The translations under genes were made by a program, and so were the position numbers. Below the pieces are notes generated by a model. That model was not told the origin of the DNA. It saw only the letters and a program-made list of their open reading frames with translations, and searched no databases. From Desulfobacterales bacterium (GTDB taxonomy: Bacteria > Desulfobacterota > Desulfobacteria > Desulfobacterales > Desulfosalsimonadaceae), in assembly GCA_018399235.1 (NCBI GenBank), contig JAGYOX010000017.1, positions 1 through 36,554 on the forward strand: a DNA stretch of 36,554 nt, read 5' to 3'. Of the stretch, positions 1-36,554 are shown in pieces. Each line of letters starts with the position of its first letter. Within the stretch, counting starts at the first letter, position 1.

Positions 1-1
1 C

Positions 2-631
2 TTTTCCATCCACGTGGGGGAATCAGAGGAGGAATACCGGTTTATTACTGCCGGAAAAGGGGAATGGGCTGATTTTTTAACAGACATGCAAATTGATTTT
101 AAAGAATGGCCGTTGCCCGCTTACTCGCCGGTTACCTATCTCGACGGGCTCGGACTGCTTGACAAAAACACCCTGGCCGTCCATTTATTGGCTTCCGATG
201 AGAAAGATCTTAAATGCCTGGCGAAAACCGGGGTGAAGGTATGCGTCTGCCCACGAAGCAACCTGTTTATTCATAACCGACTGCCGGATATCGCTGCGCT
301 TTTAGACGTCGGCATAAAGCCCTGTCTTGCCACGGACAGCCTGGCCAGCAACGATTCGCTCAATATGTTTGATGAAATGAAATTTACTGCACGTCACTAC
401 CGGGAAATATCACCCCATGAAATTCTTGCCATGGCGACAATCCATGGCGCCGCTGCGCTCGGCATGAAAAAATACTCGGGTACGCTAAAACCCGACTGCC
501 AGGCACATTTAATTTATGTGCCGGTGTCTGCCGGCAGTGCGAATGATCTTCTTGAGAGAATAGTTCATGGTGATTTTAACGAAATAGAAACTGAGAGAGA
601 GAAAAATGTACCAAACCCCATATTTTCCTGA
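2..631 (+). CDS. aminodeoxyfutalosine deaminase-like amidohydrolase (3' part, 5' end outside window)
   Basis: This is the C-terminal part of a metal-dependent amidohydrolase of the SsnA/MtaD/aminodeoxyfutalosine-deaminase type. The reading frame is open from base 2, so the true start lies upstream of the window. Visible family motifs are an IHVGES.EE segment (metal/substrate His and Glu), TLAVHLLASDEKD with the second His, and LATDSLASN with the catalytic or metal-binding Asp. The family usually has 400-450 residues, so about half is missing. It overlaps the following mqnA by 26 nt in another frame, which suggests translational coupling. With mqnA, mqnD and an mqnB fusion next door, the best call is deamination of 6-amino-6-deoxyfutalosine to futalosine in cytoplasmic menaquinone synthesis. 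The exact substrate is inferred from context, since the fold alone would also allow a guanine or S-adenosylhomocysteine deaminase. Confidence 0.8.
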   Translation, partial: FSIHVGESEEEYRFITAGKGEWADFLTDMQIDFKEWPLPAYSPVTYLDGLGLLDKNTLAVHLLASDEKDLKCLAKTGVKVCVCPRSNLFIHNRLPDIAALLDVGIKPCLATDSLASNDSLNMFDEMKFTARHYREISPHEILAMATIHGAAALGMKKYSGTLKPDCQAHLIYVPVSAGSANDLLERIVHGDFNEIETEREKNVPNPIFS

Positions 632-1499
632 AATAACGTCTCAGGCGAATATTGGCCGGATCAGTTATTTTAATGTAGCGCCGGTTTATTTCGGCATGGA
701 GAATTTATCCGGATTTCCTGAAATCAAAGTGCAAAGCCGGCCGCCGGCCGTTCTGAATCAAATGATGAAAGAGGGGCAGCTTGACATCAGTCCGGTTTCT
801 GCGACTGCATATGCGAGAAATGCCGATCAATGGATGATTCTCCCTGATCTTTCAATTTCCTGCATTGGCAGAGTCATGAGCGTTCTTCTGGTGAGTCGGG
901 AGCCGTTTGAACGGCTTGATAAAAAGAGGGTGTTTCTGACCTCGGATTCTGTTGCAGCGGCTGACCTTCTCAGGTTATTATTTGCCTGTAGCCATATTAA
1001 GCCGGTGTTTTGCACCGCCTCTATCAAACATCCGGACGATTTAAACGGCGATGCAGATGCCGGACTTGTTATCGGCGATGCGGCGCTGGCTGTTAGCTGG
1101 CGCAAATATTACTGCCATGTATATGATCTTGGAGATATGTGGTATCAGCTGACCGGGCTGCCGTTTGTTTTTGCCGTATGGGCGGTGAGGCGCTGTTTTG
1201 CTGACGAGCACCCGGAGCTGGTAGAGCGGGTGACGAATGCATTCCAGTTATCCAAAAAAAGCGGACTGGCGCATATCGTAACAATAGCCGGAAGAGCTGC
1301 CCAAGGGCTTGGAATGGATTTTAAAACCGCAATGGCTTATTTTTTAAGCCTCGATTATGGGTTAGGGGATTTAGAATACAAAGGGCTTAAAACCTTTTTT
1401 AACATGCTCTGCCAATATGGCCGGCTGGATAAGCCGGTTACGCCGAGATTTTTCATAAAGTATTCTTGCCCAAAAATCCAAGCTTTCAAGACTGAATAA
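606..1499 (+). CDS. mqnA: chorismate dehydratase MqnA
   Basis: This 297-residue protein matches the MqnA/MqnD periplasmic-binding-protein-like fold. Its N-terminus carries the typical ISYFNVAPVYFGM segment, followed by a conserved ISPVSATAYARN-like region and a C-terminal Y.LG..E..GL..F motif. MqnA dehydrates chorismate to 3-[(1-carboxyvinyl)oxy]benzoate, the first committed step of the futalosine menaquinone pathway, in the cytoplasm. The ATG lies inside the end of the upstream amidohydrolase gene and is preceded by an AGAGAGAGA purine tract. The length is normal or slightly long for MqnA. The gene converges on mqnD with only a 16-nt gap. Family confidence is high. The MqnA rather than MqnD assignment rests on the N-terminal sequence and on the separate, clear MqnD next to it. 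Confidence 0.9.
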   Translation: MYQTPYFPEITSQANIGRISYFNVAPVYFGMENLSGFPEIKVQSRPPAVLNQMMKEGQLDISPVSATAYARNADQWMILPDLSISCIGRVMSVLLVSREPFERLDKKRVFLTSDSVAAADLLRLLFACSHIKPVFCTASIKHPDDLNGDADAGLVIGDAALAVSWRKYYCHVYDLGDMWYQLTGLPFVFAVWAVRRCFADEHPELVERVTNAFQLSKKSGLAHIVTIAGRAAQGLGMDFKTAMAYFLSLDYGLGDLEYKGLKTFFNMLCQYGRLDKPVTPRFFIKYSCPKIQAFKTE

Positions 1500-1515
1500 A
1501 ATTCGCCATATCATC

Positions 1516-2352
1516 TCAAGCGGCAAACAGCGGCAGCCGGCTTTCAGGCAAAATTCCTTTTTCCCGGGCCCTTGCAAAAAGCGCTTTAACGGCGGCCGCG
1601 CCTTCGTCGCCCAAATCCGTTGAAAACGGATTGACATATAGTTCAATGTGACGGCGAATAACGGCATCTGAGAGCTCCCGGGCATGCTTCCGGATATATG
1701 GCATGGCCTCCTCTATATGCCGGTCGGCAAAATCGATGCTTTCCCGTATAAGTTTCTCTACCTGTAAAGCCATGCGCTGCCCCAGCTCCCTGCGGATGGC
1801 AATACAACCCAATGGGATCGGCAGGCCTGTTATTTCTTCCCACCATTCTCCGAGATCAATGAGCTTAACGAGCCCCTGCTCATGGTAGGTGAAACGTCCC
1901 TCATGAATAATGACGCCGGCATCAAAAACGCCCCTGGATACCGCAGGCATAATCTCATCAAAAACCATGGGCTGTACCCTTGGTAGTTCCGGCAGAAACA
2001 GGGACAATAAGAGATGCGCGGTGGTCCATAAGCCGGGCACGGCAACGGATTTTTCTGCCAGATTAGAGATATCAACACCAGGGCGTGCAACAATAAGTGG
2101 GCCGCATCCCCGGCCTACGGCCCCTCCGGATCGCAAGATACCATATGATTCAGTTAAATGACCGGCGGCTGCAAAAGAAAGCTTGGTAATGTCATACTTG
2201 CCTTTCCTGGCAGCTTGGTTAAGCTGTTCCACATCCATCAAATCAATGGCGAAGTTAAACTCCTTGGTATTGATCCGCTGGCAGGCCAAGCCATAGAATA
2301 TATAGGTATCATTCGGACAGGTCGAATAGGCAAGCTCTAAGATTTGTTTCAT
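1516..2352 (-). CDS. mqnD: 1,4-dihydroxy-6-naphthoate synthase MqnD
   Basis: The protein has about 278 residues and opens with ELAYSTCPNDTYIFYGL, the MqnD signature (S.CPNDT..F). It continues with the DVEQLNQAA..G.YDITKLSF and GRGCGPLIVA segments of that family. MqnD converts cyclic dehypoxanthinylfutalosine to 1,4-dihydroxy-6-naphthoate in the futalosine pathway. I place the start at the ATG at 2352. A TTG two codons upstream (2358) is also open, and neither has a strong Shine-Dalgarno sequence. It follows the TetR-MqnB fusion gene on the same strand by only 12-18 nt, so the two are probably co-transcribed. The radical SAM steps MqnE and MqnC are not encoded in this window. Confidence 0.92.
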   Translation of the reverse strand: MKQILELAYSTCPNDTYIFYGLACQRINTKEFNFAIDLMDVEQLNQAARKGKYDITKLSFAAAGHLTESYGILRSGGAVGRGCGPLIVARPGVDISNLAEKSVAVPGLWTTAHLLLSLFLPELPRVQPMVFDEIMPAVSRGVFDAGVIIHEGRFTYHEQGLVKLIDLGEWWEEITGLPIPLGCIAIRRELGQRMALQVEKLIRESIDFADRHIEEAMPYIRKHARELSDAVIRRHIELYVNPFSTDLGDEGAAAVKALFARAREKGILPESRLPLFAA

Positions 2353-2370
2353 TATCAACTGAAGTATATA

Positions 2371-3783
2371 TTAAATGAATGCTTTATGGTTTAAAATAAT
2401 TGCATTGATTGCTTTGAAAAGATTATTGCTCGCACGTGTTGTATCCCACTTTTCTTTGTCCTGTTCTCCCACCATGTTCGATACAGAACGGATTTCAAGA
2501 AAGGGAATTTCATAAAGAAACGCTACCTGGACGGCGGCGGCACCCTCCATCTGTTCCATGCAGGGATGATAAAGATCATAGAGGAAAGCGACTGTCTTCC
2601 CGGTCGCGGTTATCGTGGAAACCGTTAAAAAAGGGCCTTTTGTCACACGAAGCGGCTGCCCTTTAAATGCCCCCTGGACAATCGAAAACGCTTTTTCTGT
2701 CAATTGTTCATTCATGGAGGACCTGTTTTTATAGTCACCCTTATCAGTTGAAAACAGATTAAACGGCAGTTCCTCCAACCCTGGGGAGCCATTGGCCGCT
2801 TCAACGCCCAGATGAGCGTTAATCTCTTCGGTAGCGACGGCAATATCTCCAAGCCCTAAACCCGAGCCCGGAAATGCGCCGCCCCATCCGGTCTGAATAA
2901 CCAGTTTCGGGGTGAGCTGCTCAATCGCAGCGGTTAAGCCCTGAGCCGTATTTACAAGTCCAGGACCGGTTATCAAAAGGCCGACCGGTACCTCACCCAG
3001 TAACCCGGTTAAAAACTTCTTTCGGGCAGCTATCGATATCTTTTTGGGCTTTATATTCTCTATCAGTTCGCTGACTTCCGCTTCCACTGCGGCAAGAATT
3101 AAAATAGGGGAATTCAGTGTCGTCGCCTGTTTTTTCTGATCACCGCCAACCCCCTGAACCAGAGTGTCAATAATTCCGTTAATCCATTGATCCGCGTCTT
3201 CTAATTTTACCCCATACAACCCTAAACCGCCATCCAGATGCCGCACAATATTCGCCTGAAGGAACCGATCCATAACCGCATCCAGTATAAATGCAGATTT
3301 CTGAATATCTATATCTTTCCTCAATTCCCCGTTTGTCTTTGCATCTTCGAGTAGGCTGGTGAGATATTCCAGGCTGTATTGGCGCAGGGACGCGAGAATT
3401 TCATCCCGAAAAGGCGCCCGGGATTCAAAAAAAACGCGCAGATAGAGCCGGTATATCAGCGGATGCTCATTGATAAAATGGACACCGGCATTTAGGGTCT
3501 TTTTTAAACGGGTGGCGAGGTCCTCACTTTTTGACTGGTCTCTGACCCCCTTGAGATAGGTTTTTACCATTTCGACGGATCGTTGAAAGACAAACCAGAA
3601 AAGCCCCTGCTTATCACCAAAATATTGAAAAATTGAGCCTTTGGCGATATTCAGGCGTTTGACAATGGTGTTGATGCTGGCGCCGGCATAGCCCCGAGAG
3701 CTGAACTCCTCGGTGGCCACTTGGGCGATCCTCGCCTGCTTGTCTTTATCAAGGTTTTGAAATGTACTTCTTGGTTTTTTCAT
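2371..3783 (-). CDS. mqnB: TetR-family regulator fused to futalosine hydrolase (MqnB)
   Basis: This is one uninterrupted 470-residue frame with two modules. Residues 1-210 are a TetR regulator. The helix-turn-helix occupies about 15-62 (ATEEFSSRGYAGASINTI then IAKGSIFQYFGDKQGLF) and is followed by a helical ligand/dimer domain. Residues 225-468 are a nucleoside-phosphorylase-superfamily domain with ILAAVEAEV at the N-terminal strand, a TGPGLVNTA loop, QMEGAAAV at 411-418 and RSVSNMVGEQD at 432-442. In the mqn context this matches futalosine hydrolase, which releases hypoxanthine from futalosine. The linker around 211-224 is short and polar. MqnB is normally a stand-alone protein of about 220-250 residues, so the N-terminal regulator is an addition. 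The fusion could couple transcription to pathway flux, but that is inference. It precedes mqnD and is divergent from gmd. Confidence 0.85.
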   Translation of the reverse strand: MKKPRSTFQNLDKDKQARIAQVATEEFSSRGYAGASINTIVKRLNIAKGSIFQYFGDKQGLFWFVFQRSVEMVKTYLKGVRDQSKSEDLATRLKKTLNAGVHFINEHPLIYRLYLRVFFESRAPFRDEILASLRQYSLEYLTSLLEDAKTNGELRKDIDIQKSAFILDAVMDRFLQANIVRHLDGGLGLYGVKLEDADQWINGIIDTLVQGVGGDQKKQATTLNSPILILAAVEAEVSELIENIKPKKISIAARKKFLTGLLGEVPVGLLITGPGLVNTAQGLTAAIEQLTPKLVIQTGWGGAFPGSGLGLGDIAVATEEINAHLGVEAANGSPGLEELPFNLFSTDKGDYKNRSSMNEQLTEKAFSIVQGAFKGQPLRVTKGPFLTVSTITATGKTVAFLYDLYHPCMEQMEGAAAVQVAFLYEIPFLEIRSVSNMVGEQDKEKWDTTRASNNLFKAINAIILNHKAFI

Positions 3784-3803
3784 GATAATTCTTGAATAAT
3801 AAC

Positions 3804-3823
3804 GGATATATTGTTAATTATCC
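3804..3823. promoter_or_regulatory. candidate TetR-type operator in the mqnB/gmd divergent gap
   Basis: The 78-bp gap between the divergent TetR-MqnB and gmd genes is very AT-rich. It holds an imperfect inverted repeat with GGATA and TATCC ends about 10 bp apart. Only 6 of 10 half-site positions are symmetric. The call rests mainly on its location next to a TetR gene, where autoregulation is common. Confidence 0.3.
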
Positions 3824-3861
3824 AGTAAATTATCAATTTTAAATATTGAAAGGGCAGACGA

Positions 3862-5022
3862 TTGGCAAAAAAAGCCTTAATCACAGGGATCACCGGCCAG
3901 GATGGGGCTTACCTGGCTGAATTCTTACTAAACAAAGACTATTCAGAAGTGCATGGCATCAAACGTCGGGCCTCCCTGTTTAACACCCAGCGGGTGGATC
4001 ACCTCTACCAGGATCCCCATGAGCAGAACCTTCGATTTATCATGCACTACGGGGATTTGACAGATGGGTCCAATCTGATCCGGATCGTTCAGGATGTGCA
4101 GCCGGATGAGATTTATAACCTGGCTGCCCAGAGCCATGTACAGGTTTCGTTTACTTCACCGGAATATACTGGCAATGCGGATGGCCTTGGAACCCTGCGT
4201 TTATTGGAAGCCATCAGGATGCTTGGGCTTGAAAAAAAGACCCGGTTTTATCAAGCATCCACCTCCGAGCTCTACGGGAAAGTCCGGGAAACCCCGCAAA
4301 CCGAGAATACTCCGTTTTACCCGCGTTCTCCCTACGGCTGCGCCAAGCTTTACTCCTTCTGGTGTACGGTGAATTACCGGGAGGCCTATGACATCTTCGC
4401 ATGCAACGGCATCCTCTTTAACCATGAGTCTCCGATCCGCGGCGAAACATTTGTCACGCGAAAAATTACCCGGGCGGCGGCCCGTATGGCTTTGGGGCTG
4501 GAAACGCACCTTTACCTGGGCAATTTAAATGCAAAGAGGGACTGGGGCCACGCCTTGGATTATGTCCGCGCCCAATGGCTGATTCTGCAGCAGGATGTAC
4601 CCGAAGATTTTGTCATTGCAACCGGCGAGCAGCATTCGGTCCGCGAGTTCTGTGAAAAATCTTTTAAAAACATCGGCATCAAGCTGCGGTGGGAAGGCAA
4701 GGGGGTTGACGAAAAAGGCATTATTGAGGATATCTCGCCATCTTCTTTTGTAAGCGAACTCCCCATTAACCACGGGATGGACCGCCTAAAGCCCGGTCAA
4801 ACCGTGGTTTCGGTGGACCCCCGGTATTTCAGGCCCACCGAGGTTGAGGCTCTTTTGGGCGATCCGTCCAAAGCCAAGGAAAAACTCGGCTGGCAGCCCG
4901 AGATCTCCTTTGATGAAATGATTACGGAAATGGTCAAACACGATCTCATGGAAGCCGCCAGGGAGTCAATATGCCAGCGCAATGGCTTTCCGATTCCCGC
5001 TAGCTGTGAAGCCCTGATGTAA
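3862..5022 (+). CDS. gmd: GDP-mannose 4,6-dehydratase
   Basis: This 386-residue short-chain dehydrogenase/reductase opens with the NAD(P)-binding motif [10 protein letters not shown] (residues 8-17). It carries the GMD-typical [10 protein letters not shown] segment and the catalytic YGCAK motif (Tyr158, Lys162), then [12 protein letters not shown] and a C-terminal [21 protein letters not shown] block diagnostic for this family. It converts GDP-D-mannose to GDP-4-keto-6-deoxy-D-mannose in the cytoplasm, feeding deoxysugar synthesis for surface polysaccharide. The start is a TTG at 3862 preceded by AAAGGG at suitable spacing; no in-frame ATG lies nearby and the Gly-rich motif needs this start. 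The next gene, a GDP-fucose synthase, begins 19 nt after the stop, so both probably form one transcript. The length matches the family. Confidence 0.95.
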
Positions 5023-5041
5023 TATCTTAGGTAAATGTCAT

Positions 5042-6004
5042 ATGGAACAAAACGCGAAAATATATGTCGCCGGCCATACCGGTTTGGCCGGTTCCGCATT
5101 GGTACGTAGACTGAGCGCCCTTGGCTATAGCAATATTATCACCCGGAAACATGACGAGCTTGACCTGACCCGCCAGAAGGCGGTGGAATCCTTTTTTTCA
5201 TCAGAGCAGCCCGAATACGTTATTCTTGCCGCGGCCAGGGTCGGCGGCATCGTTGCCAACAACACCTATCCGGCGGAATTTATAAGGGACAATCTGGCCA
5301 TACAAACCAATATCATCCACTCGGCCTGGATAAGTAATGTCAGACGGTTAATCTTTCTGGGCTCATCCTGCATATATCCCCGCGACTGCCCTCAGCCCAT
5401 GCGGGAATCGCATCTTTTGACCGGTCCCTTGGAGCCCACCAATGAGCCCTATGCGATTGCTAAAATCGCCGGCATCAAAATGTGCCAGTCATACAACCGC
5501 CAGTATAACACACGTTTTTTCGCCCTTATGCCGACCAATCTTTATGGCCCCAATGATAATTTTGATCTGGAGACCAGCCATGTCCTGCCGGCGCTGATCC
5601 GCAAATTTCATGAAGCCGAACAAAACGATGCCGCTTCTGTCAATGTATGGGGCACCGGCAAACCGCGCAGGGAATTTCTTCATGTGGACGATTTTGCCGA
5701 TGCCTGTATCCACATATTCAGGTTAGACGATGATACGTTCCAATCCCTGATTGCTAAAAACGAAACGCCGCTTATCAACATCGGGTGTGGAACTGATACG
5801 ACGATCGGCTCGCTTGCTGAAATGATAAAAGAGATTACGGGGTTTAGCGGAGAAATCAAATTTGACACCAGCCGGCCGGACGGCACGCCGCAAAAACTTC
5901 TCGATGTATCCCGTCTGAATGGGTTGGGATGGAAGGACTCCATCCCTTTGAAAAAAGGCATTGAGCAGACTTATCAGTGGTGCCTCGACAACTCCGTGTT
6001 CTAG
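5042..6004 (+). CDS. fcl: GDP-L-fucose synthase
   Basis: This 320-residue SDR-type epimerase/reductase completes GDP-L-fucose from the GMD product by 3,5-epimerisation and NADPH reduction. Its N-terminus has the cofactor motif VAGHTGLAGSAL. It also contains the family blocks LAAARVGGI, FLGSSCIYP, the catalytic YAIAK (Tyr137, Lys141), MPTNLYGPNDNFD and REFLHVDDFADA. All are typical of WcaG/Fcl. It lies 19 nt behind gmd on the same strand. It ends 10 nt from the converging EF-G-like gene, leaving no room for a separate long terminator. No glycosyltransferase or polymer export gene is adjacent, so the pair looks like an isolated sugar-nucleotide module supplying fucose to a locus elsewhere. Confidence 0.94.
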   Translation: MEQNAKIYVAGHTGLAGSALVRRLSALGYSNIITRKHDELDLTRQKAVESFFSSEQPEYVILAAARVGGIVANNTYPAEFIRDNLAIQTNIIHSAWISNVRRLIFLGSSCIYPRDCPQPMRESHLLTGPLEPTNEPYAIAKIAGIKMCQSYNRQYNTRFFALMPTNLYGPNDNFDLETSHVLPALIRKFHEAEQNDAASVNVWGTGKPRREFLHVDDFADACIHIFRLDDDTFQSLIAKNETPLINIGCGTDTTIGSLAEMIKEITGFSGEIKFDTSRPDGTPQKLLDVSRLNGLGWKDSIPLKKGIEQTYQWCLDNSVF

Positions 6005-6014
6005 ATGCTTCTTG

Positions 6015-8084
6015 CTATTCCTCCGCTGCCTTAGCGGCGTCGATAATCTTTTGCTGTAATTGGGCTGGCACCTCATCGTAATGTGAAAACTTCATGGTAA
6101 AAATCCCGCGTCCGCCTGTCATGGAGCGTAGATCCGGTGCATATGTCAGCACTTCGGCCATGGGCACATTCGCCCGGACGACCTGGTTTTTGCCTTTTCC
6201 TTCCATGCCCAGCACCCGGCCGCGTCGGCCGTTCAAATCCCCCATAACATCGCCCATAAAGTCTTCAGGGGTTGTGACTTCCACTTCCATGATCGGCTCC
6301 AGCAGAGTCGGCTCCGCCTGTTCGGTCGCTTTCTTGAATGCCAGGGAGCCTGCAATTTTAAACGCCATTTCCGAGGAATCCACGGAATGGTATGAACCGT
6401 CATAAAGGACGGCCTTGAAGTCTATACAGGGGAAACCGGCCAAAACGCCTTTCTGGGCGGCCTCAAAAATTCCTTTTTCCACAGCCGGTATATAGGTTTT
6501 CGGGATAACACCGCCCACGATTTTGTCCTCGAATTCAAATCCCGAGCCCTTGGGCAGGGGCTCGAACTGAACCCAACAGTCCCCGAACTGGCCGTGCCCG
6601 CCGGATTGTTTCTTATGTCTGCCCTGAACGCTGATGGTTTTTTTAATGGTTTCTTTATAGGGCACCTTGGGAATGGTTAGGTTTACCTCAACGCCGTATT
6701 TACGCTTGAGCCGCTCCACAATGGTCTCGATATGAACCTGTCCCATGCCCGTCAAAAGCGTTTCCCGCGTCTCATCATTTCGCTCAAGGGTTAATGCGGA
6801 ATCTTCCTCCATGAGCTTTGAAAGGGAGCTGAAAATCTTGTCCTCATCACCCTGGCTTTTCGGAACGATGGCGTATGAAACAGCGCCGGACAGGGGCTCG
6901 GCAGATTTAAAAATAATTTTATCGCTCGGATCACAGAGCGTATCCCCTGTTTTCGTCTCTTTTAACTTGGCAACCGCTACGATGTCCCCGGGACCGGCCT
7001 CAGTAATCTGCTTCTGTTCCTTGCCGATAAGCCTGAGCAACTGGCTATATCGCTCCTTGGCGTCCCGGTTCGAGTTGTAAAACGTTCCATCACCGCTAAT
7101 GCTGCCCGAAATAATTTTAAAAACCGTTAACCGGCCGGAAAAGGGATCAGCTATTGTCTTAAATACTAACCCGGAAAACGGGGCCGCCGGATCAGGACTT
7201 CGGGTGATTTCATTGTCGGTTCCAGGCTCATATCCGACTTTGGGCCCGCAATCCGCAGGAGAGGGCATGGCTTCCACAAACAGCTCATAAAGCGGTTCAA
7301 CGGCAATCTGCTTAACCGCTGCGCCGCATACCACCGGTGCAAACGTCCGGTTTAAAACACCTTTACGAAGCGCTGCGTAGAGGTCCTCCTGGGACAATTC
7401 TTCACCTTCCAGATATTTTTCCACCAGCTCATCATCCGCCTCAGCAATATTTTCAACAAGCGCCTCACGTTCACTTTCCGCTGACTCCTTCAAATCGGAG
7501 GGGATTTCTTCGACCGTAGCTTTGCCATCGGCAAACGTAATGGCCTTCATGCTAAGCAGATCCACCACGCCTTTAAAATCGTCCTCCTTGCCGATGGGCA
7601 GCTGCAGGATAATCGGTTTGGGTTCAAAAATATTTTTGGCATCTTCAAACGCCTTATAAAAATCGGCACGTTCACGGTCCACCTTGTTGATATATATCAT
7701 CACCGGCAGGTTGAATTCTTCGGCAAACTCCCAAGCCTGTTCAGACTGCACTTTTACCCCGTCAATGGCATCTATTACGAGAAGCGCCGCATCAGCCGCC
7801 TGCATACACATCCGGGTGTCTGAAAAAAAGTTTTGGTCCCCCGGCGTATCAATCAGATTAATCCTGGTCTTTTCCCATTCGAATTGATGAAATGCGCTGC
7901 TGATGCTGGAGCGCCGTTTAAGCTCCTCGGGCTCGAAATCCATGACCGCATTACCTTCATCAACGCTTCCCAGTCTTTTGGTCACCCCGGCATTAAACAG
8001 AAGGACTTCGGCCAGGGTTGTTTTGCCGCTGCCACCATGCCCGATAAGAGCAATATTTCTCAGTTTTTCTGCCATACTCGCCAT
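6015..8084 (-). CDS. elongation factor G-like protein, EF-G2 (FusA2) type
   Basis: This 689-residue translational GTPase has the EF-G domain order: G domain, domain II, then domains III-V with KYGVEVNLTIPKVPYKET and a GGHGQFGD segment. The P-loop is GHGGSGKTT (14-22) instead of the AHIDAGKTT of canonical EF-G, which marks the EF-G2 paralogue group. G3 is DTPG (79-82) but the next residue is Asp83 where canonical EF-G/EF-Tu have the catalytic His. G4 is NKVD (133-136). The EF-G2 group is known to bind GTP, and at least one studied member shows little ribosome-stimulated GTPase activity; its role is unclear. A GAGGAG Shine-Dalgarno lies 4 nt before the ATG at 8084, fixing the start. It stands alone, without ribosomal protein neighbours, so it is not the housekeeping fusA of a str operon. 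Confidence 0.9.
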   Translation of the reverse strand: MASMAEKLRNIALIGHGGSGKTTLAEVLLFNAGVTKRLGSVDEGNAVMDFEPEELKRRSSISSAFHQFEWEKTRINLIDTPGDQNFFSDTRMCMQAADAALLVIDAIDGVKVQSEQAWEFAEEFNLPVMIYINKVDRERADFYKAFEDAKNIFEPKPIILQLPIGKEDDFKGVVDLLSMKAITFADGKATVEEIPSDLKESAESEREALVENIAEADDELVEKYLEGEELSQEDLYAALRKGVLNRTFAPVVCGAAVKQIAVEPLYELFVEAMPSPADCGPKVGYEPGTDNEITRSPDPAAPFSGLVFKTIADPFSGRLTVFKIISGSISGDGTFYNSNRDAKERYSQLLRLIGKEQKQITEAGPGDIVAVAKLKETKTGDTLCDPSDKIIFKSAEPLSGAVSYAIVPKSQGDEDKIFSSLSKLMEEDSALTLERNDETRETLLTGMGQVHIETIVERLKRKYGVEVNLTIPKVPYKETIKKTISVQGRHKKQSGGHGQFGDCWVQFEPLPKGSGFEFEDKIVGGVIPKTYIPAVEKGIFEAAQKGVLAGFPCIDFKAVLYDGSYHSVDSSEMAFKIAGSLAFKKATEQAEPTLLEPIMEVEVTTPEDFMGDVMGDLNGRRGRVLGMEGKGKNQVVRANVPMAEVLTYAPDLRSMTGGRGIFTMKFSHYDEVPAQLQQKIIDAAKAAEE

Positions 8085-8154
8085 TAAACTCCTCTCTCGT
8101 AAATTATTTAACCATCCTCAAAAAAACGGTTTTTCTCTCATACCCCATTCCATT

Positions 8155-8186
8155 AAAAAAAATCAACCCCTAAAGCCGAATGGCTT
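8155..8186 (-). terminator. weak terminator-like hairpin after tlyA
   Basis: Downstream of the tlyA stop, the minus strand carries an AAGCC/GGCTT stem of 5 bp with a 4-nt loop. Eight consecutive T follow after a spacer of about 10 nt. The spacer is longer than in a classical intrinsic terminator, so the call is tentative, but it lies at the end of the xseA-tlyA gene run. Confidence 0.3.
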
Positions 8187-8192
8187 CAATTA

Positions 8193-8942
8193 TTAGGCGG
8201 ATGACCGGCAAAGATGAATCAGAAATTCACGGTTGCCTTTCGGACCGAAAATAGGGGAGGGGATCACCGCTTTTGAATCCAGCACCAATGTTTTAAAATA
8301 GGCGCTTAATTCGGCGATTACCTGCTCATGCAATATTGAATCTCGAACCACGCCGCCTTTGCCGACCTGATCTTTACCGACTTCGAACTGGGGTTTAATC
8401 AGCGCCAGTATCTGTCCATCCGGTTTTAGAAACTGCTCCACCACCGGCACAACAATTTTTAAAGAGATAAAGGAGACGTCGATGGTGATCAGATCAAAAA
8501 AAACCGGCAGAATATCACGGGTGACATATCGAATATTAGTACGTTCAACAACGGTTACCCGCCTGTCTTGCCTAAGTTTCCAGTCAAGCTGGCCATAGCC
8601 GACGTCAACGGCATAAACATGTGAAGCCCCGCACTGAAGCAGGCAGTCGGTAAATCCACCGGTGGATGCCCCGACATCCAGGCATACCAACCCGCTTATG
8701 TCTATCTTTAATTCGGAAATTGCATGAAAAAGCTTCAGGCCGCCCCTGCTGACATAGGGCATATTCGGCTTTCGGCTGATAATGGCCGCATTCACGGATA
8801 CATTTGTGCCAGGCTTGTCCACCGGATGATCATTGACCAGTATATCTCCGGCCATAATCATTTTTCGCGCCGCCTCCCGGCTTCTGGCAAGGCCCTTCTC
8901 AACGACCAACACGTCCAGTCTTTTTTTAAAGGGCGCTTTCAT
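8193..8942 (-). CDS. tlyA: TlyA family RNA 2'-O-methyltransferase (hemolysin A homologue)
   Basis: The 249-residue protein starts with an S4 RNA-binding domain (about 8-65, [32 protein letters not shown]). An FtsJ/RrmJ-type methyltransferase follows, with SAM motif [16 protein letters not shown] (88-103) and a downstream TIDVSFISL and LIKPQFEVG. TlyA enzymes methylate ribose 2'-OH groups of 16S and/or 23S rRNA cytidines; older annotation as hemolysin comes from heterologous expression. The ATG at 8942 overlaps the dxs stop in an ATGA junction, giving translational coupling. It is the last gene of the xseA-xseB-ispA-dxs-tlyA run, an arrangement seen in many bacteria. The length is typical of the family. 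The precise rRNA target cannot be read from sequence. Confidence 0.93.
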
Positions 8943-10837
8943 GAACCGGTTTGGAAAGACTTCAGAGAAAACCAGGAGACCACGGCCCGGACAATACCCT
9001 TCGCATCGATACCATACTTGGCCCGCAGCACGTCCCTGGCGCCATGCTCAACAAAGGTATTGCGTATCCCCAGTCGTTTGACCCGTATACCTTCGACCCC
9101 CGCATCATGCAGGGCCTCCAAAACGGCACTGCCAAATCCCCCCTCGCAGACATTTTCTTCGACTGTAAGGATGTTAGGAATTTTGCTAACCAAATCGCAC
9201 AGAAGTTCAGTATCAATGGGTTTTAAAAAACGGCAGTTAACCACCGTTGCCTTGAGGCCGTAAGTTTCCTCCAGGGTTTTTTGGGCTGAAACCGCCTCGC
9301 TAACGGTAACACCGATTGCGAGAATCAAAAGATCATCCCCATTTGTCAGAACCTCACCGCGCCCTATGGGAATAGGGGTTATCGGATCCTCAAGTTCCAC
9401 CCCGATGCCGGGGCCCCTTGGATATCTGAATGCAATCGGACCCGAATAATTAACCGCGGTCATTAGCATCCGTCGCATTTCGTTTTCATCTTTTGGCGCC
9501 ATGACCACCATATTGGGCAATGCACGAAGGTATGAAAAATCAAACAACCCGTGATGGGTGGGGCCATCTTCACCCACAATCCCCCCGCGATCCAGGGCGA
9601 AGGTGACATGAAGGTTTTCAAGGCACACATCATGAAGCAGTTGATCATATGCCCGTTGGAGAAATGTCGAATATATGGCGACCACCGGCTTTAACCCCTC
9701 GCTTGCCATGCCGGCGGCAAAGGTCACCCCATGTTGTTCCGCAATACCTACATCAAAGAAACGCTCCGGAAATGTTTTGGAGAAATCAACCAAGCCTGTC
9801 CCTTCAGGCATGGCCGCTGTCACGGCGATCACTTTTTCATCCGCTGATGCCAGTTCAAGCATGGTTTTACCGAAAATCTCGGTATAGGAAGGTGCGCCCA
9901 GCTGGCTGGCCATTTTATCCCCGGTTTCAACCTTAAAACTGCCGATACCATGAAAGTAAACCGGATTTTTTTCCGCCGGTTCATAGCCCCGTCCCTTTTG
10001 GGTGGTCACATGAAGCAAAACCGGTTCATCAATTGTTTTAACATTCTCCAGCATATCTATCAGCTGATCCAGCCGATGTCCCTTAATTGGCCCAAAGTAT
10101 TCAAAATTGAATGCTTCAAACAGAATGCCGGGGGTTACAAACGCCTTGAACGATTCCTCGGCACGCTTGGCAAACTGGTAGGCGTCATTTCCGATGCCCG
10201 GCAGGGAACGGAGGAGTTCACCAATCTCTTTTCTTAAATCCTGAAGATATCTTGCCGAAAATGTGCGGCTGAGCAAGGAGGATAGGGCGCCCACGTTTTT
10301 TGAAATCGACATCTCATTGTCATTTAGGATCACAATAAGATCTTTTTTCAGGTCGCCGGCCTGGTTCAGCCCTTCATAGGCCATTCCGGCAGTCATGGAA
10401 CCGTCACCGATAATGGAAACTACCTTGGATGACTCCTGTTTCAGCCGCTTGGCCGCCACCATACCAAGCCCTGCGGAAATCGATGTGCTGCTGTGCCCGG
10501 TGGAAAATGCGTCATACGGGCTTTCACTTCTTTTTGGAAATCCGGAAAGCCCTCCATGCTGCCGGAGGGTATGAAACCTTTCCTTCCGGCCGGTGAGCAG
10601 TTTATGGGTATATGCTTGATGGCCGACATCCCAGATAATTTTATCATTGGGAACATCGAATACGTAGTGCAGCGCAAGCGTCAGCTCCACCACCCCAAGG
10701 TTGGATGCCAAGTGGCCGCCGGTTTTTGAAACCACATCAACAATCAGCTGACGGATTTCCCGGGCAAGCTTCGGCAGCTCCGACCGTGGAATTGATTTTA
10801 AATCAGAGGGAGATTTGATTGTATCGAGTAATGTCAT
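8939..10837 (-). CDS. dxs: 1-deoxy-D-xylulose-5-phosphate synthase
   Basis: This 632-residue thiamine-diphosphate enzyme condenses pyruvate and glyceraldehyde 3-phosphate to DXP, the first step of the MEP isoprenoid pathway. Visible marks are [13 protein letters not shown] with the catalytic His (42), [13 protein letters not shown], the ThDP/Mg motif [18 protein letters not shown] (144-161) ending in NDNEMSIS, and the transketolase pyrimidine-domain [15 protein letters not shown]. The C-terminal domain has [14 protein letters not shown]. The length matches the family. The gene sits 52 nt after ispA and overlaps tlyA by 4 nt, so prenyl precursor supply and chain elongation are co-transcribed. 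The cofactor is made by the thiamine genes about 8 kb away in this window. The DXP product also feeds the standard bacterial thiazole route, which here appears replaced by Thi4. Confidence 0.97.
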
Positions 10838-10889
10838 TTTAAAAGTTAGATGGTTTTCCGCTTATGTACATATAAATAAAATAAATCAG

Positions 10890-11783
10890 TCAGCGCCTGC
10901 GTTCAATGATATAATAGGCAAGTGCTGACAACGGTTCTGCCTTGTTATCAAAAACTGCCAAAGCCTGCAAGGCATTGTTCACCAATTCTCCGGCAAATGA
11001 CCTGGATTTTTCAAGACCCAGAAGGCCTGGGTAGGTTGATTTCTTCATTTTCAAATCCGTGCCCGCGGCTTTGCCCATTAAATCCGGGTCGCCCTCCACA
11101 TTAAGGATGTCATCCGTTACCTGAAAGGCCAGACCAATATTTCGCGCGTACTCGGAAAAAGCGTCAATCATGACATCCGTGCCTCCGCCCAATAGGGCAC
11201 CGGAGACAACGGCCGCCTCAATCAGGGCACCGGTTTTAAATTGATGCATCTGCTTGAGTGAAGCCAGATCAAGCGATTTGCCTTCTGCCTCTATGTCACG
11301 CATTTGACCCTCGATGATCCCCTGGTATCCGGAAGCGGTTAAAATCTGACGCATGGCACTGGCAGCGGCGGAATGTTCACAGGTAAGCCCTGCCATAATT
11401 TCAAAGGCTAATGTGAGCAATGCGTCACCAGCCAGAATCGCCGTGGCCTCATCAAATTTAATGTGGCAGGTGGGCTGACCCCGACGAAGCCTGTCGTTAT
11501 CCATCGCCGGCAGGTCATCATGGATCAGGGAATAGGTATGAATCATTTCCAGGGCACCCGCGCAGGCCAAAACACTCGGATCGTCAGCCTGTCCCACGGC
11601 TTCTGCCGATGCCATGCAGAGGATCGGGCGAAGCCGTTTTCCTCCGGCCATCAAGGAATAAGCCATTGCCTGGCAAAGCCTTCGCCTGTCATCAAACCGC
11701 CGGCTGATAAAATCAGACAGCCATTCGTTTACCTGGGTGCGCTTTTCGTCTAAATACCTCTGGAAATCAAACTCTTCTGACAC
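10890..11783 (-). CDS. ispA: geranyl/farnesyl diphosphate synthase (polyprenyl synthetase family)
   Basis: The 297-residue protein is a trans-prenyltransferase with the first Asp-rich motif DDLPAMD (89-95), a GGKRLRP substrate motif (48-54) and the second Asp-rich motif in TDDILNVEGD (about 225). The two-residue insertion in the first motif (DDxxxxD) is typical of bacterial FPP/GGPP synthases of the IspA class. It elongates DMAPP with IPP for quinone side chains and undecaprenyl carriers. The start is GTG at 11783, only 3 nt after the xseB stop, and it reads MSEEFDFQRYLDEK. Its position between xseB and dxs is the common bacterial order. Product chain length (C15 or C20) is not certain from sequence. 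Confidence 0.94.
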   Translation of the reverse strand: MSEEFDFQRYLDEKRTQVNEWLSDFISRRFDDRRRLCQAMAYSLMAGGKRLRPILCMASAEAVGQADDPSVLACAGALEMIHTYSLIHDDLPAMDNDRLRRGQPTCHIKFDEATAILAGDALLTLAFEIMAGLTCEHSAAASAMRQILTASGYQGIIEGQMRDIEAEGKSLDLASLKQMHQFKTGALIEAAVVSGALLGGGTDVMIDAFSEYARNIGLAFQVTDDILNVEGDPDLMGKAAGTDLKMKKSTYPGLLGLEKSRSFAGELVNNALQALAVFDNKAEPLSALAYYIIERRR

Positions 11784-11786
11784 GGC

Positions 11787-12032
11787 TTATTCATCCTCCG
11801 CCTGCTTGTTCTCATCGGCAAACGGGACTTCAGTGATATTTCCAGACTGATCTCTGGTCAGCACCATAATTTTTTTCTCGGTTTCTTCAAGCTTGTCAAA
11901 ACAGAATTTGGACAGCCGCACGCCTTCTTCAAATTTTTTCAATGCCTTCTCCAGCGGCAATTCACCTGCCTCAAGTTCCTGCACAATTTTTTCAAGCTGG
12001 GTCATGGCATCCTCAAAAGTCTTCTTGGGCAT
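11787..12032 (-). CDS. xseB: exodeoxyribonuclease VII small subunit
   Basis: The product is 81 residues and begins MPKKTFEDAMTQLEKIV. The core TQLEKIVQELEAGELPLEKALKKFEEGVRLSKFC..KLEETEKKI is the XseB signature, a helical hairpin that binds the large subunit. The frame is open further upstream to 12098, but I chose the ATG at 12032: it has a GGAGG Shine-Dalgarno about 10 nt upstream and gives the normal family length. The gene overlaps the 3' end of xseA by 20 nt in another frame, consistent with coupled, stoichiometric translation. With XseA it forms exonuclease VII, which degrades single-stranded DNA from both ends. The acidic C-terminal tail (ADENKQAEDE) is ordinary for the family. Confidence 0.94.
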   Translation of the reverse strand: MPKKTFEDAMTQLEKIVQELEAGELPLEKALKKFEEGVRLSKFCFDKLEETEKKIMVLTRDQSGNITEVPFADENKQAEDE

Positions 12033-13368
12033 TTTCTTGTTTTCCCTCCACACGACACGTGAGTTTTCCTTTAGACAGGATGACTTCGAGATTTTCACCG
12101 ATTTTTATAGCAGACGCATCCCTTATAATCGTTTGATCCGAAAGCCGCCGGGAAATGCTGTAGCCACGATCCAGAACTGCCGCGGGGCTCAAGGCATGCA
12201 GTTTTCCATTAAACGCCTTTAACGTCAAGGCTCGTGTGTATATATAAGATTCCGCAGCCGCAGACAACCGCTCTGTGAGCTGAACCAACTGGTTTCGCCG
12301 GGACTGGATTAATATCCGGGGGCTGTTGGTGTAAAGACGATCCGTTCGCCATTCCAAACGCTCTTTTTGCCGGCCCACCTTTCTGTGAAATGCGCCGTAA
12401 AGACGTTCGCAATAATCATCCAGACGCAGCTTAAGATCATCCAACCGCCTTTTTGGATGAACCAGCCGGTCGGTCAATTGACGAATATAGCGGTGCTGGT
12501 AACCCAAAAATCCGGAAAACCCGGAAACCAGCTGACGGTTGAGATGAGAGGCACGGCTCACAAGGTCGGTTTTTAGCGGAACAACAAGTTCAGCCGCAGC
12601 CGAGGGCGTTGGGGCGCGAAGATCGGCCACAAAATCGGCGATCGTATAATCGGTTTCATGGCCCACCGCCGATACCACCGGAATCTCCGAGGCAAAAATG
12701 GCTCGCGCCATTTTTTCTGAATTAAACGGCCACAAATCCTCAAGAGAGCCTCCGCCGCGGGCAAGAATGGCAATATCGGCATCTTTTCTTGAATTTAAAA
12801 GCCAGATGGCGGCTAAAATATCATCCACCGCTAAATCGCCTTGTACATTTACCGGTATGATTTCGATAGGCATATTCGGAAACCGGCGGTGCATGACCCG
12901 GATAATGTCGTGAACTACGGCGCCGGTAGGGGATGTAATTAAACAGACGTTGCGAGGTAGAAACGGCAGGGGCTTTTTATGAATTTCGTCAAACAGGCCC
13001 TCATCTGCCAACTTGGTCTTAAGCTGCTCGAACGCGGCCTGTAAAGCGCCGATGCCGGATGGTTCCAAATATTCGAGAATAATCTGGTAAGCACCGCGGG
13101 GGGCATACACGCTGATTCGGCCATAACCGGTGACGCTCATACCGTCTTCAGGAAGAAATTCAAGCCGCTTGTTCTGGCCGCGAAACATAACCGCGCTGAT
13201 CTGTGCGGCGTCGTCTTTTAAGGTGAAATAAAAATGACCGGAAGAAGGCACCCTAAAATTAGAAATTTCTCCATTAATCCAGATAAATGGATAGTTTTCT
13301 TCAAGCAGTGATTTAATTTTTTGGGTGAGCTCACTGACTGAATATATATTTCGATCAATCGGGGGCAT
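12013..13368 (-). CDS. xseA: exodeoxyribonuclease VII large subunit
   Basis: The 451-residue protein starts with the OB-fold DNA-binding domain (VSELTQKIKSLLEENYPFIW, GHFYFTLKDD..QISAVMF). The catalytic domain follows, with ITSPTGAVVHDI, LARGGGSLEDLWPFN and SAVGHETDYTIADFVADLRAPTPSAAAE. A long coiled-coil region comes next, and then the C-terminal VLDRGYSI segment. These are all hallmark blocks of XseA. It is the first gene of the five-gene minus-strand operon. There is no strong Shine-Dalgarno before the ATG at 13368. A plausible sigma70-type promoter lies about 30-60 nt upstream. Its role is single-strand DNA degradation in repair. The length is normal and nothing appears broken. Confidence 0.96.
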   Translation of the reverse strand: MPPIDRNIYSVSELTQKIKSLLEENYPFIWINGEISNFRVPSSGHFYFTLKDDAAQISAVMFRGQNKRLEFLPEDGMSVTGYGRISVYAPRGAYQIILEYLEPSGIGALQAAFEQLKTKLADEGLFDEIHKKPLPFLPRNVCLITSPTGAVVHDIIRVMHRRFPNMPIEIIPVNVQGDLAVDDILAAIWLLNSRKDADIAILARGGGSLEDLWPFNSEKMARAIFASEIPVVSAVGHETDYTIADFVADLRAPTPSAAAELVVPLKTDLVSRASHLNRQLVSGFSGFLGYQHRYIRQLTDRLVHPKRRLDDLKLRLDDYCERLYGAFHRKVGRQKERLEWRTDRLYTNSPRILIQSRRNQLVQLTERLSAAAESYIYTRALTLKAFNGKLHALSPAAVLDRGYSISRRLSDQTIIRDASAIKIGENLEVILSKGKLTCRVEGKQENAQEDF

Positions 13369-13396
13369 AAAAAGTCCAACAGTTATTTAAAAATAG

Positions 13397-13425
13397 AATC
13401 TAGCACAGTTGATAAAGCCATTCAA
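13397..13425 (-). promoter_or_regulatory. putative sigma70-type promoter of the xseA operon
   Basis: On the minus strand a TTGAAT -35-like hexamer is followed after exactly 17 nt by TAGATT as -10. The -10 lies about 29 nt before the xseA start codon. Both hexamers deviate from consensus, so this is a plausible rather than firm call. Confidence 0.4.
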
Positions 13426-13449
13426 TTTTTAATTCCATTTATGACAATC

Positions 13450-13586
13450 TCGTAAAAAGTCGATTTTGGGATGGCAAGAAAAAAAGTTCAAGATCAAGGC
13501 GCGCAAATCCCGAGGAATGCAGAGTACTTAGCTGTACGTGAAATTCCGAGGGATGCAGCGCAACACAGATATTGGACTTTTTACGA
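13450..13586. repeat. MITE-like palindromic repeat, copy 1 (complete)
   Basis: This 137-bp element is bounded by perfect 12-bp terminal inverted repeats, TCGTAAAAAGTC at 13450-13461 and its complement at 13575-13586. It contains an imperfect inner stem (13508-13526 against 13535-13553, with GTAC on each side of a short loop). The stretch from ATGGCAAG (13471) onward is closely matched by copy 2 at 21206-21328 in the same orientation. It codes for nothing recognisable. The size, terminal repeats and multiple copies fit a non-autonomous mobile element or REP-like family; no transposase is in the window. Confidence 0.8.
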
Positions 13587-13670
13587 AGCCATCATTTAAT
13601 CAGTTTTGAAACACCTGGTCCTTGGGGCCAGCTTAGAGATAGATGGCTCTGCCTTTGCATATTTGTTTAA

Positions 13671-13912
13671 AACCTCAAATTCCAAATAACAAATTACAAA
13701 CAAGCACCAAATAACAATGACCAAAATTCCAAACAACAACAATAGGTTAGATTTGAAAAAGTTTATAATGAAAGGGTTTGTTTCGAAAATTGGAATTTGG
13801 AATTTGAGATTTGTTTGAAATTTGGTGCTTGGAGTTTGAGATTTTATTTATAGTTTTGGTAGTTGTGATTTGTTTGTTTTTTGTGATTTGTTATTTGTGA
13901 TTTCATTATTTA
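13671..13912. repeat. AT-rich interspersed element with inverted arms
   Basis: This is a very AT-rich, non-coding stretch. The left arm (about 13671-13743) is built of CAAATTCCAAATAAC-like words. The right arm (about 13785-13912) consists of their complements (TTGGAATTTGGAATTTGAG, TTTGGTGCTT). It could fold back over roughly 60 bp with mismatches. A relative lies at 17965-18137; for example 13716-13737 and 18077-18098 are reverse complements over 22 bp with one mismatch, and both elements share TTTGAGATTTTATTT. The function is unknown. Together with the repeat before it, this accounts for most of the 744-bp gene-free gap; I see nothing recognisable in 13913-14112. Confidence 0.7.
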
Positions 13913-14112
13913 CAAATTTACAACGTCTGATAAGAAATATTATGTAAACTTTTTCCTCAAACCAAACAGCATGCGCTTCCAACCTCTTTTAGAGTCCCCT
14001 TTTTACAGTCTTGGGCTTGATGGGATGGTCTGGCGTTATAGATATTTATATAGTTATATCAATTAGTTAAAAAATGTTGTTGGAGTAAGTTGTAAGTGTT
14101 TGGTTCGGCCGG

Positions 14113-14391
14113 TCAACAATGTTCAAGATAGTCTCGAACGGCGGGCATCAGATAAACATCATCCAATGGCATTTGGCGAAGACAATCCGCCAGGATTTCG
14201 GCTTTCTGCCGAACCGGCAGATGTTTGTCCATAATAAACACCTGTTGTCCTTTAACCCGGCAAAGTCCGCTTTTGGCATTGACGCCGGTGGCCCGAAGGT
14301 TTTGTTCGGAAACCGTAATATCCAATTTTTCAGCGGCTTCCTTCAGGTGTTGATAAATCTGTGTGGATTTCAAGCCTTGAAAACCTTGCAA
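14113..14391 (-). CDS. small conserved hypothetical protein
   Basis: This frame encodes about 92 residues and reads like a genuine protein. It has a Lys/Glu-rich helix (LKEAAEKLDITVSEQNL), then GLCRVKGQQVFIMDKHLPVRQKAEILADCLRQ and a PAVRDYLE C-terminus. The pattern of a Gly-Leu-Cys-Arg-Val-Lys strand, a strand ending in IMDK, and an amphipathic helix resembles a small uncharacterised family I associate with anaerobic bacteria; I cannot give it a function. An in-frame stop lies 6 codons upstream, so the start must be the TTG at 14391 or a TTG six codons later. It is divergent from the Bax-inhibitor-1 family gene, and its start overlaps that gene's likely promoter. There is no signal peptide or membrane segment. 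Confidence 0.65.
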   Translation of the reverse strand: MQGFQGLKSTQIYQHLKEAAEKLDITVSEQNLRATGVNAKSGLCRVKGQQVFIMDKHLPVRQKAEILADCLRQMPLDDVYLMPAVRDYLEHC

Positions 14392-14413
14392 ATCTGCTTT
14401 TCTGTGTTATTAT
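14386..14413 (+). promoter_or_regulatory. putative promoter of the Bax-inhibitor-1 family gene
   Basis: TTGCAA and TATTAT hexamers are separated by 16 nt on the plus strand. They lie about 50 nt before the ATG at 14465, in an AT-rich stretch. The -35 hexamer overlaps the TTG start of the divergent small gene, so transcription of the two genes may interfere. Confidence 0.4.
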
Positions 14414-14464
14414 TTGGTTTAATCTAAATGATTCATATTCTGAAAACCAGGAGGCAAAAAAATT

Positions 14465-15178
14465 ATGGCGAACATTCAGACTGCTCAAAAAACTGCTGAT
14501 GCCCGTGTACAGGTCCAGATCAATAGTTTTATCCGAAGTGTTTACAACTGGATGGCTGCCGGCTTGGGCTTGACCGGTCTTATCGCATTCTATGTCAGTC
14601 ACAGCGAAAGCATGCTTCGGCTTATATTCGGCAACTCCATTATTTTCTTTGGATTAATCGCCGCTGAACTGGGAATGGTTTTTTATCTGAGCGCCAGAGT
14701 CCAGAAAATACAAGCGTCCACTGCAACAGCGCTGTTTCTCATATATTCGGCGTTAAACGGGGTCACCCTTTCCTTTATATTTCTTGCCTATACCCCGGCT
14801 TCAATAACATCGACCCTGTTTGTATGTGCGGCCACATTTGTCGCCTGCAGCATTTTTGGTTTTACCACCAAACGCGACCTGACATCGCTTGGCAGCTTTA
14901 TGTTCATGGGGCTGATCGGCATCATTATCGCATCCCTTGTCAATCTTTTCATCCAGAGTTCGGCAATTACTACAATTGTTAGTTATATCGGTGTGTTGGT
15001 ATTCGTCGGCTTAACCGCCTATGATACCCAGAAGCTTAAACACATGGCCATAACCCAACCGGCAGATATAGAAGCAGGCGTTGCCCGTAAAGGGGCAATA
15101 ATGGGTGCACTATCCTTATACCTGGATTTTATCAACCTGTTCCTGATGCTTCTTTATATAATGGGCGGCAGAAGATAA
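14465..15178 (+). CDS. Bax inhibitor-1 / YccA family membrane protein
   Basis: The 237-residue protein has a short cytoplasmic N-terminus (MANIQTAQKTADARVQVQINS FIRSVYNWM pattern) and about seven hydrophobic segments. It ends in the family-typical sequence YLDFINLFLMLLYIMGGRR, with AYDTQKLKHMA before the last helix. The conserved acidic/basic residues around DTQKLK belong to the BI-1 pH-sensing di-aspartyl region. Characterised bacterial relatives are pH-dependent Ca2+ leak channels or partners of the FtsH protease; which applies here is unknown. An AGGAGG Shine-Dalgarno about 9 nt upstream supports the ATG at 14465. It is a monocistronic gene converging on glmM, with a GC-rich hairpin between them. 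Confidence 0.93.
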   Translation: MANIQTAQKTADARVQVQINSFIRSVYNWMAAGLGLTGLIAFYVSHSESMLRLIFGNSIIFFGLIAAELGMVFYLSARVQKIQASTATALFLIYSALNGVTLSFIFLAYTPASITSTLFVCAATFVACSIFGFTTKRDLTSLGSFMFMGLIGIIIASLVNLFIQSSAITTIVSYIGVLVFVGLTAYDTQKLKHMAITQPADIEAGVARKGAIMGALSLYLDFINLFLMLLYIMGGRR

Positions 15179-15192
15179 TCAACATATCATAA

Positions 15193-15225
15193 GCCCGACC
15201 CCTGGAAATTTGCCCGGGGGCCGGC
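15193..15225. terminator. GC-rich hairpin between convergent genes
   Basis: A 13-bp stem with three mismatches (15193-15205 against 15213-15225) lies in the gap between the converging BI-1 family gene and glmM. There is no clear T-run on either side, so it may be a bidirectional RNA-stabilising or Rho-assisted terminator rather than a classical intrinsic one. Confidence 0.4.
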
Positions 15226-15264
15226 ATTAAACCGCTTATCCTATTAATTTCAGCGTTTTTCCCT

Positions 15265-16617
15265 TTAGCCAATCTGCTCCCGAATGACATCAATAATTTC
15301 AAGGCAGTATTGACGGGTCTTTTCCGGGTCCAGCCCCTCGACCATAACACGGCACAACGGCTGGGTACCGGAATATCGGACCAGGACACGGCCCTTGTTG
15401 TTGAGTTTGTTCTCAATCCGTAAAATAACATCTTTAATTTCATGAACTTTATAAATATCAACCCGCTCTTTTACTTCGACATTCATCAGAACCTGAGGAT
15501 AAATTTTAATAATATCAGAAAGCACGGACAAGGCTTGCCCGGTTTCCTGCATAATTTGTAACAGTTTCAGACCGGTTAAGATACCGTCTCCTGAAGTATG
15601 TGTGTCCAGAAAAATCATATGCCCGGAATCTTCACCGCCGATCACCGCTCCTTTTGCCTTCATCTGTTCCAGTACATAGCGGTCGCCGACATCCGTAATG
15701 ACGAGATTAACCCCCAGCTCCTCCATTACCTTATGAAGCCCGACATTACTCATAACTGTGCTGACCACAACGTTATTGGAAAGCCGCCCGTCATCTTTTA
15801 AATATTTGGCGCAAATGGCAAGGATATGGTCTCCCGTCACATTTCGACCGGTTTCATCCATGGCAATCAGCCGGTCACCATCCCCGTCAAAAGCCAAGCC
15901 GATATGAGCCTTGTTTTTGAGGATTTCCTGTTTCAGCCGCTCGGTCTCCTGGGAGCCGCACCCCTGGTTGATATTTTTTCCATCCGGCGAGGCGCAAATC
16001 GTAGTGATATCTGCCCCCAGGGACTCAAAAACATAAGGTGCAACCCGGTATGTTGCGCCGTTTGAACAGTCAAGTACCACTTTAACTCCTTTTAAAGGAG
16101 TACCTGAGGGCATGGTCCGCAACAAAAAATCCATATATGAACGTTCAAGCGCCGGCTTGGATTGCACTGTGCCGATGCTAACATCTGACCCATATTTTCC
16201 CACATCTTGATCAAGCTCAAGGATCATTCGGTCAATCGCGCCCTCCGTTTCCATGGAGAGTTTGAACCCTTCTGAGTCAAAGAATTTGATCCCATTGTCC
16301 GCGTATGGATTGTGGGATGCAGAAATTACCACACCGGCATCCATGGATTCGGCAACGGTTAAATAGGCGACCCCCGGCGTGGGCAATACGCCGCAAAGAT
16401 GGGCATCCCCGCCGGCAGAACAGATTCCGGCGGCAATAGCGCACTCTATCATATCCCCGGAGATCCGGGTATCTTTTCCAATAAGTACCTGTTTTCTCTT
16501 TCCTGTATTACATAGCGTCCGTACAAGGGCCCTGCCCGCCTTCAGCGCCACCTCTGCGGTCATGGGATATTGATTGGCTTTGCCCCGGATACCGTCGGTT
16601 CCAAAAAATTCAGGCAT
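15265..16617 (-). CDS. glmM: phosphoglucosamine mutase
   Basis: This 450-residue alpha-D-phosphohexomutase begins PEFFGTDGIRGKAN, the GlmM N-terminal signature. The phosphoserine loop is ISASHNP (Ser101), the metal loop is FDGDGDR, the sugar-binding loop is GGEDSGHMI, and the phosphate-binding loop is RYSGTQPLCRVMVEG. The last has Gln where many family members have Glu (SGTEP). The enzyme interconverts glucosamine 6-phosphate and glucosamine 1-phosphate for UDP-GlcNAc and hence peptidoglycan and LPS. The ATG follows the stop of the upstream beta-helix protein by 2 nt, so the two are translationally linked. The length is normal. Discrimination from phosphomannomutase rests on the GTDGIRG start and overall pattern. 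Confidence 0.93.
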   Translation of the reverse strand: MPEFFGTDGIRGKANQYPMTAEVALKAGRALVRTLCNTGKRKQVLIGKDTRISGDMIECAIAAGICSAGGDAHLCGVLPTPGVAYLTVAESMDAGVVISASHNPYADNGIKFFDSEGFKLSMETEGAIDRMILELDQDVGKYGSDVSIGTVQSKPALERSYMDFLLRTMPSGTPLKGVKVVLDCSNGATYRVAPYVFESLGADITTICASPDGKNINQGCGSQETERLKQEILKNKAHIGLAFDGDGDRLIAMDETGRNVTGDHILAICAKYLKDDGRLSNNVVVSTVMSNVGLHKVMEELGVNLVITDVGDRYVLEQMKAKGAVIGGEDSGHMIFLDTHTSGDGILTGLKLLQIMQETGQALSVLSDIIKIYPQVLMNVEVKERVDIYKVHEIKDVILRIENKLNNKGRVLVRYSGTQPLCRVMVEGLDPEKTRQYCLEIIDVIREQIG

Positions 16618-16619
16618 AT

Positions 16620-17879
16620 TTATTTTTCCTTCTCGGCCGTAAATTCGGGGACAATATTCAACACTGCTGATACCAGGTCATCCACAGTCGCCTGAAGCCA
16701 TTCTGTGCCGTCTGCTTTTTCATGTTCTGAAAGGTTTCTGATGACGGAAAGATAATCCTTGCCAAATTCGTCAATTCCGCCTTTGATAGATCCCATCAGC
16801 CGCCCCTCTTGAGAATCGCCCACGGCTGAGTTTGAATCTTCAAAAGACCGTTGCTGCTGGAGGATATCATGAATAGCGGAGCTTTTTTCATAAAGCACCC
16901 TTTTCTGACGGGATAAGACAGTCGTTTCATTTGTCCCGTCAGGTTCTGATAAATTTTCAAAAAATGCGCCCAACCGTTTTATTCGTTCATCAATGGCTTG
17001 ATTCAATCTTGCGCACAGGCCGTCATGCAGGGGTTGAGGATATGCATCAGATATGAATTGAGAGCGTACCCCGAGATACCATTTGCCAAGCGCTATCAGA
17101 TTGCCAATATAGATAAGGTTGTTTATAAAAATGCGCTTCACATTCCTATATATGGCCGTTGTATAGGCAATATTGCCGCCTTTCTGGCTGCCTCCAAAAA
17201 TGAGTCGATTGGGCCTTAACTCATCTTTTCGGTAGATGGTGCCTGCGGCGATGGTAATCCCGTAGGCCAGTCGGCAAGGCCCGACCAACCCGCCCTGCCC
17301 GCCTAAAAATATGGGCGGCTTGTCCAGCATCACCCCGCCCGGGACCTCTCCAATTAAAGAGGCGGTCGCCTTGTCCTGCTGCGGGGTATAGTTGAAATGG
17401 ATATAGGAGCTGCCGACTTCGCTGTGATTTTTTTTATCAGTGCCGCCGGCCATCAGACAGTCGCAGAAATTGACAAGGCTTCCCAGGGTAACATAAGGGA
17501 ACAGGATTGTTTGTTTGAGCCCCACGCTATGGGCAATACTTGCGCCTTCCTCAAGAATGGTCCCGCTCCTTACATGGGCGCATGATCCGCATTGAGCGCC
17601 TTCCAAAAAAACGGCCCCGCTGTAATAGCCCCCATTTAATTTTACATTCCGGCCAACCTGACAGTTGTCGATAGTGGCCGGCGCTTCAAAACCGATCTCG
17701 ACGCCCGGCCCAATATAAGTATCCGCCCCTAAAATTTTACTGCCCGCGTGAATAATTACGCCATTTCCGGAAATCCGTTCTGGATCAAGGGCCGGGGCCA
17801 ACTCCACGGATTCCGAAGACGGTATTTGAACGCCCTTATTCAGAAGCTTTGTTTTTAAACCGGCCGTTGTATCTTCCAT
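16620..17879 (-). CDS. left-handed beta-helix (hexapeptide) protein, possible sugar-nucleotide enzyme
   Basis: This is a 419-residue protein. Residues of roughly 30-260 form a left-handed parallel beta-helix with imperfect hexapeptide repeats (VIIHAGSKILGADTYIGPGVEIG, VRSGTILEEGASIAHSV). The LMAGGTDKKNHSEVGSSYIHFNYTPQ block resembles the active-site loops of GlmU-like enzymes. The C-terminal part (about 280-419) is helical. It has no nucleotidyltransferase Rossmann domain at the N-terminus, so a complete GlmU is excluded. The gene ends 2 nt before glmM, which points to a role in amino-sugar nucleotide metabolism, perhaps acetylation or uridylylation of GlcN-1-P. That activity is inference. 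A GGAGAG Shine-Dalgarno 6 nt before the ATG at 17879 supports the start. Confidence 0.7.
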   Translation of the reverse strand: MEDTTAGLKTKLLNKGVQIPSSESVELAPALDPERISGNGVIIHAGSKILGADTYIGPGVEIGFEAPATIDNCQVGRNVKLNGGYYSGAVFLEGAQCGSCAHVRSGTILEEGASIAHSVGLKQTILFPYVTLGSLVNFCDCLMAGGTDKKNHSEVGSSYIHFNYTPQQDKATASLIGEVPGGVMLDKPPIFLGGQGGLVGPCRLAYGITIAAGTIYRKDELRPNRLIFGGSQKGGNIAYTTAIYRNVKRIFINNLIYIGNLIALGKWYLGVRSQFISDAYPQPLHDGLCARLNQAIDERIKRLGAFFENLSEPDGTNETTVLSRQKRVLYEKSSAIHDILQQQRSFEDSNSAVGDSQEGRLMGSIKGGIDEFGKDYLSVIRNLSEHEKADGTEWLQATVDDLVSAVLNIVPEFTAEKEK

Positions 17880-17964
17880 AATTGCTCTCCAACCCTATAT
17901 TACCATTCAACACCCAACTTCTAAATAACTTCAAGGTATTAGGTTTTAGGTATTGGGTATTAGA

Positions 17965-18137
17965 TACAAGGTTTAAGGTTCACGGTTAAATCCCAAATTA
18001 CAATATTCAAATGACAAACAAATTCCAAAAATCAAATCCCAATTTTTAAAACAACCCCTCTTTTGTCGAATGCCCCGTTGTTTTGAATTTTGGTCATTGG
18101 AATTTGGGTATTGTTTGTTTTTTGAGATTTTATTTTT
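17965..18137. repeat. AT-rich interspersed element, second copy
   Basis: This non-coding stretch has inverted arms made of AAATTCCAAAAATCAAATCCC-like words on the left and GAATTTTGGTCATTGGAATTTGGG on the right. It shares a 22-bp segment (one mismatch, inverted orientation) and a 15-bp segment with the element at 13671-13912. With the octamer repeats next to it, it fills most of the 307-bp gap between the beta-helix gene and thiC. The segment 17881-17964 holds only a GGTATTGGGTATTAG-like low-complexity run. Confidence 0.6.
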
Positions 18138-18142
18138 CCATC

Positions 18143-18174
18143 AGTGCCTTAGTGCCTCAGTGCCTTAGTGCCTT
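18143..18174. repeat. octamer tandem repeat AGTGCCTY, 4 units, 3' of thiC
   Basis: Four contiguous 8-bp units (AGTGCCTT, AGTGCCTC, AGTGCCTT, AGTGCCTT) end 12 nt before the thiC stop codon. The same octamer recurs as six units on the other side of thiC (19524-19571). Confidence 0.9.
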
Positions 18175-18186
18175 CTTAAAAGCCAT

Positions 18187-19482
18187 TTAGAGCATATCAT
18201 CATCACTCCCAAAGGCCCGGGCATGGGTCTTTAACGCACAAAATTCACCGCACATGGTGCAGACATCCCGGTCCTTGTCCTCGCTCTGCATTCTCATATT
18301 CCGCGCTTTTTCAGGATCCACACACAGAGCAAACATGGTTTTCCAGTCAAACCGGTTGCGCGCCTCGGACATTCGCCGGTCCTTTTCCCATGCCGATTGA
18401 ATCCCTTTTTCCAGGTCGCCGATATGGGCGGCAATCTTTGAAGCCACCACCCCCTCCCGAACATCCTCCACACTGGGAAGCGTCAGGTGTTCCGCGGGCG
18501 TCACATAGCAAAGGAAATCCGCCCCGCTGGCTGCCGCTATGGCCCCGCCAATGGCGCCGGTAATATGATCGTAGCCGGCACCGATATCGGTCGGCAGGGG
18601 ACCCAGCACATAATACGGCGCCTCCTCGCAGATCCGCTGCTGTAATTTCATATCGCCGGCGATCTGGCTCAGAGGAACATGGCCCGGGCCCTCGATCATG
18701 ACCTGGACGCCGGCGGCCCGGGCCCGTCTTGCCAAGTCTCCCAGAATAATCATCTCCGTTATCTGCGCCCGGTCCTCTGCATCAAAAATCGCCCCCGGCC
18801 GAAGCCCGTCGCCCAAGGAAAGGGTTACATCATGGGTGCGGACGATCTCTAACAGCCGGTCATAGCTTTCAAACAACGGGTTCTCTTTTTGATTATGCAT
18901 GATCCATTCAGCTAAAAGGCTCCCGCCACGGGATACCATTCCCATCATCCGGTCACAGCTTTGCAGGACGTTCAATGAATGACGGGTAATTCCGCAGTGA
19001 ACGGTGATGAAATCCACCCCGAGCTCAGCCTGGCTTTCGATCTCCGCAAATATTTCATCCTCAGTGATATCCCTGCATTTTCGTCCTTCTGAGAGCGCCT
19101 TGCTCACGGTTTTATAAATCGGCACGGTCCCGATCATAACCGGCGAATGGGCGATTATTTTGGTTAGGGTGGCATCCAGATCGCCGCCCGTGGATAAATC
19201 CATTACCGCATCCGCCCCGACGTAAACCGCCATATCAAGTTTTTCAAGCTCCTCCTGGAGGCTGAAATGGCTGGTCGAGGTGCCAATATTGGCGTTGACC
19301 TTGGTGGTCACCCCCTTGCCGATGCCCCTGGCAGAAAAATCATGGTGCATATTTTTGGGGATAACGAGCTTTCCATCAGCCACACGGCGTCTTATCTCTT
19401 CCGGCGGCATGCCTTCGAATTCAGCCACCTGCCGCATGGCATCCGTGATGGTGCCTTTTTTGGCCTCTTGTAGTTGTGTCAT
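18187..19482 (-). CDS. thiC: phosphomethylpyrimidine synthase ThiC
   Basis: This 431-residue radical SAM enzyme rearranges aminoimidazole ribotide into HMP phosphate, the pyrimidine half of thiamine. Motifs include NANIGTS near the N-terminus, GADAVMDLSTGGD, VDFITVHCGI, MIEGPGHVPL, the GPLPTDIGAGYDHITGAIG block, and the C-terminal [4Fe-4S] site C408xxC411xxxxC415 (CTMCGEFC). The length matches the short, non-extended bacterial/archaeal form. It follows thi4 on the same strand, separated by 87 nt that contain an octamer tandem array. Both genes are presumably expressed from the riboswitch-controlled promoter at about 20.6 kb. It needs an anaerobic, iron-sulfur-competent cytoplasm. Later thiamine genes (thiD, thiE, thiL) are not in the window. 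Confidence 0.97.
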   Translation of the reverse strand: MTQLQEAKKGTITDAMRQVAEFEGMPPEEIRRRVADGKLVIPKNMHHDFSARGIGKGVTTKVNANIGTSTSHFSLQEELEKLDMAVYVGADAVMDLSTGGDLDATLTKIIAHSPVMIGTVPIYKTVSKALSEGRKCRDITEDEIFAEIESQAELGVDFITVHCGITRHSLNVLQSCDRMMGMVSRGGSLLAEWIMHNQKENPLFESYDRLLEIVRTHDVTLSLGDGLRPGAIFDAEDRAQITEMIILGDLARRARAAGVQVMIEGPGHVPLSQIAGDMKLQQRICEEAPYYVLGPLPTDIGAGYDHITGAIGGAIAAASGADFLCYVTPAEHLTLPSVEDVREGVVASKIAAHIGDLEKGIQSAWEKDRRMSEARNRFDWKTMFALCVDPEKARNMRMQSEDKDRDVCTMCGEFCALKTHARAFGSDDDML

Positions 19483-19523
19483 AATTTATTCACCCAAGAA
19501 AGTTAATTATATGTCTTAACCTC

Positions 19524-19571
19524 AGTGCCTCAGTGCCTTAATGCCTCAGTACCTTAGTGCCTCAGTACCTT
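19524..19571. repeat. octamer tandem repeat AGTGCCTY, 6 units, between thi4 and thiC
   Basis: Six contiguous 8-bp units read AGTGCCTC, AGTGCCTT, AATGCCTC, AGTACCTT, AGTGCCTC and AGTACCTT. The last unit overlaps the thi4 stop codon (19570-19572). Units carry scattered substitutions but no length change. A sister array lies on the other side of thiC. Confidence 0.9.
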
Positions 19572-20349
19572 ATCCCCCCAACCGCTCAATCAGCTCCCTG
19601 GCCACCTTTTCGCCGGAAAGCAGCATGCCCCCAAAAATCGGCCCCATCCGGGGCCCGCCGGCAACGGCATTAGCCGCCATACCGGCCACATAAAGGCCGG
19701 GATAGACTTCCCGGCTGTTATCCAGCGTCAATTTTTCAGCCTGATCCGCCCACATGGATTTCTCACCCTCAATCCGGCCGGTAGGTGTATTTAACTTGCC
19801 GGGAAATTTACGTTCCACCACTTGAACGACTTCCGTGTCATGGCCGGTAGCATCAACTACAAATTTTGACCGCATGGTCAACGGATCAATATGGAGTCCC
19901 GCCATTTCCACCGGCGACCAGTTAAGCACCAATCCCTCCATTCGCTCCGGCCGCATGACCACGTCCTCAACCGTCATACAATTAAAGATGGTCAATCCGG
20001 CACGAACCGCCCCGCCGACAATCAAGCCGGTGGCCTCCACAGCATCCGCCGTTAAGTAGTCAGCCTCATAAACGGCCGTACGAACGCCGAATTCCTCAAG
20101 TATGTGCACGGCGGGCTTCTGAACGACAATTTCATTGTACATCATGCCGCCGCCCCACATCCCGCCGCCGATACTTAACTTACGCTCAAATAATACCACC
20201 TTTTTGCCCGCCCTGGCAAGGAAGTAGCCGGCCACTAATCCGGACGGCCCACCCCCCACGATGGCCACATCGGCTTCAAGACTGTTTTTGAACTTTTCAT
20301 GGTAGCGGTCCATAATCGCCCGAGTGATAACGATTTCATCAAGTGCCAT
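19570..20349 (-). CDS. thi4: sulfide-dependent ADP-thiazole synthase, Thi4 type
   Basis: The 259-residue protein has an N-terminal dinucleotide-binding motif [15 protein letters not shown] (28-42), the Thi4 block [12 protein letters not shown] (61-72), VDATGHD (165-171) and a C-terminal [24 protein letters not shown]. Thi4 makes ADP-thiazole carboxylate from NAD, glycine and sulfur. The yeast and plant enzymes donate sulfur from an active-site Cys and are suicidal. Here the only Cys is Cys124, well before the GHD motif, and no Cys occurs after it. This matches the reusable, sulfide-using class known from methanogens and some anaerobes. It is the first gene behind a TPP riboswitch, and its start ATG at 20349 follows a GGAGAAA Shine-Dalgarno. 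The context with thiC confirms the thiamine role. Confidence 0.92.
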
Positions 20350-20375
20350 ATGATTTCTCCTTTATCCGCCTAAAA

Positions 20376-20410
20376 ATAAAAAAGCCGCTCTCCCTTCAAA
20401 GGAAAACGGC
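20376..20410 (-). terminator. intrinsic terminator of the TPP riboswitch expression platform
   Basis: On the minus strand, GCCGTTTTCCTT pairs with AGGGAGAGCGGC (12 pairs including G-T wobbles) around a 3-nt loop and is followed by six T. It lies between the riboswitch aptamer and the thi4 start, so it would stop transcription when TPP is bound. Confidence 0.75.
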
Positions 20411-20437
20411 CGACAATTAAAAATTTATTTTTAATCG

Positions 20438-20522
20438 TTTCCCTTCGCAGGAATTATCCTGATCAGGTTCCAAGGGTTATCCGTCACGCGGATTCTCAGT
20501 TGCCCGGCAACACCCCTAACGC
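20438..20522 (-). ncRNA. TPP riboswitch (THI element)
   Basis: Read on the minus strand, the segment has the conserved THI-box order: GGGGTG near the 5' end, CTGAGA, an ACCCTTGGAACCTGATC core, GGATAAT, and a closing GCGAAGGGAA. These are the hallmark pyrimidine- and pyrophosphate-sensor arms of the TPP aptamer. It lies about 90 nt upstream of thi4 and just behind a consensus promoter. With the terminator downstream, it should repress thi4-thiC when thiamine pyrophosphate is plentiful. Confidence 0.95.
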
Positions 20523-20580
20523 CATTAACTATTTTAAGCTAAAAAAGCGCGTCAAATCTAATTATTTTAATTATATAATA

Positions 20581-20609
20581 ATTATAAAATCAAAATCTTA
20601 TAATGTCAA
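20581..20609 (-). promoter_or_regulatory. consensus sigma70 promoter of the thiamine operon
   Basis: The minus strand reads TTGACA, exactly 17 nt of AT-rich spacer, then TATAAT. Both hexamers are perfect matches to the housekeeping consensus. It lies about 60 nt upstream of the TPP aptamer and reads toward thi4. Confidence 0.8.
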
Positions 20610-20633
20610 TAGGTGATGAACCCTTAAAAGCCA

Positions 20634-21158
20634 TCAGTTTTTAGGGCCCCGGATACCTGCCGGCGGCGCTAAAATTTCAGACCACACCACCGCCCGGCGC
20701 AAATCCCGGCGGGACAACCGACCCCGTTTCGCCGGGTGCGGTATTTCCTTGACCTTTTCAGGCACCGCTTCCCGGGCGAACGATCTGGGCTCCCATGTCC
20801 TGAAAGCACTCTTCGGCCACTGTTTTTCCTGCTCGGCAGCCACAGCTTCACCGGATGCTGCCTCACCATTTGATTCCAATGACGCCTGCGCTCCCTCGGT
20901 TTCTTTCGCGGGAATCTCTTCAGACATCAAATCCTCCCACCAGTTCCGATGACGGGCCGGCTTTTTTTCTATTTCGGAGGCTTCCTGTCCGCCTTCCATT
21001 TCCCGACTGAACTCCTCAAGAAGATTCTCCAAGCCCTTGCGCCAACCGGTTGCGGGCTTTTCCTCCGTCTTTCCAGCCTTCCGGGCCATATGCTTGAAGA
21101 CCTGACTGAGAATCATGACCCCAACAATGAAGAGAAAAAACAGAATCTCAAAATTCAT
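20634..21158 (-). CDS. conserved hypothetical single-pass membrane protein
   Basis: The frame encodes 174 residues. Residues 1-21 (MNFEILFFLFIVGVMILSQVF) form one hydrophobic helix, presumably an uncleaved anchor. The rest is charged and low in hydrophobic residues, rich in Glu, Lys, Ala and Pro, and probably disordered. It has an RNWWEDLM island at about 70-77. A compact basic C-terminal motif, LSRRDLRRAVVWSEILAPPAGIRG, looks conserved; similar tails of the form LR.AV..SEIL..P..LR occur in short proteins of anaerobes. It lies upstream of the thiamine promoter and downstream of floA on the same strand. I assign no function; an envelope-associated adaptor whose C-terminal peptide docks to a partner is one possibility. 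Confidence 0.7.
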   Translation of the reverse strand: MNFEILFFLFIVGVMILSQVFKHMARKAGKTEEKPATGWRKGLENLLEEFSREMEGGQEASEIEKKPARHRNWWEDLMSEEIPAKETEGAQASLESNGEAASGEAVAAEQEKQWPKSAFRTWEPRSFAREAVPEKVKEIPHPAKRGRLSRRDLRRAVVWSEILAPPAGIRGPKN

Positions 21159-21205
21159 ACAAAAAATCCTTTTGACTTTATAGCTTCATCAAAAGCCAGT
21201 TTCGA

Positions 21206-21328
21206 ATGGCAAAGCAAAAAGTTCAAGATCAAGGCGCGGCAAGTCCCGAGGCATGCAGCGTACTACCGCGTACGTGAAATGCCGAGGGACGCAGCGCAAC
21301 GCAGATATTGGGCTTTTTGCGAAGCCAT
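21206..21328. repeat. MITE-like palindromic repeat, copy 2
   Basis: From ATGGCAAAG at 21206 this copy matches copy 1 (13471-13592) nearly base for base, in the same orientation. It includes the inner stem with GTAC on both sides of a 6-nt loop and the right end ending in GCGAAGCC. Its left terminal inverted repeat is degraded, and the right one reads CTTTTTGCGA instead of CTTTTTACGA. The right end abuts the floA stop codon (21328-21330). Confidence 0.8.
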
Positions 21329-22326
21329 TATTCTTCGGAATCCGGTGTTTCGGGATACTCCTTGCCCTCATCGGTCTTGCCGATGGTATCCCGCATCTGG
21401 GTATCCGCCTCAATATTCTTCATCCGGTAATAGTCCATAATCCCCAAGTTGCCGCTTCGGAAAGCTTCAGCCATGGCCAGGGGCACTTCGGCCTCCGCTT
21501 CTACAACTTTTGCCCGCATTTCCTGAACCCGGGCCTTCATCTCCTGTTCGGCGGCATAGGCCATGGCCCGGCGCTCCTCCGCCTTGGCCTGGGCGATTTT
21601 CTTGTCCGCCTCGGCCCGGTCGGTCTCAAGCTCGGCCCCGATATTCTTGCCCACATCCACATCCGCGATATCAATGGATAAAATCTCGTAGGCGGTGCCC
21701 GAATCAAGCCCCTTTTCAAGCACCCGCCGTGAAATGCTGTCCGGGTTTTCCAGCACGTTCTTGTGGCTGTCCGAAGAGCCGATGGTCGTAACAATGCCCT
21801 CGCCCACCCGGGCCAGAATGGTTTCCTCGCCGGCACCGCCGACCAATCGCTCAATGTTGGCCCGCACGGTGACGCGTGATATGGCCCGCAGCTGGATGCC
21901 GTCCTTGGCCATGGCGGCTACCATGGGCGTTTCAATCACCTTGGGATTGACACTCATCTGCACGGCTTCCAGGACATTTCGGCCGGCCAGATCAATGGCG
22001 ACCGCCCGGTTGAAAATCAGGTCGATATTGGCTTTATCCGCGGCGATCAATGCCTGGACCACCCGCATGACATCCCCGCCGGCCAGGTAATGGGATTCCA
22101 GATCATTGGTGGATATCTCCAAACCGGCCTTGCTTGCCATGATTTTTGCGTTGACGATCAATTTGGGCGGGATTTTTCGAAACCGCATGAACACGATATT
22201 GAAAAGCCCCACAGAGGCGCCCGAAACCAGTGCCTGCACCCAAAGGGAAATTGCCGATCCAATAAAATAGATAAAAAGAATAACGGCAATGAAAAGTAGA
22301 ATAAAAAGAATATGGGTCAGTGTCAT
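21328..22326 (-). CDS. floA: flotillin-like protein FloA
   Basis: The 332-residue protein has an N-terminal membrane hairpin (about 4-50, [20 protein letters not shown] then a second hydrophobic stretch). A long SPFH-like, helix-rich domain follows, with [40 protein letters not shown] and [37 protein letters not shown], both diagnostic of the FloA/YqfA family. The C-terminal part (about 225-300) is a charged coiled coil ([27 protein letters not shown] pattern). FloA scaffolds functional membrane microdomains. It is third in a same-strand run with two NfeD proteins, its conserved partners. The start at 22326 has a GGAGAG Shine-Dalgarno. The acidic C-terminal tail is variable in the family. Confidence 0.95.
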
Positions 22327-22355
22327 AACGCTCTCTCCTATCTTTTGTTTTAATC

Positions 22356-22835
22356 TTAATCTAACTCCCTCACCACCACCCGGTTTCCCGCCACCGCAAT
22401 CACGATGACGGGTTTTTCCTTCTCGATAAACTCCCCCCGGCTAACCACATCCACCCGTCGGTTATCAATCATGGCCGTTCCCGCCGGGCGAAGATTGGTA
22501 AGGGTCCGCCCGGTTTTTCCCTTGTAACCCGTCAGTTTCTCGGACTGTGATGTCACCCCCTCGGTCTTTTTAAGGGATTTACGCAGGGTCACCGGCGAGT
22601 AGGCCAGAAGTTTCAATCCGGCGATCAGGACAATGGGCAGAATAATAATGTCGGCCACGACAAACATCATCCCGATTGACATGGACACCTCGGTAAACAC
22701 CGCATACAGGGAATACCCGAACAACCCGATGGCCAGAATGGTCAGGACCCCGCCGGACGGCAGTATGACCTCGGCAAGCAGGACCAGGATCCCGGCGATT
22801 TGCAGGATAATGGGAAATGTCAATTCAGCAATCAT
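22356..22835 (-). CDS. short NfeD-like membrane protein
   Basis: This 159-residue protein has three to four hydrophobic segments in its first 90 residues ([57 protein letters not shown]). A C-terminal OB-fold of the NfeD type follows ([42 protein letters not shown]). It lacks the serine-protease domain, so it matches the short NfeD class that interacts with flotillins. Its start overlaps the stop of the long NfeD gene by 4 nt (ATGA), and floA follows 29 nt after its stop. All three are likely one operon. The OB-folds of both NfeD proteins share the LRP.G...I pattern. Confidence 0.88.
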
Positions 22836-24328
22836 TCATCCACCGCTTTCCTTGCGACAATAATACGGTTTCCCGAGATCTCCGAGACAGCTACCTGCGC
22901 GCCGCGCTCAATGAATTCATTTTCCGTTACCACGTCAAACACGTCCGCACCGATTTTGACCTTGCCCGAGGGCCTCAACGCCGTCATCGCCACTCCCGTA
23001 TCCCCCGCATGCACGCGGCGCGCCTCACTGGAATCCGAATGCGCCTCCCTCAAGCTCGACGTCAGATACGGGCCTTCGGCGGCGGTTGAAAGCCGCGGCA
23101 GAACATACCGGATAAAAAACAGCCCCATGAAAAGGGACACCAGATAAGCGCCGAGAACCTTGATCACATTGTTTAAAAAAATCTCCGTCTCCCAGGGAAT
23201 GGAGGGATCCGGAATGACAAAATCCTGAAATGTTAATATCAGACCGGCAACAATGCAGAAAATCCCAGCAAATCCAGCAATGCCGAACCCCGGCAGCACA
23301 AAGACCTCAATGGCCATCAGCACCACCCCCAGCACGATAATCAAAAGCTCGGTATAGTCGGCCAGGCCCACCATGTACTGGTTTAGAAACACAATGGCTA
23401 AACATGCCAGACCGACAAGCCCCGGAATGCCGAAGCCGGGCGCCTTCATCTCCATGTATAGGGCGGCCAACCCGATCATCATCAATATCGGCGCGATGCT
23501 ACCGATAAACCGCACCATGGTTTCAGACCAGGAAGGTTCAAGCCGGGTCCGGCGGTACGGCCCATTCCCCCTTTTATTCAACATCTCGTCAATGCTCGAT
23601 ACGGTCATGGATGAAAACCCCAGCGCCAGGGCTTCAGCCGCCGACATGGTCAGCAGCTCCCCTTTTTCCACCACCGTTTTTTTCCCGGTTACACGCTCCT
23701 TTTCTTCCGGCGTCAGGTCTTCAAATGCCTGGCTGTCCATATATTTTTTTTCCCCGTCAATTTCCACGGCATACACTACCTTTTCCGGCGTTACCATGGC
23801 TTCAGTCAGGGCTTCAGGGTAGCCGTTGCGTTTGGCCAGGGCCCGAAATTTCGCCCGAATCGGAGATTGAAATTTCTCGCCCATCATCTGCGGACCTTCT
23901 TGAGAATAGGTAATCGGGGCGCAGTCCCCGATCGTGGTGGCCGGCCGCATCACAAGCTCCCCGCAGGAAAGCGCAATCAACGCACCAGCGGATATCGCCT
24001 TTTTTTCTACAAATGCAATGGATTGTTCAGCCGGCACGGTCAGCAGGGTATCCACGATTTCAAGGGCCGAATCCACCCGACCGCCGAAGGTATTGATTTC
24101 AAAGACAACCAGGCTGTCCGGCGCCTGTGCGGCCTCCCGGCAGGCCCGCTCCAAAAACGCCGACATGCCCGGATCCACCGTGCCGGATATGGGAATAACA
24201 AAAACTGGGCGTCCCTGGGACTGGGCATCGCCTTCCTGTGCATGAAGCGGAATAGCAGAAAAGAGCGCCAATAGGACCAAAACCGCCACAGCCTTGCAAA
24301 GCTTCTGAAATATTTGGCTAATCTGCAT
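22832..24328 (-). CDS. long NfeD protein with ClpP-like serine protease domain
   Basis: This is a 498-residue membrane protein. Residues 1-30 are a signal peptide, with a likely cut after PLHA. Residues 40-220 form a ClpP/SppA-like domain with VFEINTFGGRVDSALEI (75-91) and AISAGALIALSCGELVM (111-127); Ser113 is the candidate nucleophile, and Lys152 is a possible partner by distance. Several membrane helices span about 255-395, and an NfeD OB-fold (about 425-490, GDTGVAMTALRPSGKVKIG) ends the protein. Archaeal relatives cleave hydrophobic C-terminal segments of stomatin-like partners. The adjacent floA gene supplies the matching partner. The ATG overlaps nothing upstream; a divergent promoter region separates it from the acyl-CoA cluster. 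The catalytic Lys is inferred. Confidence 0.9.
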   Translation of the reverse strand: MQISQIFQKLCKAVAVLVLLALFSAIPLHAQEGDAQSQGRPVFVIPISGTVDPGMSAFLERACREAAQAPDSLVVFEINTFGGRVDSALEIVDTLLTVPAEQSIAFVEKKAISAGALIALSCGELVMRPATTIGDCAPITYSQEGPQMMGEKFQSPIRAKFRALAKRNGYPEALTEAMVTPEKVVYAVEIDGEKKYMDSQAFEDLTPEEKERVTGKKTVVEKGELLTMSAAEALALGFSSMTVSSIDEMLNKRGNGPYRRTRLEPSWSETMVRFIGSIAPILMMIGLAALYMEMKAPGFGIPGLVGLACLAIVFLNQYMVGLADYTELLIIVLGVVLMAIEVFVLPGFGIAGFAGIFCIVAGLILTFQDFVIPDPSIPWETEIFLNNVIKVLGAYLVSLFMGLFFIRYVLPRLSTAAEGPYLTSSLREAHSDSSEARRVHAGDTGVAMTALRPSGKVKIGADVFDVVTENEFIERGAQVAVSEISGNRIIVARKAVDE

Positions 24329-24452
24329 CTATGGCAAGCATCCTCTGTTGGGAAAATAGACAAAAATAACTGTAATCCTGATAAGTTAAAATACAATCAG
24401 ACGTCTGCGAGTGTCAAGCCGAAAAGCTTTCGGAAAATCTGTTTGCACCCCC

Positions 24453-24481
24453 TTGAGCTTATGTTAGTGTTAAATTATAAA
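24453..24481 (+). promoter_or_regulatory. putative promoter of the acetyl-CoA/acetylation cluster
   Basis: TTGAGC and TATAAA hexamers are separated by exactly 17 nt on the plus strand, about 60 nt before the CoA-transferase-GNAT start. It is the only good match to consensus I found in the 214-bp divergent gap. Confidence 0.5.
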
Positions 24482-24542
24482 TAATGCTCAGAAGTTGCCG
24501 TTGAACCCAAACCCGCATTCTTACAATAGAGAGGTCAATTAA

Positions 24543-26432
24543 ATGAAAACCACCTATTGGCCGGATGAATACATTCAGAAACAGCGTACGGTGGAAGAAG
24601 CATTAGGCATCATTAAATCCGGCCATCGGATTTTCATTGGATCATCCTGTGCAGAGCCCCAGTATCTCGTTGAAGCCCTTGTGAAATCGGCCCATATGTT
24701 TCCGGACCTTGAAATTGTCCGTTTAATGAGCATTGAAAACTCACCCATTACACGTCTTGCCTTTGACAGTGAGAATGAGAACTTCAGCATCAGAAACATT
24801 TACCAGGGCTCGGCCACTGCCAAACATCTGTCAGCGAACCGCCCGTTTATAACTCCCATGCACATCTCCGCCGTACCCGGCCTTTTTTTGAAACGCCATC
24901 TGCCGATCAACACCGCATTAATCCAAACCTCTCCCCCGGATGACTTCGGCTGGATGAGCCTGGGCATATCGGTTGACGTTTGCCAGGCCGCCGCCCGGGC
25001 GGCTGAGCGGGTGATCGCCCAGGTTAATCCCAAAATGCCCCGGGTTTTGGGACACAGCTTTATCCACGTCAATGACGTGGATATCATCGTTGAAAAGGAC
25101 GAGGAACTGCTGACCCTTGACCAACTGCCCGAATTTGAGACCGCGCATAATATTGCCAAGATTGTGGCCAATCTCATTGAAGACGGCTCCACCTTTCAAC
25201 TCGGCCTCGGGGCCACCCCGAAAGCTATACTGCTCGCCCTCTCGGATAAAAATGACCTGGGGGTTCACACCCAGTTTATCATCGACGGCATCATGGATCT
25301 CGTTTCCATGGGGGTTATCACCAATCGGTATAAGGGCATCAATGACGGCAAGGCGGTAGCCAGCAATGCGGTTGGCTCAAAAAATCTTTATGAGTTCGTC
25401 CATGACAACCCGGCCATTGAGTTTTCCCCTTCCGACTATGTAAACAACCCCGCCGTCATTGCCCAGCATAACAAAATGGTTTCCGTCAACATGGTCATGG
25501 AAATGGACCTGACCGGTCAGGCGGCCGTTGACGCGCTGCCCCATAACTATTTTGCCGGGGTTTCGAGTATGCTTGATTTTGTCAGGGGAACTGATGCCTG
25601 CCCGGAAGGCAAATCGATTCTTCTTATCCCTTCGACCTCCATCGACGGGAAAACCAGCCGGATTATACCGACCCTTGAAAGCGGGGCGGTAGTGGTGCCG
25701 AGAAGCGATGTCTCCTATGTTGTCAGCGAATACGGGGCGGTCAATCTCTTCGGTAAAAACTTACAGGAGCGGGCCACCGCAATGATCAGCCTGGCCCACC
25801 CGGATTTTCGGGATGAACTGTTTCAGAAGGCCAGGGAATTAGGCCTGATGAGTCCGGGGCGAAAACTCAGTGAATCATTGCGCAGCGTCTATCCGGTCGG
25901 ACTGGAGGAGGCCCGCAAATACTGCGACCAGACGGTTAAGTTCCGGCCGGCCAAGCCCGTTGATTTGCGCCGCATCCAGGAACATTTTTACAACCTGGAC
26001 CGCCAGGACATTATTGCCCGGTTCTTCTATGAAAAGACCGCTTTCTTAAAAGATGACGTCGAATCCATGATTGAAACCGACTACATCAAAAACCTCACGA
26101 TTCTGGCCGTCACCGGCGAATTTGGGTTCGGAACGGTCATCGGACTCGGGGCCTATATGCTGGAGCCGAACAAGAACATCGCCGAAATCGCATTCTCCGT
26201 TTCCCGGCCCTGGCAGGGAAAGGGCATCGCCACCGTAATTCTTAATAAACTGGCCGAAGCTGCCAGGAAAAACGACGTTGACGGACTGGTGGCTTATACA
26301 TCGCCTGAAAACAAATCCATGATCAAACTTTTCCGAAAACTCCCCTACAAGGTCCACTCATCTCTGGATAACGGGATGATCATCCTTAACTGTCGATTCG
26401 AAAAGGAAGAGGAACCGGAACAACCCCAATAA
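24543..26432 (+). CDS. acetyl-CoA hydrolase/transferase-like domain fused to GNAT acetyltransferase
   Basis: This 629-residue protein has two modules. Residues 1-455 belong to the acetyl-CoA hydrolase / 4-hydroxybutyrate CoA-transferase family, with GSSCAEPQYLVEAL (33-46), TSPPDDFGWMSLG, LGLGATPKAIL (220-230) and VVSEYGAVNLFGK. The family nucleophile is a Glu in an HSE or HTE motif (Glu238 of clostridial AbfT). Here the motif reads VHTQF with Gln244 (codon CAG, 25272-25274), so classical CoA transfer is doubtful. Residues 467-622 are a GNAT domain with acetyl-CoA loop RPWQGKGIA (555-563). The fusion architecture is known in databases as a bifunctional type. It is followed 18 nt later by acs, then by an HDAC-like gene, which suggests a protein lysine acetyltransferase regulated by acyl-CoA. 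That role is inference. The start follows an AGAGAGG Shine-Dalgarno. Confidence 0.9.
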   Translation: MKTTYWPDEYIQKQRTVEEALGIIKSGHRIFIGSSCAEPQYLVEALVKSAHMFPDLEIVRLMSIENSPITRLAFDSENENFSIRNIYQGSATAKHLSANRPFITPMHISAVPGLFLKRHLPINTALIQTSPPDDFGWMSLGISVDVCQAAARAAERVIAQVNPKMPRVLGHSFIHVNDVDIIVEKDEELLTLDQLPEFETAHNIAKIVANLIEDGSTFQLGLGATPKAILLALSDKNDLGVHTQFIIDGIMDLVSMGVITNRYKGINDGKAVASNAVGSKNLYEFVHDNPAIEFSPSDYVNNPAVIAQHNKMVSVNMVMEMDLTGQAAVDALPHNYFAGVSSMLDFVRGTDACPEGKSILLIPSTSIDGKTSRIIPTLESGAVVVPRSDVSYVVSEYGAVNLFGKNLQERATAMISLAHPDFRDELFQKARELGLMSPGRKLSESLRSVYPVGLEEARKYCDQTVKFRPAKPVDLRRIQEHFYNLDRQDIIARFFYEKTAFLKDDVESMIETDYIKNLTILAVTGEFGFGTVIGLGAYMLEPNKNIAEIAFSVSRPWQGKGIATVILNKLAEAARKNDVDGLVAYTSPENKSMIKLFRKLPYKVHSSLDNGMIILNCRFEKEEEPEQPQ

Positions 26433-26450
26433 TCTCGAAGGAGGTCGCTA

Positions 26451-28406
26451 ATGACGGAGAAATATGATGTTCATTTGGAGGAATACCGGAAAACCGCCTT
26501 TATTAATAGCTGGGAGCAATATAAAGAGCTCTATGAAAAGTCCGTAGCGGATCCCGACGGGTTCTGGGCGGAACAGGCTCGAAAATACCTGACATGGGAC
26601 AGGGAGTGGGATTTTGTATTAAAATATGACTTCCATGAGGCCAAAATTGAATGGTTCGGGGGCGGCAGGCTCAATGCGTCATTTAACTGCCTGGATAGGC
26701 ACATGGATACGATCAGCGATAAGGTGGCCCTTTACTGGGAAGGGGACGACCCCAACGAGGCCAGAACCTATACATATGGCGATATTTACCAGCGGGTCAA
26801 CAAATTCGCCGGCGTGTTAAAATCAAAAGGCGTTAAAAAAGGCGACCGGGTTATTATCTATCTTCCCATGATCATCGAACTGCCGGTGGCCATGCTGGCT
26901 TGCGCCCGAATCGGGGCTATTCACAGCGTGGTGTTCGGCGGATTCAGCGCGGAGGCGATCGCCAACCGGATTATGGACTGCGGCGCGAAGCTCGTGATCA
27001 CTGCAGACGGTGGATATCGCGCCGGAAAAAGCGTGCCGCTTAAAAAAAATGTGAACGCAGCCCTTGAAAACTGCCCAGATGTTGAAAATGTGATAGTGGT
27101 CAACCGCACCGGCTCCGCCGACCAATTGGACGGCAAAAGGGAAATCTGGTGGGAAGACGCGATAGCTGATCCGAACCTGCCCGATTATATAGAACCGGAG
27201 CCCATGGATGCCGAGGATCCGTTGTTTATCCTTTACACCAGCGGCAGCACGGGGAAACCCAAAGGGGTAGTGCACACCCACGGCGGCTATCTCCTGTATT
27301 CCGCCATCACCACCCGGCTGGTATTTGACCTAAAAGACGATGAGATTTTCTGGTGCACCGCGGATATCGGATGGATTACGGGCCACAACTACATTCTCTA
27401 CGGTCCCATGATCAACGGCTTGTCAGGCGTCATGTTTGAAGGGGTGCCGAGCTATCCGGATTTTGACCGCTTTTGGGCGATTGTTGAAAAATACCGGGTC
27501 AACAAATTCTACACCGCTCCGACCGCCATACGGGCGCTGGCCAAAGAAGGCGATCACCATGTAACCAAGCACGACATCTCCTCGCTAAAACTCCTGGGCA
27601 CAGTTGGCGAACCGATCAATCCCGAAGCCTGGCGCTGGTATTTTCATCATGTGGGGCGGGACTGGTGCCCGATCATTGATACCTGGTGGCAGACCGAAAC
27701 CGGCGGCCATATGATCTGCCCTCTCCCCGCCGTTGCCCCGATCAAGCCCGGCTCCTGCTCGTTTCCCTTTTTCGGGGTGGATCCGGTGATCCTGGATGAT
27801 ACGGGAGAGCCGGTCAAATATCCCGAAGAGGAAGGCATCCTCTGCATCCGGCAGCCCTGGCCGGGTATCGCCCGAACGGTTTACGGGGATCATGAGCGGT
27901 TCCGCGACACCTACTTCAGCCATGTGCCCGGCATGTATTTTACCGGTGACGGCGCCAAGCAGGACGAAGACGGCTATTTTTGGATTATCGGACGGATCGA
28001 TGATGTCATCAATGTGTCCGGCCACCGCCTGGGCACCGCCGAGGTGGAATCCGCGCTGGTGCTGAATAAAAACGTGGCCGAAGCCGCGGTGGTAGGATTT
28101 CCCCACGACATTAAGGGCCAGGGCATATACGCCTATATCATTCTGAAAAGCGGTATCACCCCATCGGATGACCTGAAAAAGGAGCTTGTTCAGCAGGTAA
28201 GAAAGGAGATCGGTCCGATTGCCACCATTGACGTCATCCAATGGGCCGATGGATTGCCCAAAACCCGCAGCGGAAAAATCATGCGGCGCATCCTTAAAAA
28301 AATCGCCGCCGGCAAACTGAATGAACTTGGCGACACGTCAACCATTGCCGATGAATCGGTTATTGACAAACTGATTTCCGACCGGGTTGACATCTCCTCT
28401 TTATAA
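26451..28406 (+). CDS. acs: acetyl-CoA synthetase, AMP-forming
   Basis: The 651-residue enzyme activates acetate to acetyl-CoA via acetyl-AMP. The phosphate loop is [11 protein letters not shown] (262-272), the nucleotide motif is [10 protein letters not shown], the hinge is [20 protein letters not shown], and the A10 motif is [11 protein letters not shown] with Lys609. Lys609 is the same residue number as the acetylated, activity-controlling Lys of Salmonella Acs. Length and motif spacing match bona fide Acs, including the [15 protein letters not shown]-terminal region. An AAGGAGG Shine-Dalgarno precedes the ATG, 18 nt after the GNAT fusion. The downstream HDAC-like gene begins 15 nt after its stop. 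This order makes Acs the prime candidate for reversible acetylation. In an acetate-oxidising or acetate-assimilating anaerobe it feeds the acetyl-CoA pool. Confidence 0.97.
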
Positions 28407-28421
28407 AAGTGTAAACCTGCC

Positions 28422-29459
28422 ATGGGGATAAATATCGGGATAGCGAGGGATAACCGGTTTCTGGAGCATAAAACCGGTCATTTTCACCCCGAGCATCCCA
28501 AACGGCTGAATTCCATCTACCGGATGATAGACCGGGACTTTGGCGAAAAGCTGCTTTCATTTAAAGCCGTTCCCGCCCCAATGGATCTGGTCGAGGGAAT
28601 CCATTCCCCGGAGCATATCCGTCGGGTATTAAAAACCGCCGAACAGCATGTCACCAACCTGGCGCCGGACACACCGGTATCCGAACAATCCTATATGGCG
28701 GCCTGGTTGGCCGTTGGCGCCTGCCTTCAAGGGATTGACGCCCTGGTGGACGCTGACTGCAATGGTTTTTTTGGCCTGGTCCGTCCCCCGGGGCACCATG
28801 CCTTTGCCAACCGGGCCGGTGGATTCTGCATATTCAACAACATTGCCATTGCCGCCAAATATGCCATAAAAAAGTATCATTTAGAACGTATACTCGTCGT
28901 TGACTGGGATGTCCACCACGGAAACGGTTTACAATCGCTTTTCTATCATGACCCGCGGCTGCTCTATATTTCTACCCATGACCTGATGCTTTATCCATAC
29001 TCCGGGGAGATTGAACAGACCGGCACGGACTGGGGCGAGGGCTATACAATTAACGCACCGATTTCACGCTCAATGACAGATAATGATATCATCCGGCTGT
29101 ATCAATCGATTTTGATACCGGTGATCCACAATTTCAGGCCTGAATTGATTATGGTGGCGGCCGGGTTTGACGCCCATCAGGATGACCCGCTGGGCCGGTC
29201 CAGATGGACGGAGGCCGCATATGCGGGTATTACCCGGCGGATCATTCATGCCAAAAAAGCGGTCGGGGATCCCCCGGTCTTTCTCTCCCTTGAAGGCGGT
29301 TATAACCCCAGGGCACTTGCCAACTGTATCCGTTCTGTGCTATTAGAGCTCATTGAGAATAATCCTGAGATTCCGGAACTACCACCGGCGAATGAAAAAA
29401 CAGCCGGTCTGGTGGAACAGCTGCTTAAAATTCACTCACAATATGGACTCATGAAATGA
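28422..29459 (+). CDS. histone deacetylase family protein (AcuC-like lysine deacetylase)
   Basis: The 345-residue protein has the arginase/HDAC fold with an intact zinc site and active site. RPPGHHAF carries His125 and His126. DWDVHHGNG supplies ligands Asp163 and His165. GFDAHQDDPLG supplies Asp250. LEGGYN carries the catalytic Tyr294. The N-terminal HKTGHFHPEHPKRL segment is typical of class II-like bacterial HDACs and AcuC. Such enzymes remove acetyl groups from lysine or from polyamines. Placed between acs and a second acyl-CoA ligase, deacetylation of ligase lysines is the most economical reading, as AcuC does for AcsA in Bacillus. The substrate is inferred. It is coupled to neighbours by a 15-nt gap upstream and a 4-nt ATGA overlap downstream. 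Confidence 0.9.
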   Translation: MGINIGIARDNRFLEHKTGHFHPEHPKRLNSIYRMIDRDFGEKLLSFKAVPAPMDLVEGIHSPEHIRRVLKTAEQHVTNLAPDTPVSEQSYMAAWLAVGACLQGIDALVDADCNGFFGLVRPPGHHAFANRAGGFCIFNNIAIAAKYAIKKYHLERILVVDWDVHHGNGLQSLFYHDPRLLYISTHDLMLYPYSGEIEQTGTDWGEGYTINAPISRSMTDNDIIRLYQSILIPVIHNFRPELIMVAAGFDAHQDDPLGRSRWTEAAYAGITRRIIHAKKAVGDPPVFLSLEGGYNPRALANCIRSVLLELIENNPEIPELPPANEKTAGLVEQLLKIHSQYGLMK

Positions 29460-31189
29460 TTAAGGCTCGAATTCCGGCACAGAACGTAGAATCCGCCAAT
29501 CTAAAATCATATGATGATGCCTGCAGAGAATTTTCCTGGGCTGACATCGAAAAAGAATTTTCCTGGTACGGCCATGACCGGATGAATATCATCACCGAAT
29601 CCATTGACCGATGGGCCAATGATCCTAAGCGAGCCGACTACCCCGCCATGATTTTTCAAAAGCAGGGGGTTATTGAAACCTATACCTACCGGATGCTCAA
29701 AGAAAAATCCTGCCAATGGGCGGCCTTTCTTGCCGAACATGGGTTTGTCCAGGGGGATCGCTTGATCACCCTGCTTCCGCCGTCGCCGGAAACATTTTTC
29801 GCCATGGCCGCCTGCACCCGGATCGGTGTTATTCTCTGCCCCATATTCGCCACAGCCGGTTTTTATGAGCTTGAAATCCGGCTTGAATCCACTGCGCCAA
29901 GAGCCGTGCTAACCCATCCGGACCTTGTGGAAAAGCTGTCCTATGATTTTGCCTCGCAAGTCGAATACATCTTTCTCACCCAGTCCAAAGGTCCCGGCCT
30001 GTTCTCCAATGAGACCCCGGTGACCCAGAAAATTGACCAAATGCCTGTGGAATTTCCGGCGGCACAGCTGCCAGGGGACGCTCCGCTGTACATGATCTTT
30101 ACTTCAGGCTCCACCCGCCCGCCCAAGGGGATTATCCATACGCACCGCGATATGACCGGCATGCTGGCAACCGCCCGCTGGATTCTTGATGTCAGACCGG
30201 ACACCGTGCTTTGGACGGATGCGGACCCGGCATGGGTGACCGGGACGGTATACGGCGGCTTTGCAGCGTGGCTATGCGGGATCACCTCTATGGTTCAGGG
30301 CGATCCGTTTACCGCTGCCAACTGGTATTGGACGATTGAGAGACATAAGGTAAGCGTCTGGTACACAACTCCGCGGATCATAAGAGATTTGATGAATGCC
30401 GGCGACGATCTGCCATCCAGATACGATTTGAGCTCCCTCAAGCATATTGCCACCGTGGGCGCCCCCCTGGTGCCGGATATTTTCTACTGGGCCGGCAAGC
30501 ACCTGAACTGCTATCCGCATGACAACTGGTGGATGACCGAAACGGGAATCATATGCATTGCCAATTATCCGAGCATGGATATTAAACCGGGCGCCATCGG
30601 AAAACCGGTCCCGGGCATCCAGGCCGCCATTTTGGATGAAACCGGCGAGGAACTGCCCCCTTTATCCCTGGGCGAACTGGCCTTAAAGGCCCCGTGGCCG
30701 GGGCTGATGCATAACATATGGCAGGACAGCGGCCGGTTTCAAAAATATTTCAAAAATGACCAGTGGTTTGTTACCGGCGATATCGCCCTTTATGATGAAG
30801 AGGGCTATTTTTACCACCAGGGACGAAACGATGACTTATTAAAAGCCGGCGGAGAAAAGCTGATCGGCCCGTTTGAAATAGAGCAGGTGTTGACCTCTCA
30901 TCCGGCGGTATCCGAAGCTGCCGTCATCTCCAAGGGGACCGAACCGGGGGCGGGCACTTCCTATTTAAAGGCGTTTCTCACGCTTAAAAAAGGCTACATC
31001 GCCTCAAACCGGCTGAACTATGAGATCAAAGCGTATGTGAAAACCAATTTCAGCGCGGATGTCGAGATTCGGGAAGTATTGTTCCTTGATGCGCTGCCAA
31101 AAACCCGCAGCGGGAAACTCCTGCGCCGCGTTCTGCGGGCCTGGGAGCTGGGACTGCCCGGAGGGGACGTCATCAACATGCAAGACTGA
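29456..31189 (+). CDS. AMP-forming acyl-CoA synthetase with atypical phosphate loop
   Basis: This 577-residue ANL-superfamily ligase resembles the acetyl/medium-chain acyl-CoA synthetase branch. It has WTDADPAWVTGTVYG, NWWMTETG, a hinge GRNDDLLKAGGEKLIGPFEIE, and A10 PKTRSGKLLRR with Lys554. Its phosphate loop reads FTSGSTRPPKG (215-225), with Arg221 where nearly all family members have Gly (TSGSTGxPKG). The remaining catalytic marks are intact, so activity is likely but with altered nucleotide handling. The substrate cannot be set from sequence; short or medium carboxylates, branched or aryl acids are possible. The start overlaps the HDAC gene by 4 nt, giving translational coupling. Lys554 is a candidate target of the upstream GNAT and of the deacetylase. 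Confidence 0.88.
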   Translation: MIKARIPAQNVESANLKSYDDACREFSWADIEKEFSWYGHDRMNIITESIDRWANDPKRADYPAMIFQKQGVIETYTYRMLKEKSCQWAAFLAEHGFVQGDRLITLLPPSPETFFAMAACTRIGVILCPIFATAGFYELEIRLESTAPRAVLTHPDLVEKLSYDFASQVEYIFLTQSKGPGLFSNETPVTQKIDQMPVEFPAAQLPGDAPLYMIFTSGSTRPPKGIIHTHRDMTGMLATARWILDVRPDTVLWTDADPAWVTGTVYGGFAAWLCGITSMVQGDPFTAANWYWTIERHKVSVWYTTPRIIRDLMNAGDDLPSRYDLSSLKHIATVGAPLVPDIFYWAGKHLNCYPHDNWWMTETGIICIANYPSMDIKPGAIGKPVPGIQAAILDETGEELPPLSLGELALKAPWPGLMHNIWQDSGRFQKYFKNDQWFVTGDIALYDEEGYFYHQGRNDDLLKAGGEKLIGPFEIEQVLTSHPAVSEAAVISKGTEPGAGTSYLKAFLTLKKGYIASNRLNYEIKAYVKTNFSADVEIREVLFLDALPKTRSGKLLRRVLRAWELGLPGGDVINMQD

Positions 31190-31285
31190 CGGCACCTCTT
31201 ATTTTACCAATAAGGATGCTCTCTATGTCCGTAAAAAAGCAGACCGCCCTTAATGTAAAAGCAACCAACACTGGAGGTTTTGCAA

Positions 31286-34200
31286 ATGAAACCCTCGAAT
31301 ATTGCTTCGCTCTGGCAATCCCTGCTTGTGACGACAAAATATCCCATCACCTCAAGAAGCCGGCGCATTTTCTATAACTCCCTGTCTCACGGTCTCCTTA
31401 AGCTGATGGCCCTGCTTTTTAACCACCGGTCCGCTCTGAATGGCTATCTCAAGGGGGCAGACGGCTGGATCAACTTCAGCGTAGGTTTCGTCACGGAATC
31501 CGGCGGGGTCTGCCAGGCGGCCAGGTTTTATAACGGGCGGATGTCGGTCCTGAACAAAATCCCCGAAGACGCGGACGTGGTAATCCGGTTTGCCGATGAA
31601 GCGGCCCTTATGGAAATGCTCCGGGTCACCCCCAACGAGGTGCTCAACCTGATTTTAAAGAACCGGATGATCCTTGACGGCAATCTGGCGTACCTCCAGT
31701 TGTTCAACTACCTGGTCTCCCTCCTGATGGGTCGAAAGCACCAAAAGATGCTCGAAAAAGCCCATCAGCAGGATACCGCCTACCGCAAATCGACCTATGA
31801 TCAGAAAAACCCGGACCTCGCGCAAAAACTTTGCTCCCGCCATCACTACCGAATGACCGGGGACAAGGCCGATCCGGGCGTCAAACACCTTGACGATCCC
31901 TACCTTTCTCATTTCCGCCTAGATGATTTCCCGCGGCTTAAGTTTTTTCTTGACCGGTATTTCAACGAAATGCCGGAAATCTGCCCGGAACGTCCGCAGC
32001 TCTTGACAAAATGGTTCCGGGAAAACGGATTTGAAACCCGATCCGAGGACACGCCATGGATTCCGGAGCTTCGCCAGGCCCATGCATTTTCTTACCTGAT
32101 GGCCGATAAACAGCCCATCATCCGTGAAAATGACCTGGTGGCCGGAACCACAACCACAAACGACAATATCGGGGTGGTCATCTACCCGGATGCCCAGGGT
32201 GTCATGGCCTGGGGCGAATTGGCCTCCATTGACAAACGGGTGCTAAACCCCTACCGCATATCCGATGAAACCGCCCGTATTCTCCACCATGAGGTATTCC
32301 CCTTCTGGGCGGAGCGAAACTTCCGGGGATGGGTCAGAAAAGCCAATGGCTACCCGGACTGCCAGAAAATCGAGGAGCGCTGGGTGGCCTATTTTGTCTG
32401 GAAATCCGTGGGCATCTCGCATACCATCCCGCATTTTCCAACAATTCTTGAAAACGGCACCAGCGGGATAATAAACAAGATTGCAAACCGCCTGGCGGCG
32501 CCGGGTTTAACGGACAGGCAGCGGCACACGCTGCAAGCCATGGAGATTGCGCTTCAGGGGCTTGAGGCCTATGCCGGCCGCCTGGCTGAAACCGCGGCGA
32601 AACAGGCCCGAGCCGAAACCGATCCCAAACGGCAGGAAGAACTGCAACATCTCTCCCTCGTGCTCAAAAAAATTCCCCGGGAGCCGGCTGAGACCCTTGA
32701 TGAGGCTGTTCAGGTATTAAACCTCGTCTGGATCGCCCTGAACATGGAAAACGCCAATACCGGTATGTCCTTCGGCCGCTTGGACCAGTGGCTGCAGCCG
32801 TATTTTGAAAAAGATATGGCCGGATTGGCGGCCCCTGAAGAAAAGTCCGCATACATCCGCCATGCCATTGAACTCATCGGGTGCCTGTTTCTGCGGTTTT
32901 CAGATCATCTCCCCCTGTCCCCGGACATCGGCAACTATCTCTTCGGCGGGGCGTCTTCCACGCAGGCCCTGACCATCGGGGGGCTCGCCCGGGACGGGTC
33001 AGACGGCGTAAACGACATGACCTACATCATCCTCAAGGTAACCGAAATGCTGGGGATCCGGGATGTCAATGTAAACGCCCGGTTTCATCCGGAAGTAAAC
33101 ACAGGCACCTATCTTAAAAGACTCTGCGAGGTCAACTTTATCACGGCCGGCACCCCATCGATGCATAATGACCAGGCAGTATTCCAATCTTTGGATCAGC
33201 ACGGCTATCCAATAGAAGATATCCGGGACTGGTCCGCCACCGGCTGCGTGGAGCCAACAATATCCGGCAAGCATATGGGCCATACCGGATCGATCCTTTT
33301 CAACCTGGTGGCCCCGCTTGAGATGGCCCTGCACAACGGGGCCCACCCGCTCATGGGATGGACGCCCGGCCCCGCAACCGGGAGCATCGAAGCGGGGGAC
33401 TTCCCGGATTTTGAGTCGTTTTTCAAGGCATATGAAACACAGCTACGGTTTCTCATTGGCAAGGCGGTCGAATATAACAACATGCTGGCCAAAATCCATG
33501 CCGAATACCGGCCGACGCCGTTTTTAAGCACGATTATGCAGGGGACCATAGAAAATGCGACGGATGTGACCCGCGCCGGCGCCCTGTATAATACCTCCGG
33601 AACCTCGAATATCGGGCTCGCCGACGTCATCGACTCGCTGATGGTGATCAAGAAAATGGTCTTTGATGAGAAATCGATCCCGTTCGCCCGCCTGAAGGCC
33701 GCCATTGACAACGACTTCTCGGATGATACCGAACTCCATGCCCTTATCTCAAGCCGGGCCCCCCGATTCGGCTCCGGTGATCCGGAGGCACTTGAAATGG
33801 CCCGGCGGCTTACCGGATTGATTCATGATATCCATCGCGGCCACACCAACTTCAGGGGCGGCCCCTATACCACGGGCTTTTGGTCCATGTCCCAGCATGT
33901 GGCCTACGGCACCCTTTCCGGGGCGCTGCCTTCCGGCCGGCGATTCGGCAAGGCCTTTACCCCCGGCTTGACTCCGAATCCCGCAGCCTCCGTCAATTTT
34001 CTGGACAACCTTCGGGATGTGGCACAGCTTGATCCCGCCACCATGGACAACAACATCGCGTTCAACGTCAAGCTCAACCCAAGCCCCAAGGATTCCCGGG
34101 AAAAAACCGTTGATATCATGGCCTCCTATGTCAAGGCCTATTTTGATATGGGCGGCATGCAAATGCAGTTTAACGTGGTTAATTCGGAAACCCTGAAGGA

Positions 34201-34327
34201 TGCCATGGCCAATCCCGATGCCTATCGCCAACTCATGGTCCGCATTTCAGGCTACAACGCCTATTTTGTCATGTTAAACAGGGACATCCAGATTGAACTC
34301 ATCGAACGGGCCGAATACGGCATTTAG
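31286..34327 (+). CDS. glycyl radical enzyme with N-terminal SCP2-like domain
   Basis: The protein has 1013 residues from the ATG at 31286, chosen because GGAGG lies 8 nt upstream (a TTG two codons earlier is also open). Residues of about 45-150 resemble an SCP2 lipid-binding domain (WINFSVGF, CQAARFYNGRMSVLNK, DADVVIRFADEAALMEML, ILDGNLAYLQLFNYLV). Residues of about 190-1013 form a PFL-like glycyl radical enzyme. It has the thiyl Cys654 and Glu656 in ATGCVEPT, and the radical Gly989 in VRISGYNAYF, 24 residues from the end. GCVE is the pattern of eliminase/lyase-type members such as glycerol, choline and propanediol enzymes, not of PFL itself (CC motif). The substrate is unknown. A radical SAM activase is required but none is in the window. 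It lies between acyl-CoA ligase genes on the same strand. Confidence 0.9.
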   Translation: MKPSNIASLWQSLLVTTKYPITSRSRRIFYNSLSHGLLKLMALLFNHRSALNGYLKGADGWINFSVGFVTESGGVCQAARFYNGRMSVLNKIPEDADVVIRFADEAALMEMLRVTPNEVLNLILKNRMILDGNLAYLQLFNYLVSLLMGRKHQKMLEKAHQQDTAYRKSTYDQKNPDLAQKLCSRHHYRMTGDKADPGVKHLDDPYLSHFRLDDFPRLKFFLDRYFNEMPEICPERPQLLTKWFRENGFETRSEDTPWIPELRQAHAFSYLMADKQPIIRENDLVAGTTTTNDNIGVVIYPDAQGVMAWGELASIDKRVLNPYRISDETARILHHEVFPFWAERNFRGWVRKANGYPDCQKIEERWVAYFVWKSVGISHTIPHFPTILENGTSGIINKIANRLAAPGLTDRQRHTLQAMEIALQGLEAYAGRLAETAAKQARAETDPKRQEELQHLSLVLKKIPREPAETLDEAVQVLNLVWIALNMENANTGMSFGRLDQWLQPYFEKDMAGLAAPEEKSAYIRHAIELIGCLFLRFSDHLPLSPDIGNYLFGGASSTQALTIGGLARDGSDGVNDMTYIILKVTEMLGIRDVNVNARFHPEVNTGTYLKRLCEVNFITAGTPSMHNDQAVFQSLDQHGYPIEDIRDWSATGCVEPTISGKHMGHTGSILFNLVAPLEMALHNGAHPLMGWTPGPATGSIEAGDFPDFESFFKAYETQLRFLIGKAVEYNNMLAKIHAEYRPTPFLSTIMQGTIENATDVTRAGALYNTSGTSNIGLADVIDSLMVIKKMVFDEKSIPFARLKAAIDNDFSDDTELHALISSRAPRFGSGDPEALEMARRLTGLIHDIHRGHTNFRGGPYTTGFWSMSQHVAYGTLSGALPSGRRFGKAFTPGLTPNPAASVNFLDNLRDVAQLDPATMDNNIAFNVKLNPSPKDSREKTVDIMASYVKAYFDMGGMQMQFNVVNSETLKDAMANPDAYRQLMVRISGYNAYFVMLNRDIQIELIERAEYGI

Positions 34328-34330
34328 TGG

Positions 34331-34390
34331 TGGCTCCATAAAACGCCCAATACCTGCGTTGCGCCTTACCTCTCGTCATTCAACATACTT
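34331..34390. repeat. decayed copy of the MITE-like repeat, inverted
   Basis: The segment starts TGGCTCC and contains GCCCAATACCTGCGTTGCGC, then CATTCAACATAC. These align with the reverse complement of copy 2 (GCCCAATATCTGCGTTGCGC, CATTTCACGTAC) with scattered substitutions. The match fades after about 60 bp. It lies directly downstream of the glycyl radical enzyme gene. Confidence 0.6.
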
Positions 34391-34437
34391 CTTATCCCCA
34401 ACCTTTGGGCAAAAATGTTTGCAAAAACCAGGTAAAC

Positions 34438-34466
34438 TTGTAATTGCTTGTTTTATAAATTAATAT
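34438..34466 (+). promoter_or_regulatory. putative promoter of the long-chain acyl-CoA ligase
   Basis: TTGTAA and TAATAT are spaced by 17 nt on the plus strand, within an AT-rich stretch about 135 nt before the ligase ATG. This suggests the ligase is transcribed separately from the glycyl radical enzyme gene. The rest of the 272-bp gap (34391-34599) shows only a short CCCAA/TTGGG hairpin and the AGGAGG ribosome-binding site. Confidence 0.35.
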
Positions 34467-34599
34467 AATCAGAATCGAATTTGTATCAAGCCGCCCTTAT
34501 GAGGATCAACATCCCTTTTTTATATATCGGTTGACCGTCCTTTGATTTTGTGCGATTGAATCCCTTTTATTTAAAAAAACAAACAGGAGGACAATTTAA

Positions 34600-36423
<1,824 letters not shown>

Positions 36424-36424
36424 C

Positions 36425-36438
36425 GGCTTCGTAAAAAG
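36425..36438. repeat. isolated terminal end of the MITE-like repeat
   Basis: GGCTTCGTAAAAAG is the exact reverse complement of the right end of copy 1 (CTTTTTACGAAGCC, 13577-13590). It begins one base after the ligase stop codon. The interior that follows does not match the other copies. Confidence 0.6.
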
Positions 36439-36447
36439 CGATTTATT

Positions 36448-36467
36448 CCGCTGGCGCGGCATTTTTT
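36448..36467 (+). terminator. short hairpin with T-run after the long-chain ligase
   Basis: A CCGC/GCGG stem with a 4-nt loop is followed after two bases by six T on the plus strand, 25 nt behind the ligase stop. The stem is short but fully G+C, so this is a plausible intrinsic terminator. Confidence 0.4.
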
Positions 36468-36532
36468 GCAGAAAGGAACTTTTGCGACAGGTTAAAGGCA
36501 CTGAGGGAGAATCGAAATCTCAAATCTGACAG

Positions 36533-36554
36533 TCTCGTAAAAAGTTGATTTTGG
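36533..36554. repeat. left end of another MITE-like repeat, cut by the window edge
   Basis: TCTCGTAAAAAGT followed by TGATTTTGG matches the left end of copy 1 (13448-13469) with one mismatch, and the window ends there. The rest of the copy presumably continues beyond the edge. Confidence 0.7.

Follow-up and report, generated by a model that had tools for sequence, protein, structure and literature searches.

Gene organization of the locus

The window analysed here, a stretch of 36,554 nucleotides from a Desulfobacterales bacterium (assembly GCA_018399235.1, contig JAGYOX010000017.1), contains a gene in which a CoA-transferase-like module is fused to a GNAT domain, followed on the same strand by genes for Acs, a deacetylase and a second acyl-CoA synthetase (Table 1). 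In the fusion protein Pfam recognizes AcetylCoA_hydro at residues 9-189, AcetylCoA_hyd_C at 278-430 and Acetyltransf_1 at 525-600. The deacetylase, which has the active-site motifs expected of the AcuC/HDAC type, lies near an acetyltransferase and Acs as in an acuABC arrangement, and such a gene is present in 17 of the 20 regions examined. Downstream of the operon and on the same strand are genes for a glycyl-radical (pyruvate formate lyase-like) enzyme (31280-34327) and an AMP-binding acyl-CoA synthetase (34600-36423). Upstream, on the minus strand (21328-24328), NfeD1b, short NfeD and flotillin-like FloA genes stand in a row.

Table 1. Features of the fusion gene and its operon, in window coordinates.
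Feature	Position	Strand	Remarks
CoA-transferase-GNAT fusion gene, 629 aa	24543..26432	+	intact ORF
CoA-transferase-like module, residues 1-440	24543..25862	+	Pfam PF02550 and PF13336; catalytic Glu and Gly388 equivalent replaced
Codon CAG, Gln244, at the AbfT Glu238 / AarC Glu294 position	25272..25274	+	alignment
Ser341-Ser342-Met343, replacing the Gly-Gly-Gln motif	25563..25571	+	Ser342 at AarC Gly388, mapped by eye
GNAT domain, residues 446-629, with Glu548 at PatZ Glu809	25878..26429	+	Pfam, alignment, fold
Acs, PKTRSGK intact	26451..28406	+	18 nt past the fusion gene; AGGAGG in the gap
AcuC/HDAC-type deacetylase (Hist_deacetyl, PF00850)	28422..29459	+	15 nt past Acs
Second Acs-like acyl-CoA synthetase, also with PKTRSGK	29456..31189	+	4-nt overlap with the deacetylase gene

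Active site and structural model

The closest solved relatives of the N-terminal module, as found by phmmer, are 4-hydroxybutyrate (4HB) CoA-transferases, and both sequence and fold place the module in this family. It scores 252.2 bits against the NCBIfam equivalog TIGR03948 (butyryl-CoA:acetate CoA-transferase), short of the cut-off of 674.8. In the phmmer alignment Glu238 of AbfT (3gk7) stands opposite Gln244 of the fusion, the residue being counted from the printed alignment, and two further 4HB-transferases also have Glu in this column. The catalytic Glu of class I CoA-transferases is thus replaced in a two-domain CoA-transferase-GNAT protein, as the preliminary description of this DNA had proposed. 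The segment G385-I-G-G388 of AarC falls on G339-V-S-S342 of the fusion and N347 on N301, as mapped by eye through two alignments chained via an AarC-like protein. By this mapping Asn301 is kept and Ser342 takes the place of Gly388, the external oxyanion-hole glycine that the passages of PMC4876117 on AarC term strictly conserved across the superfamily. The window protein therefore has an altered nucleophile and, by this mapping, a partly altered oxyanion hole together with retained fold-defining columns, and the change to Ser342 may reshape the pocket or cleft.

An AlphaFold2 model of the fusion, built with 40 sequences, reached a pLDDT of 86.6 and a pTM of 0.84. Its N-terminal part matches 4HB-CoA transferases with Z scores of about 48-51, including CoA-bound AtoA (2oas; Z 50.7, 1.8 Å over 415 residues). 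These fold matches, together with the alignment and the column conservation described below, bear out the earlier view that the fold has been kept and the classical catalytic residue lost. For the modelled C-terminal part the matches are the GNAT domain of S. lividans Pat, from a structure with an Acs C-terminal domain (4u5y; Z 24.4, 1.7 Å over 163 residues), and PatZ (9it0; Z 21.4); these two Pat-type structures are the nearest solved ones by sequence as well as by fold. In the alignment Glu548 lies opposite E809 of PatZ, and this position is E or D in 182/182 fusion rows, a set that counts the window gene two times and contains several near-duplicates. The domain is accordingly a GNAT of the Pat kind that carries the postulated catalytic Glu, as expected of a Pat/AcuA-type lysine acetyltransferase of Acs. 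Since E809 mutants of Pat/PatZ retain some activity, according to the account of these mutants in PMC8556138, the conservation of residue 548 says little on catalysis. The analogy with Salmonella Pat drawn in the preliminary description holds in so far as the GNAT domain is nearest to Pat-type enzymes among solved structures, and an operon with Acs and a deacetylase fits the functional parallel.

Distribution of the fusion and the residue at position 244

The window genome encodes two more CoA-transferase-GNAT fusions, with His-Thr-Gln (L002) and His-Thr-Pro (L003) at the catalytic position. A query of this genome (92.8% complete) with the GNAT part gave no match at E <= 0.001 beyond the three fusions. 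The gene for L003 (1492-3348, minus strand, contig C57) lies, as judged by eye, just downstream of a same-strand AMP-forming acyl-CoA synthetase-like gene. Gln244 is present in all 25 aligned rows of the window family (L001, L006-L028, L088), which come from different genomes and use both CAG and CAA codons, ruling out a single oddity or a sequencing error. Further matches of this family outside the 25-row alignment occur in G008, G020, G023 and G027, and there are some second copies as well.

With stand-alone transferases included, matches were found in 60/60 genomes comprising the window's and 59 relatives, and in 104/148 genomes sampled from the phylum. For the archaeal fusion L150, 10/81 genomes of its phylum have a near full-length match, L150 being the one member in which residue 244 was read. 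A species-wide scan covered one genome per species from 84,980 species, using among others the pattern K[NK]DLG[IV]HT, which leaves residue 244 free and favours the preceding His-Thr. The best 80 of its 575 matches, mostly metagenome bins, include fusions from records whose titles name Desulfobacterales, Krumholzibacteriota, Latescibacteria, WOR-3, Poribacteria, Verrucomicrobia and several archaea.

Clustering at 82% identity gave 162 representatives (135 fusions and 27 stand-alone transferases), a set preferred for counting because the full alignment holds the window gene twice (P0001, L001) and some genomes via two collections; L162 and L029, with a stop in the matched stretch, were left out of sets A3 and A1, respectively. 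The representative fusions have at position 244 Q (60), E (49), P (8), D (8), L (3), H (2), G (2), M (1), R (1) or F (1), and the stand-alone representatives E (19), G (5), Q (2) or T (1). The inspection of the Glu238 column across two-domain proteins that had been suggested as a check thus supports Gln as a widespread state, but Glu in 49/135 representatives means that not all fusions have lost it, and the notion that every GNAT fusion is dead was rejected on the same count. Within type A, the wider clade of the window gene (72 representative rows), only 8/72 have Glu244, compared with 41/65 representative fusions outside it, archaeal ones included, where Glu is usually accompanied by a Gly-Gly motif. 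The reappearance of Glu within type A shows that its loss is no fixed requirement. As regards the joint state of a carboxylate at 244 and the glycine pair at 341-342, the 135 fusions divide into 78 with neither, 47 with both, 10 with the carboxylate only and none with the glycines only. The association is strong in these raw counts, but with just two changes of the glycine pair along the tree and an independent-pairs test devoid of power, we do not claim it statistically.

Several variants of the motif deserve mention. All 12 of the Asp244 fusions listed (L066, L068, L069, L070, L078, L081, L141, L142, L146, L160, L169, L179) have the Gly-Gly pair. A Glu-to-Asp change reportedly converts a related CoA-transferase into a hydrolase, and by analogy the Asp244 proteins may be natural acyl-CoA hydrolase-acetyltransferases. 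At columns 221-223 the window family reads G-L-G; S-P-G or D-P-G stands there in the Glu244 members of type A L032, L036, L038, L042, L046, L093, L127 and L139. L101 and L121, with Glu244 and also of type A, are exempt from this pattern, and Pro in these columns also occurs with Gln244 (L091, L104); coupling between columns 221-223 and 244 is possible. Six stand-alone proteins (L252, L253, L255-L257, L259) read His-Ser-Gly, with Gly at the catalytic position and Gly-Gly kept, and form another branch devoid of both Glu and GNAT.

History of the loss of Glu244

The history of the family was analysed in trees of the CoA-transferase part (425 columns, trait columns excluded), a quick tree of 162 rows and a careful tree of 98 rows. 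A single branch splits the fusions from the stand-alone transferases (SH-aLRT 98 with 162 rows; bootstrap 99 and SH-aLRT 98 with 98 rows). Four stand-alone rows fall on the fusion side of the larger tree, namely L182 and L250, which probably stand alone after loss of the GNAT domain, and L136 and L140, which belong to type A, L136 stopping at its contig end. Type A together with L067 is firmly recovered (100 and 100/100), and type A without L067 is unsupported (0 and 81/0). The Gln clade of L002 (clade B) is supported at 100/100 with a weak placement (90/18). A third clade (C) with Pro, His, Gly or Leu at 244 is supported at 97/91, its Glu-bearing neighbours joining it with values of 93/85 (L189) and 95/77 (L191 and L196). 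The branch uniting A and C has 98/91 in the careful tree but drops to 17 in the larger, quick one, and an AU test did not reject A, B and C as one clade (p 0.105). The Asp clade (94/78) has Glu rows nested inside it. The carboxylate would therefore have been lost at least once, and three times as we read the best tree.

The groupings that reappear in a tree of the GNAT part are A with L067 (100), B (100), C (89) and the Asp clade including the Glu rows nested in it (77); by and large the two domains have travelled together. The GNAT tree does not recover C joined to L189, L191 and L196, so that the position of these rows at the base of C comes from the CoA-transferase tree. As Glu244 is the state in most stand-alone neighbours and in the early fusion branches, the phylogeny points to an early fusion that carried Glu, with a presumably active CoA-transferase domain, followed by loss of Glu in some lineages, and to the window lineage as a derived, disarmed form. 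This modifies the proposal that a dead CoA-transferase independently gave rise to a Pat-like design: the functional parallel stands, but with Glu in the early fusions and in most of those outside type A the design did not start from a dead domain, the disarming having come after the fusion and not before it.

Selection on the CoA-transferase domain

Loss of the catalytic residue has not been followed by decay of the domain. Between the window gene and L006, L007 and L008, dN/dS is 0.040, 0.044 and 0.062 for the CoA-transferase part and 0.084, 0.066 and 0.111 for the GNAT part, at a high dS of about 0.6 to 1.6; saturation affected a fourth pair. In 60 Glu-bearing rows outside type A, 52 CoA-transferase columns show a conservation of 93% or higher, and type A retains 44 of these at 75% or more. 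The eight lost columns are 87, 93, 99, 221, 244, 333, 341 and 414, the reference residue remaining in 11% of type A rows at 244 (Glu), in 0% at 341 and in 46% at 221. In the GGQ motif of type A, Gly341 is never present and Gly342 persists in 83%, the window protein having SSM. The statement in the preliminary description that the other family blocks are intact is thus right for 44 of the 52 columns, but not for the eight that were lost, nor for residue 342 of the window protein. Fifteen columns, such as R60, R84, F135 and W137, have become near-invariant specifically in type A; the only acidic residues among those newly conserved are D8 and E65, both distant from the motif in sequence. The domain is under strong selection for a purpose other than classical CoA transfer.

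Gene neighbourhoods of the fusion

Genes for Acs, the second ligase, AcuC, an ADP-forming synthetase, RACo and CdhD were sought next to the fusions. Acs and/or AcuC lie no more than 6 kb away at 18 of the 19 window-family loci (matches scoring over 980 bits, with 2.5 kb or more of downstream sequence); 15 have the two together, and all 19 have the second ligase. The complete operon is also found outside the window family (L098, L232). Among 47 other type A loci, two have Acs or AcuC (3/48 counting L232), 17 have RACo or CdhD within 6 kb and 27 have none of the genes sought. The 28 loci of other fusions comprise six with Acs or AcuC, five with an ADP-forming acyl-CoA synthetase and 17 with none; the six include L232, although it is actually of type A, and L239, which has just a partial AcuC-like gene at the edge. 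Altogether 44 of the 75 loci outside the window family lack any such partner. Any partner present makes acetyl-CoA or could reverse acetylation, these being the only kinds of gene sought. As Acs is mostly absent beside the gene outside the window family, it may not be the general substrate. Among the Glu-bearing fusions, too, some have AcuC-like genes (L143-L145, L153) or Acs (L149, L153, L235) next to them.

In many other Desulfobacterales (L091, L092, L094-L097, L105, L107, L108, L110, L111, L115, L116, L126, L138, L139, L225-L227) a relative of the fusion closely precedes genes for RACo and/or CdhD (CODH/ACS), CdhD lying on the opposite strand in L226. This arrangement suggests that protein acetylation is connected with the Wood-Ljungdahl pathway.

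Proposed function

The textbook example of lysine acetylation in bacteria is the reversible acetylation of Acs. The fusion gene of the window probably represents an uncharacterised acetyl-CoA-linked switch. The reading we lean towards is that of a Pat/AcuA-like lysine acetyltransferase for Acs, in which the disarmed CoA-transferase serves as an acyl-CoA-sensing or oligomerising domain, the architecture and the loss of the residue being established, the substrate and the sensing inferred. The CoA-transferase domain would fold and keep much of its CoA cleft and, with Gln244 and Ser342, would no longer turn over acyl-CoA. It would instead report the level of acyl-CoA or CoA, or hold the oligomer together. 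The GNAT domain would acetylate the lysine of the PKTRSGK motif in the adjacent Acs, closing this enzyme when acetyl-CoA is abundant, and the AcuC-type deacetylase would undo the modification. A disarmed domain of this kind could still bind its ligand. According to the parts of PMC4876117 that deal with the AarC mutant E294A, this protein, which for equal mass has no more than about 1/10,000 of the wild-type units, crystallises closed around CoA (4eub) and around a ketone analogue of acetyl-CoA (4euc), so that loss of the Glu need not abolish acyl-CoA binding. The same source predicted a clash of the Glu in the closed complex with the ketone analogue; a change from Glu to Gln could therefore permit the domain to close on acyl-CoA without reacting with it, which a sensor would require.

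Three other readings compete with a sensing domain attached to an Acs acetyltransferase. The CoA-transferase domain could be a scaffold for folding or oligomerisation only, with no regulatory ligand, the GNAT tracking acetyl-CoA through its own site. This would agree with the alteration of the conserved glycines 221, 341 and 342 in all or part of type A, and with the treatment of oligomerisation in PMC8556138, where E. coli PatZ is described as a tetramer regardless of acetyl-CoA and Pat activity as tied to oligomerisation. We consider it rather unlikely, as the very strong purifying selection and the many reference columns retained seemingly go beyond the needs of a scaffold, the new near-invariant columns of type A also argue against it, and Salmonella Pat, unlike PatZ, tetramerises on acetyl-CoA in the account just cited. 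The GNAT domain could also mainly target another acetyl-CoA-forming system (CODH/ACS proteins or the second Acs-like ligase) or many proteins, the link to Acs being local to the window family; the RACo or CdhD genes near 17/47 other type A loci and the ADP-forming synthetases adjoining 5/28 other fusions fit such targets, but the regular presence of Acs and/or AcuC at the window-family loci and the intact lysine motif of Acs make this, for the window protein, an unlikely explanation.

That the domain has remained an enzyme, working as a slow transferase or hydrolase in which the substrate turns Gln244 into Glu or another residue serves, strikes us as very improbable. Gln and Glu do interchange at 244 within type A, and a Glu-to-Gln mutant of glutaconate CoA-transferase is said to regain activity in a substrate-driven manner. 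Against this, type A also has M, R, F, H, L and P at the position, glycines 341 and 342 are never both kept in the 78 representative fusions lacking a carboxylate at 244, and the newly conserved acidic residues D8 and E65 lie far from the motif in sequence.

Beyond the window family, we tentatively suggest, as something possible rather than probable, an undescribed class of protein acetyltransferases in several bacterial phyla and archaea, with a built-in CoA-transferase that was initially active and has in some lineages been disarmed to an acyl-CoA sensor, tuning whichever acetyl-CoA-forming enzyme the host uses (AMP-forming Acs, ADP-forming acyl-CoA synthetase or CODH/ACS).

Comparison with known systems

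The fusion resembles Salmonella Pat, E. coli PatZ and S. lividans PatA (types I and II) in joining a Pat-like GNAT to a degenerate CoA-handling enzyme domain, with Acs as the expected target. It differs from them in that the partner is a class I CoA-transferase instead of an NDP-forming acyl-CoA synthetase, a domain that the Pfam scan of the fusion (E <= 0.001) did not find, and in that many of its relatives keep the catalytic residue of the partner domain. With the AcuA-AcuC-AcsA system of B. subtilis it shares the company of acetyltransferase, AcuC-type deacetylase and Acs, and reversible acetylation of an Acs lysine would be expected in both. The AcuA of B. subtilis is described in the relevant sections of PMC8556138 and PMC11255334 as essentially a lone GNAT domain, encoded in an operon with AcuB, whereas the window GNAT bears a CoA-transferase domain and no AcuB-like (CBS/ACT) gene was found among the eight neighbouring genes scanned. 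The 4HB-CoA transferases AbfT, AtoA and RipA have the same fold and 36-41% identity over residues about 4-440, but the window fusion is without their catalytic Glu, has a changed GGQ motif and carries the additional GNAT. Other CoA-transferase-GNAT fusions (archaea, WOR-3, Krumholzibacteriota, Desulfobacterota and others) have the same architecture and stand on the same side of the tree, those outside type A mostly with the Glu kept and in one further clade with Asp and the Gly-Gly pair.

The classification of bacterial acetyltransferases into types I-V in PMC8556138 has, in the part that sets out the types, none with a CoA-transferase domain, types I and II coming closest to the fusion. Within the open-access literature, the scope of our search, no paper on a CoA-transferase-GNAT fusion was found. 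The design of a GNAT plus a degenerate CoA enzyme is already known; what is new is the CoA-transferase fold as partner, how old and widespread the fusion is, and that versions with the Glu and versions without it exist side by side. Even in Pat-type enzymes the role of the enzyme-like partner domain is 'not completely understood', in the wording of one passage of PMC8556138. Another, unrelated fold that handles CoA and fills this role, occurring naturally in Glu-bearing and disarmed versions, makes the role testable. It would also bring protein acetylation to the acetyl-CoA node in Desulfobacterales and in those archaea that have ADP-forming synthetases. In RefSeq such proteins carry the name 'bifunctional acetyl-CoA hydrolase/transferase family protein/GNAT family N-acetyltransferase'.
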